This document shows positions 1 through 64,000 of a stretch of DNA of 64,000 bases, in pieces. The translations under genes and the position numbers were made by a program. The stretch lies in the NCBI GenBank assembly GCA_020850225.1, contig JADZFD010000045.1, positions 62,001 to 126,000 of the forward strand. Direction: 5' to 3'. Numbering within the stretch: position 1 is the first letter of the stretch; every line of letters starts with the position of its first letter. The DNA is from Saprospiraceae bacterium (GTDB lineage Bacteria > Bacteroidota > Bacteroidia > Chitinophagales > Saprospiraceae). The notes below the pieces were generated by a model that saw only the letters and a program-made list of their open reading frames with translations, did not search any database and was not told the DNA's origin.

Positions 1-2277
1 CATTATTACTTTACCATCAACAGAAATCAGTTCTACTTTTACATCTGAAGTGTTATCCAATGTAATGTCTACATACAAATCTCTGGATGCAGGGTTTGGA
101 AACACATTAGCACTACCTGTTTTAGCAATATTATAAGTGCTGTTGGATTTTTTAATATCCATTTCCAGATACATATTAGCCAAAGAGAATAATGTTCCTG
201 TGTTACCCAATAAGTCATAAGTTCTGTCAGCCTCATCACTTTCATCAACTCCTTCATATGCAAATACAGAGCCACCTCTCTGATTTAAACCTAAACTATC
301 TAATACATAATCAGCAGGATAAAAATATACTGATCTGTCAATAACATTTTCCAACCCAAATCCATTATATGTAAGGAACTTAATTCTTGGGAAAGAAGGA
401 TCCAAAGGTCTGGTATGTGCAATCATCACATAATTTTGGTCATCTTTTAACTGAACTTGCTGATCTTCAACAGGGTTGCCACCTTCATCTACACCCCAAA
501 TCGGCATTTCAATCAATCTTGGATTAGCAATTACATCTCCTTCGAGGAAAACACTGTTTGCACCCACTAAAATTCTTTCATTAGGCGCAACACTTAAATC
601 GTTATTCTCATCTATCCATTCGTATAGTTCCACCTGAATAAATCCTGCACTTTCAATTTCGTCTACTGCATTATCTAATCCAAATCTGACTTTATCTACA
701 GTATAACCAGCCCCTTTAGGCATGTAGTAAATAGTCCCAAAAGATTGATAATTGGTTGGTGTTACCGCCCATATTCTAGCTATATCTTTCAAATAAGCCG
801 AATTTACCTGAGCTTCTGAAAATAAAGTACTAAAAGTATTTTCAGTTACTTCGAATAAGAAACTAGCTTTGTTATTGGTAGTATCAGCATCATTGTCAGA
901 AGAAGATATCTGATAATAAGCATTATACAACTGAGGTGTAGCGTCTGGCGTAAATGAGTCGTCAAAGATTCCATTTTGTGAAGTTGAACCAAAAGCCAAA
1001 GAACCATAGTTCTTTGTTAACTTAGCAACCTCTACACCTGTTTCATTTTCAATTAATACATCCACATTCACATTAGAAGCATCTGTATTGCCGATATTTG
1101 ACACATCTGTCATAAAATGGATAGGAGAAACCTGAGATGCAGGTACTCTTACTGTTGGTGCAACAGCATACCAATCTTTATTGATTTTTGAGTCAACTAC
1201 TTCTTTTTCGGACAACATTACATCATCCAATACAAAAGTATAAAAGTCACCGGTTACAATAAATTTAACTTTACAATTTTCTTTATTGGCAAATTGAGGT
1301 ACGGCTATTACTACTGTCTCGCCAACTGCATTTTGGTTGACAGTGTTTTTTGAAGCGATTTTTACAGGATCTCCCCAAGCAGTTCCATCAAATAATGCAT
1401 ATGAAGCACTACCATTTAGTCTGTTATGGAACATTCTGAATTGTAAGTTGATTTTAGTTTTTCCACGACAATCAATAGAAGGAGAAACCAGAGCTGAAGA
1501 ATAATTGTTATATGGCTGTGTTGGCGATTCATTATCTTCAAACTGCAATGCTTCCAAATCCATACATGCTGCCCCATTACATTGAGATACTGATTTTATA
1601 TTATTATCAGTAAAACTTCTAGCTGTTCTTGGAAAACCGCTTTCAGTCCAAAACCATGTAGTACGTGTATCCAAATCAGGCGTTGCATTTTCAATAGTCC
1701 ATCCATTAAGTCCACCTGCAAAATCACCCTGACCGGACACATTACCCCAAAAAACTTCCGGTTCGTACGTTATAGTACATGGAACTGATTTATGAATCAA
1801 CTCTGCAGTAACACCACCAGCCAAAATGCTGGCTCTTACTTTCTTACAATCTGCATCACTCATCATATAAGCATTAATCTTTAATTTTAAACCAGGAACT
1901 CCCCCTCCAACAGCACTAGCTGCATTACCGGTAGCTGTATTACAAATAATAGCAGCAATTCCTCCAGCCTTTTCAATTCTTGCTGCTTTATCTGATAAAC
2001 CACAAACTCCTCGGTCTAAAAAGCCAATTGTTCCAGTCAGGTCATTTGTTAAATCTGTACACCCATCATTAACAGGAGCAGTACCATCATCACCATACTT
2101 AGCTTCACCAGTAACAGATGTTGAAACAATGGGTCCCCAATTAAACCTTTGTACATCATATTCACCTGCTATTGCAGCAGGTGCTGTAATTTTCAATGTA
2201 TTGATCTGTGCCATTATATCTGCGGCAACAAAGGTCAATACAACCAATAAAAAATGTTTTGTAAAAAAATTTCGCAT
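1..2277 (-). CDS. Secreted PA (protease-associated) domain protein with T9SS type A-like C-terminal sorting domain; 3' end outside window
   Basis: Hand translation from ATG at 2277-2275: MRNFFTKHFLLVVLTFVAADIMAQINTLKITAPAAIAGEYD...GTIGFLDRGVCGLSDKAARIEKAGGIAAIICNTATG (PA-like)...SANVFPNPASRDLYVDITLDNTSDVKVELISVDGKVIM at the window edge. Absent from the ORF track because it runs off the window. Confidence 0.85.
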   Translation of the reverse strand, partial: MRNFFTKHFLLVVLTFVAADIMAQINTLKITAPAAIAGEYDVQRFNWGPIVSTSVTGEAKYGDDGTAPVNDGCTDLTNDLTGTIGFLDRGVCGLSDKAARIEKAGGIAAIICNTATGNAASAVGGGVPGLKLKINAYMMSDADCKKVRASILAGGVTAELIHKSVPCTITYEPEVFWGNVSGQGDFAGGLNGWTIENATPDLDTRTTWFWTESGFPRTARSFTDNNIKSVSQCNGAACMDLEALQFEDNESPTQPYNNYSSALVSPSIDCRGKTKINLQFRMFHNRLNGSASYALFDGTAWGDPVKIASKNTVNQNAVGETVVIAVPQFANKENCKVKFIVTGDFYTFVLDDVMLSEKEVVDSKINKDWYAVAPTVRVPASQVSPIHFMTDVSNIGNTDASNVNVDVLIENETGVEVAKLTKNYGSLAFGSTSQNGIFDDSFTPDATPQLYNAYYQISSSDNDADTTNNKASFLFEVTENTFSTLFSEAQVNSAYLKDIARIWAVTPTNYQSFGTIYYMPKGAGYTVDKVRFGLDNAVDEIESAGFIQVELYEWIDENNDLSVAPNERILVGANSVFLEGDVIANPRLIEMPIWGVDEGGNPVEDQQVQLKDDQNYVMIAHTRPLDPSFPRIKFLTYNGFGLENVIDRSVYFYPADYVLDSLGLNQRGGSVFAYEGVDESDEADRTYDLLGNTGTLFSLANMYLEMDIKKSNSTYNIAKTGSANVFPNPASRDLYVDITLDNTSDVKVELISVDGKVIM

Positions 2278-2534
2278 AACTAAAAATTTAAATTTGATTT
2301 TAATTGTGTTTAATAATTGAATATATGCAAGTCGTAAAATTAACATTTTAATTACAATTCAACTGTCTTTAAGGATACATTTTTGTTATTAAATGATATA
2401 TATTTTTAATGCTAATAATTGAACGTTATTTTTAGAAACAGGTGAAATGGAAATTATATTTTTTAAGTGCTTTATTATTTAAAATATAATATAAAAATAC
2501 AGATAAAATGATATTAAATATAAAATATTATTTG

Positions 2535-3506
2535 TTAATTAAGTTTTAATAATTCGTCTTTTAATTTCTTGTAATTTACAGGAACGACACCCGGAGATTC
2601 ACAAACCTGCCCTCCGGCGGTATTAGCTATGATCGCTATCTCACTCAATGGTACCTTCCTGATATAACACAGGCACGCTACACTTATAACAGAATCTCCT
2701 GCTCCGCAGACATCTGAAATATCACGCGGTGAGGTAGGATAAATGGTTCCTGTTAGTCCATCATGCAGGTACAGGCCATCTTTACCTAATGTAATCATTG
2801 TAATGGAATGATTCATACTTTCACGCAATACCTTATCTGCATCATCCAATGATGTCTGATAACCAATGCTTTGGAATACTTCTTTCTTGTTGGGCTTGAA
2901 AATAGTACAATTCCTGTATGCCAGAAAATTTTTTTCTTTCGGGTCTACAAATACAGGAATTTGAAGATTTACACATGATTGCATAATTTTTTCAATCAAA
3001 GTCGCTGTCAGCATGCCTTTATTGTAGTCCTGAAGTATGATACCGTCAATTTTACCGGTATTGATTATATCGATAAAATGTTCAAAGACTTGTTTTTCCT
3101 GCTCTGCATTGATATCGTGTTTATCTTCATTATCAACCCGGATCAGATGTTGATTTCCTGCCATGATACGTGTTTTAACGGTAGTTTTTCTATCCTGACA
3201 TGGTATGAGGCGTACATCTAAACGGCTGTTGTTGATGAGAACAGCTTTCATAAGATCGGCAGCTTCATCTGCACCACAGATTGACAATAGTGTTGCCTGA
3301 GCACCAAGTGAAAGGATATTCATAGCAACATTGGCAGCACCACCGGCACGGTTTTCATAGCTTTTCTGTTCTACCACCGGAACAGGAGCTTCCGGAGAAA
3401 TTCTTTTTACATCACCGGATATATATCGGTCTATCATAGTGTCACCAATCACAAGAATATGTACATCACTGAAATCCGGTAAATCCACAGTATCAATTCT
3501 GTTCAT
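2535..3506 (-). CDS. rfaE1: D-glycero-beta-D-manno-heptose-7-phosphate kinase (RfaE/HldE domain I, PfkB family)
   Basis: VIGDTMIDRYISGDVKRISPEAPVPVVE, RAGGAANVAMNI, DVCGAGDSV motifs. Confidence 0.85.
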   Translation of the reverse strand: MNRIDTVDLPDFSDVHILVIGDTMIDRYISGDVKRISPEAPVPVVEQKSYENRAGGAANVAMNILSLGAQATLLSICGADEAADLMKAVLINNSRLDVRLIPCQDRKTTVKTRIMAGNQHLIRVDNEDKHDINAEQEKQVFEHFIDIINTGKIDGIILQDYNKGMLTATLIEKIMQSCVNLQIPVFVDPKEKNFLAYRNCTIFKPNKKEVFQSIGYQTSLDDADKVLRESMNHSITMITLGKDGLYLHDGLTGTIYPTSPRDISDVCGAGDSVISVACLCYIRKVPLSEIAIIANTAGGQVCESPGVVPVNYKKLKDELLKLN

Positions 3507-4744
3507 ATTTCAATAATTTGTTTTAAATAATCCAATATTTTATGTGTTGCACCCCGATTTTGTTCAAAATACATTTCAATACTGGCTTTTACAGTATCTC
3601 TGAAAACTGTATCTCCTTCCCATTGGTTAATAATTGCTATCATTTCATCACATTTTCTAACAGGGAATACGGATTCTTGCTCATTCAATGTCACAGCTTC
3701 ATTGAATTTGTTGTATTTAGGCCCAAAGAAAACAGGTATCCTGTATATTAGAGGTTCGAGGATATTATGGATGCCTCTTCTGAATCCTCCGCCTATATAA
3801 ACATAATCTGCTACGGCATACAAGCTGGAAAGCATTCCTATATTATCAATTATCAGTACATCAGTGTTGTCATCTGATTCTGAGTACAATCTCGAATCGT
3901 CTGTTATCCATCTTCGCAGGTTATCGATGTTTTCCGGTCGTACATCATGCGGTACAATGATGTGTTTGTAGTCCGGGAATGCCTGCATAACTCCGATTGC
4001 CATATGAATATCAGACAACCAAACACTTCCATAAATGATGGTCTTTTTACCCTGAACGAATGCATGTATTCTTTTGGGTGCTGGATTTTTATTCAAATTA
4101 TTCAGGACACTGTCGATTCTGGTATCTCCTGCTATTTCAACATTATGAAAGTTGCGTTCCGACAAAACCTTTTCAGATGCTTCGTCTTGTACAAATATCA
4201 TTTCAAAATGGATTAATAAGTTTCTGAAAGGCTTTACAAATTGCTTTAAGAAATAATCATTATCCCTGAAAACACCGGATATGGATATAATAGGTATGTG
4301 CTTTTGCTGAACTTCCCTTATCAGATTCCACCAAAATTCATATTTGACCAGAATTAATATTTTAGGATTATAATATTCAAGTAGTCTCCGATTATTTTCG
4401 GGTAAATCCGAAGGTAAATATATAATCTCATCAGCATATGGATAGTTTTTCCGGATTTCATAACCAGAAGGTGAAAAAAAACTTAAGATAATTTTTTCAT
4501 CAGGGTAAGTAGATTTAATCGCTTCAATCAAAGGTCTCCCTTGTTCAAATTCACCTAAAGAAGCACAGTGTATCCATATTGGATTGTTTTTTGGTGGATT
4601 ATTACTACGAATACGATTGAGTGTATCTCGTCTTCCTTTGTATAGCTGGTTAATTTTGTTATTCAGAAACTTATTGGAATATATAAAGAAATTTCCCAGA
4701 TGGATACCAAAAGTATAGATAATAAACAATAATCGTTGCCACAT
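3503..4744 (-). CDS. waaA: 3-deoxy-D-manno-octulosonic acid (Kdo) transferase
   Basis: KdtA-like motifs: IWIHCASLGEFEQGRPLIEAIK, EFWWNLI, YIGGGFRRGIHNILEP; 4-bp overlap with the downstream kinase. Confidence 0.9.
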   Translation of the reverse strand: MWQRLLFIIYTFGIHLGNFFIYSNKFLNNKINQLYKGRRDTLNRIRSNNPPKNNPIWIHCASLGEFEQGRPLIEAIKSTYPDEKIILSFFSPSGYEIRKNYPYADEIIYLPSDLPENNRRLLEYYNPKILILVKYEFWWNLIREVQQKHIPIISISGVFRDNDYFLKQFVKPFRNLLIHFEMIFVQDEASEKVLSERNFHNVEIAGDTRIDSVLNNLNKNPAPKRIHAFVQGKKTIIYGSVWLSDIHMAIGVMQAFPDYKHIIVPHDVRPENIDNLRRWITDDSRLYSESDDNTDVLIIDNIGMLSSLYAVADYVYIGGGFRRGIHNILEPLIYRIPVFFGPKYNKFNEAVTLNEQESVFPVRKCDEMIAIINQWEGDTVFRDTVKASIEMYFEQNRGATHKILDYLKQIIEI

Positions 4745-4745
4745 A

Positions 4746-5531
4746 TCAATAGTAATATATGGTTTCTCCCGTACCTGATTTATAAAAAGCCAGATACCAT
4801 GAAAATCGAATTCCAGCCATTAAATCCAGTCGGGATTGTATAGTGGGTAGCCCGGTATCAAAGTTGAATGCCCTTACTTCGGATGTAAAGCCCTGGATAA
4901 AATCGAATCCGATATCAAAATTAACCCTTCTGTCACTACTCATATGTTTATAGGTAATGGTTTCTTTAAGCGCAAAACCTCTGGTAAGGCGGTCATATCC
5001 TGTATGTCTTCCTGCACGAACCATAGGAAAAGCATTTCTCTGATCCATGAATTTTATATTGTGCTGTAATATACCTCCGTTTATAAGTACCTTAATACCT
5101 GATCGGGATTGTTTGCTGAAAGGAAACAATTTGCCTACTCCCAAACCCAGATACATGCCCCTTTGTCTTAAAAATATGTCTGCTGTCTGGTCATCATCTC
5201 CCAATAGAATACCCGATTGAGTACGGAATGGAGCCAATACATCTTCTTTAACATTGTCACTGTAATAGTAGATAAATTCACCGTTGAATAGCCAATTGGA
5301 TGGCAGAATATAGTGACTGCCAATGGAGAAACTCAAATTACTGCCATATCTGTCTTTTAGATCTCCCATAGGTAAATTGGCACCTAAACCCAATCCGAAA
5401 TCAAAAACTGCTCCCTCAACGGGCTTTTGGGTTACTTCAGACTGAGCTTGTAAAAATATCGTACTAAGTGTCAAAAGTACCAATATCATCCAATTTTCTT
5501 TTCTTATATAAGACAATTTTAATAAAAACAT
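4746..5531 (-). CDS. Predicted outer-membrane beta-barrel protein
   Basis: N-terminal signal-like segment, alternating aromatic/glycine strands; immediately follows kdtA start. Confidence 0.5.
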   Translation of the reverse strand: MFLLKLSYIRKENWMILVLLTLSTIFLQAQSEVTQKPVEGAVFDFGLGLGANLPMGDLKDRYGSNLSFSIGSHYILPSNWLFNGEFIYYYSDNVKEDVLAPFRTQSGILLGDDDQTADIFLRQRGMYLGLGVGKLFPFSKQSRSGIKVLINGGILQHNIKFMDQRNAFPMVRAGRHTGYDRLTRGFALKETITYKHMSSDRRVNFDIGFDFIQGFTSEVRAFNFDTGLPTIQSRLDLMAGIRFSWYLAFYKSGTGETIYYY

Positions 5532-5550
5532 TCAATCCAAAATTTTAGTA

Positions 5551-6081
5551 TTATAATTCGTCAAATACGATTTTTTTATAAAAAGGTTCATCAGTAACTG
5601 AATTGATACCAAATAGTTCAGCCCATTTGACCTGAGGAAATACGCCCAGATCTTCAGCAAAAATGTACACTGATTGTAAGGAAATATTTATATTGTTCTC
5701 TACAAAATACACTTTATATCTATCTGCTTTGTTTTTGCCCAAAAAAAACCTGATATCATCATAAGATACAATTTCAAACTGTACAAGTTCATTTGAGATT
5801 ACTTTAAATTTGTATCCGTAGGCTAATTTTTTCTGAATATAGTTCAATGGTTGTTTTTCGACCATCACGCCTTCTTCGTACCTCAACCAATGTATCAATA
5901 TAGGTTCATTCAAATTTAATATCTGGTCCGGAGTATAGTTGATTTCATAGACGACTGTATTGAAGTTTTGATTTCTCTGGATATAAAACAATAGAGACGG
6001 ATAATCCTCAATTACTGGATAATCCAATAGTCTGAAATGTTCTTCATCGGAAACTGTTAATTTTTGCCTATCAGGAATCAT
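5551..6081 (-). CDS. DUF4833-like conserved protein
   Basis: FYIQRNQNFNTVVYEINY...EPILIHWLRYEEGVMVEKQPLNYIQKKLAYGYKF resembles the DUF4833 family. Confidence 0.55.
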   Translation of the reverse strand: MIPDRQKLTVSDEEHFRLLDYPVIEDYPSLLFYIQRNQNFNTVVYEINYTPDQILNLNEPILIHWLRYEEGVMVEKQPLNYIQKKLAYGYKFKVISNELVQFEIVSYDDIRFFLGKNKADRYKVYFVENNINISLQSVYIFAEDLGVFPQVKWAELFGINSVTDEPFYKKIVFDEL

Positions 6082-6147
6082 AGTGTAAAAATAACATAAA
6101 AACTCAAAACTCCTTAGTGAAACTTATTTAAAATGTAAATAACAAAT

Positions 6148-6270
6148 GTGAAAGGCCACTCTTTAGATAAAAAATCCAAGTCACTGATGTTAGTACCGAT
6201 AGTTATCGGGATACTTATAATTATAAATGCTATGGCTGTGCTTTTTGCCTTGATTCTTTAGGTCTTTCAC
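6148..6270 (-). repeat. Copy B of an intergenic imperfect-palindrome (MITE/REP-like) repeat
   Basis: Ends gtgaaaggcc / ggtctttcac; contains core gctatggctgtgctttttgccttgat (6229-6254), 25/26 identical to the reverse complement of 22185-22210; also contains ccgatagttatcgg palindrome. Confidence 0.6.
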
Positions 6271-6326
6271 CTAAAAAATTCAGAAATGTATAATAAGTAT
6301 TATTTTTAAAAACAAGATAAGGTATA

Positions 6327-6362
6327 AAAAAAGAGTTTCCTGTATAAGCAGAAAACTCTTTT
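6327..6362 (-). terminator. Rho-independent terminator-like hairpin downstream of the M36 protease gene
   Basis: aaaagagttt ... aaactctttt inverted repeat with flanking A/T tracts. Confidence 0.6.
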
Positions 6363-6470
6363 CAGATTGGTTTAATAATTACAGATGTTAAATTATTATG
6401 TACTATTTTACGTTACAAAAATCATACCTTTAATTATGAATCATCAGTAATTACACAAACAAAGTTGTTT

Positions 6471-9400
6471 TTATTTGATTATTAATTTCTCTGTATATTT
6501 CGCATCACTCGTTGATATATTAACCAGATACATACCTGCAGGAATCTTAGATGTATTGATGGTAATAAGTCCACGGTCTCCGGTAACTTCCAATTTAGTT
6601 TTATAAACCTCCTTACCACTCAGGGTAACAATTGAGATATCGGCCAACCTATCCAAAGGATTGAATAAACTGATAGAAACGTAATCGTCAGCAGGATTCG
6701 GTTCAAGTCTGAACAAGACGTGTTTGCTTTTCTCTATATCTTTGGTACTTACAGTATTATCCGGATTAACGAAAGTTTCCAGAGCATCAGTACACGCTTT
6801 TTCTCCAGCGCCATTTTCAGCTGAAATACAGGCCTGGGCGTGATAACTGAACAAGTCGATAATTTCGAAATCATCAATATACCATCCGGTAAATACACCT
6901 GTACCTGAAACAGCTTCATCACAGACAAATCTGAATTTAAACGAAACATTCTGTCCGGTATACGCACTTAAATCAATATAAGAATCAATCCATGGACCAT
7001 CCAGGTTGTCATTCCAGTTACCACCGCCAGAATTTCCTGAGAAAACATAAATACCTGTTTCTACCAGAGTGCCATAGACTAATTCAGTATTGTAGGGATT
7101 TCGGATAAATTGTTCTTTAGGGATTCTGTTATATGGACCACCATTTACAGATATGAGTACCATACCGCCGTCGTTGCCATTCTGCGTATTGTACCTGTGC
7201 CAGAAACGCATAACCGGGCGCTTTCCCCGGATATTATAAGGTATAGATATCAATGAAGCGTCACCATCGGTAGTACCATTAAATATACTATATGAAATAT
7301 CCGGGCTTTTAAATATATCATAGGAAGTAATCCATTCTTCACTACCTTCGATATTTTCAGTTTCCCAATCATATCTACCGTCAAAATTTTCTTTTTCCAA
7401 TGTAACTGACTTATTGTCTTTGTCAGAACGTGTCCTGTAAGTTATATCAATTTCACGTTTATAATCCATATCGCCTAATTCAAAAACCAAAACATTCCCA
7501 CTTACTGTTGGTTCGATGTTGGCAGATCCGGCAATATATGTCATACCTTCAGGTAATTCGTCCGTGATAATCACCTGGTTTTGCCGCGAAGGTATATGGT
7601 TGATAGCATGAATGGCTATGTCAACATCAGCTCCGGGATCTATAGAAGTGGTTGCTGTCTTTGTGATTTTTAGTGTTGGCAATAGGCTAAAATCCTCAAC
7701 ATTATCATTACGTGTATTACCTGCAGAAGCATAGTATCCAACACCTCTTCTGGCAAAGGATTCCCATATAAACCGACCATTTTTACCATTAAACAACAGA
7801 GAATCTGCTTTCAGGATAGCATTCCGTCCAGTAATAAAGTCTGGGTTGCACGGTTGTATTTTCAGAGCTTCAATTACGAGTTTTGTTGCCAGGAAATTAC
7901 CTGAAGTTTCATTATTCCAGTCGGGATCGAATCCGTATGAATCGACAAATTTCCAGTACATATCCCACAGGATATCTGCCCATACTTCACCAACAGGATG
8001 CGGTTCTGTAGTGCCCCGAATGTCTTTATATGTCTGCGGATTGATGGTCATATCTGTGGAATAGGGGTATCTTCTGATTCCTCTTCCATTCGGACTCAAT
8101 CCAGAAGCATAATTTCCCATTCCTCTTGCATCACTTCCCTTGTCGCCAGGCTTATGTGTCAGTACCATAGCAAAAAAATCACTCCATCCTTCTCCCATTT
8201 GTTCGTCATTGAAAAGGCAGGAAGAATTCAGGCGACCTCCGGTAAGACGTGTAGATATACCGTGTCCGTATTCATGGGCAATGATACCATTATCCAGAGC
8301 GCCATCATAATATTTTGGACCACTGTTACCTTTTTCCTGAAAAGTCATTACAACATCTGTTCCTTTTGAAAGTTCCAATCGAATCTTGTCACAATCGGAT
8401 TTTTTCATAAAAATAGAAGGGATTGTTACTTTCTCGGAATTTAATGCGGCACCCATATCTACTATTTCTTCACCAGTTCCACCGTTAATACCGGATATAT
8501 TACAAACTATGGCTGCTATTGCACCTGCTTGCTGGACATTATATACTTTATTGCTAAAATCACAAACACCTCTGTCTATTATAGCTATTTTACCTTTTAA
8601 GTCACTTGCGTTTGTGATAGGAGTACAACCAGCGGTGCTGTTAACTCCCGAAGCTTTGGATACTGCAACTTTGGCCGATACGGCCGGTTCATCCTTGTTG
8701 GGAATAGGCTTTCCAAATCTACCTTCACCATATTTGTTGATGAATCCTTTGATATTTTCTGGTTCATCAATGGAGATTATTCCGGCAGTATTTGTCCAAA
8801 GGTACATTTGCATTCTTCCGCTAAAACCGTCAATAGGAGTTGAAAAGTTGGCGTTATTGATTTTAACAGGTTCTGTCTGTCCGTTTTCGTGCAGTGTAAT
8901 ACCATCAAATGCTTGTGCCTGAACATAATCACGACCATCACCTTTCCCGGTATAGTTATTCTGCTGGAAATTGCCGAATTCTTCATTAAATCCCAGTTTA
9001 TAGGTGATATCATGAATCATATTGTTCATATAAAACAAGTTAGTTACTGCTGCATCTGCATTTTCACGGGGATCTTTAGTCAAATCCAAAGGATAGTCAA
9101 AGTTAAGGTTGTTTCCTCCCTCAGTTTCCGGGGAGTCTGGTATGTTTCTATCCTCTTTATCCTGGTAAGCATGGACATTATTACCACGTGTTATTGTAAA
9201 TTCAGGTCCAACCACTCCGTCGGTATCATGCCAACCGAACGGAGAGTAATCTTTGTACAATTCATCCCCTACCAGTGTTCTTGAACCATGAATCGGACTT
9301 TCAACAGGTAAAGCATATACATTGTATTTAGCTATACTTAATGGATTGGCTGCTGCTGAAACAACAGGTACTATATGTTCTACATGCTCATTACAATTAT

Positions 9401-10055
9401 TATTATTGGTATATGCGTGATGCTCATGATTACAATAAAGCGTATAATTATGCTTACTTACATATTCGCCTGTAACAGCATCTATATTCAAATCCCAGTA
9501 ATCTGCAGTTGACTTAATGTCCATGCTTAAATTCCATACGAGAATCAGTTTTTTATCTACCAATTCGTATTTTAACGCTGCTGTAACCGGCGTGTCTGTC
9601 AATTCAGGAATTTCATATACATATTTACCATCATTATTTCTACCTGAAGCTATCGGACGACTGTTTACAGATAATCCAAGATGTTGTGCGGCATTGATTA
9701 TTGCTGCATCAGCACCGATTTTATAAGCAGTTGCATTGATTTTGCTTTCTGCTGACTGAACAAAATTCTGATTGGCAGAAAAAACTTCACCGTCCTTTAC
9801 AACTATTACAGCCATTGCATTTCTGACAGGAATACCTTTACACGTCTGATTCAGATACAAGTAGGTAATACCCATGTCTGACGTTGCTTCAGAACTTAGT
9901 ATTGTTCCCTGAACATCAGATGATTCCAACTGCCATTGGGGTGTCATTTTTTGAATATACTCCATTGCAGTTGAAAATGTGGATTTATCCTGAGCGAAAA
10001 CCGCCAAAGGCAGGATAAATACGAGAAAGAATAACCATTTTTTCATTAGAGTCAT
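6471..10055 (-). CDS. M36 (fungalysin) family metallopeptidase with PA domain and T9SS type A sorting domain
   Basis: HEYGHGISTRLTGG zinc motif, GEVWADILWDMYW, inserted PA domain (GKIAIIDRGVCDFSNKVYNVQQAGAIAAIVCN), C-terminal LEPNPADDYVSISL...GMYLVNI...EKLIIK. Confidence 0.93.
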   Translation of the reverse strand: MTLMKKWLFFLVFILPLAVFAQDKSTFSTAMEYIQKMTPQWQLESSDVQGTILSSEATSDMGITYLYLNQTCKGIPVRNAMAVIVVKDGEVFSANQNFVQSAESKINATAYKIGADAAIINAAQHLGLSVNSRPIASGRNNDGKYVYEIPELTDTPVTAALKYELVDKKLILVWNLSMDIKSTADYWDLNIDAVTGEYVSKHNYTLYCNHEHHAYTNNNNCNEHVEHIVPVVSAAANPLSIAKYNVYALPVESPIHGSRTLVGDELYKDYSPFGWHDTDGVVGPEFTITRGNNVHAYQDKEDRNIPDSPETEGGNNLNFDYPLDLTKDPRENADAAVTNLFYMNNMIHDITYKLGFNEEFGNFQQNNYTGKGDGRDYVQAQAFDGITLHENGQTEPVKINNANFSTPIDGFSGRMQMYLWTNTAGIISIDEPENIKGFINKYGEGRFGKPIPNKDEPAVSAKVAVSKASGVNSTAGCTPITNASDLKGKIAIIDRGVCDFSNKVYNVQQAGAIAAIVCNISGINGGTGEEIVDMGAALNSEKVTIPSIFMKKSDCDKIRLELSKGTDVVMTFQEKGNSGPKYYDGALDNGIIAHEYGHGISTRLTGGRLNSSCLFNDEQMGEGWSDFFAMVLTHKPGDKGSDARGMGNYASGLSPNGRGIRRYPYSTDMTINPQTYKDIRGTTEPHPVGEVWADILWDMYWKFVDSYGFDPDWNNETSGNFLATKLVIEALKIQPCNPDFITGRNAILKADSLLFNGKNGRFIWESFARRGVGYYASAGNTRNDNVEDFSLLPTLKITKTATTSIDPGADVDIAIHAINHIPSRQNQVIITDELPEGMTYIAGSANIEPTVSGNVLVFELGDMDYKREIDITYRTRSDKDNKSVTLEKENFDGRYDWETENIEGSEEWITSYDIFKSPDISYSIFNGTTDGDASLISIPYNIRGKRPVMRFWHRYNTQNGNDGGMVLISVNGGPYNRIPKEQFIRNPYNTELVYGTLVETGIYVFSGNSGGGNWNDNLDGPWIDSYIDLSAYTGQNVSFKFRFVCDEAVSGTGVFTGWYIDDFEIIDLFSYHAQACISAENGAGEKACTDALETFVNPDNTVSTKDIEKSKHVLFRLEPNPADDYVSISLFNPLDRLADISIVTLSGKEVYKTKLEVTGDRGLITINTSKIPAGMYLVNISTSDAKYTEKLIIK

Positions 10056-10346
10056 GGTTTAAAAGTTAATAATAGGATTGCTTGTATTTAATAAAATTTC
10101 ATAAAAATATAACTTTCTGTATTTCTGACATATTTTTTTATACTAAATTGTATAAAATGTTTTTTTGCTGACATCAGGAAGGTATAAAGGGTATGTATTT
10201 GAGTTATATATTTGTGTACAACCTTAATCATTAACACGGAATTAAAATCTATGTGATATTAAATTAATATTGATATCCGAATATTATTACAGCATCCTGA
10301 AAATAACCATATTTGCCATTGATTACAAATATTTAACTTAACCGAT

Positions 10347-11090
10347 ATGTCTGATATAATTTACGGTAGAAATACACTCATCGAAGCCTTCAAGTCAGGA
10401 AGAAGTATAGAAAAGGTATTTATGCTTAATACAATAAGAGGAGAACTGGAAATACAAATTCGAAAAGAATGTAAAAACAATAACATTCCCCTTGCCAAAG
10501 TTCCAGAGATCAAGTTGAAGGAATTAGCGGGACAACACGCTGTTCATCAGGGTATAGTTGCTATTATTCCAGCCATTACCTATGTGGATTACAGACAGTT
10601 GATCCAACAGTCTGTCAACAGTGACAGGACTCCATTAATAGTGGTAATAGATAGTGTGACAGATGTGCGCAATATCGGTGCAATTGCACGTTCAGCATAT
10701 TTTTTTGGTGCGCATGGGTTGATTATTTCCGGCAATACATCGGGCAGGGTCAATGAAGAAGCTGTTAAAGCATCGGCAGGTGCTCTGCTGCAGCTACCTG
10801 TGGCAAGAGCCGGTAGTATCTATGAGTTGATTAGTGATTTGCAAGCATCGGGAATCATTGTAGCTGCCACAAGTCTGACCAAATCAATACCTGTCAGTAC
10901 GTGCGATCTGACTGAATCGGTTGCTATAATACTGGGATCTGAGGGCGCAGGTTTGCACTACAAAGTGCTCGAAATTGTAGACTACAGTATTGAAATTCCG
11001 GCTGTGAATGTATTTGATTCCCTGAATGTATCCGTTGCTGCCGGTATTTTGTTGTATGAGACTGCCCGGCAACGAACTCAGGTTAAATAA
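10347..11090 (+). CDS. rlmB: 23S rRNA (guanosine-2'-O-)-methyltransferase RlmB/TrmH family
   Basis: IYGRNTLIEAFKSGR, VIDSVTDVRNIGAIARSAYFFG, LGSEGAGL, IPAVNVFDSLNVSVAAGILLYE. Confidence 0.9.
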   Translation: MSDIIYGRNTLIEAFKSGRSIEKVFMLNTIRGELEIQIRKECKNNNIPLAKVPEIKLKELAGQHAVHQGIVAIIPAITYVDYRQLIQQSVNSDRTPLIVVIDSVTDVRNIGAIARSAYFFGAHGLIISGNTSGRVNEEAVKASAGALLQLPVARAGSIYELISDLQASGIIVAATSLTKSIPVSTCDLTESVAIILGSEGAGLHYKVLEIVDYSIEIPAVNVFDSLNVSVAAGILLYETARQRTQVK

Positions 11091-11147
11091 TTTTGTGTTA
11101 GAACAATTGCAGGGAATCCGTGTTTTTTAGTTCGTAAAAATATCGTT

Positions 11148-12083
11148 ATGAAACAATTCCGTTTTAAATACATTATGCTGCTTGGCGCAGTATTATTTGT
11201 TCTTCCCTTTACCTCATGTAAAACGTCCAAAGTTGTTGTATCAGATAAGACACTGGATAATGCCTTGTTGTGGGAAATTACCGGTCCGGGCATATCCAAG
11301 CCATCCTATCTCTATGGTACAATTCACCTGATAGAAAGCAAAGATTATTTTTTACCTAAAGGAACAATGACTGCTTTGGATAAAGTTGACAAAATCGTAT
11401 TTGAAATCGATATGAAAGACATGAGCGATATGTCGGCCATGATGCGTCTGATGGATAAATTATTCATGAAGGACAACAAGACACTTAAAGACCTCCTTTC
11501 AGAGAAGGACTACACCTATGTTGGCGAATACTTTAAAAAGAAAGGGTTGCCATTAATGATGATTGAAAAGATGAAACCCATGTTTCTAACTGCGCTAACT
11601 TACGGAGATATGGAACCGGGTGGATTGGATGGAGGAAAGATGAAGTCCTATGAAATGGAACTGATGGAAATCGCAAAAAGCAACAATAAAGAAACGGGTG
11701 GTCTGGAAACGATAGACTTTCAACTGAGTTTATTTGATGAAATACCCTATGAAGCGCAGGCCAATATGTTGCTGGAGTCTATAAAAAGCAGCGAAGGTGG
11801 TGAATCTGGCAGCAATGAGCTGAATGAAATGACTAAAATGTATCTAAAGCAGGATATCAATAGTATGGCTAATATGATCAGTGAAGAGGATAAAAACACA
11901 GAAGGATTTGAAGAAAAACTGTTGACAAAACGTAACGAAAACTGGATTCCTCTCATTATTGAAGGAGCTAAAAAGGGCTCCGTATTTTATGCAGTAGGTG
12001 CAGGACACCTGGGCGGTCCCAAAGGTGTAATCAATCTGCTCAGGAAAGAAGGTATACGGGTAATACCTTTGTCTCATAAATAA
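11148..12083 (+). CDS. TraB/GumN family lipoprotein
   Basis: ALLWEITGPGISKPSYLYGTIHL...VFYAVGAGHLGGPKGVINLLRKEGIRVIPL; lipobox-like FTSC. Confidence 0.85.
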   Translation: MKQFRFKYIMLLGAVLFVLPFTSCKTSKVVVSDKTLDNALLWEITGPGISKPSYLYGTIHLIESKDYFLPKGTMTALDKVDKIVFEIDMKDMSDMSAMMRLMDKLFMKDNKTLKDLLSEKDYTYVGEYFKKKGLPLMMIEKMKPMFLTALTYGDMEPGGLDGGKMKSYEMELMEIAKSNNKETGGLETIDFQLSLFDEIPYEAQANMLLESIKSSEGGESGSNELNEMTKMYLKQDINSMANMISEEDKNTEGFEEKLLTKRNENWIPLIIEGAKKGSVFYAVGAGHLGGPKGVINLLRKEGIRVIPLSHK

Positions 12084-12094
12084 TGGGATTCAAT

Positions 12095-12460
12095 CTAAAT
12101 GGAAGGAAAGAATGCATCTTTATAGTGATTAATTACAGGAAGTGATTCTTTTTCGAAGAGGATGCTAACGATATCAAAACGGATTTCCCATTCATGGCCG
12201 GTTAATTGCATATACCTGCCTGCTGCATCAAAGATCAGATTTTCCTTGTAGGCAGATATACTTTCTTCAGGTGACCCATAGTGATTGGAAGATCTGGATT
12301 TAACTTCTGCAAATACCAGTATATTACCATCTTTTGCTATAATATCAATTTCTGCCTTGCCAATTCTCCAGTTGCGCTCAAGAATCAAATATCCCTGTGC
12401 TGTAAGGAATTCCACAGCAATATCCTCGCCTTTTTTACCGATGATTTGTTGCCTTGCCAT
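12095..12460 (-). CDS. YraN/UPF0102 family predicted endonuclease-like protein
   Basis: GKKGEDIAVEFLTAQGYLILERNWRIGKAEIDIIAKDGNILVFAEVKSR. Confidence 0.9.
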   Translation of the reverse strand: MARQQIIGKKGEDIAVEFLTAQGYLILERNWRIGKAEIDIIAKDGNILVFAEVKSRSSNHYGSPEESISAYKENLIFDAAGRYMQLTGHEWEIRFDIVSILFEKESLPVINHYKDAFFPSI

Positions 12461-12465
12461 AGATA

Positions 12466-13272
12466 TTAAACAATTTGTCCGGTTATTTTCAGCATTTCAT
12501 GCTTAAATTGTGGAGCACAGGCAAGTATTTCTCCCTCAAAAAGCCAGTTGTCACTATCTTTATAGTCGCTGATCAGACCACCTGCTTCCCTGACTATCAG
12601 TGCACCGGCAGCTATATCCCACGCATTGAGGTTGTCTTCATAGAAGGCTCCGAAGCGGCCATTTGCCACGTAACATAAATCCAGAGCTGCCGATCCAAGC
12701 CGGCGTATACCCCGTGTTTGCAATAGTACCTCCCTGAGTGCCAGGAAATGTGCATTCCTGATACATTCCGGTTTATAGGAAAATCCTGTACCAACGAGAA
12801 TATCCTGAAAAGAAGACCTCTGTGTCACCCGAATGGGAATACCATTACATTGAGCGCCCTTACCTTTTATGGCTGTATACGTTTCACTGTGCATGACATC
12901 GTGTACAATACCTAAAACGATGTCCTTTTTATAATAAAGTGCTACACTAATACTGAATACAGGTACCTCATAGAGAAAATTGGTAGTCCCGTCCAACGGA
13001 TCAATTATCCATGTATACTCTCTGATTTCCTGCTGAGTCATAGCTTCTTCAGTAATAAATCCGACGTTTTCAATCAGCGGGGCAAGACCATCAATAAGCA
13101 TCTGTTCAGCGGTTTTGTCTACATAAGACACCAGAGAATTGGTACCTTTTTCGATTACTTCATCAGGAGCAATACCTGCAAAATGATTTTTGATAAAATT
13201 ACCCACCTCTTTAATGATGGGTATTACAGCAGTAAGTAATGATTCTGATAAGGTAATATAGAATTGTGCCAT
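12466..13272 (-). CDS. suhB: Inositol monophosphatase family protein
   Basis: TEEAMTQQ, WIIDPLDGTTNFLYEVPVFSISVAL, WDIAAGALIVREAGG. Confidence 0.88.
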   Translation of the reverse strand: MAQFYITLSESLLTAVIPIIKEVGNFIKNHFAGIAPDEVIEKGTNSLVSYVDKTAEQMLIDGLAPLIENVGFITEEAMTQQEIREYTWIIDPLDGTTNFLYEVPVFSISVALYYKKDIVLGIVHDVMHSETYTAIKGKGAQCNGIPIRVTQRSSFQDILVGTGFSYKPECIRNAHFLALREVLLQTRGIRRLGSAALDLCYVANGRFGAFYEDNLNAWDIAAGALIVREAGGLISDYKDSDNWLFEGEILACAPQFKHEMLKITGQIV

Positions 13273-13296
13273 AAAGTATATATATTTTTTAAAAAA

Positions 13297-13317
13297 AGAG
13301 CCGGAAAAACCGGCTCT
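13297..13317 (-). terminator. Intrinsic terminator downstream of the NifU-like gene
   Basis: Perfect stem agagccgg-aaaaa-ccggctct, followed by a T tract on the minus strand. Confidence 0.75.
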
Positions 13318-13392
13318 AAACTACACAAAATCTTCATTATGAAAATTCTACCTTACCTCTTCTGTATAAAATATTTACAATAATTCCAAAGG

Positions 13393-13998
13393 TTATCCCA
13401 TCTCTGAGATCACTTCCCGTACTTCAGGTATCATACGCTTTAGCATACCTTCGATACCAGCTTTGAGCGTTATGGTCGATGAAGGACACCCACTGCAGGA
13501 TCCTTGCATAATAACCGTAACAACACCATCATCAAACGACTTAAATTCGATATTTCCACCATCCATTGCAACAGCCGGTTTGACATAGGTTTCTATCAGG
13601 TCTATAATACGTTGGATCAATTCTCCTTCATCTCCTTCGAAAACCTGCTTTTTAGCTTCTTCTTCTCTGGCAGCAACCACAGCTTCAAAGCCGTCTTTTA
13701 CAATAGCTTTATCATCGTTTACATACTGTTTGACAAATGTTTTAAGATTATGCAGGACATCTTCCCACTCATAATTCATTTCCTTGGTTATGGTAACAAA
13801 ATTATTATTGATATGAACACCCTTCACGTAAGGAAATTCAAAAAGTTCTGTTGCTAGTTGTGACCATTCCTGAGCCAGTTCCATTTCTTTAAAATCCGCA
13901 ATACCATTGTAAAGCATCTTATTGGTAACAAACTTAATTGATTCCGGGTTAGGGGTTTGTTCCGTATATAACATTACGGGTGACTTTACTGCATCCAT
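13393..13998 (-). CDS. nfuA: NifU/Nfu family Fe-S scaffold protein
   Basis: N-terminal Nfu domain (YTEQTPNPESIKFVTNK) and C-terminal NifU domain (VKPAVAMDGGNIEFKSF...MQGSCSGCPSSTITLKAGIEGML). Confidence 0.9.
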   Translation of the reverse strand: MDAVKSPVMLYTEQTPNPESIKFVTNKMLYNGIADFKEMELAQEWSQLATELFEFPYVKGVHINNNFVTITKEMNYEWEDVLHNLKTFVKQYVNDDKAIVKDGFEAVVAAREEEAKKQVFEGDEGELIQRIIDLIETYVKPAVAMDGGNIEFKSFDDGVVTVIMQGSCSGCPSSTITLKAGIEGMLKRMIPEVREVISEMG

Positions 13999-14224
13999 TC
14001 GTTGAATTTACTAATTTACTTGATTTTTGATATAAACAAAATTTGATACTTAAAGTTTTTAGTTGCTATAACTTTTATTAATCAGCTATATAAACGGTAG
14101 TATACTAATCATATAAACATGCAGGATGTTGTAGATTTTTAAAAAAAGTTATCCTTGAATGTATTAACCAGGATATGGTGTTTGTCCTTATATTTGTCTT
14201 TTATTTTTTTAAAATTGTGATCAT

Positions 14225-15142
14225 ATGCTGACATGGAATGAATTTGCAAAAGCGGATACTCAGGCATGGAAAGAAAAAGCAACAGCCGACAGTAAGGGCA
14301 AATTTATAGTAGAGGATTTGGTTTATAATGTAGAAGATGATTTTATAGTTGATGCTTTTACAACTTCATCCTTTAGTCATATACCTATCACCGGAATCCA
14401 TACTCAATCAGGAATGTATGTGGACACGATTGATAAATCAGCATCAGCACTTAATAAATCTATATTACAACACCTACAGTCCGGAGTAGATAGTTTGATT
14501 TTAGTTGTTCACGAAGATGCAGACCTGCATACATTACTGGCAGGTATTTATCCAGATGCACTATCCATAACCCTGATAACAGATATGCACATTCCTGTTC
14601 TGGAAAACAAAGTGAAAAATTATATACAGGAAGTCTATCCGGATAAAGCCTCTCAAATCCATATTTCAGTACAGAAACGCCTGCTGTTGAGTCAAGATCT
14701 GAAGTTTTCACAACGACTCTCTTCGTACTGCGACTTTCTGAATCATACAAATGTACACGAAAAGTTGGCTTTAGATTTAACATTAAAGCAAGATTTTCTT
14801 GCTCAGATTGCTGAATTACGTGCCTATAGAATACTATGGAATCGAAGTGGCCGACCTTCAGAACATCTGAGGATAGTATCTTCACCTCATTACGGAACTA
14901 ATCAGGATATTCATCCGATGATAGTTGTTAATTATCAGATGATGTCGGCTATATTGGGCAATAGTGATGTTGCTGCAATACCTATGGTATCAGATAGTGA
15001 ACATGTCAGACTTTCTTTGAATTTAATGCATATATTTAAAGAAGAATGTAGGTTGGGAGTTGTACAAGATCCGGTAGCGGGAGCTTATTTGCCAGAAATA
15101 CTGACAGAAAAAATGGTAGAATTTTGTAGTTCAATCCAATAA
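14225..15142 (+). CDS. Short methylmalonyl-CoA mutase small-subunit-like protein
   Basis: DFLAQIAELRAYRILWNRSGRPSEHLRIVSS...NYQMMSAILGNSDVAAI...VVQDPVAGAYLPEILTEKM resembles the MCM barrel; only 305 aa. Confidence 0.6.
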   Translation: MLTWNEFAKADTQAWKEKATADSKGKFIVEDLVYNVEDDFIVDAFTTSSFSHIPITGIHTQSGMYVDTIDKSASALNKSILQHLQSGVDSLILVVHEDADLHTLLAGIYPDALSITLITDMHIPVLENKVKNYIQEVYPDKASQIHISVQKRLLLSQDLKFSQRLSSYCDFLNHTNVHEKLALDLTLKQDFLAQIAELRAYRILWNRSGRPSEHLRIVSSPHYGTNQDIHPMIVVNYQMMSAILGNSDVAAIPMVSDSEHVRLSLNLMHIFKEECRLGVVQDPVAGAYLPEILTEKMVEFCSSIQ

Positions 15143-15316
15143 TTTAGTCTTTTAATTACATCTTTTTGTATATTATCAGGTTATTATTATGTTAAAAACA
15201 TAGATAGAATAAAATCTTTACAGGATATTTGAGTTTTAAATGGAAGTATTAATAGTATAACCGTAAATTGATTTGATTTTTGGGACTCAGTATTAATACC
15301 CGATTTTGATACATTA

Positions 15317-17485
15317 ATGGATACAAAACAAATAATAAAAATGATTTTAAGAAGTTCAATCGTAGTAGCTTTATTGTTAGGGTTTTATTGGTTTAATTCC
15401 GGACCTGCCAAAATAACGGGTGCAGACAACAAGGAGGCACTGACACTCAAGGCCATGATGCAAACTATAGAATATACGCATCTGAATCCCAAAGCTATAG
15501 ATGATGAGATGGGCAAAGCAGTATATAAACTATTTTTAAAACGAATAGACGGAGGCAAACGATATTTAACCCAAAAGGATATCGATTTTTTAAAAAATTA
15601 TGAAACAAAGATAGACGATCAGATCCGGGAGCTCAATTTTGAATTTTTCAATGAAACATCCTTGTTGCTCGACAAAGGATTAAAGAATTCTGAAGCATAT
15701 TTTTTTGATGCTATTGATGGCAATATCGATATTGAAAAGCCTGGGTATTTTCAGACCAATCCGGATAGTCTTGCCTACGCCTCTGACGATAAAGAGCTAA
15801 AAAGCAGATGGCAGCAGATAGTACAATGGGAGGTGAACGCTAAATTACTCAGTAGTATTGAAGCTCAGGTAAAAGACACCGTACAGACCAATCCTAAAAA
15901 ATCAACGGACGAACTTAAATTGGAAGCAATTAAAGATATCCGAAAAAGATATGTCGATTTCTTCGAAAGAATCAAAAAACTAAGACGATCAGACAGGATG
16001 GAAACATATCTGGGTAGTATAGCCAATTATTTTGACCCGCATACGGATTATTTCAGCCCTGTAGAAAAGCAAAATTTTGATATCAGTATGGGGAATAAAC
16101 TTGAAGGCATCGGAGCACGGTTACAGTTGGATGGAGATTATACAAAAGTATTCAGTATCGTTGTGGGTGGTCCTGCTTGGAAGACTAAAAAGTTGGAAGA
16201 GAATGATGTAATCCTGAAGATATCCCAGGCGGGTAAAGAGCCAGTAGATATAGCCGGTATGCGTTTGGATGATGTTGTTCAGCTAATCAGAGGCAAAAAA
16301 GGAACAACAGTAATACTGACTGTAAGAAAAAAGAATAATTCTGTTGAAGATATTGCTATTGAAAGAGACGAAGTACAACTAGATGACAGCAAGGCCAAAT
16401 CCCTGGTGCTGAATATACCTGGAAACGTACAGCATATCGGATATATTTATCTGCCTAAATTCTATTCTTCCTTTGAGGTAGACGGAGGCAACTCCTGTGC
16501 TGCTGATGTAGCCATGGAAATACTGAAACTGAAAGAGCAGCAAGTGAATGGTATCATACTGGATTTGAGAAACAATTCCGGTGGTTCATTGAATGATGTA
16601 GTTGATATGAGTGGATTTTTTATAGAAAACGGCCCTATTGTTCAGGTTAAAGGCAGAGACAGTAAACCCAGTATATATAATGACAAGGACAATGAGGTAC
16701 TTTATGACGGACCACTTATTATCATGGTTAATCAGAATAGTGCTTCTGCCTCTGAAATTATAGCTGCTGCAATGCAGGATTATAACAGGGCCATAATAGT
16801 AGGCAGTAAGTCAACATTCGGAAAGGGAACGGTACAGCGCTTTTATGACTTAGACAGAATTGTGGGCGGAAATGAGGAATATAAACCATTAGGTAACGTC
16901 AAAACAACTACCCAAAAATTCTATAGAATTAATGGTGGATCCACTCAAATGAAGGGAGTGATTCCTGATGTTGTACTTCCCGATTTTTATCAATACATTG
17001 ACATGGGTGAAAAAGAGTATGAATATGCTATGGCATGGTCTGAAATAGAACCTACCAAATACAGTCAGTCTGTTGTTGTTCTTGAAAACAAGAAAAAGGT
17101 AATCGAAAAAAGTAGGGAAAGAATATCACACAATGATAAATTTATCTATATAGATAAAAGAGCATCCAAATTAAAAAAGCAAAGGGATGAATCCCGTTTT
17201 CCATTAGATTTCCGTAGCTACAGGGTGTTGGTTGAAAATAGAGATAAGGAAGATGATCAGGATGAAAATATTCTAAAAAACAATGTTAAGAATTTAGAAA
17301 TCACCAATGTACCGTCCGATTACCACAAAACACTTAAAGATGAGGGCTACAAGGCACGTAATGACGAGTTTATTAAAGATCTTAAAAAAGATATATATCT
17401 GGAAGAAACGATGTATATAATGAGAGATATGATCCGGTCTGAGAAGTCATTTGTATCCATTCAGCCAAAATTGACATCAAGGTAG
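15317..17485 (+). CDS. prc: Carboxy-terminal (tail-specific) protease, S41 family
   Basis: YFDPHTDYFSP, PDZ domain, NQNSASASEIIAAAMQDYNRAIIVGSKSTFGKGTVQ catalytic region, Tsp-like C-terminal domain. Confidence 0.92.
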   Translation: MDTKQIIKMILRSSIVVALLLGFYWFNSGPAKITGADNKEALTLKAMMQTIEYTHLNPKAIDDEMGKAVYKLFLKRIDGGKRYLTQKDIDFLKNYETKIDDQIRELNFEFFNETSLLLDKGLKNSEAYFFDAIDGNIDIEKPGYFQTNPDSLAYASDDKELKSRWQQIVQWEVNAKLLSSIEAQVKDTVQTNPKKSTDELKLEAIKDIRKRYVDFFERIKKLRRSDRMETYLGSIANYFDPHTDYFSPVEKQNFDISMGNKLEGIGARLQLDGDYTKVFSIVVGGPAWKTKKLEENDVILKISQAGKEPVDIAGMRLDDVVQLIRGKKGTTVILTVRKKNNSVEDIAIERDEVQLDDSKAKSLVLNIPGNVQHIGYIYLPKFYSSFEVDGGNSCAADVAMEILKLKEQQVNGIILDLRNNSGGSLNDVVDMSGFFIENGPIVQVKGRDSKPSIYNDKDNEVLYDGPLIIMVNQNSASASEIIAAAMQDYNRAIIVGSKSTFGKGTVQRFYDLDRIVGGNEEYKPLGNVKTTTQKFYRINGGSTQMKGVIPDVVLPDFYQYIDMGEKEYEYAMAWSEIEPTKYSQSVVVLENKKKVIEKSRERISHNDKFIYIDKRASKLKKQRDESRFPLDFRSYRVLVENRDKEDDQDENILKNNVKNLEITNVPSDYHKTLKDEGYKARNDEFIKDLKKDIYLEETMYIMRDMIRSEKSFVSIQPKLTSR

Positions 17486-17506
17486 AGATTGTATTGGAAC
17501 TATAAG

Positions 17507-17547
17507 TAAAAAGCGCCATGGGTACATTAATTCCATTGGCGCTTTTT
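17507..17547 (+). terminator. Intrinsic terminator downstream of prc
   Basis: aaaagcgcca...tggcgctttttatttttt. Confidence 0.75.
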
Positions 17548-17783
17548 ATTTTTTACAGAAGATTGTGTCAATAGTAGCATGAAATATATTGTATTGCTCA
17601 AATACATGTTGATGAGTTAATGTCTAATGTTAAAAATAAAGTTACCTTTGTGTCTTCAATTGATTTATAATTTATTGCAATAAATTTATTAACAGGTTTT
17701 TTGTTGTTTTATAGAATTTATAGTATGTAATCATATAAATACGTGTAATTATATAGTATTACCTGCCTTATACCGCAATACAA

Positions 17784-18650
17784 ATGAAGTTGATTCAAAA
17801 TGATGTTTTAAGACAGAGAAGCATAACAGGGCTGATTTTTGCTATTGTTCTGATAGGTTTAATTCTGTCCGGCAAATACGGTGCTATGTGTTTGGGTGTT
17901 ATAATTTTATCGGGAGGAACGTATGAATACATACGGATGATATTTCCGAATGACAAGAATAAGATGGTTTTTGTTACTGCTTTCAATATTTTGTTTGCCC
18001 TGACGCTTATTCTTATTTTACCAACATACAGTAATTACTATTTGTATTTACTTATTTTATCCTGTATCTCATTTATTATAGGAATTGTTAATCTGTATAA
18101 GGGATTTATCAATCATCAAAAAGGTTATTGGCTTATATCTGTACTCTATATCGGATTACCTTTAGGTCTGTTTTTGAATTTTATATATAACCACGCTAAC
18201 TACAGCGGTTTTTTTTGGTTAGCGATGTTTATTATGATCTGGATGAGTGATTCATTTGCATATCTTGTAGGCAGTAAAATCGGTAAAAGAAAATTATTTG
18301 AAAAAATATCACCAAAGAAATCATGGGAAGGATTTTTAGGTGCTGGTATTATTACACTTCCTTTGGCATATTTTCTGGGACAAAGCATATTTTCCGATCA
18401 CGGTCAATTGTATAATCTACGAGCTGATATTTTTCCTAATATAGGTTTATTCTGGGTGATTATCGCATGTTTGGCATGGGTTGTGGGTACGATGGGAGAT
18501 CTTGTTGAGTCATCGGTTAAGCGTACTTTCAGTGTCAAGGATTCGGGTACGCTGTTACCTGGTCATGGAGGAATATTAGATAGATTCGATAGTTTTATAT
18601 ATTTATTACCATTTGTATTACTTTTGCTCTTTTTTTATACTCAACATTAG
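17784..18650 (+). CDS. cdsA: Phosphatidate cytidylyltransferase
   Basis: C-terminal signature VKRTFSVKDSGTLLPGHGGILDRFDS, multiple TM helices. Confidence 0.93.
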   Translation: MKLIQNDVLRQRSITGLIFAIVLIGLILSGKYGAMCLGVIILSGGTYEYIRMIFPNDKNKMVFVTAFNILFALTLILILPTYSNYYLYLLILSCISFIIGIVNLYKGFINHQKGYWLISVLYIGLPLGLFLNFIYNHANYSGFFWLAMFIMIWMSDSFAYLVGSKIGKRKLFEKISPKKSWEGFLGAGIITLPLAYFLGQSIFSDHGQLYNLRADIFPNIGLFWVIIACLAWVVGTMGDLVESSVKRTFSVKDSGTLLPGHGGILDRFDSFIYLLPFVLLLLFFYTQH

Positions 18651-18659
18651 AACAGTTTT

Positions 18660-19307
18660 ATGACTATCCATAAAGAAGGACGTACTACGCTCATCGCTGG
18701 ATTGATATGCTTATTGATTATCAATTTAATGATTCACTATTTTTTACCATCAGTTGCTGTCGTTGTACTGATTTTAAGTATTGCATTGTATATATTTCTG
18801 ATTTCATTTTTCAGAAAACCCGATAGAAGTATAACAACTCCAAACAACAATCAGATAGTCTCACCCTGTGATGGTAAAGTTGTTGTCATAGAGAAAGTAT
18901 TTGAACCCGAATATTTAAAAGAAGAATGCATTCAGGTATCCATATTTATGTCACCACTGAATGTACATATCAACTGGTTTCCCACTGATGGCCAGATTCT
19001 GTATTCCAAATACCATCCTGGAAAGTATTTAGCTGCATGGAACCCCAAGGCGTCTACGGAAAACGAACGAACTACGGTATGTTATCAATTTCAGAGTAAA
19101 AGGATTCTGTTGCGTCAGGTAGCAGGTGCTCTGGCACGCCGTATAGTTAATTACGCCAAAGAAGGTAGCAGCATCAGTCAGGGAGAAGAAATGGGCTTCA
19201 TAAAGTTTGGATCAAGAGTAGATTTGTACCTTCCCCTGGACAGTACTGTTTTGGTAGGTTTGGGCGATAAAACTATAGGTAACCGAACACCTATAGCATC
19301 CTGGTAA
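18660..19307 (+). CDS. psd: Phosphatidylserine decarboxylase family protein
   Basis: SPCDGKVVVIEKV, SIFMSPLNVHINWFPTDG, EEMGFIKFGSRVDLYLP. Confidence 0.88.
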   Translation: MTIHKEGRTTLIAGLICLLIINLMIHYFLPSVAVVVLILSIALYIFLISFFRKPDRSITTPNNNQIVSPCDGKVVVIEKVFEPEYLKEECIQVSIFMSPLNVHINWFPTDGQILYSKYHPGKYLAAWNPKASTENERTTVCYQFQSKRILLRQVAGALARRIVNYAKEGSSISQGEEMGFIKFGSRVDLYLPLDSTVLVGLGDKTIGNRTPIASW

Positions 19308-19516
19308 CAGGCAGGAATACAACAGAGACAAATTACAATACGAATAATACTGAATTTAAAATGAGCCTCCATTTTTTAATTGAGAAGGTTGGATATCAAT
19401 ACGCATCATGACGCGCATCATATAAAAATACCCGTAACGACAATATATTTGTGTAAGGAATCAAATAGATTTATTTGATTATCAAATTTTAGATCAGGTA
19501 TAAAATTGATACAGAT

Positions 19517-20317
19517 ATGAGTAAGAAAGTAGTTGTTATTACAGGAGGAGCAGGAGGTATTGGTTCGGTATGTGCCTATGCATTGAAGGAATACAAATTG
19601 GTTATTACTGATTATGCTAAGGATGCACTGGATGTGACATTACAACAAATGCAAACAGCAGGATTGGATGCTGTAGGTTTTGAATGCGACATAACAGATA
19701 TAAAGTCCGTGGAGGCACTCAGAACATTTACCCGGCAACAAGGAAGTTTCAAAGGCTTGATACATACAGCCGGAGTCAGTGGAACTGTAAAAGATGCACA
19801 CCGGGTTTTTAGTATAGATTTAGTTGCAACAGATATTTTGGTGAATACATTTTATGAAATCGCTGAAGAAAAGTCGGTAATTGTATTATTTGCCTCTATG
19901 ATGGGGCACGTAGTACCACCCAATGAAGGATATGATAAAGCATTGAGACAACCACAGGATGATGATGCATGGGAGACCATATCACCTTTTATTCAGGACA
20001 ATTCAGATACGATGTATAATTTTGCCAAACGAGGTGTAATCCTTTTGGCAAAGGATAATGCTATGCGTTTTGGTCAGAAAGGTGCAAGAATTGTATCTGT
20101 ATCACCGGGAGTGATCATGACACCGATGGCTGAAAAAGCACTTGCTGAACATCCGGACATTATGGCACAGACACTCAGTATGACACCCGTAAACAGGTAT
20201 GGACAGCCGGAAGATATCGCACAGGTAGTCCGTTTTTTGATTAGTGATGAAGCTGCTTTTATTACTGGTACAGACCTGATTGTAGATGGTGGTGTATTGA
20301 CCCAAATGTTAAAGTAA
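19517..20317 (+). CDS. SDR family oxidoreductase
   Basis: VVVITGGAGGIGSVCAYAL, YNFAKRGV, VSPGVIMTPM, FITGTDLIVDGG. Confidence 0.85.
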   Translation: MSKKVVVITGGAGGIGSVCAYALKEYKLVITDYAKDALDVTLQQMQTAGLDAVGFECDITDIKSVEALRTFTRQQGSFKGLIHTAGVSGTVKDAHRVFSIDLVATDILVNTFYEIAEEKSVIVLFASMMGHVVPPNEGYDKALRQPQDDDAWETISPFIQDNSDTMYNFAKRGVILLAKDNAMRFGQKGARIVSVSPGVIMTPMAEKALAEHPDIMAQTLSMTPVNRYGQPEDIAQVVRFLISDEAAFITGTDLIVDGGVLTQMLK

Positions 20318-20656
20318 AAAGATAAGTTGTCTATAAAGTTCAGGAATAATTATCAGCTATAATCTGGTAGATTTGTTGCTTTACAATTGATGTTGAAGAG
20401 AATAAACATCGGAGTGTTGCATACAAAGATGACCAATCTTTAGCTGAAATCTCCGTAAATGTATGTCAATTCCGATAGATATCGGGATGCACATCATAGT
20501 GAATTCTGTATCTTTACTTTTTGCAGGTATTTTTATTTTAAGTCTGACTATATTTTTTCGGTCTTTTATGAAATAATATTTCCATTAAATGTTGATGGAG
20601 CTTCATCCTGCAATACATTTAACAATCGTTATTATAAATTGATGAATAGAAAGTAG

Positions 20657-20664
20657 TATCTTTG
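20657..20664 (+). promoter_or_regulatory. Bacteroidetes-type -7 element candidate (TATCTTTG) upstream of ahcY
   Basis: Matches TAnnTTTG about 35 nt upstream of the start codon; no well-spaced -33 TTG found. Confidence 0.4.
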
Positions 20665-20696
20665 CGCTCCATTTTTATAATTCAAATTTATTTTTC

Positions 20697-22010
20697 ATGT
20701 CAAATGTACAATCTACCATAAATTACAAGGTTAAAGACATTTCTTTGGCTGAATGGGGAAGAAAGGAAATTATGCTTGCGGAAGCAGAAATGCCGGGTCT
20801 GATGTCGATAAGACAGGAGTATGCCGGAAAAGCACCTTTAAAGGGTGCTAGAATAGCAGGATGTCTGCATATGACCATTCAAACTGCTGTTTTGATAGAA
20901 ACACTTAAGGACCTTGGAGCTGAAGTTTCCTGGTCATCCTGCAATATTTTCTCTACCCAAGACCATGCAGCTGCAGCAATAGCTGCGTCCGGAACACCTG
21001 TTTATGCATGGAAAGGAATGAACGAAGAAGAATTTGACTGGTGTATTGAACAGACATTATTTGCATTCAGCGATGGTCAGCCACTCAATATGATACTTGA
21101 TGATGGAGGTGACCTGACAAATATGGTTTTCGACAGATATCCTGAATTAGTTAATGGTATCAGAGGTCTGTCAGAAGAAACAACAACAGGTGTTCACCGT
21201 CTTTATGAAAGAGAAAAGAACGGTTCTCTCGTTTTACCTGCTATCAATGTCAATGACTCAGTAACAAAATCCAAGTTTGACAACAAATACGGATGTAAAG
21301 AGTCACTGGTAGACGCCTTAAGGAGAGCAACAGACCTTATGATGGCCGGAAAAGTTGCTGTAGTAGCTGGTTATGGTGATGTTGGCAAAGGTTCTGCAGC
21401 TTCATTGAGAGGAGCAGGTTGCAGGGTAATCGTAACCGAAATCGACCCTATATGTGCGTTACAGGCTGCTATGGATGGATTTGCAGTTAAAAAATTGGAT
21501 ACAGCACTTGAAGAAGCAACCATCATAGTTACCGCAACAGGAAATAAGAACATAGTCAGAGAGGAGCATTTCAGGAAAATGAAAGACAAATCCATAGTTT
21601 GTAATATTGGCCATTTTGATAATGAAATTGATATGGCATGGCTTAACAAAAACTATGGACATTCTAAAAATTCAATCAAACCGCAGGTTGATCTATACGA
21701 AATAGATGGAAAGGATATTATTGTACTGGCGGAAGGAAGACTGGTCAATCTGGGATGTGCAACAGGACATCCGTCATTTGTAATGTCCAATAGTTTTACC
21801 AACCAGGTACTTGCACAGTTGGAGTTATGGAATCATGCCGATCAGTATGAAAATAAGGTATATACACTTCCCAAACATCTGGATGAAAAGGTTGCCAAGT
21901 TGCATTTAGCTAAAATCGGTGTTGAATTAGAACAATTATCTCAGGAACAGGCAGATTATATCGGTGTAAAAGTTGAAGGTCCTTACAAACCGGATTATTA
22001 CAGATATTAA
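20697..22010 (+). CDS. ahcY: Adenosylhomocysteinase
   Basis: [55 protein letters not shown]-terminal KPDYYRY. Confidence 0.97.
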
Positions 22011-22050
22011 TTATAACCACCCCTGAATCAGAATCAGGTATAGAACAATT

Positions 22051-22087
22051 AATGGTATGCTTTCTGTAAACAAGCATACCATTTTTT
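22051..22087 (+). terminator. Intrinsic terminator downstream of ahcY
   Basis: aatggtatgctt-tctgtaaac-aagcataccattttttg. Confidence 0.75.
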
Positions 22088-22147
22088 GTTTTCATTATTA
22101 TCAATAGTATTACACCTATTTCGATTTCTAATACGAATTTTATTTAT

Positions 22148-22275
22148 AAAATAGACCAAAGATTCAGTAATAAAGATTTCGAAGATCAAGGCAAAAAGCA
22201 CAGACATAGCGGTAGCTATGGCGAGCATTTTTAACGCAGAGATTTGGAATGTTTATATGAAGATTGGTCTATTTT
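22148..22275 (+). repeat. Copy A of an intergenic ~128 bp imperfect-palindrome (MITE/REP-like) repeat
   Basis: Perfect 12-bp terminal inverted repeats AAAATAGACCAA (22148-22159) / TTGGTCTATTTT (22264-22275); central hairpin catagc-ggta-gctatg; core 22185-22210 shared with 6229-6254 (opposite strand). Confidence 0.7.
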
Positions 22276-22334
22276 GTATGTAAAGATCGTATAAATTGGT
22301 AGTGTGACTTATGATTATTATTGGATATAAATCC

Positions 22335-22342
22335 TAACTTTG
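22335..22342 (+). promoter_or_regulatory. -7 element candidate (TAACTTTG) upstream of a lipoprotein gene
   Basis: TAnnTTTG match about 35 nt upstream of ATG. Confidence 0.35.
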
Positions 22343-22376
22343 CATTTTGCATCAAAAATTGTAATACAGAAATTAT

Positions 22377-23006
22377 ATGAAAATAGTATTAGAAAAATCC
22401 GGAATCATGTATACATTAATTTTATTACTGGCATTTATTTCCTGTAAAAATGAACACAATAGCACAGAAATAACCACCGATGAAACTACAGAAGTAGTAC
22501 AGGAGGATGCTATAAAAGATAATATATTAGAAAATGGTGAGTTGATTATTCCGGATCCGTGTACTTTAGTCACTGATGATGACATAAAGAAGTTGTTTAA
22601 TGTTCAATCGAAGGTTGCACACGTTGATATTTCATCAGGACTCAAACCCAATACGAAAACCTGTAATTTTTACTGGGATGTAAATGGCAACAGAACAGGT
22701 ATTATCCTTCAGATTCAGGCGCATACCCAAGATAGTGAACTTAATATGTCACCTGATACCTATGTTCAGGATTTAGTAAATAGAGGCATGGAAATCAGAG
22801 GTATATCTGAGCGGATTCCGTACATCAGCTTTGATGCTGCTGGTAAATCCGGTGCATATTCCTTTCAACAAGGGAGATACTTTTGGGCTGCTAACGAAAA
22901 ATATTCATTTATGTTGGTACTTCAGATACTAAATGCTGAGGAAAAAAGCATAACTAAATCTGTTCAGGGACTGACAGAAATCTTAAAAGAAGCTGTACAA
23001 AAATAA
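22377..23006 (+). CDS. Predicted lipoprotein of unknown function
   Basis: Signal peptide with lipobox LLLAFISCK; alternative start MYTLILLL at 22407; no recognised domain. Confidence 0.6.
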   Translation: MKIVLEKSGIMYTLILLLAFISCKNEHNSTEITTDETTEVVQEDAIKDNILENGELIIPDPCTLVTDDDIKKLFNVQSKVAHVDISSGLKPNTKTCNFYWDVNGNRTGIILQIQAHTQDSELNMSPDTYVQDLVNRGMEIRGISERIPYISFDAAGKSGAYSFQQGRYFWAANEKYSFMLVLQILNAEEKSITKSVQGLTEILKEAVQK

Positions 23007-23190
23007 CTTATACGTCAAGGTTAATCAATATTTTCGATTATTGAAAATAGAGTTTATTCATATTTTATAAATTGGTCATACAGATTGTGCTCATATAGAT
23101 ATAAGTCTGAATGATTCATGTATACTATATATTAAGTCAGAACAGGGCTTGGTCAGCTATATGATAAATCCTTAAACCATATAATAAAAA

Positions 23191-23217
23191 AAGCCCGGAA
23201 ATGTATTTTCCGGGCTT
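23191..23217 (-). terminator. Intrinsic terminator downstream of tRNA-Asn
   Basis: aagcccggaaa-tgtat-tttccgggctt; minus-strand T-run follows. Confidence 0.8.
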
Positions 23218-23220
23218 ATG

Positions 23221-23294
23221 CGCCCCCTCCAGGACTTGAACCTGGGACCTGCGGATTAACAGTCCGTCGCTCTAACCGACTGAGCTAAGGGGGC
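23221..23294 (-). tRNA. tRNA-Asn (anticodon GTT)
   Basis: Minus strand GCCCCCTTAGCTCAGTCGGTTAGAGCGACGGACTGTTAATCCGCAGGTCCCAGGTTCAAGTCCTGGAGGGGGCG: full cloverleaf, anticodon loop CTGTTAA, GGTTCAAGTCC T-arm. Confidence 0.97.
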
Positions 23295-23345
23295 TTTTTA
23301 AGATTGAGATTGAGTTATAATCTTTTGTTCCTTTCAAAAGCGATG

Positions 23346-23376
23346 CAAAAATATACCTTATATCTTAATTACACAA
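23346..23376 (-). promoter_or_regulatory. Bacteroidetes-type promoter for tRNA-Asn (TTG -N20- TATTTTTG)
   Basis: Minus strand: TTG at 23376-23374, 20-nt spacer, TATTTTTG at 23353-23346, about 50 nt upstream of the tRNA. Confidence 0.6.
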
Positions 23377-23486
23377 TTTATTTCAATCTTTTTTTTTTAA
23401 AACAGAGTATAGAAACCCATAATTTATTAACATAAGAATATAATAGGTTGAAAGCTATATAGATATATAACTCATTTTATATAAAA

Positions 23487-24296
23487 TCAATTATATTTTT
23501 TTCCTAATTCAACGGTCAGGTAGAAATTAATAAAATAGGGTTTTGAAGAAACTGCCGGTGTTTCGACCATAATTGGAATTTTTTTAATATACAAATCACC
23601 CATAATACCCAATTCTATATTTTTGGTGTATTGGTCCATACTCCCTATAGAGAAAAAAAGTCCTAATTTTCCCTGAATTCCCGGAACAATACTTATTTCA
23701 CTCCAACCTTTACCACCACTGGCTCCACTAAATATTGAGTTAAAATCCAAAAATTTATCTGCATTTTCCAGGGAATATTTTTCTGTTCGTAGTTCGTTAT
23801 AATATCTGCCATTTTCTTCATAATTATATACCAATTCCAGATAATAAGGTCTGAGTACACCTAATGAGAATCCGCCTTCATAATTATAACCAACAGAAAC
23901 CCCTTGTCTTCTTGCTTTATCTGTAAGTAGAATTTTGGTGCCTTTTCCTGCTCTTACATTATAGAAATAGTGCTGTTTACCAAATTTGAACGATTGAGAA
24001 ACTTTATTGAAGGAGATTGGAATATTACGATTTTGATTTTGCTCTCTGGCATCTTTCAGAAAGCCTGCTTCAATATGGTAATATGTCGTTTTGTAATAAG
24101 TCCGTATTTTACCCTTATTGTAAGCTATGGAAAAGCCATTGGTGTGTAACGTGGCCATACCTGTTGTTTCATATCTGTAGATAATGCCTTTCCAATCATT
24201 ATTTACGTTTTTTGGTTGAAAAGAAACCTGAGACATTACAGGATAAGTTGTAATGGTGAAATACAGTACTACTAATAATGTCCATCGAAGTATCAT
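23487..24296 (-). CDS. Secreted/outer-membrane hypothetical protein
   Basis: Signal-peptide-like N-terminus (LLVVLYFTITTYPVMSQ), beta-rich aromatic composition. Confidence 0.5.
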   Translation of the reverse strand: MILRWTLLVVLYFTITTYPVMSQVSFQPKNVNNDWKGIIYRYETTGMATLHTNGFSIAYNKGKIRTYYKTTYYHIEAGFLKDAREQNQNRNIPISFNKVSQSFKFGKQHYFYNVRAGKGTKILLTDKARRQGVSVGYNYEGGFSLGVLRPYYLELVYNYEENGRYYNELRTEKYSLENADKFLDFNSIFSGASGGKGWSEISIVPGIQGKLGLFFSIGSMDQYTKNIELGIMGDLYIKKIPIMVETPAVSSKPYFINFYLTVELGKKYN

Positions 24297-24439
24297 AATC
24301 TCAATGCATACATAGGTTTATAATCAACAAAATTATAATAATTTTGTCTTAATGGTTAAGATTAACACTTAAATTATGTCTTATCATCGTAAATTTACCC
24401 AAATAAGAGTTAGTAATTGATTTCAGGTAAAAGTGAATA

Positions 24440-25741
24440 ATGATTCAAATAGTTACAGACATTCATTCATCCCGTCTGATTTATGTTTTGGATTTTGTTT
24501 TTAATCAGGTATTAAAAACGGGTTATCAGGTGTGCAAAGCTGAAGAAATTCATCCTGAAAACCCTGTAATCAATTATACAGGAGTATCCCATAATACTTT
24601 ATCTTTCAGACCGTCCAAAATAATGTCAGATAGCCACTGCGTCCGACCTGAGGATATGGATTCAATAGTTGATGATCTTAAACGCTGGATATCAGAATGT
24701 AAATTATCACATGAAACCGATATATTCGGTATAATATTTTGTTATTTAAGCAGGTATGAAGAATATTTGGAAAAACCAATCAATCCCGGCAAACGGTTTT
24801 TAGCAACATCAAGTTTGTTTTATCATTTATCACCTGAAGAACCTGTAGTGGATAAACTTATCCATGAATTAAAAGGCCTGATACAAGATCGATATCACAG
24901 TTACACTTTTTCCAGCTATACATGTACTGAAGTTCAGTCTACAATAGATATTGATCAGGCATGGGCACATCAGTACAAGGGATGGAGAAACATATTAACA
25001 CTTTTCAAAGCATTGTTTAAAGGTGATTTTTCAAGGATCAATACAATATTCAATGTGTTAATAAAAAAAGAAAAAGATCCTTTTGATACCTATGACTATA
25101 TTATCAACCTTCACAAATCAGTTGGATTATTACCCGTTTTCTTCATACTGCTATCGGACAAACTTACCATAATTGACAGAAATCACCATCCTGATAATCA
25201 ACAATTTAAAAAGTTAATTAAAAAACTGTCAGAAAAACATCCTACAGGCATTCATCCTTCCTACCATTCTCATAAAAGTATTGAAATACTCAGGAAAGAG
25301 ATACGGACATTAGAAGATATCACATCAAAAAAGGTAACCTGTTCCCGTCAACACTTCCTGATGATGCAGCTACCGGATACCTATCGCAATTTATTGTCAT
25401 TGGGCATAACTGATGATTTTACGATGGGTTTTCCTGATAGGACAGGGTTTCGTGCCGGAACAGGTAATTCATTTCTATGGTATGATCTATTGAATGAAAC
25501 CACGACGACACTAATGATTCATCCTTTTCAGGTAATGGATGTCACTTTATTAAGATACATGAAACTCACTCCGGATAAGGCAAAATTGAAAATTCAAAAA
25601 TTAAGAGCTACAGCAATCAAATATAATATTCCGTTTCCAATATTATGGCATAATAGCTCCCTTGTTGAATCGGGAGAATGGAAGGGATGGAGAAAAGTGT
25701 ATGAAAGCGCTATTCAACCCTTGAAAATTAATAAGCATTAA
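24440..25741 (+). CDS. Polysaccharide deacetylase-like family protein (Bacteroidetes DUF7033-type)
   Basis: FGIIFCYLSRYEEYL, PTGIHPSYHSH, VTCSRQHFLMMQLPDTYRNLLSLGITDDFTMGFPDRTGFRAGT. Confidence 0.7.
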   Translation: MIQIVTDIHSSRLIYVLDFVFNQVLKTGYQVCKAEEIHPENPVINYTGVSHNTLSFRPSKIMSDSHCVRPEDMDSIVDDLKRWISECKLSHETDIFGIIFCYLSRYEEYLEKPINPGKRFLATSSLFYHLSPEEPVVDKLIHELKGLIQDRYHSYTFSSYTCTEVQSTIDIDQAWAHQYKGWRNILTLFKALFKGDFSRINTIFNVLIKKEKDPFDTYDYIINLHKSVGLLPVFFILLSDKLTIIDRNHHPDNQQFKKLIKKLSEKHPTGIHPSYHSHKSIEILRKEIRTLEDITSKKVTCSRQHFLMMQLPDTYRNLLSLGITDDFTMGFPDRTGFRAGTGNSFLWYDLLNETTTTLMIHPFQVMDVTLLRYMKLTPDKAKLKIQKLRATAIKYNIPFPILWHNSSLVESGEWKGWRKVYESAIQPLKINKH

Positions 25742-25776
25742 ATGATCATAAATCAGAGATGAATAAAAAGATACTT

Positions 25777-26472
25777 TTATTTTTGGAGTTGAGCCTTTTC
25801 GGCTATGTCTTTCCGGTCACCGAAATCAAGAATAGTCTTTAAATCCTTGATATTTAAAAGTATCAGAATGATACTGCCTGCAAGAGCAAAATATAACAAA
25901 ATGTCTGGTATAAATATTTCGAGCACCAGAAAAATACAAATAAGGATGCGCAATTCTGTAGGACCCATTATTCCGCTGTCTATTGTATATGCATCGGTAA
26001 TTCGGTAGCGCAGTAAGGCATTGATCATAGCCCACCCGTATGCAAAGATAAAAACGAATGCTGCCCATTGCCAATGCGTAAAGAAAAAGTAAAATCCAAA
26101 ACCAATGATGCCAATTGAAATCCAATCCACAGAAATATCCAGAGCCCAGCCATACCATTTACGGGGTATGTTCCGCCAGTAGGCAATCCTGCCATCCAGA
26201 GAATCACCAAACCATTGAATAGCAAATCCCGCTATACTTATTATAAGAAACCACTTGTTTTCGCGGGCAAACCATAATCCTGAAGCGACAATTATACTTC
26301 CTGCAAAGCCAATAGCTGTGAGTAAATTAGGTGTAATCCACTGAGGTAAAATACCACAAAGGAAGGTTATCGTCTTTTGTTCGGCACTTTTGAGGATATT
26401 ATACCTTTTTCTGCCACTATTAATGTTGTGAACTGTTGTGTCGATTGGATATATGGTTTTATGCTGAATGAA
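25777..26472 (-). CDS. CDP-alcohol phosphatidyltransferase family protein; start codon unresolved
   Basis: The track ORF (25777-26130, GTG start) omits the upstream in-frame region FIQHKTIYPIDTTVHNINSGRKRYNILKSAEQKTITFLCGILPQWITPNLLTAIGFAGSIIVASGLWFARENKWFLIISIAGFAIQWFGDSLDGRIAYWRNIPRKWYGWALDISVD, which holds the DG..A........G...D...D motif. Confidence 0.75.
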   Translation of the reverse strand, partial: FIQHKTIYPIDTTVHNINSGRKRYNILKSAEQKTITFLCGILPQWITPNLLTAIGFAGSIIVASGLWFARENKWFLIISIAGFAIQWFGDSLDGRIAYWRNIPRKWYGWALDISVDWISIGIIGFGFYFFFTHWQWAAFVFIFAYGWAMINALLRYRITDAYTIDSGIMGPTELRILICIFLVLEIFIPDILLYFALAGSIILILLNIKDLKTILDFGDRKDIAEKAQLQK

Positions 26473-26510
26473 TCAAATACTCAATATTAACACCAAAACT
26501 ATACTAAAAG

Positions 26511-27221
26511 TTAATTAACCAGAGTACCAATTTTTGCTCCTTCAGCTATTTTGACCAGATTGCCAGGATTGTTAATATTAAAAACAATAATAGGAACATT
26601 GTTTTCCTGACAAAGGGTAAAGGCGGTCATATCCATAACAGACAATCCCATGTTGATAACATTGCTGAATGAAATATGGTCAAATTTGACTGCATTTACA
26701 TTTTTTTCAGGATCGCTGTCGTAGATACCATCTACACGTGTACCCTTCAAAATCACATCTGCATTAATTTCATTGGCTCTGAGTGCCGCAGCAGAATCGG
26801 TAGTAAAATATGGCGATCCGGTACCGGCAGAAAAAATCAGCACACGGCCTTTTTCAAGATGCCTGATTGCTCTCCTACGAATATAGGGTTCAGCAATTTC
26901 CCTCATTTCAATAGCCGTAATCAGCCTTGTGTATACGCCATGTGTTTCAAGAACACTCTGTAAGGCCATACCGTTTATGCAGGTGGCGAGCATACCCATA
27001 TAATCGCCTGTTACACGTTCGATACCCGAAGGTTCTGCGCTGAGTCCTCTGTATATATTGCCACCACCAATAACGATGGCTACTTCAGCTTTTGCAGCTA
27101 CGAGCTCCTTAATCTGTACTGCATAATAATTGAGCATGTCAGCTGAAATACCAAATTTCTGATTTCCCATCAGGGATTCACCGCTAAGTTTGAGAAGGAT
27201 TCTTTTATATTTCAGAGGCAT
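26511..27221 (-). CDS. pyrH: UMP kinase
   Basis: [57 protein letters not shown]. Confidence 0.96.
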
Positions 27222-27270
27222 AAGATTAAGGTTAAGATATTAAAAAGAATTTGTTTGGATTTTGAACAAA

Positions 27271-27302
27271 AAAAAAAGAGCGATACAAGTAACGCTCTTT
27301 TA
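27271..27302 (-). terminator. Terminator-like hairpin between tsf and pyrH
   Basis: aaagagcg-atacaagtaa-cgctcttt flanked by A/T tracts. Confidence 0.6.
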
Positions 27303-27311
27303 ATAAATGTT

Positions 27312-28148
27312 TTATGCTAAGCTAACATGTTTGAACCCTGTTGCCGTTAATTGAGGATCCATCGATTTCAAATATTCAGCAACGCTGATTTTTCCATCTT
27401 TAACATAGACCTGATTTAACAGTGTATTGTCTTTGAAGAACTTATTGAGTTTACCAACTGCTATTTTTTCCAGCATTTCTTCCGGCTTTCCTTCGCCTCT
27501 TGCGATTTCCTTACCTATTTCAATTTCCTTATTGATTGTTTCCTGGTCAACACCATCTTTATCCAATGCAATAGGCTTCATGGCAGCAACCTGCATGGCA
27601 ACGTCTCTACCTGCATCTACAAATTTACTATCTGCAAGATTTAAACCTACGACGACACCTGCTTTATTTCCCATATGGATATATGCAGCAACCAACGGAG
27701 CTTCAATTTTTTCGTACTCTGTTAATTCTATTTTTTCTCCAATTCTTGCTACCTGGTCAGTAATGATGGCGCCTATAGTAGAACCATTCATCTCTGTATT
27801 CAACAGACTTTCAAGATTTTCAGGAAAGTTGTTAAGGGCTGTCTGTGCTATTTCGTTTGTAAAACTAACAAAATCTTCATTTTTGGAGACAAAGTCAGTT
27901 TCACAACTTAATCTAACAACGATTCCTTTATTGTTTTTGTCATTTACCAATGCGACAACTACACCTTCCTTAGCCTCTCTGTCTGCTCTTTTTTCAGACA
28001 TTTTCTGACCGCGAAGTCTGAGTAGTTCTATTGCTTTATCGAAGTCACCATTGGCTTCTGTGAGTGCTTTCTTACAGTCGATCATACCTACACCTGTTTG
28101 ATCTCTTAATTCTTTTACCAATGCTGCTGATATTACTAAATCACTCAT
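27312..28148 (-). CDS. tsf: Elongation factor Ts
   Basis: LVKELRDQTGVGMIDCKKALTEANGDFDKAIELLR, VVRLSCETDFVSKNEDF. Confidence 0.96.
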   Translation of the reverse strand: MSDLVISAALVKELRDQTGVGMIDCKKALTEANGDFDKAIELLRLRGQKMSEKRADREAKEGVVVALVNDKNNKGIVVRLSCETDFVSKNEDFVSFTNEIAQTALNNFPENLESLLNTEMNGSTIGAIITDQVARIGEKIELTEYEKIEAPLVAAYIHMGNKAGVVVGLNLADSKFVDAGRDVAMQVAAMKPIALDKDGVDQETINKEIEIGKEIARGEGKPEEMLEKIAVGKLNKFFKDNTLLNQVYVKDGKISVAEYLKSMDPQLTATGFKHVSLA

Positions 28149-28190
28149 TATATATTATTCTTAATTTATGTTTATTTATAAAATATTTTA

Positions 28191-28904
28191 TTAATCTTCT
28201 TTGGTATCCTGCTTGGATAGTCTTCTTTCTTCCAAACCTTCCTTGATTGAACCTATAATAAAGTCGGTAATCAACTTAACTGATTTGGAAGCATCATCAT
28301 TGGCAGGAATTGCAAAATCAACTTTATTGGGATCAGAGTTGGTGTCTACCATAGCAAAAGTCTTCATACCCAATCTTTTTGCCTCTGACAAAGCTATATG
28401 TTCATGATGTATGTCAACCATAAATACTGCACTTGGCAATCTGTTCAGGTTAGCCACACCACCCAATACTCTTTCCAGTTTCTCCTTCTCACGCTGGAGG
28501 GTTAAACGTTCTTTTTTGGTGATAGAGATAGCAGGGTCATGAAGCATTTTTTCAATGTTGTTCATTTTCTTTACAGACTTACGGATTGTAGAGAAGTTAG
28601 TCATCATACCTCCCAACCATCTTTCAGTAACATAAGGCATTTCAGCACTTCTTGCTGCCTGAGCCACTATATCTTTAGCTTGTTTTTTAGTAGCAACAAA
28701 AAGTATCTTTTTTCCTGATTTAGCCATTTGTTTCATCGCATAGGCAGCTCTGTCCAGGCATTCGGAAGTTCTGTTTAAGTCGATGATGTGAATACCTTTT
28801 CTTTCCATGAATATGTAAGGAAGCATTTTTGGATTCCATTTTCTTTTTAAATGGCCATAGTGTACACCAGCTTCTAACATTTCATTATGTGTCGGCTTAT
28901 TCAT
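28191..28904 (-). CDS. rpsB: 30S ribosomal protein S2
   Basis: MLEAGVHYGHLKRKWNPKMLPYIF, TERWLGGMMTNFSTIRKSV, DTNSDPNKVDFAIPANDDA. Confidence 0.97.
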   Translation of the reverse strand: MNKPTHNEMLEAGVHYGHLKRKWNPKMLPYIFMERKGIHIIDLNRTSECLDRAAYAMKQMAKSGKKILFVATKKQAKDIVAQAARSAEMPYVTERWLGGMMTNFSTIRKSVKKMNNIEKMLHDPAISITKKERLTLQREKEKLERVLGGVANLNRLPSAVFMVDIHHEHIALSEAKRLGMKTFAMVDTNSDPNKVDFAIPANDDASKSVKLITDFIIGSIKEGLEERRLSKQDTKED

Positions 28905-28954
28905 TATATTTATATTTTTTCTTTAGAATTAATAAAAAAAGTAATAATAAAAAA

Positions 28955-29341
28955 TTAACGCTTAGAGAACTGGAAGCTCTTTCTTGCTTTAGGTTTACCG
29001 AATTTCTTCCTTTCAACCTCTCTGGCATCTCTTGTAAGATACTTTTTCTCTTTAAGTGGTTTTTTATTGTCTTCGCTGATTTTAACCAATGATCGGGAAA
29101 TTCCCATTCTTATGGCTTCTGCCTGACCTTTAAAACCTCCACCTGATACATTAATTTTTATGTCATACTGACCTTCAACACCTGTTGTTTTAAGTGGCTC
29201 CAAAACAGTAGCCTGTGTCATAGGCATCGGAAAGTATTCCTTTAATTCTTTACCGTTGATAATTATCTGGCCGCTACCATTAGTTACATAAATTCTCGCT
29301 GTGGAAGACTTTCTTCTTCCTATGCTGTTTATCATTTCCAT
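28955..29341 (-). CDS. rpsI: 30S ribosomal protein S9
   Basis: IGRRKSSTARIYV, NVSGGGFKGQAEAIRMGISRSL, C-terminal KARKSFQFSKR. Confidence 0.97.
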   Translation of the reverse strand: MEMINSIGRRKSSTARIYVTNGSGQIIINGKELKEYFPMPMTQATVLEPLKTTGVEGQYDIKINVSGGGFKGQAEAIRMGISRSLVKISEDNKKPLKEKKYLTRDAREVERKKFGKPKARKSFQFSKR

Positions 29342-29347
29342 ATGATG

Positions 29348-29791
29348 TTAAAATTTAAAAGGTTCAGGTTTTTGAGCAGCATGTGGGTGCGTTGTACCTG
29401 TGTATAAAAATAATTTCTTAATCTGTGCTTTACCTAATTTAGTTTTAGGTAACATACCTTTGACAGCAAGTTCAAGTACCATTTCTGGTCTTTTATCAAG
29501 CATTTCTTTTGCTGTTCTTCTTTTCAACCCTCCCGGATATCCTGAATATCGCTGATATTCCTTGTCATCCAGTTTGGAGCCGGTAAATCTGACCTTGTCT
29601 GCATTCAGCACGATTACATAATCACCAGTGTCAGCATGTGGTGTGAAATCGGGTTTGTTTTTCCCACGAAGTACGGAAGCTATACGGGTAGCTAATCTTC
29701 CTACTATTTCTCCTTCAGCATCTATAACATACCACTTTGGTTTGGCTGTAGATGCATTTGCAGATATGGTTTTGTAACTTAGTGTATCCAC
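29348..29791 (-). CDS. rplM: 50S ribosomal protein L13
   Basis: WYVIDAEGEIVGRLATRIASVLRGKNKPDFTPHADTGDYVIVLNADKVRFTG. Confidence 0.97.
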   Translation of the reverse strand: MDTLSYKTISANASTAKPKWYVIDAEGEIVGRLATRIASVLRGKNKPDFTPHADTGDYVIVLNADKVRFTGSKLDDKEYQRYSGYPGGLKRRTAKEMLDKRPEMVLELAVKGMLPKTKLGKAQIKKLFLYTGTTHPHAAQKPEPFKF

Positions 29792-29852
29792 TTTTTAAAA
29801 TTTTTCTTATTTATAAATTATTGTCTGCACTTCCATATGCTGAAAGCGGGCG

Positions 29853-29860
29853 CAAAGGTA
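29853..29860 (-). promoter_or_regulatory. -7 element candidate (TACCTTTG) upstream of the rplM cluster
   Basis: Minus strand TACCTTTGCGCCCGC, about 60 nt upstream of rplM ATG. Confidence 0.45.
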
Positions 29861-30166
29861 AATGTATTAATACAGAAAAAAAAGCGTTTATCAAAAAAAA
29901 ATAAAAAATATTTGCATAACCTGTTGAATAACAGTTAAAAAATGACACATTTGAAAAATTACCTTATTTTTAGTTAGTAATTATCTGTTTTTAATGTTAA
30001 TATTGATAAATACCATTGTTTCATAATCACATTAATATATAAAGTCTTAGTAATAAATGATATGAGGTGTAAATTATTTAAATATATTTTTGTAATATAT
30101 ATATTTATGATTATTTTTGCGGCATTGTAATCTTTAATTTAAGATAATATTTTAAAACCATAACTT

Positions 30167-31084
30167 ATCAAAACGAAATACTACGGACATGGAAAGCTGC
30201 TGCTTACAGGTGAGTATGCAGTATTGGACGGTGCCAAATCTTTGGGATTACCAACACGATTGGGACAAAGTCTGGTCGTAAAAAGGACGACAAGCACGGA
30301 TATAATCTGGGAGAGTTATGATACGAATAACAAAATGTGGTTTCAGGCTGATATTTCATTATTCGATTTTTCTGCTGTTAAAACGAATAATCCTGAAAAA
30401 GCTGAATTTTTACAGAAGATACTAAAAAATGCTGTAAGGCTTAACTCAGAATTTCTATCGCAATGGAATGGTTTCAAGATAGAAACAAAATTGGAATTTC
30501 CGTTGTCATGGGGCCTTGGTTCCAGCAGCACTTTAATATATCTTGTGGCAGAATGGGCAGAGGTAAATCCATTGCTGTTATATTTTAAGACAGAAGAAGG
30601 TTCAGGTTACGATGTGGCGTGCGCTTTTGCTGATGGCCCTATTGTATATATTAATTCTGAAGATGAAGTTTCCTATACTGAAATTGATTTCTCTCCAAAA
30701 TTTAAGGATAATTTATTTTTTGTACACACAGGAGTCAAACAAAGTACACAATCAGGCATCCGGGATTACCTTAAAGCTGTCAAAAAGAAATCGGTATTGG
30801 TTAAAGAAATCACCAAAATCACTGAAGACGTCCAGTCTGCTACCAAACTATCTGATTTTGAAGCATTGATGGACAAACACGAGTCGTTAATAGCTGAACA
30901 TACGGGGTTTGAACGCATTCAGAACAAGTTTAAAGATTATAAAGGTGGTGTTTTAAAATCACTGGGTGCTTGGGGTGGAGATTTTATTCTCGTAACATCT
31001 GACAAAGGAATAGATAGTGTCAAATCCTACTTTGAAGGTAAAGGTTTAACCACGGTACTACCATATAAAGATATTATTCTTTAG
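30167..31084 (+). CDS. GYDIA-type GHMP kinase; N-terminus extends upstream of the track ORF and start codon is unresolved
   Basis: In-frame upstream residues IKTKYYGHGKLLLTGEYAV precede the TTG used in the track (30224); LSWGLGSSSTLI, GSGYDVACAFADGPIVY, GAWGGDFIL. Confidence 0.82.
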   Translation: MKTKYYGHGKLLLTGEYAVLDGAKSLGLPTRLGQSLVVKRTTSTDIIWESYDTNNKMWFQADISLFDFSAVKTNNPEKAEFLQKILKNAVRLNSEFLSQWNGFKIETKLEFPLSWGLGSSSTLIYLVAEWAEVNPLLLYFKTEEGSGYDVACAFADGPIVYINSEDEVSYTEIDFSPKFKDNLFFVHTGVKQSTQSGIRDYLKAVKKKSVLVKEITKITEDVQSATKLSDFEALMDKHESLIAEHTGFERIQNKFKDYKGGVLKSLGAWGGDFILVTSDKGIDSVKSYFEGKGLTTVLPYKDIIL

Positions 31085-31102
31085 AAATATTCAGGTCTCG
31101 GA

Positions 31103-31891
31103 TCAGAGACATCCTGTACGGCCGCCGTCAACAGTTATATTGGTTCCAGTAACATAAGCAGCTGACGGAGAAGCCAGAAATGCTATAACCGCAGCTATTT
31201 CTTCAGGTTTACCGAATCTACCCATAGGTATTTCGGCTTTCATCTGATTCACAACTTCATCCCTGGAAAGCAAAGTCTTACTAATCTTAGCATTAATAAG
31301 TTCATTTAGGCGCTCTGTTTCTATTGCTCCGGGCAGGATATTATTGACAGTAATTCCAAAAGGAGCTATTTCGTTGGACAGCGTCTTAGACCAGGAAGCG
31401 ACTGCGCCACGTATGGTATTGCTAACACCCAGACTGCGTAAAGGTGTTTTAACAGAAGTGGAAAGGATGTTGATTATTCTGCCATAGTGATCTTTTTTCA
31501 TGCCAGGTATTACAAGACCAGAAACTATATGGTATGCTATAAGATGCTGGTTAAAGGCTATTGAAAATGCTTCAGGTGTGGTACCCAACAGAGATCCGGA
31601 TACAGGACCACCCGAATTGTTGATTAATATGTGTACAATGCGTTCAGAAACCAATTTTTTTATTTTCTTTTGCAGGCTATCTGTATCCGAGGTATCTGCT
31701 ATAATTATACTGTGTTTTTGCCCGGTATGTACGGAGAGTTCAGAAGCTGCATCGATGGCATATTCACTGTTTCGTGCCAACAATATAACATTGGCGCCCA
31801 TTTGGGACATGGCAATACCTGAAGCTTTCCCTATACCACGGGAACCGCCCAAAACTAATGCTGTTTTACCATATAAATCTGTATTTGTCAT
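31103..31891 (-). CDS. SDR family oxidoreductase
   Basis: ALVLGGSRGIGKASGIAM, ILINNSGG, VTGTNITVDGG. Confidence 0.85.
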   Translation of the reverse strand: MTNTDLYGKTALVLGGSRGIGKASGIAMSQMGANVILLARNSEYAIDAASELSVHTGQKHSIIIADTSDTDSLQKKIKKLVSERIVHILINNSGGPVSGSLLGTTPEAFSIAFNQHLIAYHIVSGLVIPGMKKDHYGRIINILSTSVKTPLRSLGVSNTIRGAVASWSKTLSNEIAPFGITVNNILPGAIETERLNELINAKISKTLLSRDEVVNQMKAEIPMGRFGKPEEIAAVIAFLASPSAAYVTGTNITVDGGRTGCL

Positions 31892-31945
31892 GTGTTGGTT
31901 GATTTAAAATTACTTTCGAAATTTTTTAGAATGTATATAATTTAT

Positions 31946-32710
31946 CTAATCTTCAGACAGGTTATGAGGAAAAGATTCATACCGGATATCATATAGCATC
32001 AGTCCGATAGCAGGTACACTCCAGTCCTGATGCAATCTGGCTTGGGTATCCAGGCTAAGTTTTACGTCATCTATCGATAATTGTCCGCGAGAGACTTGCA
32101 GGCACATGCCTACTATAAGCCGTATCATTCCCCTTAGAAACCTGTCTGACGTAACCTTATATATATAATTGTCCCCTTCCTGAATCCAGTAGCTTTCTTT
32201 CAGATGGCAAACCATTGTTTTGACGTCCGAATGTAATTTGCAGAAAGGAAAGAACTCTTTGTATGCTAATAGTAATGAAGCTGCTTCGTTGAGCTTGAAG
32301 ATGTCTGGTTTTTCATATACATAATAGTAAGAAAAGGGCAAAAAAGGAGATTTAACAACGTGTAAATGATATTGATAGGAACGTGAAACAGCACCAAACC
32401 GTGCATGCATACTCCTATCGACCGGATAAATATGGTGAATAGCTATATCTGAAGGCAGTAATTTATTAGCTCTGTAAATCAATTGTTCCGGATCGAATAT
32501 GGTTTCTGTATCCAAATGAGCTACATATCCGCTGGCATGAACACCGGTATCTGTTCTGCCACATCCTACTATAGAAATTTCTGATCTTAATAATAGAGAA
32601 AGGACACTTTCTATAGTACCCTGTATAGTTTTGGTACCGGAGTGTGGTTGATTTTGCCACCCATTATAAGCAGTACCACAATATGAAAGATGTATAAAAT
32701 ATCTTGCCAA
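31946..32710 (-). CDS. truA: tRNA pseudouridine(38-40) synthase
   Basis: YCGTAYNGWQNQPHSGTKTIQGTIES, VGCGRTDTGVHASGYVAHLD, FLRGMIRLIVG. Confidence 0.95.
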   Translation of the reverse strand: MARYFIHLSYCGTAYNGWQNQPHSGTKTIQGTIESVLSLLLRSEISIVGCGRTDTGVHASGYVAHLDTETIFDPEQLIYRANKLLPSDIAIHHIYPVDRSMHARFGAVSRSYQYHLHVVKSPFLPFSYYYVYEKPDIFKLNEAASLLLAYKEFFPFCKLHSDVKTMVCHLKESYWIQEGDNYIYKVTSDRFLRGMIRLIVGMCLQVSRGQLSIDDVKLSLDTQARLHQDWSVPAIGLMLYDIRYESFPHNLSED

Positions 32711-32865
32711 ACGTTGATTTTTATATTCAAATGTAAAGGTACAATTTGTAAATGAGTTACCTGAGTAGTAGTATAATCTTTAGTTAGGTATAATGTTTGT
32801 CACTACTCATTATTAATTACAGAAATCAAACATCTATCCTTTTAATTGAATCTTATGATATAAGA

Positions 32866-33207
32866 TTACTTCAGAAATTCCAAAACTTTTTCGGGAGGTC
32901 TTGCAATTATTGCCTTGCCATCTTTGACCACAATCGGACGTTCTATCAGAGCCGGATAAGCTACCATGGCATCTATCCACTGATCGTCAGTCAGAGTCTG
33001 GTTTTTGAATTTTTCCTTAAAAATTGCTTCGTTCTTTCGGATAACTTCAAGAGGCTTCAGTCTAAGCATACGTATAAGTTCCACTAAATTTTCTCTGGTA
33101 GGTGGGGTTTTCAGATATTCTATGATTTTCGGCTCAATCCCGTTATTGTGTATCAGATCAAGAGCGCAACGGCTTTTACTGCATCTCGTATTGTGATATA
33201 TCTCCAT
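32866..33207 (-). CDS. arsC: Arsenate reductase (ArsC/glutaredoxin family)
   Basis: MEIYHNTRCSKSRCALDLI, YLKTPPTRENL, ALIERPIVVKDGKAIIARPPEKVLEFL. Confidence 0.9.
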   Translation of the reverse strand: MEIYHNTRCSKSRCALDLIHNNGIEPKIIEYLKTPPTRENLVELIRMLRLKPLEVIRKNEAIFKEKFKNQTLTDDQWIDAMVAYPALIERPIVVKDGKAIIARPPEKVLEFLK

Positions 33208-33423
33208 TTGAAGGAATTTTGATGAAGTATGTTAATATTCTGAATTGTTTTATTATAAAACTATAAAACCAATTCTGATATCTGGATATATAAATGGGTG
33301 CTTAAATAAAGTTTGTTTACTATGACTAAAATGTTTAACCTGATTCAGCCATTAGAATGATTGAATAATAAACGAACTTTCTTAAATTAAAACAACTTGT
33401 ATCCCTGTATACCCTGTTTAACA

Positions 33424-33457
33424 AAAACGCTGTATTGATTATAAACAATAGCGTTTT
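33424..33457. terminator. Hairpin downstream of the 51-aa ORF (terminator-like)
   Basis: aaaacgctgtattg-attataaa-caatagcgtttt, with a 2-nt bulge. Confidence 0.5.
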
Positions 33458-33472
33458 AATAAAAATACAGGA

Positions 33473-33628
33473 CTACATCCATCTCATAGCTTTGACGAAA
33501 TACGTACAGAATGAAGGAAGCATCACCCAAAACCATTCAGGCTTAAATATAAAAAACAAAATAATCCCTACTAATGATAATAATGTATAAATCCAGTAAA
33601 GTCCTACAGATTCAGTTGATGTTGTCAT
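33473..33628 (-). CDS. Small (51 aa) predicted membrane protein
   Basis: Hand translation: MTTSTESVGLYWIYTLLSLVGIILFFIFKPEWFWVMLPSFCTYFVKAMRWM*; below the track size cutoff; terminator-like hairpin follows. Confidence 0.5.
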   Translation of the reverse strand: MTTSTESVGLYWIYTLLSLVGIILFFIFKPEWFWVMLPSFCTYFVKAMRWM

Positions 33629-33721
33629 AATATTAATTTAATTTTGTGCCTGTAATTATTTTATACAATGTGGCAAATGTAAGCAATTACTCTAATAAAA
33701 TATACAAAACTTAAAATATCT

Positions 33722-34579
33722 TTGTCAAAATACGATAAATCATTCTATTCTAAAATATTGCTCGCCGGAGAATACACAGTTATGACCGATGGCAACGCAA
33801 TTGCCTTTCCGTATAAAAGGTTTGAAGGAAGATTTGAGTTTGATGAGGGTAAATCATCTGCATCACTATACGATCTTTTATACTACCTGCAACAAAATCA
33901 GCTTGATATATATATTGACGTAGAAAAATTACGTTCAGATCTGGCATTGGGAATGTACTTCAAATCCAACATACCATACGGCTACGGGCTGGGAAGTAGT
34001 GGGGCACTGGTGGCAGCACTATATAACAGATATGGTAAGAATAAAGCTAAAAATACAGATGAACTCAGACGTATATTAGGTGAGCTGGAATCTGTATTTC
34101 ATGGTACAAGCTCAGGTATGGATCCACTGGTTTCATATCTTGATCAGCCCGTTGTGTTTACAGGTAATCAAATAAAATTGATACATCAGGACAGCCTTAA
34201 TCTTTCAGGTTTTTTTCTCATTGATACGGGTATTGATCGCAGCACTTCATATTATGTAGAAATATTTAATAATATGAAAAAAAATTTGGCTCAATATGGT
34301 AAAAAAATTAAAAAACTGGAATCCATAAATCGTCAACTGATACAAGCTATATTAAAAAACCATAATGCTGAAATAGCCATTCACATGGAAGTACTTAGTC
34401 GATTACAATACGATATATTTACAGATATGATACCGGATGGCTTTAAAAATATCTGGCTTAAAGGACTTGAATCGGGCAACTATTTTCTGAAGCTTTGTGG
34501 TGCAGGAGGCGGTGGTATGATTTTAGGTTGGTCACCGGGCATCGATCTTGATTTAGGGTGTACAGTTTTATATTTATAG
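33722..34579 (+). CDS. GHMP kinase, probable mevalonate kinase
   Basis: SKILLAGEYTVMTDGNAI, NIPYGYGLGSSGALVAALY, HGTSSGMDPLVSYL, KLCGAGGGGMILGW; TTG start. Confidence 0.8.
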   Translation: MSKYDKSFYSKILLAGEYTVMTDGNAIAFPYKRFEGRFEFDEGKSSASLYDLLYYLQQNQLDIYIDVEKLRSDLALGMYFKSNIPYGYGLGSSGALVAALYNRYGKNKAKNTDELRRILGELESVFHGTSSGMDPLVSYLDQPVVFTGNQIKLIHQDSLNLSGFFLIDTGIDRSTSYYVEIFNNMKKNLAQYGKKIKKLESINRQLIQAILKNHNAEIAIHMEVLSRLQYDIFTDMIPDGFKNIWLKGLESGNYFLKLCGAGGGGMILGWSPGIDLDLGCTVLYL

Positions 34580-34833
34580 TTTATGGAAGATCAACTATAT
34601 TTTATATGAATCAACTGTTAAATACAGGGAGATGTATAATATTAATCTACACAAAAAGGATATTCTGGATATTACTTCATTTAGTGGAATCATAAGGGAA
34701 TAACGTCTATAGAGTGCGTAATTTTTTACAGATGGTCGTTTTTTGATGGTATTGTATTTTTATTGTCTGACAACATTATTATCGGAAAAGTCGTTAAGTA
34801 TCTGAATTTAATCAATATAATAAATAAGTAAAT

Positions 34834-35190
34834 ATGAAGTTTTTAAAATTTTCAATCATGCTTATGGCTTTGGTAGCTATAGTTTCATGCAGTAAGGATG
34901 ATACAACCGCACCGGTTATTACGATAACATCACCTGTCGAAGGAAGTGTTCTTGAAAAAGGGAAGACATATCCTGTAACGGGTACAGTTACCGATGAAAC
35001 AGAATTGTCCGAAATCGATGCCGGTGGGTATAAAATCACCTCATTTGACACCAAAACTTCATACGCATTTGCCAATCTGAATCTGCCGATTCCAGCGGAC
35101 ACAAAAGAAACAGGTGGAGTATTGAAAATAACAGCTAAGGACAAAGCAGGTAATGTTGCGGTAAAATCTATTACATTCAGTATAAAATAG
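34834..35190 (+). CDS. Ig-like-fold lipoprotein
   Basis: Lipobox VAIVSCSKDD; TAPVITITSPVEGSVLEKGKTYPVTGTVTDETELSEI. Confidence 0.65.
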   Translation: MKFLKFSIMLMALVAIVSCSKDDTTAPVITITSPVEGSVLEKGKTYPVTGTVTDETELSEIDAGGYKITSFDTKTSYAFANLNLPIPADTKETGGVLKITAKDKAGNVAVKSITFSIK

Positions 35191-35210
35191 GTCATTACCT
35201 TACAATTGAA

Positions 35211-36005
35211 ATGACGGAAGTCCGGCATTTTGCAGCATCGATAAAGGATATATATACATTACTTGCCGAAGCAGGTAATGCAATTATGGATATATATACA
35301 GCACCTGAAAGACATATTCAGATTAAGTCAGATGATAGTCCGGTTACTTCGGCTGATATTGTTTCCAATGCCATCATAACTAAAGGCATACAGTATTTAT
35401 TTTCCGGAATACCAGTTTTATCGGAAGAGGATTATATCCCTCCTTATGAAGAAAGGAAGGGATGGAAATATGTATGGATTTTGGACCCGTTGGACGGTAC
35501 AAAGGGTTTTATACACAAATCAGGTGAATTTACTATTAATTTGGGTTTGTCACTTGAAGGAACAGTAGTAGCAGGGTGTATTTATGAACCGGTGACCCAG
35601 CAAATGTATTTTGCATCCAAAGGGAACGGAGCATTTCATTATCAGGATGATGGTGATCATAAAAGATTAATTGTCAATGAGATTAATCGGAATACCAAAG
35701 GATTGAAAATACTCTCCAGCAAGTTCCATAAGGATGTCAGAACGCAGACCTTTATAGAGTCCTTCGACGAACCGGTAATCATTGAGAAAGGTGCAGCCAT
35801 GAAATTTGTAAGTATTGCAAGAGGAGAAGCAGACTACTATCCGAAGATGTCCAGTATTATGGAGTGGGATACAGCACCCGGACAGATTATCATAGAAGAA
35901 GCAGGTGGTATGTTGGTAGATGCAGTGAACAGTCAACCATTGAAATATAATAAACCGGATTTACATAATCCACATTTTATTGCTTCAGGAAAATGGACGG
36001 ATTGA
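35211..36005 (+). CDS. cysQ: 3'(2'),5'-bisphosphate nucleotidase
   Basis: KSDDSPVTSADIVSNAII, VLSEED, WILDPLDGTKGFIHKSGEFTINLGL, MEWDTAPGQIIIEEAGG. Confidence 0.92.
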   Translation: MTEVRHFAASIKDIYTLLAEAGNAIMDIYTAPERHIQIKSDDSPVTSADIVSNAIITKGIQYLFSGIPVLSEEDYIPPYEERKGWKYVWILDPLDGTKGFIHKSGEFTINLGLSLEGTVVAGCIYEPVTQQMYFASKGNGAFHYQDDGDHKRLIVNEINRNTKGLKILSSKFHKDVRTQTFIESFDEPVIIEKGAAMKFVSIARGEADYYPKMSSIMEWDTAPGQIIIEEAGGMLVDAVNSQPLKYNKPDLHNPHFIASGKWTD

Positions 36006-36772
36006 TGAATAAAAACAATATTTTCAGTGCTGTGGTTTTGGCTAAAAATGATGAAAAGATAATAGGAAGATGTATTGAAAAGTTAAAACAAATCACGGAC
36101 GATATAATCATTATACTTGATGACAGATCGGCGGATAACACAGAGGTCATTGCAATTGAATCAGGAGCAAGAGTATTTAAAAAAGCCTGGGAAGGATATT
36201 CCATCAATAAAAATTTTGGTATACAGCAGGCAATAAATGATTGGATATTATGTCCGGATTCAGATGAAATTCTGGACGATAAACTTATTGAAAGTATTAA
36301 CACGTTGAAACCTGAACAGGATACGGCCTATGAAATGAATATAATGACTTATCTGGGTGATTATGCTGTAAAGCACTGTGGATGGTTTCCGGACTGGAAC
36401 ATACGTTTATTCAATAAGAATACCATGCAATGGAACAACAGTGGCGTTCATGAGAAGCTAACATCAGAAAACCAGGTAAAGAGGAAGAGATTGCAAGGCC
36501 TTATACATCATTATAGCTTTACAGATGAAGCTCATATGCAGTCCAAATACGAATACTATGCTAAACTCAGGGCAGAAGAATGGATATCAAAAAGAGTTAA
36601 ACCTCCATTCATTAAAAGACTGGTAGGCCCTGAATTCCGTTTTTTCAGAACCTACATTCTGAAAGCAGGAATACTGGACGGTAAACCCGGATGGACAATA
36701 GCAAAGAATGAATATATACTAAAAAAGAAAGAATTGTTTTACTGGAGAGAAATCCTGCAAAACATCAAATAG
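35993..36772 (+). CDS. Glycosyltransferase family 2 (WaaE/KdtX-like)
   Basis: FSAVVLAKNDEKIIGRCIEKLKQITDDIIIILDDRSADNTEVIA, FGIQQAINDWILCPDSDEIL. Confidence 0.85.
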   Translation: MDGLMNKNNIFSAVVLAKNDEKIIGRCIEKLKQITDDIIIILDDRSADNTEVIAIESGARVFKKAWEGYSINKNFGIQQAINDWILCPDSDEILDDKLIESINTLKPEQDTAYEMNIMTYLGDYAVKHCGWFPDWNIRLFNKNTMQWNNSGVHEKLTSENQVKRKRLQGLIHHYSFTDEAHMQSKYEYYAKLRAEEWISKRVKPPFIKRLVGPEFRFFRTYILKAGILDGKPGWTIAKNEYILKKKELFYWREILQNIK

Positions 36773-36836
36773 AAAAAGCAGTTGTAAATAATATAATTAC
36801 TTTTTACAACTACTTTCTTATATTTTTGAATTGGTT

Positions 36837-37145
36837 TTAAGCTTTGCCTACAAATCTGTTTACAGCAAAACTTGCTCTTTCAATCACATCATAATTAATC
36901 TTATAGATGTGAAATTTTCCATTCACCTCGACATTTACAGCACCGGACAATCTTAATATTTTAAGATGCTGAGAAGTGATACTTTGTTCAATATCCAGAT
37001 TACTGTAAATTTTGTTGACATTTATCGTATGATTTTCATCAATAAACTCCAAAATTTTTAATCTTAGGGGGTGTGCTAACGCTCGCATTAATTCCGACGC
37101 ATAATTTAATTTGTCGGCATCAAAAGTGACTTTTGTACCTTTCAT
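36837..37145 (-). CDS. ArsR-family winged-helix regulator (no cysteines)
   Basis: RALAHPLRLKILEFIDENHTINVNKIYSNLDIEQSITSQHLKILRLSGAV. Confidence 0.85.
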   Translation of the reverse strand: MKGTKVTFDADKLNYASELMRALAHPLRLKILEFIDENHTINVNKIYSNLDIEQSITSQHLKILRLSGAVNVEVNGKFHIYKINYDVIERASFAVNRFVGKA

Positions 37146-37352
37146 TTTGTGTTCCTTATTTTCTGATTAAGACCTGAGCACAAATATGAGTAGTTATTTT
37201 AATATGACAAAATAAATATATATATTTTTTTTAATTTGTTATTTAATTTAACATTTAGGTCTAAAACATAATCAAAATGATGATAAAATACGAATTTATT
37301 TAATCATAAACCTTTGTTATTCATTAAATAAACTCAAGTCAGTGCAAGTAAG

Positions 37353-37694
37353 TTATTTGCTAGTCAAATCCTCCACCAGGGTTGAAATTTGTCCTAATCT
37401 ATCTTTATCCAATGAATAATAGATAAATTTTCCTTGTCTGTCTGTTGCTACAACACCAGCTCTTCTCAGAATAGCTAAATGTTGAGAAGCAACTGATTGT
37501 TCCAATCTCAGTTTGATATAGATATCGGTGACAGTCATTTTCTCACCATCTTCCAAAAGATCTATCACTCTCTGTCGAAGTTTATGGTTGACAGCCCTTA
37601 GCACCAGAACTGCCTTTCTCAGGTCAGCATAGTCAAGTTGCACTTCCTTGCTTCCTTTCTTTAATGTAACGGTTTCGTTCTTCTTATTTCTCAT
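37353..37694 (-). CDS. ArsR-family winged-helix regulator (no cysteines)
   Basis: RAVNHKLRQRVIDLLEDGEKMTVTDIYIKLRLEQSVASQHLAILRRAGVVATDRQGKFIYYSL. Confidence 0.88.
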   Translation of the reverse strand: MRNKKNETVTLKKGSKEVQLDYADLRKAVLVLRAVNHKLRQRVIDLLEDGEKMTVTDIYIKLRLEQSVASQHLAILRRAGVVATDRQGKFIYYSLDKDRLGQISTLVEDLTSK

Positions 37695-37847
37695 ACGAAT
37701 AAATTTGTTAGTTCACGGAATTCAGATAGGATAATCCAATAACCTTGCCAAACCCAAACTTACAGGAGAATAAATTTTAACAAAATCTTATATATCGTTT
37801 TTGTCTATATATAAACAACTAAATTTGTTATAATAAAGTTCAATTAT

Positions 37848-38534
37848 TTAGAATAATTTTTTTGTAGATTTTGTAATATTTGGTGACTTGATATAGTCGG
37901 GACTAAAATAGGCTACGCTTTCAAATTGATTATTCTGAAATAGTTTGTAGGTAATAGTTTCCATAAACCGTGCGGATGTAAATGTATGCTGTAAGCATAT
38001 AGCCGAATTGTTATACTGATTATAGTATTTTTCTGCACCATTTCCACATATATATATAATATGTGCTCCTGACAGGTGTTCAAATGGATTTTCATCCAGG
38101 ATTACAGGTGCAATATCAGATAGTTTTTTGGATTGAAAATCAAATACAGAAGCATATACTTCATTGCGCCTTGCATCTATCATAGAGATGATAATGTCTT
38201 CAGGATTCAATATATTAGGTGAAATACCTGAAGCTAAAATTGTCAGACTGTCAACGGAAATCAAAGGTTTGTCCAAGGCATAGCACATCGCTTTTACAGT
38301 AGCAGCACCAATACGAAGTGAGGTATAGGAACCAGGGCCGTCAGAGACTGAGACTGCGTCTAATTCCTGTAATGTCATATTTGCTTCTTTCAGACAGGAC
38401 TGAATAAGTAATGTAAGTTTTTCGGTATGACTGTTGGGACTGAATGATTCCTGTAAAGCAATCGTTTTACCATCAATGGCTATGGCAACGGAACAAACAT
38501 CAGTAGAAGTTTCTACATTTAATATGGCTATCAT
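37848..38534 (-). CDS. tsaB: tRNA threonylcarbamoyladenosine biosynthesis protein TsaB
   Basis: AILNVETSTDVCSVAIA, SHTEKLTLLIQSCL, VSDGPGSYTSLRIGAATVKAMCYAL. Confidence 0.93.
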   Translation of the reverse strand: MIAILNVETSTDVCSVAIAIDGKTIALQESFSPNSHTEKLTLLIQSCLKEANMTLQELDAVSVSDGPGSYTSLRIGAATVKAMCYALDKPLISVDSLTILASGISPNILNPEDIIISMIDARRNEVYASVFDFQSKKLSDIAPVILDENPFEHLSGAHIIYICGNGAEKYYNQYNNSAICLQHTFTSARFMETITYKLFQNNQFESVAYFSPDYIKSPNITKSTKKLF

Positions 38535-38545
38535 TAACTTATTGC

Positions 38546-40177
38546 TTATCTGGATAGTATTTTTTTGTATCTTTTTGTATCTTTTATTACACTTACTGCT
38601 TCGTTAATATTTATATCATCGCGGAGTGTATATTGTATCTTACCTTTTTGCCAGTAGTATCTTGTAATAATTTCTTTTTCGATCTCATAGGTTATCTGAT
38701 CTTTGGCATTGATAAGTTCGTTTGATTTTGTCTGATTTATTTTACTTTCCAATTTTTTAATATCATCAACGATTTGTGCATCTTTGGTCTTATCAAAAGC
38801 ATTTTTTGCTTCCAAAAGTGCTTTTTCTCCTTCAGATGTATATGTAAACTTTTTATTGCGTACAAATTTAACAAAATCATCAAATTGTGTGAATACAAAT
38901 TTATCAACGGGAGCTATTGAATCCTTACCTTTGACATATTGATTGACATATTCAAAAATAATGTATTGGTCCAATAAAGCCTGTGTAATGGGTAACAATT
39001 CTTTTATCTCAGTTTTAATATCAGGAGAGACACCTCCACCATCCAATACAATCCTACCGTTTTTGGTTTTAAATTTGGTTCTTTGATTGTCCGGAATATC
39101 TTTAGGTACACCATTTTCATATTCAACGCCCTGAATACACCTTCCACTTGGTATATAATATTTGGATGTTGTTAATTTGAGTCGTGCATTATACGGTAAG
39201 TCTTTAGTATTCTGAACAAGACCCTTACCAAAGGAACGCTGACCGATCAGGACACCTCTATCGACATCCTGAATCACGCCGGAAACTATCTCAGAAGCCG
39301 ATGCTGAACGTCCGTCAATAAGAATAGCTACAGGTATTTCCAGGTCCACAGGATTGGATGTTGTTTTAAAAGTTTGATCTTTTTCTTTAATTTTGGATTT
39401 GGTTGTAACAACGATTTCGTCTTTAGGAATAAAGATATTACAGATGTTGACCGCTTCGTGCAGTAATCCACCTCCGTTATGTCTTAAGTCCAGAATAACT
39501 CCGGCAATATTTGGATTGTCGTCTTTTAAATCTTTTAAAGCCTTCTGAATATTTGAACCCGCCATTTGTGTAAATGTGGTAAGTGAAATATATCCCACAT
39601 CACCACCTACGAACCCCGAGTATGGTACATTAGAAACAGAAACTTCGCCACGTGTAATTTTTTTAACCTCAGCTTGTTGGTTATCAAATCTTTTTATACC
39701 TATTAATATATCAGAACCGGGTATACCTCTAAGCATAAGATTTATTTCTTCCAGGCTCTTACCTTTCACATCAGTACCGCCAATAGTAGTGATAATATCT
39801 CCTGCTTTGAGTCCGGCTTTATGGGAAGGTCCGTTCTCCATTGGTTCCACTATAGTAGTGTTGCCATTTATATTATCCAGTCTGGCTCCAATACCCTGAT
39901 ATTTTTCATCATCATTAATCCAGTAACTTTCTCCCTGAGATTCTGAAAAATAATTGGTATATGGGTCAAGAGATTTGGTCATGGCATCAATAGCTGTACG
40001 CATTAAGGTGCCGGGATCGAGTTCGTCTGCAAAGTTGGTATTCAGTTCTTTATATACACTGACAAATATTTCTAAATTTTTACTAATTTCAAATAGCTTA
40101 TCTTTATTGACATTTACAGCAGCTATACCTGCAACCATTACGATAGTCAGGATTACAGCCATATATTTTTTAATCAT
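38546..40177 (-). CDS. ctpA: S41 family C-terminal processing peptidase
   Basis: SLDPYTNYFSE, PDZ, GVILDLRHNGGGLLHEAVNI, DGRSASASEIVSGVIQDVDRGVLIGQRSFGKGLVQ. Confidence 0.93.
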   Translation of the reverse strand: MIKKYMAVILTIVMVAGIAAVNVNKDKLFEISKNLEIFVSVYKELNTNFADELDPGTLMRTAIDAMTKSLDPYTNYFSESQGESYWINDDEKYQGIGARLDNINGNTTIVEPMENGPSHKAGLKAGDIITTIGGTDVKGKSLEEINLMLRGIPGSDILIGIKRFDNQQAEVKKITRGEVSVSNVPYSGFVGGDVGYISLTTFTQMAGSNIQKALKDLKDDNPNIAGVILDLRHNGGGLLHEAVNICNIFIPKDEIVVTTKSKIKEKDQTFKTTSNPVDLEIPVAILIDGRSASASEIVSGVIQDVDRGVLIGQRSFGKGLVQNTKDLPYNARLKLTTSKYYIPSGRCIQGVEYENGVPKDIPDNQRTKFKTKNGRIVLDGGGVSPDIKTEIKELLPITQALLDQYIIFEYVNQYVKGKDSIAPVDKFVFTQFDDFVKFVRNKKFTYTSEGEKALLEAKNAFDKTKDAQIVDDIKKLESKINQTKSNELINAKDQITYEIEKEIITRYYWQKGKIQYTLRDDININEAVSVIKDTKRYKKILSR

Positions 40178-40236
40178 ATTAAAATGTGTATTTTTTGATT
40201 ATGACAGATACTTCTTTAACGAAGAAATAGATTAGA

Positions 40237-41007
40237 TTATTTAATAAAATCAATTATATGGTTAAAAAGTTCAACCGGCTTGTCTGCATGTACCCAATGG
40301 CCGGCACCATTAATCGTAATTAATTCGCTGTTTGGAATTGTTTCATGTATAGATGGCCAGTCATCATCAAGAATATAGTTGGATTTGCTGCCTCTGATAA
40401 ATAATGTCTTTGCATCGGAGGTGTGCCTGAATGGTATTGCTTCGAGGATTCTGTCATAATTCTTATATAGCAAATGTAGGTTGACCTTCCATTCAAAATG
40501 ACCGTCTTTGGTACGTGTTAGGTTCTTCATCAGAAACTGAACAACACCTTTATCATTTAATCTGTTCATTAAAATGGATTCAACCTGATTTCTTGAATCC
40601 ATTTTATCAAGTTGTACAGACATCAAAGCATCGAAAATATCCGTATGTCCGTCTTCGTATTTTTTTATACCTATATCAATAATTACGAATTTAAAGTTAT
40701 CTGGATTATTATCTGACATATACTGCAAGCAAGTTTTTCCACCCATACTGTGTCCGATAATGGTGCCTTCGTAAATCCAGTTTTCTTCTAAAAAGAGTTG
40801 CAGATCTTCAGCCAGAATCGGGTAGTTGAATGCATTTGTATGTTCTGAACGCCCATGGTCTCTTTGATCTATTAATATGGCCATGTACCCTGCTTCTTCC
40901 AGTCTCCTGGCCATGTTGTGCCAATTGTCCAGGGTTCCGAACATACCGTGAAGGATTACAACAGGATGACCGGTTCCATAAACTTTATAATTGAGATGAT
41001 GCTTCAT
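40237..41007 (-). CDS. Alpha/beta fold hydrolase (YbfF-like)
   Basis: PVVILHGMFGTLDNWHNMARRLEEAGYMAILIDQRDHGRSEHTNAF, IIGHSMGGKTCLQYM. Confidence 0.88.
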   Translation of the reverse strand: MKHHLNYKVYGTGHPVVILHGMFGTLDNWHNMARRLEEAGYMAILIDQRDHGRSEHTNAFNYPILAEDLQLFLEENWIYEGTIIGHSMGGKTCLQYMSDNNPDNFKFVIIDIGIKKYEDGHTDIFDALMSVQLDKMDSRNQVESILMNRLNDKGVVQFLMKNLTRTKDGHFEWKVNLHLLYKNYDRILEAIPFRHTSDAKTLFIRGSKSNYILDDDWPSIHETIPNSELITINGAGHWVHADKPVELFNHIIDFIK

Positions 41008-41232
41008 GATATGAAAGTAATGTTAAATAAATGTAAAGATTTTCTTAACAAAATGAATAATTATTGTTTTTAAATATAAAGATATTTCTGAAAATATACA
41101 CGACATATACACAAATGTAATATTTTTGTAAAATAATTTACTAATTATTTAATCAAATTATATTTGTTTATATATATAGTGTGTTGGTTGTTAATGTATT
41201 GAAGTGAGACATGGTTGTTATTATTTAAAAGG

Positions 41233-41246
41233 ATGATTTTGGTCAT
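41233..41246 (+). promoter_or_regulatory. Candidate CRP/FNR-family box upstream of the cbb3 operon
   Basis: ATGATTTTGGTCAT (TGA-N6-TCA dyad) about 50 nt upstream of ccoS. Confidence 0.3.
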
Positions 41247-41295
41247 TCAAAATTAGTTACAACTATTTCTAATTTGCAGTCAATTTTAGTGATAT

Positions 41296-41460
41296 ATGAA
41301 AATAATTTTGTTTTTGATACTTATAAGTCTGGTATTAGCAGGTGGTTTCCTCATTGCTTTTTTCTGGGCTGTTCGTGACGGGCAATATGATGATGAATAC
41401 ACACCCGGTATGCGTATATTGCTCGATGAAGACATGATTGATAAAAAAGCGGATAAATAA
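41296..41460 (+). CDS. ccoS: cbb3-type cytochrome oxidase assembly protein CcoS
   Basis: Hand translation: MKIILFLILISLVLAGGFLIAFFWAVRDGQYDDEYTPGMRILLDEDMIDKKADK* (54 aa); absent from the ORF track. Confidence 0.92.
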   Translation: MKIILFLILISLVLAGGFLIAFFWAVRDGQYDDEYTPGMRILLDEDMIDKKADK

Positions 41461-41488
41461 AATAATTAAACATTATAAAATCAAGTTT

Positions 41489-43606
41489 ATGGCAAATTTG
41501 GAGACATTCAGTTATGATAATAAGGTAGTACGAAATTTTGCTTATGCTACAATTATATTTGGAGTGATAGGCATGCTGGTGGGAATAACTGCTGCCTTGC
41601 AGTTGGTATATCCATCCTTGAATTTCGGATTGGCAGAGACTTCGTTTGGAAGAATAAGACCATTGCATACTAATGCTGTTATTTTTGCATTTGTAGGGAA
41701 CGGTATTTTTACAGGTGTATATTATTCTTTACAAAGATTGTTAAAGACCAGAATGTATAGTGATGTACTTTCCTCAATACATTTTTGGGGATGGCAGATA
41801 ATCATTTTGGCAGCAGCTATTACGTTACCATTGGGTATGACCAGTAGTCACGAATATGCAGAATTGATATGGCCGATAGATATAGCTATTGCAATAGTAT
41901 GGATTGTATTTGGAATCAATATGTTTGGTACTTTGATAAAGAGAAGAGAACAACATATTTATGTTGCCATATGGTTTTATATTGCTACATGGATTACTGT
42001 GACTGTATTGCATATTTTTAATAATATACAGATTCCGGTAAGCATGTCTTATGCTGTCAATGCTTTTGCAGGCGTACAGGATGCTTTGGTACAATGGTGG
42101 TACGGACACAATGCTGTAGCATTTTTCCTTACTACGCCCTATCTGGGATTAATGTATTATTTTTTACCCAAAGCTGCTAACCGACCTGTTTATTCGTACA
42201 AACTTTCAATTATTCACTTTTGGTCATTGATATTCTTATATATTTGGGCTGGACCACACCATTTATTATATACATCTTTACCTGATTGGGCACAATCTTT
42301 GGGAACAGTATTCTCCATTATGCTGATTGCTCCATCATGGGGAGGTATGTTAAACGGACTTTTGACCTTAAGAGGTGTCTGGGACAAAGTAAGAACAGAT
42401 CCTATTCTTAAGTTTTTTGTAATAGCTGTAACCGCCTATGGTATGGCAACGCTTGAAGGGCCGCTATTATCCGTTAAATCACTTAATGCTATAACACACT
42501 ATACAGACTGGACAGTAGCACATGTACACATCGGTGCTTTGGGATGGAATGGAATGCTTACATTTGGTATGTTGTATTGGTTATTACCAAGAATATATGG
42601 GACAAAACTGTATTCAGTAAAATTAGCTAACACGCATTTCTGGATAGGAACATTAGGTATATTATTTTATGCTATTCCTTTATATTGGGCAGGTTGGACA
42701 CAATCTCTTATGTGGAAACAATTCACACCGGATGGTCTTTTACAGTATGGAAATTTCTTAGAGACCGTAACCCAGATACTTCCTATGTACCTGATAAGAG
42801 CTATTGGAGGTACAATTTATTTTATAGGAGTAATAGTGATGATATACAATTTGTATAAAACAGTTCAATCAGGTCACCTTATAGCCAATCAGGAAGCATC
42901 TGCTCCGGCTTTGGAAAAATATATACCAGAGAAAAATGAACATTGGCACAGATGGATAGAACGAAAACCTATTCAGATGTTATTCTGGAGTGCAATAGTA
43001 ATACTGATTGGTGGTATAATTGAGATTATACCTATGATGATGATCGACGAAAATGTTCCCAAAATAGCCTCAGTAAAACCGTATACTCCGTTGGAACTCG
43101 AAGGACGCGACATATATATACGGGAGGGATGTGTTAACTGTCACTCACAAATGATACGACCATTCAGATCGGAAACAGAACGGTATGGAGAATATTCCAA
43201 ATCTGGTGAATTTATTTATGACAGACCTTTCTTATGGGGTAGTAAGCGTACAGGTCCGGACTTACACCGAATAGGAGGAAAATACCCGGACAGCTGGCAT
43301 TACAATCATATGCTTGATCCTACTTCCATGTCACCTGGTTCAATTATGCCTCCGTATCCATGGTTGTTGGAAGATGATTTGAATACCAGTTATACACCTG
43401 CAAAGATCAGAATATTACAGTCACTTGGAACACCATATCCTGACGGATATGCGGAGAAAGCTGTAGAAGATCTTAAGAATCAGGCTAAAAAAATAGCCTC
43501 TAATCTTGCGAAAGATAAGATCAAACAGGATAATCTGGAAAATAAAGAGATAATTGCTGTAATTGCTTACCTGCAAAGATTAGGCACGGACATAAAAGTT
43601 AAATAA
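41489..43606 (+). CDS. ccoNO: cbb3-type cytochrome c oxidase fused CcoN-CcoO; probable start at 41489 (track start 41438 is TTG)
   Basis: Heme-copper oxidase subunit I (LHTNAVIFAFVGNGIFTGVYYSLQ, WWYGHNAVAFFLTTPYLG, HVHIGALGWNGM) followed by REGCVNCHSQMIRPFRSETERYG mono-heme CcoO. Confidence 0.96.
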   Translation: MANLETFSYDNKVVRNFAYATIIFGVIGMLVGITAALQLVYPSLNFGLAETSFGRIRPLHTNAVIFAFVGNGIFTGVYYSLQRLLKTRMYSDVLSSIHFWGWQIIILAAAITLPLGMTSSHEYAELIWPIDIAIAIVWIVFGINMFGTLIKRREQHIYVAIWFYIATWITVTVLHIFNNIQIPVSMSYAVNAFAGVQDALVQWWYGHNAVAFFLTTPYLGLMYYFLPKAANRPVYSYKLSIIHFWSLIFLYIWAGPHHLLYTSLPDWAQSLGTVFSIMLIAPSWGGMLNGLLTLRGVWDKVRTDPILKFFVIAVTAYGMATLEGPLLSVKSLNAITHYTDWTVAHVHIGALGWNGMLTFGMLYWLLPRIYGTKLYSVKLANTHFWIGTLGILFYAIPLYWAGWTQSLMWKQFTPDGLLQYGNFLETVTQILPMYLIRAIGGTIYFIGVIVMIYNLYKTVQSGHLIANQEASAPALEKYIPEKNEHWHRWIERKPIQMLFWSAIVILIGGIIEIIPMMMIDENVPKIASVKPYTPLELEGRDIYIREGCVNCHSQMIRPFRSETERYGEYSKSGEFIYDRPFLWGSKRTGPDLHRIGGKYPDSWHYNHMLDPTSMSPGSIMPPYPWLLEDDLNTSYTPAKIRILQSLGTPYPDGYAEKAVEDLKNQAKKIASNLAKDKIKQDNLENKEIIAVIAYLQRLGTDIKVK

Positions 43607-43632
43607 TTAATTTTAAAAAAAAATAGCCAAAA

Positions 43633-43797
43633 ATGGCAAAATATATATTGGAAGGAGCAGGAAGTATCAATTGGATGGCTATATTTGCACTCATTACGTT
43701 TGTTTTTGTATTTACTTTAAGTATAGTTTTGGTATTTAAGAAGAATAAAACGGATTTGGAGAGGTTGGAAAATCTGCCTTTGGAAGATGATGAATGA
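43633..43797 (+). CDS. CcoQ-like small membrane subunit
   Basis: Hand translation: MAKYILEGAGSINWMAIFALITFVFVFTLSIVLVFKKNKTDLERLENLPLEDDE* (54 aa), between ccoNO and ccoP. Confidence 0.8.
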   Translation: MAKYILEGAGSINWMAIFALITFVFVFTLSIVLVFKKNKTDLERLENLPLEDDE

Positions 43798-43835
43798 TTT
43801 TTTATAGGATATTTAATAAAATAATTAATTGGAAA

Positions 43836-44825
43836 ATGATGAAGAAACTTTCTTTTACCATCATGTTGTATATAGGAACCCTCATATGGGGTGCAGATGC
43901 ATTTGGACAAGGTAGCAGTCAGCAGGATCTGAGTTCAACTATCTTGACATTTATTTACAATAATATATTTGTACTTCTTTCCCTGGCAGTATTGGTGGGT
44001 GTGGTGAGTATTGCGCTGAAATTGATTTGGGCTTTTATTGATATGCAAAAAGTAAAACTGGCAGATCAGATAGGTGCTATTAGTGTAGAACCGTCTTCAG
44101 GAAGAGGAGAATCAACTTCATTCCTGCGCAGATTATACGATAAAGCATGGAATATGGCACCTGTTAGTAAAGAAGAAAATATTGACTTAGGCCATGAATA
44201 TGATGGAATCAGGGAATTGGATAATTCTTTACCGCCATGGTGGTTATGGATGTTTTATGGCACTATTATTTTTGCCGGTGCTTATATATGGTATTATAAT
44301 GTATCCAATAACGGACCTAATCAGCTGCAAGAGTATGAAATAGCAATGGAAGTAGCTGAATTACAGAAAACCAAAAGTCTTTCCATTCAGGGCAATAAGG
44401 TTGATGAGAATACTGTTACTGCGCTAACTGATGAAGCTTCCATAACTGAAGGAAAAGATCTTTATATTACCAATTGTGCAGCATGTCACGGACAATTGGG
44501 AGAAGGTACTGTTGGCCCCAACTTTACAGATAAGTACTGGATTCATGGTGGAAGCGTCAATGATATTTTTAAAACAATTAAATATGGTGTTCCTGATAAA
44601 GGGATGGTATCATGGAAAGATTTGCTGGGATCTTCAGCTATTCAAAAAGTATCCAGTTATATTTTGACTTTACAGGGAACCAATCCACCTAATCAGAAAG
44701 AAAAGCAGGGTGAATTGTACGAACCTAAAGTGGTAGAACCTGAAGCTGCTCCAAAAACAGATGAAGCATCACCAAAAGCTGAAGAAGGTACAAAAACAGA
44801 GACAGACGCACCAAAAAGCAAGTAG
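43836..44825 (+). CDS. ccoP: cbb3-type cytochrome c oxidase subunit III (CcoP), single CxxCH
   Basis: LPPWWLWMFYGTIIFAGAYIWYY, NCAACHGQLGEGTVGPNFTDKYWIHGG; start likely at ATG 43836. Confidence 0.93.
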   Translation: MMKKLSFTIMLYIGTLIWGADAFGQGSSQQDLSSTILTFIYNNIFVLLSLAVLVGVVSIALKLIWAFIDMQKVKLADQIGAISVEPSSGRGESTSFLRRLYDKAWNMAPVSKEENIDLGHEYDGIRELDNSLPPWWLWMFYGTIIFAGAYIWYYNVSNNGPNQLQEYEIAMEVAELQKTKSLSIQGNKVDENTVTALTDEASITEGKDLYITNCAACHGQLGEGTVGPNFTDKYWIHGGSVNDIFKTIKYGVPDKGMVSWKDLLGSSAIQKVSSYILTLQGTNPPNQKEKQGELYEPKVVEPEAAPKTDEASPKAEEGTKTETDAPKSK

Positions 44826-44885
44826 TATTCTCTTGCTTTAACATATTTCGTTAAGTCATATTTTTTAGAAATTTAATTTATATTA

Positions 44886-44919
44886 AGTAAAGAAGGTTAG
44901 TTTTCTGACCTTCTTTACT
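44886..44919 (+). terminator. Strong stem-loop between ccoP and ccoG
   Basis: AGTAAAGAAGGTTAG-TTTT-CTGACCTTCTTTACT (14/15 bp Watson-Crick, one G-T); no long T tract after it. Confidence 0.5.
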
Positions 44920-44987
44920 ACTAAGCATACATTTACGACAACCAACTCCAAAATATTTTATTATTATTTCAAATTGATTAAAATTTT

Positions 44988-46490
44988 ATGGATGTAGATC
45001 AGTTTTATCAGATGGATGAGCAATTCAGAGATGAAATTGCAACTGTGGATAAAAGTGGAAAGCGTATATGGATATATCCCAAAAAACCAGGAGGTAAATT
45101 TACCATTTACCGTATTTGGCTGTCCTATTTCTATTTTATTGTTTTATTCGGGCTACCTTTTATTAAAGTTAATGGAGCTCCGTTTATGCTTTTCAATATT
45201 GTTGACAGAGAGTTTATAATATTTGGTATGCATTTCGGTCCGCAGGACTTTTATCTGTTTGCAATAGCGATGCTGATAATGCTGGTATTTATTATACTTT
45301 TTACTGTTGTTTTTGGAAGATTATTTTGCGGATGGATTTGTCCTCAAACGATTTTCATGGAACTCTTGTACAGGCGCATAGAGTATGCGATAGATGGAGA
45401 CCATAATGCACAAAGGAAGTTGGATAAATCTCCATGGAATACGGATAAAATCATCAAACGAGTAGTTAAGCATATTATATTTTTTGGTTTGGCTGTTATA
45501 ATAGCCAATACTTTTCTTGCCTATATTATTGGTCTGGATGAGGTAATAAAAATCATAAAAGAGCCCATATCTGATCATGTGAGTGGCTTTATATCCATGG
45601 TGATATTTTCTTTTGTATTTTATGCAGTATTTGCGAGATTAAGAGAACAGGTGTGTACTACTATCTGTCCTTATGGAAGATTACAGGGTGTCATGTTGGA
45701 TAACAAATCACTTGTAGTTGCTTATGATTTTGTACGGGGAGAGCCAAGAGGTAAACTGAAAAAAGCAAAGTCAATGCCTGCTCAGGTAGCAGACAATCCA
45801 TTATCTGTTTCTCATTCAGCCATTGTAACAACAGATCCAATGAGGGATTTTCTTGGAGTTGGACAAGAAAAGTTGGGAGACTGTATCGACTGCAGATTAT
45901 GTGTACAAGTATGTCCAACAGGTATAGATATACGCAATGGTACACAATTGGAATGTGTTAATTGTACTGCATGTATGGATGCCTGTGATGATGTCATGGA
46001 GAAAATCAGCAGACCTAAGGGACTTATCAGATTGGATAGTATAGAAGGAATCACCAAGGGAGAAAGAAAAATATTCAATTCGAGAACGATTGCTTATTCT
46101 ATTTTACTATTTGTATTAATTGTAGTTGAAATCCTTTTATTCAGTCTTAGATCAGATGTTGAAGTACTCTTTTTGCGTACAGGTGGTTTGCTGGCGCAGG
46201 AACAGGCCGATGGAATGGTTAGCAACCTGTACAATTATCAGTTAAGTAATAAAACATCCAAAGACATGCCACTTGAGTTTAAAATGATTGAACCGGTATC
46301 GGGTAGTTTTGAGGTAATAGGTGGCAAACAACCTAAGGTAGCAAAGAACAGTAATGCAAAGGGTACTGTATTTATTAAAATACCCGGAGATAATCTGAAA
46401 AGTGGTAAAAACAATATTGTTATAGGAATTTATTCTGATGGTAAACTTATTACAAAAGTTAAAACCACATTCTTTGGGCCTGTTAAATAA
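44988..46490 (+). CDS. ccoG: Cytochrome c oxidase accessory protein CcoG (FixG), polyferredoxin
   Basis: FGRLFCGWICPQTIFMELLYRRIEY, CIDCRLCVQVCPTGIDIRNGTQLECVNCTACMDACDDVM. Confidence 0.95.
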   Translation: MDVDQFYQMDEQFRDEIATVDKSGKRIWIYPKKPGGKFTIYRIWLSYFYFIVLFGLPFIKVNGAPFMLFNIVDREFIIFGMHFGPQDFYLFAIAMLIMLVFIILFTVVFGRLFCGWICPQTIFMELLYRRIEYAIDGDHNAQRKLDKSPWNTDKIIKRVVKHIIFFGLAVIIANTFLAYIIGLDEVIKIIKEPISDHVSGFISMVIFSFVFYAVFARLREQVCTTICPYGRLQGVMLDNKSLVVAYDFVRGEPRGKLKKAKSMPAQVADNPLSVSHSAIVTTDPMRDFLGVGQEKLGDCIDCRLCVQVCPTGIDIRNGTQLECVNCTACMDACDDVMEKISRPKGLIRLDSIEGITKGERKIFNSRTIAYSILLFVLIVVEILLFSLRSDVEVLFLRTGGLLAQEQADGMVSNLYNYQLSNKTSKDMPLEFKMIEPVSGSFEVIGGKQPKVAKNSNAKGTVFIKIPGDNLKSGKNNIVIGIYSDGKLITKVKTTFFGPVK

Positions 46491-46557
46491 ATTTTTACTA
46501 CAGCAATTAAACGAACTTCATGGCAGATGTTGTTGTTTTAATTTGAAACATTTTTAA

Positions 46558-47001
46558 ATGAGAATCAATTGGGGTACCGGTATAGGGATTTTTATAGTCG
46601 TATTTATTACTACGCTAGCCTATGTGTTATATAAATCCACTCAGTACAAAGAAAGTCTTGTAGTCGATAAATATTACGAAGAAGATCTTGCGTATCAGCA
46701 AGTTATGAATAAAAAACAAAATACAGCTGAGCTCCCTCAAAAGATAAAGTTAAAATATGCCGAAAGCGAAAAAAAAATTATTATAATATTTCCAACGGAT
46801 AGCTTACATAGCATAGAAGGTTCTATACTCATGTATAATCCTGTATCAGATAAGTTGGATGTTAAGTATGAATATAATTTAGGATTAGATTCAATGTATA
46901 TTATACCAACAGCTGATCTGAAAACAGGAAAATATCGAATAAAGATAGACTGGCAAAGAGGTGATAAAAAATACTATCAGGAAGATGTCATTTTAATTTA
47001 A
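46558..47001 (+). CDS. ccoH: FixH/CcoH family protein
   Basis: Single N-terminal TM, SLVVDKYYEEDLAYQQVMNKKQN; position after ccoG. Confidence 0.85.
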   Translation: MRINWGTGIGIFIVVFITTLAYVLYKSTQYKESLVVDKYYEEDLAYQQVMNKKQNTAELPQKIKLKYAESEKKIIIIFPTDSLHSIEGSILMYNPVSDKLDVKYEYNLGLDSMYIIPTADLKTGKYRIKIDWQRGDKKYYQEDVILI

Positions 47002-47013
47002 AAATATTGTACA

Positions 47014-47712
47014 TTGTATTGGGTTGCCTTTTTGCTTGGATTTTTTGGAAGTTTACATTGTATCGGTATGTGTGGTCCATTAGCTTTGGCGGTTCATTCT
47101 TCCAAAAATCATACCGGTTGGGTTACCTTTTGGAACTCATTGCTTTATAATGCCGGAAGAACAACAGGCTATATTATGCTTGGTCTTTTATTCGGAATAG
47201 CAGGCAGTATAGTAGCTTTCAGTGGGGCGCAGAGGGTAATTTCCATAGTATTGGGTATTATCATGGTTTTGTTTTTTATATTTTCTGCCAATCCTGACCA
47301 ACTCATAGCCAGGTCTTTAGTATTGAAACGGTTTTATAGTAAGGTTACCGTCACATTAAGTAACCTACTTCATAAGAGCAAACGTATTCCAGTGTACTAT
47401 CTTGGAGTAGTAAATGGTTTTTTACCTTGTGGACTCGTGTACCTTGCTATCGCTGGCGCAATGTCGTTAGGCAATGTTTTTGGAAGTATGGGGTTTATGC
47501 TGTTCTTTGGTTTAGGAACTTTTCCTGGAATGATTGCTGTAGTTTTGTTACATCAGTCTGTCAATCAAAAACTACGGATATCTTTATCCAAACTTTACCC
47601 TTATATTAGTCTGGTAATGGGAATATATCTGATATACAGAGGATGGATGTCTAAACTACCTTTGGAACTGAATTTTTTTGAAGCACTTAAAAACCCGGTT
47701 ATGTGTCATTGA
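47014..47712 (+). CDS. Sulfite exporter TauE/SafE-like (cbb3-associated) membrane protein
   Basis: FLLGFFGSLHCIGMCGPLALAV, NGFLPCGLVYLAIAGA; TTG start. Confidence 0.85.
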   Translation: MYWVAFLLGFFGSLHCIGMCGPLALAVHSSKNHTGWVTFWNSLLYNAGRTTGYIMLGLLFGIAGSIVAFSGAQRVISIVLGIIMVLFFIFSANPDQLIARSLVLKRFYSKVTVTLSNLLHKSKRIPVYYLGVVNGFLPCGLVYLAIAGAMSLGNVFGSMGFMLFFGLGTFPGMIAVVLLHQSVNQKLRISLSKLYPYISLVMGIYLIYRGWMSKLPLELNFFEALKNPVMCH

Positions 47713-47844
47713 ATGTATTACATAGTGTATTTCAGCAATACATTCAATGAATCTTTAGAACACTAATGGTACATCAGGATTTTAGAATTTGAATTATCCG
47801 CTAAGAATCTCTTTATATCCTTCGGGGGTATTGTAATTTTTAAA

Positions 47845-47852
47845 TAACTTTG
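47845..47852 (+). promoter_or_regulatory. -7 element candidate (TAACTTTG) immediately upstream of rlmN
   Basis: TAnnTTTG match 5 nt before the ATG. Confidence 0.35.
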
Positions 47853-47856
47853 CAAT

Positions 47857-48906
47857 ATGAATGCAAACAACAAATTGGATATTCGTAAACTTGATCTTGA
47901 TCAGATTAAAGAATTTGTCATATCCGCAGGTCAGCCAGCTTTTCGTGCCAAGCAGATTTATGAATGGCTTTGGCAAAAAGGTGAAACATCATTTGATGGA
48001 ATGAGTAACCTTTCTAAAGAATTCCGCGAAATATTAAAAAATCAGTTTGAGATTAGATCTATAAAGTTAGATACGATTCAACACAGTTTGGACGGTACCA
48101 TTAAAAGCAGATTTGAATTATATGATGGTCATAAGATAGAGTCGGTGCTCATACCTGTTCCTGTAGACCAGCGATTTACACTTTGTGTTTCCATTCAGGT
48201 GGGCTGCAGTTTATCCTGTAAATTCTGTGCTACCGGTCAGATGGAACGCATTAGAAATTTGGATGTAGCTGAAGTATATGATCAGTATGTCGAAGTGAAC
48301 AGACAATGTCTTGTAGCCTATGGTCATCCTTTGACCAACGTAGTATATATGGGTATGGGAGAACCATTGCTCAATTACAGCAATACTATGGCAAGTATAG
48401 ATAAACTAACAAGTCCGGAAGGCTTGAATATATCTCCTAAGCGTATAACTGTATCCACAGCAGGAATAGCCAAAATGATTAGACGTATGGCTGATGAAGA
48501 CACAAAAGTCAATTTGGCATTATCTCTCCATGCTGCTGACGATAAAAAGCGCAATATGATTATGCCTATTAATGAACAGAACAATCTGGAGGTACTTATG
48601 GAAGCACTCACATACTTCTATAAAAAAACAGGCAATAAGATTAGCTACGAATACATAGCATTTAAAAACTTCAATGACGGAATCGAAGATGCAAAGAACC
48701 TGGTCAGGTTGTGTAAATCTTTTCCGGTTAAAGTTAATATTATAGAATATAATCCTATCGCCGGATTGGATTTTGTCAAATCAGATGAAGACGCCATCAA
48801 CAAATTTGCCTTACATCTTCGTAAGAATGAAGTTATATGCACTATTAGAAGAAGCAGAGGTAAGGATATAGATGCAGCTTGTGGTCAGTTGGCCAATAAG
48901 GAGTAA
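47857..48906 (+). CDS. rlmN: 23S rRNA/tRNA adenine C2-methyltransferase RlmN (radical SAM)
   Basis: CVSIQVGCSLSCKFCATGQM, YMGMGEPLLNYSN, LALSLHAADDKKRNMIMPIN, CTIRRSRGKDIDAACGQL. Confidence 0.96.
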   Translation: MNANNKLDIRKLDLDQIKEFVISAGQPAFRAKQIYEWLWQKGETSFDGMSNLSKEFREILKNQFEIRSIKLDTIQHSLDGTIKSRFELYDGHKIESVLIPVPVDQRFTLCVSIQVGCSLSCKFCATGQMERIRNLDVAEVYDQYVEVNRQCLVAYGHPLTNVVYMGMGEPLLNYSNTMASIDKLTSPEGLNISPKRITVSTAGIAKMIRRMADEDTKVNLALSLHAADDKKRNMIMPINEQNNLEVLMEALTYFYKKTGNKISYEYIAFKNFNDGIEDAKNLVRLCKSFPVKVNIIEYNPIAGLDFVKSDEDAINKFALHLRKNEVICTIRRSRGKDIDAACGQLANKE

Positions 48907-49305
48907 TAACACTATCAATATCATGCTGGTTTTTGTTAGAAATTATTGTCAAAATTCAGATAATTTGAAATTAATATGATAGTATATTACTGATTGCTTT
49001 CATTGTTTTTTACTAAACATCTATCCTATATCACGAAGAACATCAGGAAAAACACAGTATTTTATTCAATTTTTTTAACAACATCTAATAAAAAGCAAAC
49101 ATGTATTAACATGTGTTGATTAATAGTTTAATAAACATTTAAATTATACATGTCTCTATAATTGATTGTATATCAATCATATGCAATAAAATATGATTTG
49201 ATATAAAAAAACTGGAATGTGGAAAAAAACTTTTTTAAAAAAGGGTTAAGGCATGAAAATAACTCTATATTTACACCGTAATTTAATCCCGGACTTATCA
49301 CAATT

Positions 49306-50706
49306 ATGGAAAACAAAGTTAAACGAGATTCAGCTTTTATTAATCTTTTATCAGAATTTGAAAGTAGATTTGAGCAGGGCGATATCGGATATCTTAACGA
49401 AAAAGTGTTAATACAGTTGGTAGATTATTATGAAGACGAATATCTTTATGATAAAGCTATTGAAGTGGTAGATATCGCAATCGAACAATATAAATACAGA
49501 TCAGATTTTTATATTATCAAGTCACGGATACAACTCAATCTTGGTCATATTGGCGACGCTTTGGATACGCTGAATATAGCTGAAAACATGGCGCCATATG
49601 AAAGAGAAATTCAGATGCTTAAAATCAGAATTTTTGCTATCAAAAAACAATTTGGTGATGCGTATAAAATCATTGAAGATTTAAAGGAAGGAGCAACAAA
49701 AGGAGATTATATCGATATATTAATCGGAGAGTCTTTCATACAGGAAAATATGAAGGACTACAATGGTATGTACGATACATTAGCAGCAGCAGTCCGTATA
49801 GATAGTAAGAATGAAGAAGCAATGGAGCGTGTATGGATAAGTGCTGAGCTTTCCAGAAGATATGAGGATAGCGTAATACTACATCAGGAAATTGTAGAAA
49901 ACGACCCGTACAACTATCAGGGTTGGTATAATCTCGGACACGGATATGTATGTATATGGGAGTATGAAAAAGCTATTGAAGCCCTGGAATATTCATTTAT
50001 TATTAATCCTGAATTTGAAAGTGCGTATCTTGATTGTGCGGACACATGCCGTCAGATAAAAGATTTTAATAAAGCACTTGAGATATATAACGAAGCATAC
50101 TATAAGTTCGGATCCAATCACGAACTTATGGTAAATATAGCACAGTGTTATATTTCTTTAAATCGTTGTGGCATTGCTAAACAGTGGTTGCTTAAAGCGA
50201 TAAAACTGGATGCATATAATGATGAAGCATATTACCTGTTGGGAGAGTGTTATGCATATGATAAAATATGGTACAATGCCATTAATGCTTACCATAAAGC
50301 TATCGAACTTGAGGTCAGAAGAGAAGAGTATTATCTGGGACTTGCAAAAGCATTTCTAGCTGTTGAAGATTATAACAAAGCCACTATAAATTTTCAGTTG
50401 GCAACTCAAACCGGACCCGAAGATACGCTTTATTGGAGAGAATATACCCGTTTTTTGATCAAAATGGGCTTACTCGATGAAGCAGAACAGGTATTGGAAG
50501 AAGCAGATGAATATACTTATGGTGCTGATTTGGTGTATTGTAAAGCCGCTATTTATTACTTATTAAAAGACAAGGCTGAATGCATGATTTTATTGGAAGA
50601 AGGACTTTCAGAAGATTATAGTACGCATCAGATTTTGTTTGAACTGGTACCTGAACTTCATTTAGATAAAGAAATATTGTCCATGATTAAATATTACGCA
50701 GAGTAA
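49306..50706 (+). CDS. Tetratricopeptide repeat protein
   Basis: Multiple TPR motifs, e.g. YQGWYNLGHGYVCIWEYEKAIEALEYSFIINPEFESAYLDCADTCRQIKDFNKALEIYNEAY. Confidence 0.9.
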   Translation: MENKVKRDSAFINLLSEFESRFEQGDIGYLNEKVLIQLVDYYEDEYLYDKAIEVVDIAIEQYKYRSDFYIIKSRIQLNLGHIGDALDTLNIAENMAPYEREIQMLKIRIFAIKKQFGDAYKIIEDLKEGATKGDYIDILIGESFIQENMKDYNGMYDTLAAAVRIDSKNEEAMERVWISAELSRRYEDSVILHQEIVENDPYNYQGWYNLGHGYVCIWEYEKAIEALEYSFIINPEFESAYLDCADTCRQIKDFNKALEIYNEAYYKFGSNHELMVNIAQCYISLNRCGIAKQWLLKAIKLDAYNDEAYYLLGECYAYDKIWYNAINAYHKAIELEVRREEYYLGLAKAFLAVEDYNKATINFQLATQTGPEDTLYWREYTRFLIKMGLLDEAEQVLEEADEYTYGADLVYCKAAIYYLLKDKAECMILLEEGLSEDYSTHQILFELVPELHLDKEILSMIKYYAE

Positions 50707-50756
50707 TACATATTTATCAGGATTTCCAAAAGTTACTCTTTTAATAACCAAGACTG

Positions 50757-50797
50757 AAGAGCAATCTTATCCATAGGGTAGGATGCTCTTTTTTTGT
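50757..50797 (+). terminator. Intrinsic terminator downstream of the TPR gene
   Basis: aagagca..ttatcc-atag-ggtaggatgctctttttttg. Confidence 0.7.
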
Positions 50798-50879
50798 TTA
50801 TTTAATATTATGTTTTTTGGATAAAAAAGTATATAGTTTATCTGATAAAAGTATTACCTTTGACTTGAACTTTTAGGTA

Positions 50880-51536
50880 ATGAATGTCGTAAGAGTCAAA
50901 GATATCTTCGTTAAGGAATTATCAGTAGATTTCAGGATGCAATATGCTTTGGCAAGTATCTTTTTATTTGCAGCAACCATTGTGTTTGTAATATACAAGT
51001 CATTTAACAATATCAATCCACGTGAATGGGTAATTATGCTGTGGGTGATTATGCTGTTTGCTGCACTGAATGCTATTGTCAAAAGTTTTCTTCAGGAAAA
51101 AAAAGAAACATATCTCTACTACTATACACTATTTAATCCGATTGACTTATTAATAGCCAAATTGGTATATAATTTTGTATTTCTGGTTAGTTTATTGACA
51201 GTGATAATCCTGATAATGACATTTTTTTCAGGTTTTCCTGTAAAAGATTTAGGACTTTTTACTTTAGGTTCCTTGCTGGGTATTGCTGGTATCTCAGTGG
51301 TATTTACCTTTGTTTCCATTATGTCCTCCTCAGGAGGAGGTCATTCAACATTGATGTCAATTCTTGCATTACCGCTGGTTCTTCCCATCTTATTGTTACT
51401 ATTGAAAATTTCAACTGTTAGTGTACGCTTGATTGTGGATACCAGCGTTGGTAATGATGTTATGTTGTTATTGGGTGTAGATTGTATTTTGTTAGGTGCC
51501 GTATTCATGTTGTTTCCAATGTTATGGCGAAGTTAA
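50880..51536 (+). CDS. ccmB: Heme exporter protein CcmB
   Basis: VKDIFVKELSVDFRMQYALASIFLF, LQEKKETYLYYYTLFNPIDLLIAKLVYNF, SSGGGHSTLMSILALPLVLPILL. Confidence 0.88.
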   Translation: MNVVRVKDIFVKELSVDFRMQYALASIFLFAATIVFVIYKSFNNINPREWVIMLWVIMLFAALNAIVKSFLQEKKETYLYYYTLFNPIDLLIAKLVYNFVFLVSLLTVIILIMTFFSGFPVKDLGLFTLGSLLGIAGISVVFTFVSIMSSSGGGHSTLMSILALPLVLPILLLLLKISTVSVRLIVDTSVGNDVMLLLGVDCILLGAVFMLFPMLWRS

Positions 51537-51555
51537 TAATTTAAATAGGTAAGAC

Positions 51556-52614
51556 ATGAAGATAAAAGGTATGTGGTGGAAAACATTGGGCGTAATAATA
51601 TTTATATACGTCCTGACAGGCGGTATGCTGGTACCTTTGAAATCGGGTATACTCCATACAACGCCTTCCTCAGCTAAATGTGGTACCACGGTTAATATCG
51701 ATATTACTGGTTATAATACGCATTTTTCTTCTGCAAAAAATATCAGAGCCTGGCTAAAAGCAGATTCTGTCCACGCTATTCAGGCAGTAGAAGTAAAACC
51801 GGTTGATGAAATCAAATCAGTAGTAACGTTTCACATTCCCGATGCATTACCAACACCTGACAAAACACAGCCATTGACCCTGATAATGGATAATGAACTC
51901 GATGGTATATTCGTTCAACCCAATGCTATATTTGTAACGATGGCTGATACGGTAAGCGCAAACGGAGCATTATGGAAGTCTTCCAACCTCAATAATTTTA
52001 GTCAGGTTGACCAATTCGTTTTTCCTTACCGGAATATATTACATGAAACAATCAGGAATATCTTCTTTCATGTAGCCTTGTGGTTTGCCATGTTTATATT
52101 ATTGATAGCTGGTGTATACTATGCCATTCTATATATCCGTACTAAAGACTATATCTACGATATTAAATCATCATCTTATACCAAGATAGCCGTATTGTAC
52201 GGATTGTTGGGTCTTGCAACAGGGTCTGTTTGGGCAAAGTTCACGTGGAATACTTTTTGGACAGATGATGTTAAACTCAATATGACAGCAGTAACAATCC
52301 TGATTTACCTTGCATATCTGGTACTTCGAAGTACTTTTACCGACACCGACAGACGTGCCAAAATGTCATCAGCATACAATATTTTTGCATTTGTAGCGAT
52401 GATTCCCTTACTTTTTGTAATACCGAGAATGGCAGATAGTCTACATCCCGGAAACGGCGGTAATCCTGCTTTAGGAGGTGAAGATTTGGATCATACACTC
52501 AGGATGTTCTTTTATCCTGCAGTGATTGCACTTGCGTTACTGGGTACATGGATGGCTCAGCTTACTATAAGATATGAGCACTTAAAAGAAAAATATTTTG
52601 AAAAACATAATTGA
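51556..52614 (+). CDS. ccmC: CcmC/CcsA-family cytochrome c assembly protein with a large periplasmic insertion after TM1
   Basis: WWKTLGVIIFIYVLTGGMLVPLK, then a soluble ~110 aa segment, then HETIRNIFFHVALWFAMFILL, GLLGLATGSVWAKFTWNTFWTDD (WWD-like). Confidence 0.88.
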   Translation: MKIKGMWWKTLGVIIFIYVLTGGMLVPLKSGILHTTPSSAKCGTTVNIDITGYNTHFSSAKNIRAWLKADSVHAIQAVEVKPVDEIKSVVTFHIPDALPTPDKTQPLTLIMDNELDGIFVQPNAIFVTMADTVSANGALWKSSNLNNFSQVDQFVFPYRNILHETIRNIFFHVALWFAMFILLIAGVYYAILYIRTKDYIYDIKSSSYTKIAVLYGLLGLATGSVWAKFTWNTFWTDDVKLNMTAVTILIYLAYLVLRSTFTDTDRRAKMSSAYNIFAFVAMIPLLFVIPRMADSLHPGNGGNPALGGEDLDHTLRMFFYPAVIALALLGTWMAQLTIRYEHLKEKYFEKHN

Positions 52615-52621
52615 TAGTTCA

Positions 52622-52852
52622 ATGAAAAGCACAGCGAATCATATAAAATGGATATTCAGTTTTCTTCTGAATATAATATTACTCTCTCAGGTACACGCAC
52701 AGGGTGATAGTCTTGACTTTTTGCGAAGTACAGGTAAAATATATACTGTAGTGGCAGTAATTGTAATAATATTTATAGGTATAGTAATGTATCTGTACCG
52801 AATCGACAATAAACTAACTAAATTAGAAAATCAATTTAAAAATGAGCAGTAA
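52622..52852 (+). CDS. CcmD-like small membrane protein
   Basis: LDFLRSTGKIYTVVAVIVIIFIGIVMYLYRIDNKLTKLENQ; start likely ATG at 52622; overlaps the next gene. Confidence 0.75.
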   Translation: MKSTANHIKWIFSFLLNIILLSQVHAQGDSLDFLRSTGKIYTVVAVIVIIFIGIVMYLYRIDNKLTKLENQFKNEQ

Positions 52853-54260
52853 ACAAGGAAAATTTTTTGAAAGCGTACAGGCTAATTTTGATAGAGCTGC
52901 TGCGCACACAGACATTCATCCTGGATTATTACATCAGATTAAAGTGTGTAATGCAGTTTATCAGATGAACTTTCCGGTTAGGGTCGGAGACACATTTCAG
53001 GTTATCGAAGCATACAGGGTGCAACATTCTCATCACAGGCTTCCAACTAAAGGTGGTATCCGTTTTAGTGATATGGTAGATCAGGAAGAAGTGATGGCAC
53101 TTGCAGCATTGATGACATACAAATGTGCAATTGTGGATGTTCCTTTTGGAGGAGCTAAAGGAGGAGTCAAAATAAATCCCAGAAATTACACGACCGAGGA
53201 ACTGGAGCGAATTACAAGACGATATACGGTAGAATTAATCAGAAAAAACTTCATTGGCCCGAGTGTGGATGTACCTGCACCAGATTATGGTACAGGAGAA
53301 CGTGAAATGGCCTGGATTCTGGATACTTACCAGACTTTCAAAGGTGGTGAAATTGACGCAGCAGGTTGTGTTACCGGTAAACCGGTACGCCAGAATGGAA
53401 TCAGCGGAAGAACAGAAGCAACAGGTAGAGGTGTATTCTACTCCATAAGAGAAGTATTCAATGATGACTTTCAGTTAAAGAAAATGAATACTACAAAAGG
53501 AATTGAAGGCAAAACTATGGTCATACAGGGTATGGGAAATGTTGGTTCTCATACAGGTCTGGTTGCACAACAGGAAGGCGATGTTAAAATTATAGGACTA
53601 TCTGAATTTGAAGGAACTGTTTATAGTGAAAAAGGTATAAATATGCAGGATGCTCTCAATTATCGTGCTGCCAATGGAACTATACTGGGAATGCCGGGAA
53701 CTGTCACACTCAACGACAGAGGTGATTGGGTAGGAATAGAATGTGATATTTTAGTACCTGCTGCACTGGAATCAGTAATAACAATCGACAATGCGCATAA
53801 AGTTAAGGCGAAACTGGTTGCTGAAGCGGCAAACGGACCAATTTCAGCAGAAGGAGCTGAGGTTATTATAAAAAATGGAGGAATTATTATTCCGGATATG
53901 TATTGTAATGCGGGAGGAGTAACTGTTTCCTATTTTGAATGGTTAAAAAACCTTTCTCATATTCGTTTTGGTCGTATGGATAAAAGATTTAACCAAAATA
54001 CATATGAAAATTTGGTTTCAACCTTTGAAAATCTCACCGGAAAATCTATAAATGATATGGAAAGACAAATCATTACCAGAGGTGCAGATGAGGTAGACTT
54101 AGTACGTTCTGGTCTGGAAGAAACAATGATAAGCTCCTATCATCAGATAATGGACACATATCACAGTTATTCCAAAGTAGATAATTTAAGAGACGCTGCT
54201 TTCATCTGTGCATTGAATAAGGTAGCAGGAGACTATATGACGTTGGGTGTTTTCCCATAA
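52842..54260 (+). CDS. gdhA: Glu/Leu/Phe/Val (glutamate) dehydrogenase
   Basis: HRLPTKGGIRFSDMVDQEEVMALAALMTYKCAIVDVPFGGAKGGVKINP, VQGMGNVGSHTG-like Rossmann motif. Confidence 0.94.
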   Translation: MSSKQGKFFESVQANFDRAAAHTDIHPGLLHQIKVCNAVYQMNFPVRVGDTFQVIEAYRVQHSHHRLPTKGGIRFSDMVDQEEVMALAALMTYKCAIVDVPFGGAKGGVKINPRNYTTEELERITRRYTVELIRKNFIGPSVDVPAPDYGTGEREMAWILDTYQTFKGGEIDAAGCVTGKPVRQNGISGRTEATGRGVFYSIREVFNDDFQLKKMNTTKGIEGKTMVIQGMGNVGSHTGLVAQQEGDVKIIGLSEFEGTVYSEKGINMQDALNYRAANGTILGMPGTVTLNDRGDWVGIECDILVPAALESVITIDNAHKVKAKLVAEAANGPISAEGAEVIIKNGGIIIPDMYCNAGGVTVSYFEWLKNLSHIRFGRMDKRFNQNTYENLVSTFENLTGKSINDMERQIITRGADEVDLVRSGLEETMISSYHQIMDTYHSYSKVDNLRDAAFICALNKVAGDYMTLGVFP

Positions 54261-54292
54261 TAGATGTGTATAATTGCAGATTACATAAATAT

Positions 54293-54328
54293 AAGGGTAG
54301 TGAAAAGTATATTTTACTACCCTTTTTA
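54293..54328 (+). terminator. Terminator-like hairpin between gdhA and the convergent DUF5916 gene
   Basis: aagggtagtgaaaa-gtat-attttactacccttttta. Confidence 0.75.
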
Positions 54329-54362
54329 TATACCTGCATTACCAAATGAAAATTACATTCAA

Positions 54363-56939
54363 CTATGACTTCAGATATAAATAATCCAGATAATAAAGCA
54401 CTCTCAGCGATATATTGTTATCCTGATAGGCTTTTGTAAGATTACCAAAGTTGGATATCCAATCAGAGTCATAGTTTTTATCTGAGGTATAGATTTGATT
54501 TTTCCAAACAAAAATAATATCGCTTCCTGGTGCAAATCTCCAATTATATTGCAAATCAACATTAAATATATTTACATTTCTATCAAATATAGCTTCGTTA
54601 TCCGCATTTTTACCACTATATGCTATACTTTGAATACTGCCGGTTTCTGTTAGTTTGCCAAAATGCCGGTACAAAACTTTATCCCAGTAATGTCTGACAC
54701 GAAGATTCAAACCCATGACAGCATTAAAGATATATTTACCTGAGATGGCATTTTCTACAGTTTGCCTGTTTCTGATACCAAACATAATATCCTTATCTGT
54801 CAAGTTGTCGATTTGTACTCCTGCAAGAGATTTGTCTGTATACCCGGGATCATTCCTGAAATAATTAATTTCAGAAGATACAAAAACTGAAAACCTATCG
54901 TTAAACCGGATACGTGGTGAAAAGTCAAGAGAATATGCATACCTGTTTTTTTGATCGAAGTATGTATATCCTGCATTCATATCCAAAGCAAGTGTTTTGC
55001 GGTAATCTGTTGATATAAATCCGCCCACTTGTACATTGCCGGGTATAATAAGAAACTGACTCAAGTCGGATGTTCTCGGTTCAAAGTAATCATGATTGCC
55101 GACTGGACTAATGATGGCATCCCAACCTAAACCAAGTCGGCTTTTCAATAACATAAACTGATTCAATTTTAGTTCGATTCCCGAATATACTTCCGGATTA
55201 TATAAACGTTTGTAGTTGAATTCACCGGCTATAACAGTATTGAGTATATGGGCGTTTTTAGGATGATACTGGTTGTATGCACCTTTAGCATAATAATTAA
55301 GGTTGTTGGGATACAGTAAAAAACCCATATCATTCGGATCGAATTTGTCGGAATAAACTTTTTGACCTATACCATAAGTCCATATACCACTTACCTTACC
55401 TAATTCAACATTATATGAAAATCCTCTGTCTGTGGTACTTTCATAATACTTTTGAGAAAGCATCCCATATCCGGATAACTGAAATCTCTGATCGGATGTT
55501 TTAAGATTTATAAAAGCACCGGTAACATTGGCATCATAGTCTGCACCTCTTCTGGAGACGTTCGTATTCATCAGTGAAAAGAAAGAATTATTTTTAAGGT
55601 TCTGATCAATGACTATTGCATTATAATTGGTAATGGGATTAGTTTGGAATTTTCGTGATGTGCCATCAGCAGATTCGATGACAGCGTATTCCTGACCTGT
55701 TACAGCATTGAAAAAGCCTATTCCGGTACCTTTGGATGTTCTGCCAGTAATTTTGGTAGCATTATACAGTCGGCTGGTTAATGGATTTTTGACTATAGAT
55801 TCACCTTCCTGTAATTGATTGCTTACTTCATAGTATTTTAAGGGTGAACTGCCTATTCTACGGGAGTAAAAGATATTTTCCTTGTTAAATAATTCTGTTC
55901 CTTCTGTAAAAAACTGTCGGTTTTCTTCATAAAACACTTCATAGGGAGACAAATTCAGCACCTGGTTGTCAGAAATAACCTGACCAAAATCAGGGATTAA
56001 AGTCATATCCAGAGTAAAGGCATCGTTGATTCCATATTTTAAATCAAGTCCCGCACTATATGCAGTTTCAGCATTGAATCTGTCCTGGTCCAGGGTTGGG
56101 TCATAGCTGGTGTTGAGATACACGCTTGTATAGGGTGTCAATGAAAGCCTTACGGGTGTCTCTATATTAATAATATCCGTCAATTGACCGGATTGCTGTA
56201 CCCATCCGGCTATGTTGGGATGTATAGGAGACCAATATGAAAGCTCTCTGTATCGTCTGATCTCACGGGCGAACTGAATATTCCATTTTTGTATAGCATC
56301 AGAAGGAAATCGTAAAGCTGAAACAGGTATTTTCATTTCTACATACCATCCTTTCTCGTCCTGACTGACAGCACTTTCCCACACCGCATTCCAGTTGGAG
56401 TCTTCTTCATGATTGGTCACAATGGATTCCAATTGGATTCCTGAAGCAGTAACTATAAATAAAAAACCATTGAGACCACTTCTGAATGGATCAAAAAACA
56501 CACTAAAATTATCAGCATTACCCATTTCATCCCGTAAAGAATATTCTTTCAGAATTTTACCGGAATCTTCATCCCATAATCTGGCACCAACATAAACTGC
56601 ATAATCATCATACAATACGTGAACTTCTGACTTAAACGATGCAGGAAGTCCGGGTACTGGCTCTTTTTGAATAAAATCTTTGGCCGTTGCAGCCTGCGAC
56701 CATTGCAACTCATCGATAATACCATCAATTTTTATAGGTTCAACAAGCCTCGTTGCCTTTAATGTTTTTACCGGATCTGTACCAAAAATTGATATTGAAT
56801 TAAAAATTATTAATATAAATAAGTACAACTTTTTCAACGGATAGTGTTTAATGTACAAAAGTATTAATTTTTTCATATTGTTATTTTGTTTTCTTGAGAA
56901 TAATGTCATTAAATTGACATTTATTATATTAATAATCAA
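54363..56939 (-). CDS. DUF5916 protein with CBM9-like N-terminal domain; predicted outer-membrane barrel
   Basis: IKIDGIIDELQWSQAATAKDFIQKEPVPGLPASFKSEVHVLYDDYAVYVGARLWD, QFAREIRRYRELSYWSP, LIPDFGQVISDNQVLNLSPYEVFYEENRQFFTEG. Confidence 0.88.
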   Translation of the reverse strand: MIINIINVNLMTLFSRKQNNNMKKLILLYIKHYPLKKLYLFILIIFNSISIFGTDPVKTLKATRLVEPIKIDGIIDELQWSQAATAKDFIQKEPVPGLPASFKSEVHVLYDDYAVYVGARLWDEDSGKILKEYSLRDEMGNADNFSVFFDPFRSGLNGFLFIVTASGIQLESIVTNHEEDSNWNAVWESAVSQDEKGWYVEMKIPVSALRFPSDAIQKWNIQFAREIRRYRELSYWSPIHPNIAGWVQQSGQLTDIINIETPVRLSLTPYTSVYLNTSYDPTLDQDRFNAETAYSAGLDLKYGINDAFTLDMTLIPDFGQVISDNQVLNLSPYEVFYEENRQFFTEGTELFNKENIFYSRRIGSSPLKYYEVSNQLQEGESIVKNPLTSRLYNATKITGRTSKGTGIGFFNAVTGQEYAVIESADGTSRKFQTNPITNYNAIVIDQNLKNNSFFSLMNTNVSRRGADYDANVTGAFINLKTSDQRFQLSGYGMLSQKYYESTTDRGFSYNVELGKVSGIWTYGIGQKVYSDKFDPNDMGFLLYPNNLNYYAKGAYNQYHPKNAHILNTVIAGEFNYKRLYNPEVYSGIELKLNQFMLLKSRLGLGWDAIISPVGNHDYFEPRTSDLSQFLIIPGNVQVGGFISTDYRKTLALDMNAGYTYFDQKNRYAYSLDFSPRIRFNDRFSVFVSSEINYFRNDPGYTDKSLAGVQIDNLTDKDIMFGIRNRQTVENAISGKYIFNAVMGLNLRVRHYWDKVLYRHFGKLTETGSIQSIAYSGKNADNEAIFDRNVNIFNVDLQYNWRFAPGSDIIFVWKNQIYTSDKNYDSDWISNFGNLTKAYQDNNISLRVLYYLDYLYLKS

Positions 56940-56985
56940 TCATTTAATAATTAAATGTAATTTTGCAAAAAATAAAAATCAGTAA

Positions 56986-59900
56986 GTGAAATTTACATAT
57001 TTATATATCTTATTGCTTTCGCTATTCAGTATGCGTTCAGGTATGGCACAAGGTTGTAATTTTACTATTTCAGTACCGAATGATATAACAATATGCGAAC
57101 CGTCAGGAATTAATTTAGGAGGAATCATTAATGGTAATTATCTGGGATTTAACTGGACAGGACCGGATGGGTTTTATGATGATGTCAACCTGAATCCTTC
57201 CGTTTTTATTACAAAAACATCAACTTTTAAGCTGAAAGCATATAGTGATCCGGTATCTAATTTAATTGTAAACGGTGATTTTTCTTCAGGAAATACCGGG
57301 TTTACTTCTGATTACCTGTTTAAGGCAGATTTGCCCGGATATACACAGGAATTGTGGAATGAAGGAACCTATAGTGTTGTCTCCAATCCTAATTATGTAC
57401 ATACCAATTTTGCTCCATGTAGTGACCATACAGGAGGTGGTGAGATGATGGTTGTAAACGGAGCCCCATCTCTTTCTCAGGTTTGGTGTCAGACAGTAAC
57501 TGTCGTCCCTAACACTACCTATATTTTTCAGGCATTTGGAACATCGGTAGAACCCACTTCCCCGGCAATATTGCAATTTTCAGTCAATGGTAGTTTATTG
57601 GGTTCACCATTTAATCTTTCCGGAACAACATGCAATTGGCAGGAATTTTATGAAATCTGGGATTCCGGTGCTGCTACATCCGTACAAATATGCGTAACCA
57701 ATCAGAATCTGGCACAAAGTGGCAACGACTTTGCTTTGGATGATATTTATTTTGGTCCATTATGTCAGGATGAAAAGGAATTTACAATAACCCTTTCTGA
57801 ATTTTCAATAGCACCTTCTATACCCGGGTTTATTGATTGTAATCATCCTGAAACAACTTTAACCGTTACGCCGGCACCAACAGGAAATAATTATACATAC
57901 AACTGGTATACACAAGGAGGTTCAATAACATCATCTACAAATCAATCTGAAATTACTGTAGATGGATTCGGATCCTATTTTGTGACAGTTACAGATGCTG
58001 CAGGCTGTACAAAGACTGAAGTTTTTGAAGTTTTTGGTGATTTTACCAAACCGGATATCAGTATATCAGGAGACCATTTATTGAATTGTACAAAAAAATC
58101 AACAACGCTGACTGCAGAATCCTTCTCAAATGTCCATGATATTACCTGGACCCTTCCGGATTTCTCTCAGATAACAGGTAAAATTATTAAAGCAACTAAT
58201 CCTGGTAACTATATAGTTCAGGTCACATCCGACAATGGATGTACAAATACAGCATCAATCAACATTGAATTTGAAAAATCACAGTTTCTGTATAATACAG
58301 ATTCATCTGGCGTGTTGACATGTACTGTTAAAAATGCTCAAATCTTTCTGGATGTAATATCTGATATCGATAGCATACGGTGGAATGGTCCGGGTATTAT
58401 CCGACAAAATTCAAGCCGGGATACAATAGAGGTGGGCAAAGAAGGAATTTATATTTTCGAATTGTTTTTAGGTGAGGATTGCAGTATCAAAGATAGTATA
58501 AAAATCGGCTTGCTTCCTCCATTAATAAAGTATTCCATACCGGAAACAGATACAATAACGTGTTTGAGAACAACTGTAGAAATATCACCAGATTCTTTAA
58601 ATGGTGTAAAGGATATCACTTGGGTGATTCCCGGACAAAATCCGATAAAGAAGGATACACTGGGTGTAAAAAGTACAGGGAATTATCATTTTATATTAAC
58701 GGATATTAACGGGTGTATACGTGAAGATTCTATCAAGGTCAATGATGACTTAACAAGACCTCAATACAGTGTCGATATTGATGATATTGATTGTATTAGT
58801 AATACTGGAAGTTTTTCCGTGAACGGATCGGATACAAATACATATACATGGTCAGGTCAAAATCAGTCGTCATCATCTGGCAACCCTCAGTTTTCAGAAG
58901 AAGGTATTTATACGCTTATTGTTACAGGAAAGAATGGATGTAAGGATACGTCAGATTATTATTTGCCATCATCTAAGGATTTTCCTGAATTGACAGCTAC
59001 GATTTCGCCTATAACATGTACAACACCCACTGGTACTATATCGATTACTTCTTCGATACCTTCCACGCTGACCTGGACAACTCCCAAAGGAGGAACCGGT
59101 ACCGGAACACAGATTTATTCAGCTGAGGATGGTGTTTTTACGGTAACAGCCCTGACAGCAACGGGGTGTTCATCAACAGAAACATTTACTATTCCCATTG
59201 ATACCATCAGGCCGGATTTGTCGCCTATTCAGGATTTTATACTCACATGTGACAATGATTTGTATACACCTTCACTTACATACGGGTCTTTTGAAAAGTA
59301 TTTGTGGCAGGGAAATGGTCTGAATACTTCTTCACCACTGGATATTACCATTGACAAACCAGGTAATTATAGTCTGACATTATTTAATACAAATGGTTGT
59401 TCAGTAGTCAGATCATTTAATGTTACAGAAAATAAAACAAAGCCCAATATAACGGTAGGTAGTATTGACCTCAATTGTGCTGTACCATCTGCTCCATTGG
59501 TCGTCAGTGGAGATCAGGTGAAAACTTTGATATTGGATGGTAAGACAACAATTACTAACGGGTATCCGATTAACGCTCCTGGTACGCATACTTTGACAGC
59601 TATTAATGATTTAGGCTGTGCGCAAACGATTACCTTTATAGTTAATGGAAAGTTTAATCTTCCCAATATTGCATTAAATCCCGTATTACTAAATTGCTAC
59701 AGACCAGAAATATGGCTTTCTAATACGGGAGTTGATCAGCAGTTGGATCTAACATGGAAAACACCGTCAGGGATTATAAACGGAGATTCAATACTTATAA
59801 AATCCAATCAATCAGTCACGCTCATTGCAACCAATTCGGATGGATGTACTGACAGTATTATTGCTGATATTAAAGTGGATTTTGAAAAACCGGATATAGC

Positions 59901-60897
59901 TATTGACGGATCAACTGTGATAAAATGTACGGAAGAATCAGTCCTTCTTACAGCGAAATCTATTAAAGCCAGTTCATACGTGTGGAAGGAAGAAAGTGGT
60001 CAACTGATAACAACAGGCAATAGTTTATCAGTATCAACACCCGGATTATATATTCTGGAAGGTCTGAACTCATCCAATGGCTGTTCTGATACTACAGGTA
60101 TACAGATTTCAAAACAACCCTTACCGGATAAAATACTGTATAGCAACCAGCAACCTCTGTGTTTTGGCGAAACAGGTACATTCGTATGGGAAGATGGCAT
60201 TGGCGGAACAGCACCCTATACTTTGGAGTTGAACGGTAAAAAAGTCCAGCTCAATTATCCTGTAGAGTTGACATCCGGAGTTTATAATATGCAGCTTTCT
60301 GATGCCAACGGATGTAATATCCTAGAAACCCTTATTATTAATACTGTTCCGGATTTTGCTGTTGATGCCGGCAGAGATACGGTTATTTCATTGGGAGCAT
60401 CCTATGTTTTGCAACCGGAAACTACATTACTGCACACAAATATCAGTGAGATTGTCTGGGATCCGGCCAATACACTGAGTTGCGACAATTGCTTGAATCC
60501 GGTAGCAACTCCAGAAACAGACACCAGATATACTATAACTATCTATAATACCAATGGCTGTGTTAAACAGGACCATGTTACCGTCAGAGTAGTATTTGTG
60601 AAGGGATATATTGCACCCAATATATTCAGACCGGACAGCAGGGTCGGAAACAGTAAATTCACCATATTCCCGGTTGAAAACTCTATCAGGATTATAAAAT
60701 CGCTAAGTATTTATGATCGTTGGGGTAATCTGATATTTATAACCAAGGATATTGAACCTGCTAATGTGGAACAAGGTTGGAACGGAAAATTGAATGGCCA
60801 CGATGTACTATCCGGAGTTTATGTCTGGAAGGCAGATATTGAATACAAAGACGATACAACTGAAATAGCTGCAGGTGATATTACTGTATTAAGGTAA
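56986..60897 (+). CDS. Large secreted repeat protein with T9SS type B (CHU_C / gliding-motility-associated) sorting domain
   Basis: Signal peptide; about 10 divergent two-cysteine Ig/PKD-like repeats; IAPNIFRPDSRVGNSKFTIFPVENSIRIIKSLSIYDRWGNLIF...WNGKLNGHDVLSGVYVWKADIEYKD; GTG start. Confidence 0.9.
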   Translation: MKFTYLYILLLSLFSMRSGMAQGCNFTISVPNDITICEPSGINLGGIINGNYLGFNWTGPDGFYDDVNLNPSVFITKTSTFKLKAYSDPVSNLIVNGDFSSGNTGFTSDYLFKADLPGYTQELWNEGTYSVVSNPNYVHTNFAPCSDHTGGGEMMVVNGAPSLSQVWCQTVTVVPNTTYIFQAFGTSVEPTSPAILQFSVNGSLLGSPFNLSGTTCNWQEFYEIWDSGAATSVQICVTNQNLAQSGNDFALDDIYFGPLCQDEKEFTITLSEFSIAPSIPGFIDCNHPETTLTVTPAPTGNNYTYNWYTQGGSITSSTNQSEITVDGFGSYFVTVTDAAGCTKTEVFEVFGDFTKPDISISGDHLLNCTKKSTTLTAESFSNVHDITWTLPDFSQITGKIIKATNPGNYIVQVTSDNGCTNTASINIEFEKSQFLYNTDSSGVLTCTVKNAQIFLDVISDIDSIRWNGPGIIRQNSSRDTIEVGKEGIYIFELFLGEDCSIKDSIKIGLLPPLIKYSIPETDTITCLRTTVEISPDSLNGVKDITWVIPGQNPIKKDTLGVKSTGNYHFILTDINGCIREDSIKVNDDLTRPQYSVDIDDIDCISNTGSFSVNGSDTNTYTWSGQNQSSSSGNPQFSEEGIYTLIVTGKNGCKDTSDYYLPSSKDFPELTATISPITCTTPTGTISITSSIPSTLTWTTPKGGTGTGTQIYSAEDGVFTVTALTATGCSSTETFTIPIDTIRPDLSPIQDFILTCDNDLYTPSLTYGSFEKYLWQGNGLNTSSPLDITIDKPGNYSLTLFNTNGCSVVRSFNVTENKTKPNITVGSIDLNCAVPSAPLVVSGDQVKTLILDGKTTITNGYPINAPGTHTLTAINDLGCAQTITFIVNGKFNLPNIALNPVLLNCYRPEIWLSNTGVDQQLDLTWKTPSGIINGDSILIKSNQSVTLIATNSDGCTDSIIADIKVDFEKPDIAIDGSTVIKCTEESVLLTAKSIKASSYVWKEESGQLITTGNSLSVSTPGLYILEGLNSSNGCSDTTGIQISKQPLPDKILYSNQQPLCFGETGTFVWEDGIGGTAPYTLELNGKKVQLNYPVELTSGVYNMQLSDANGCNILETLIINTVPDFAVDAGRDTVISLGASYVLQPETTLLHTNISEIVWDPANTLSCDNCLNPVATPETDTRYTITIYNTNGCVKQDHVTVRVVFVKGYIAPNIFRPDSRVGNSKFTIFPVENSIRIIKSLSIYDRWGNLIFITKDIEPANVEQGWNGKLNGHDVLSGVYVWKADIEYKDDTTEIAAGDITVLR

Positions 60898-60942
60898 TTG
60901 ACTTATAATGTATAAGAAGATTCGAAAAAAGATTTAAAACTA

Positions 60943-61200
60943 TCAGGTAGTTTTCTTTTTAGGATTGGAGGGTACAGGATCATATCCATGACTTCCCCAT
61001 GGATGACATCTGGATATCCTTTTTAAACCTAACCATATTCCACGGGCAGCACCCCATTCCTGTATGGCGTGAATCATATAATGTGAGCATGTAGGTTGGT
61101 AACGACAGTTGGAACCCAGTAAGGGAGACAATAAACGCTGATATAAGCGAATGGGAAAAATAAAAATCTGATTTATTAGCTTTTTCATTTGGACTACCAT
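60943..61200 (-). CDS. yidD: Membrane protein insertion efficiency factor YidD
   Basis: [63 protein letters not shown]. Confidence 0.95.
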
Positions 61201-61700
61201 TTAAATGTAATTGTATTATTTTTGGTGTCCAATATTGTAAAATTCTTTTTTTTATTATCAATTGTAAAATCAATAATATTTTTCTGGTCACCGAATAGTT
61301 CCAAAAGAATCGTATTTGTTATCTGTAAGGATTTAATATTATTGACATTCGAAACTTCGAAATAACACCAAACAGCCATATTGTCATCAGATGCTTCCTT
61401 ACCTACATATTTCAACCTGAGGATCTGATTGCCTGATTGAATTGTTAATTTGGACTGTATATATTTCAGGATGGCACTATCAGCATCTTTACTTTCTTTA
61501 TTAGTCAGTATATACAGATGATTCTGCCCGCTGAGTTGTAAAGTTTTTTCCAGATCATCGATAAAGATATGTGCTGATATTTGTAAATCACCGGATTTTG
61601 TGACATAGTTTATCTCACAACGGCTTACATGAAAGTCATGTAATGCAGTATTTACCGGTACATATAAGGCCAGAATACAATATAAAAAACAAATAATCAT
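61194..61700 (-). CDS. DUF6702-like protein
   Basis: [35 protein letters not shown]; 7-bp overlap with yidD. Confidence 0.6.
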
Positions 61701-61740
61701 CAGTCAATAAACGGAATTATTCATCAATAAGTTGTACAAG

Positions 61741-61775
61741 AAAAGCTGTCGGATATATAAATTCCGACAGCTTTT
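61741..61775 (-). terminator. Intrinsic terminator downstream of dnaK
   Basis: Perfect 13-bp stem aaaagctgtcgga / tccgacagctttt. Confidence 0.75.
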
Positions 61776-61802
61776 CACTAGTATTGATATAATCTATGAG
61801 AT

Positions 61803-63710
61803 TTACTTCTTATCTCCGACTTCTTCATATTCTACATCCGTCACATCATCATTGCTTCCGGCTGTGTTATTTTCACCACCGGTATGATCTGAGGTTGCGC
61901 CAGCATCCTGTTGTGCATTATACATATCCTGGGATGCAGCCTGCCATGCTGTATTCATTGCTGCAATTGCTTTGTCAATGGCAGCTATATCCTGCATTTT
62001 ATGCGCTTCCTTTAATTCCGACAATGCGCTTTCTATAGTACCTTTTTTATCAGCAGGTAATTTATCACCAAACTCTTTTAATTGTTTTTCTGTCTGGAAG
62101 ATCATACTGTCAGCCTCATTCAATTTATCTACCTTCTCTTTGGCTTCTTTGTCTGCAGCTTCGTTTGCTTTAGCTTCATGTTTCATTTTTTCTATTTCTT
62201 CTTTGCTTAGACCTGAAGATGCAGTGATTCTGATATTCTGTTCCTTACCTGTGCCTTTATCCTTGGCAGTTACGCTCAGGATACCGTTGGCGTCAATATC
62301 AAAAGTAACTTCAATCTGAGGAACACCACGTTGTGCTGGTGGAATACCATCGAGGTGGAAGCGGCCGATAGATTTATTGTCTTTAGACATAGGACGTTCA
62401 CCCTGAAGTACATTCAATTCAACAGATGGTTGATTATCACTGGCTGTTGAGAATATTTCAGATTTCTTGGTAGGAATGGTCGAATTAGACTCTATTAACT
62501 TGGTGAAAACACCGCCATAGGTCTCAATACCCAATGACAATGGTGTTACGTCCAGCAACAAAACGTCCTTAACATCTCCGGTTAATACACCGCCCTGAAT
62601 TGCAGCACCTACAGCTACCACTTCATCAGGATTCACACCTTTTGAAGGCTTCTTTCCAAAGAATTTCTCTACTGTTTCCTGAATTTTTGGTATTCTTGTA
62701 GATCCACCTACCAAAATTACCTCATCAATATCAGATGCTTTATATCCTGCTGCGTTCAAAGCTTTTTTACAAGGTTCCAAAGTTCTTTCTACCAGAGACT
62801 CTGTTAACTGATCAAATTTTGCTTTTGACAATTTTTTTACCAAGTGTTTGGGAACACCATCAACAGCAGTGATATAAGGTAAGTTGATTTCTGTTTCAGA
62901 TGCTGAAGACAATTCAATCTTGGCTTTCTCTGCTGCTTCTTTCAATCTTTGAAGCGCCATCGGATCTTTTCTCAGGTCCATTCTTTCTTCACTTTGGAAC
63001 TCTTCTGCCAGCCATTCGATAATAGCATGGTCAAAATCATCACCTCCTAAATGTACATCACCATTGGTAGATTTTACTTCAAAAATACCATCTCCCAACT
63101 CTAGGATTGAGATATCAAAAGTACCGCCTCCCAGGTCATAAACTGCAATCTTCATATCTTTTCCGCCTTTATCGAGGCCATAGGCTAATGCAGCGGCAGT
63201 TGGTTCGTTGATGATTCGTTTTACATCTAATCCTGCGATTATACCTGCTTCTTTAGTAGCCTGTCTTTCCGCATCATTGAAATATGCAGGTACAGTTATA
63301 ACAGCTTCAGTCACCGTTTGTCCAAGATAATCTTCTGCCATTTTCTTCGCTTTTTGCAGGATAATAGCTGAAATTTCCTGTGGTGTGTATAGCCTGTCAT
63401 AGATTTTTACCCGAACTGTATCATTATCTCCACGCTCAACGTCGTAGGCAACATAATTCGTTTCTTTTGTAATCTCAGAGAAACGCTTACCCATAAAACG
63501 TTTGATAGACGATACTGTGTTTTTTGGATTAGTAATGGCTTGTCTTTTGGCAGGATCACCTACTTTACGTTCACCATTTTCTAAAAATCCGATTACTGAA
63601 GGCAAGGTTCTTCTTCCTTCTTCTGTAGTTATTACTACCGGCTCATTTCCTTCCATTACAGAAACACAAGAGTTGGTAGTTCCTAAGTCTATGCCTATTA
63701 TTTTACCCAT
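61803..63710 (-). CDS. dnaK: Molecular chaperone DnaK (Hsp70)
   Basis: [49 protein letters not shown]. Confidence 0.98.
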
Positions 63711-63877
63711 ATTATTTAATCGTGTTTTTTATTTTTATTTATATAATATTAATGCAACACAACTAAATTATCAATAGATGTACCAAACCGAATTTTACGA
63801 TAATTTGCCGGATTTAACTGACAAAATACATGAACATTCAGAAAAATAGTCCACTATGTCTGACATAAAGTCAGGTG

Positions 63878-64000
63878 TTATTTAAAATTCAGAGATTTGG
63901 TATAGATACCTATCCTAAGAGAATCAAGACTGGCATTGGACAATATCATTCCGGCGCGTTCAAAAGTGGACTTGGATGAAAAAAGACCTCTTCCTCCATT
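63878..64000 (-). CDS. C-terminal fragment of an unidentified protein truncated by the window edge
   Basis: Open frame ...NGGRGLFSSKSTFERAGMILSNASLDSLRIGIYTKSLNFK*. Confidence 0.35.
   Translation of the reverse strand, partial: NGGRGLFSSKSTFERAGMILSNASLDSLRIGIYTKSLNFK

Follow-up and report, generated by a model that had tools for sequence, protein, structure and literature searches.

The element lying between ahcY and a lipoprotein-like gene in the window (the whole stretch of 64,000 nucleotides that was analysed) is mobile, MITE-like and dispersed, and is not a local cis element. It probably belongs to a superfamily of non-autonomous, MITE-like elements of about 160 bp which are bounded by terminal inverted repeats (TIRs) and moved in trans, and of which one strand has been selected to fold. 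The copies are dispersed, have precise ends and short duplications and possess no gene of their own, and in two lineages the ends are those of IS630. A new finding is that the core, CAAGGC...CATAGC-N4-GCTATG...AACGC, spans Bacteroidota and also occurs in Burkholderiales. The positions of all features are given in the table.

Features of the element and of its neighbourhood in the window
Feature	Position	Strand	Basis or remark
ahcY (S-adenosylhomocysteine hydrolase), upstream neighbour	20697..22010	+	Pfam AdoHcyase
ahcY terminator-like hairpin and T run, upstream of the element	22051..22087	+	read from sequence
Left target-site duplication TAA	22129..22131	.	TAA present on both sides of the element
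Whole mobile element	22132..22291	+	160 bp; genomic copies aligned, strand tests; + is the best-folding strand
Left TIR TACGAATTTTATTTATAAAATAGACC	22132..22157	+	pattern matches, both ends, 7/7 copies
Conserved folded core	22181..22245	+	model R1: 88.8 bits, E 2.9e-23
Near-invariant CAAGGC	22187..22192	+	5' side of internal loop
Tip hairpin CATAGC-GGTA-GCTATG	22205..22220	+	core fold
Conserved AACGCAG	22233..22239	+	3' side of internal loop
Right TIR GGTCTATTTTGTATGTAAAGATCGTA	22266..22291	+	pattern matches, both ends, 7/7 copies
Right target-site duplication TAA	22292..22294	.	flanks of genomic copies compared
Lipoprotein-like gene, downstream neighbour	22377..23006	+	no Pfam match
Decayed second copy	6130..6290 (approximate)	-	hairpin tip replaced by CCCGATAACTATCGG palindrome

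The draft genome of 3.25 Mb possesses seven full copies along with remnants, at 82-100% identity, and additional solitary or decayed ends were also found. In the alignment of the seven copies the TIRs are 26 bp long and imperfect, with TACGAATTTTATTTATAAAATAGACC on the left and GGTCTATTTTGTATGTAAARATCGTA on the right. Past the aligned ends, similarity among the copies is limited to the repeated flanks. Target-site duplications were looked for and are of 3 bp at the window copy and at most other genomic copies, with matching TTA or TAA flanks in six of the seven (TAA in the window copy); in genome G221 such flanks were found in all 11 copies examined. The sequence-only reading had described a palindrome of about 128 bp with perfect 12-bp ends. 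The palindrome is real but its limits were drawn too narrowly, as it forms the inner part of the 160-bp element; the 12-bp repeats (22148-22159 and 22264-22275) are present, as an internal part of the longer TIR and not as ends. The central hairpin which it proposed was confirmed. The 26-nt match (25/26) at 6229-6254 on the minus strand was likewise found again; it belongs to a decayed copy of the 160-bp element, of which it is the core, rather than to another short palindrome. The covariance model alone scores this copy weakly (13.3 bits). The 20-nt core pattern gave 2 matches against 0.01 expected, which is more than chance. The idea of a MITE-like element thus gained support from a copy number above two, from the 3-bp duplications and from the lack of a copy at the ahcY of relatives; the label REP-like does not hold in the strict sense, REPs being without target duplication. 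Several copies of the same genome (L004, L007, L076 and window 6195-6215) contain an inserted palindrome, CCCGAYAGCTATCGGG, at the hairpin or close to it; in two of them it measures 15 bp. A 347-codon frame which adjoins a solitary TIR on contig C13 (L072:1542-2582) resembles, by eye, the N-terminus of a HipA-type kinase.

AhcY was present in 26 of the 31 genomes searched. The core was absent from all readable ahcY downstream stretches of relatives, and the lipoprotein-like gene was not beside ahcY in their readable loci; among the loci compared, this gene occurred only in the genome of the window. As synteny downstream of ahcY is not kept in relatives, no clean empty site was found there. Seven unlinked copies, taken with the absence at the readable ahcY loci of relatives, settle that the element is dispersed and does not serve to control ahcY. 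A local role, as cis-regulatory element or terminator of ahcY or the lipoprotein gene, would suit the position between the two genes and the possible hairpins with T runs. It is exceedingly improbable, being refuted by the seven full copies at unrelated loci and the absence at orthologous loci in all readable relatives; moreover, ahcY already has its own terminator-like hairpin upstream of the element. In agreement with the earlier reading, no transposase was found among the 35 window ORFs scanned. The element itself has no transposase gene, and the open frames across its core are not conserved. That the core is a mobile short coding sequence (for example ISALKMLAIATAMSVLFALIF) can hardly be believed: most cores are open on both strands, but the frame is shifted where the tip loop has 3 or 5 nt (L057, L037, L049), other members contain stops and conservation tracks base pairing. 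This peptide-coding reading was rejected because the frame is not kept among members. Elsewhere in the window, a single 722-aa ORF (41438-43606) combines a cytochrome oxidase subunit I (COX1) domain with a FixO domain, representing a fused ccoN-ccoO.

BLAST against 60 relatives showed that the core of about 65 nt is common to other genera and to another family of the order, where it lies in elements with quite different ends. A covariance model was built for the core and run on genomes sampled from the phylum, and the core was found in at least 10 of 396, a lower bound since scoring was limited to 13 candidates in each genome. When 84,980 species genomes were scanned for the pattern, 113 stretches matched, mostly from Saprospiraceae and other Bacteroidota, along with two Comamonadaceae bins. 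The core is also carried by complete plasmids of Variovorax, Cupriavidus and Mitsuaria, so the Comamonadaceae matches are not mere contamination; in Variovorax and Cupriavidus the copies sit in elements of about 160 bp with their own ends. The elements were gathered by similarity to the core, a procedure which misses families with diverged cores. The core pattern was not matched in IMG/VR viral contigs, and Rfam, at gathering and at relaxed thresholds, gave no match to the element in the window and in eight loci. At the Burkholderia multivorans orthologue of a Cupriavidus site the element is absent, with flanks too diverged to define the junction. Taking the element out of the sequence to see whether an interrupted gene is restored gave no convincing case. 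In G221 the end pattern was matched 422 times, against 99 for a reversed-pattern control. Tandem head-to-tail core matches about 161-162 bp apart (G004:C2:18240 and 18402, G004:C14:126905 and 127066, and L175:5530-5770) look as though a later element had used the target duplication of a previous insertion as its own site. Minimal palindromes which consist of hardly more than two TIRs (G454:C8:26929-26958, G454:C56:45556-45585 and L416:2001-2065) are probably products of internal deletion.

The length of the elements is nearly constant while their ends vary. In a set of 39 non-redundant elements (below 80% identity to one another) the length was 151-171 bp with a mean of 158.8 bp, a spread which comes partly from end detection, and the hairpin is central, flanked to its left and right by an arm of about 72 nt. 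The outer 20 nt of these elements fall in about 23 TIR clusters, giving more than 20 dissimilar TIR sequences; the clusters are approximate and some are related, so their independence is imperfect. Examples are TACGAATT, TACCAATT, AGTGCTCTGTC, AGGCATTATTACG, TATACTCCCCTCGG, TATAGTTCTCCAAGG and AGTAACGATAAAA. The closed genome G162 has four copies with four different ends. One set of elements, including that of the window, shows a 3-bp TNA duplication (TTA, TAA or TGA, and TCA in Comamonadaceae). In a second set the flanks are TA, often as part of CTAG, which is the hallmark of IS630. Two TIR types match insertion sequences of the IS630 family. In the closed genome G237, a 1,219-bp IS630-family element shares the ends CTAGTGCTGCGTCAAG with the small elements of the same genome, and, independently, an IS630 (DDE_3) of Variovorax starts with AGTCCACTGAATCATTGAAAT, as does one end of a Cupriavidus small element.

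Partners of the 3-bp type were searched among the transposases of IS630 DDE_3 (PF13358), DUF4096/IS5 (PF13340), HTH_38/IS30 (PF13936) and DDE_Tnp_1 (PF01609), and none had the ends of the window's type (TACGAATTTTA, 3-bp TNA) in a draft genome which may miss insertion sequences. In view of the TNA duplication an IS1031-type partner was looked for, and PF13340 was absent in 10 genomes. TIR pairs at IS distance in the genome of the window, G221, Mesonia and all collected DNA gave only the IS630 of G237 and longer elements with nested cassettes. An IS630-derived MITE was considered for the window's type and rejected, since its duplication is of 3 bp and the intact IS630 of the genome, on contig C60, has different ends (CTAGTACTGTATTCAAT). 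The same genome also has a broken transposase gene of the IS630 family (C106:5887-6320; L225, L228). Long elements of 238-710 bp with the same ends occur on G221 contigs C4, C6, C11, C22 and C48 (L301-L338). At the hairpin position they contain concatenated hairpin cassettes of about 90 bp, GACTGAATGAAG...CGTAAATCG...GGAACCGA...TCGGGTGGG, which look like nested REP/BIME-like units.

The earlier suggestion of a structured RNA gained real support from a conserved, covarying and strand-biased fold. With DNA parameters the window strand folds at -21.4 kcal/mol, against -8.25 +/- 2.25 for 200 dinucleotide shuffles (z -5.8), none of which was as good. The consensus fold is composed of 27 pairs, 21 of them with compensatory change, and 95.6% of the core pairs are standard compared to 86.4% after shuffling (0/500). 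Strand orientation was defined by the core, so the test on the arms is independent of the arms themselves. On the CAAGGC...AACGC strand the arm mismatches comprise 111 G.T against 42 A.C; per element, G.T is in excess in 31 and A.C in 6 (p 4e-5), and purine-purine mismatches are far above pyrimidine-pyrimidine ones. When the core was replaced by a tetraloop, the arms were more stable on the core-defined strand in 38 of 39 elements, by 9.9 kcal/mol on average, while the core alone showed no strand preference. Averaged by TIR cluster the preference was found in 23 of 23, including the high-GC clusters. The other strand folds well too (mean -48 against -58 kcal/mol), and a single pair of the tip hairpin is frequently A.C when read on the favoured strand (7/26), which counts against a simple picture. 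Taken together, this strongly suggests that selection has preserved in one strand the capacity to form a long, imperfect hairpin around a fixed core.

MITEs are widespread and usually fold, and the group may be an ordinary one whose core is no more than a common remnant, with a strand asymmetry due to mutation bias or asymmetric IS ends. Recent singleton changes are indeed slightly in excess in the same direction (48:36), and the relatedness of some TIR clusters weakens the count of independent cases. The recent bias is however weak and not significant (p 0.23) beside the 111:42 of the fixed arm mispairs, so no more than part of the asymmetry can be put down to mutation bias. The preference in every TIR cluster and the compensatory change which keeps the core across phyla also speak against such an origin, which we judge improbable.

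DNA parameters give the same strand preference, in 38 of 39, and hence do not separate RNA from single-stranded DNA. The selected form could be single-stranded DNA in transposition, in the manner of IS200/IS605 or REP-RAYT, as replication makes every copy single-stranded without a promoter and the tip tolerates nested palindromes. Orientation to neighbouring genes is random, with no clear bias (++23, --16, +-13, -+18), and no conserved promoter for the favoured strand was identified; a transcript of this strand is thus not assured, and single-stranded DNA is the main alternative. On the other side, no orientation bias was seen relative to GC skew as a measure of replication strand (44 against 39 loci), and both the short duplications and the sharing of ends with IS630 (DDE) suggest a DDE mechanism acting on double strands. 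REP/IS605 insertion is not known to produce a target duplication, whereas duplications are present here. Single-stranded DNA as the selected form is rather unlikely. An RNA is the more likely folded strand, its function being inferred; it is favoured by the tolerance of G.U pairs, the purine-rich loops and the handling of Correia elements by RNase III (PMC2649163, PMC2229807).

The closest known kinds are the Correia/NEMIS and ERIC elements. Correia elements (CREE/NEMIS) of Neisseria are non-coding, of about 105-157 bp, and have inverted repeats, a conserved core and many intergenic copies; their transcripts form a hairpin processed by RNase III, and no autonomous partner is established (PMC2649163, PMC2229807). 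The present elements are alike in being non-coding, in their inverted repeats with a conserved core and in their many intergenic copies. They differ in sequence and hosts; Correia has a single type of TIR and goes into TA or, in some cases, CA targets, while here there are many TIR types, a length of about 160 bp, a 3-bp TNA or TA duplication and a core in two phyla. Membership in Correia/NEMIS was rejected because TIR and core differ from the motifs in PMC2649163 and the duplication is of 3 bp. ERIC/IRU of enterobacteria is a dispersed 127-bp imperfect palindrome forming one long stem-loop, with reported orientation-dependent effects on mRNA stability (PMC2229807). The resemblance lies in the dispersed imperfect palindrome and its long stem-loop, but ERIC is unrelated in sequence and is one family with a 7-bp TIR and no described TIR replacement (PMC2229807). 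MITEs derived from IS630/Tc1-mariner, such as RUP, are matched by two TIR types in their TA/CTAG target and IS630-family ends, but not by the window's type, whose duplication is a 3-bp TNA and for whose ends no matching IS630 was found in the genome. REP/REPIN with RAYT (PMC3116915) are similarly short, palindromic, non-autonomous and intergenic. REPs are however without TIR-bounded precise ends and target duplications (PMC3116915), and the target duplications of the element exclude it from REP/RAYT. MITECca01 of Cardinium, a Bacteroidota MITE of about 240 bp whose TIR matches a resident IS (PMC9769881), is similar by description, its partner (IS982) being from another family. A search of the literature found no relevant text with the core strings and no matching Bacteroidota MITE. 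The element is a MITE in the broad sense, being short and non-autonomous with TIRs, duplications and multiple dispersed copies.

A resident transposase that recognises the ends of each type would move the element in trans, IS630 moving the TA/CTAG types and another enzyme the 3-bp TNA type. The fold kept throughout would consist of the tip hairpin, an inner stem of AT or GC pairs, the CAAGGC/AACGC internal loop and arms that run out into the TIRs. The terminal sequences, by contrast, were probably exchanged time and again or have diverged past recognition. As a best guess by analogy, the functional form would be a read-through transcript of the favoured strand, a hairpin RNA of about 160 nt. 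A host enzyme specific for double strands, such as RNase III, might bind or cleave it as for Correia/NEMIS, and such handling would make insertions tolerable.

Bacterial MITEs are usually described as the shortened derivative of one IS family per species. In the present case a single folded core of constant size reappears in different families and phyla, with unrelated ends and a strand-biased fold. The covariance model is a practical annotation aid for this abundant repeat, for which no name was found. We tentatively suggest, with low confidence, a class of element in which a fixed single-strand fold of about 160 nt, as RNA or single-stranded DNA, is the conserved heritable part and the ends recognised by the transposase are interchangeable. 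The core would have passed from one transposase system to another, unrelated one, and also between Bacteroidota and Burkholderiales, with the fold aiding mobility or survival in the host. With this finding it can be tested directly whether selection on small mobile elements acts on folded RNA or on single-stranded DNA, and how a transposase parasite switches its provider.
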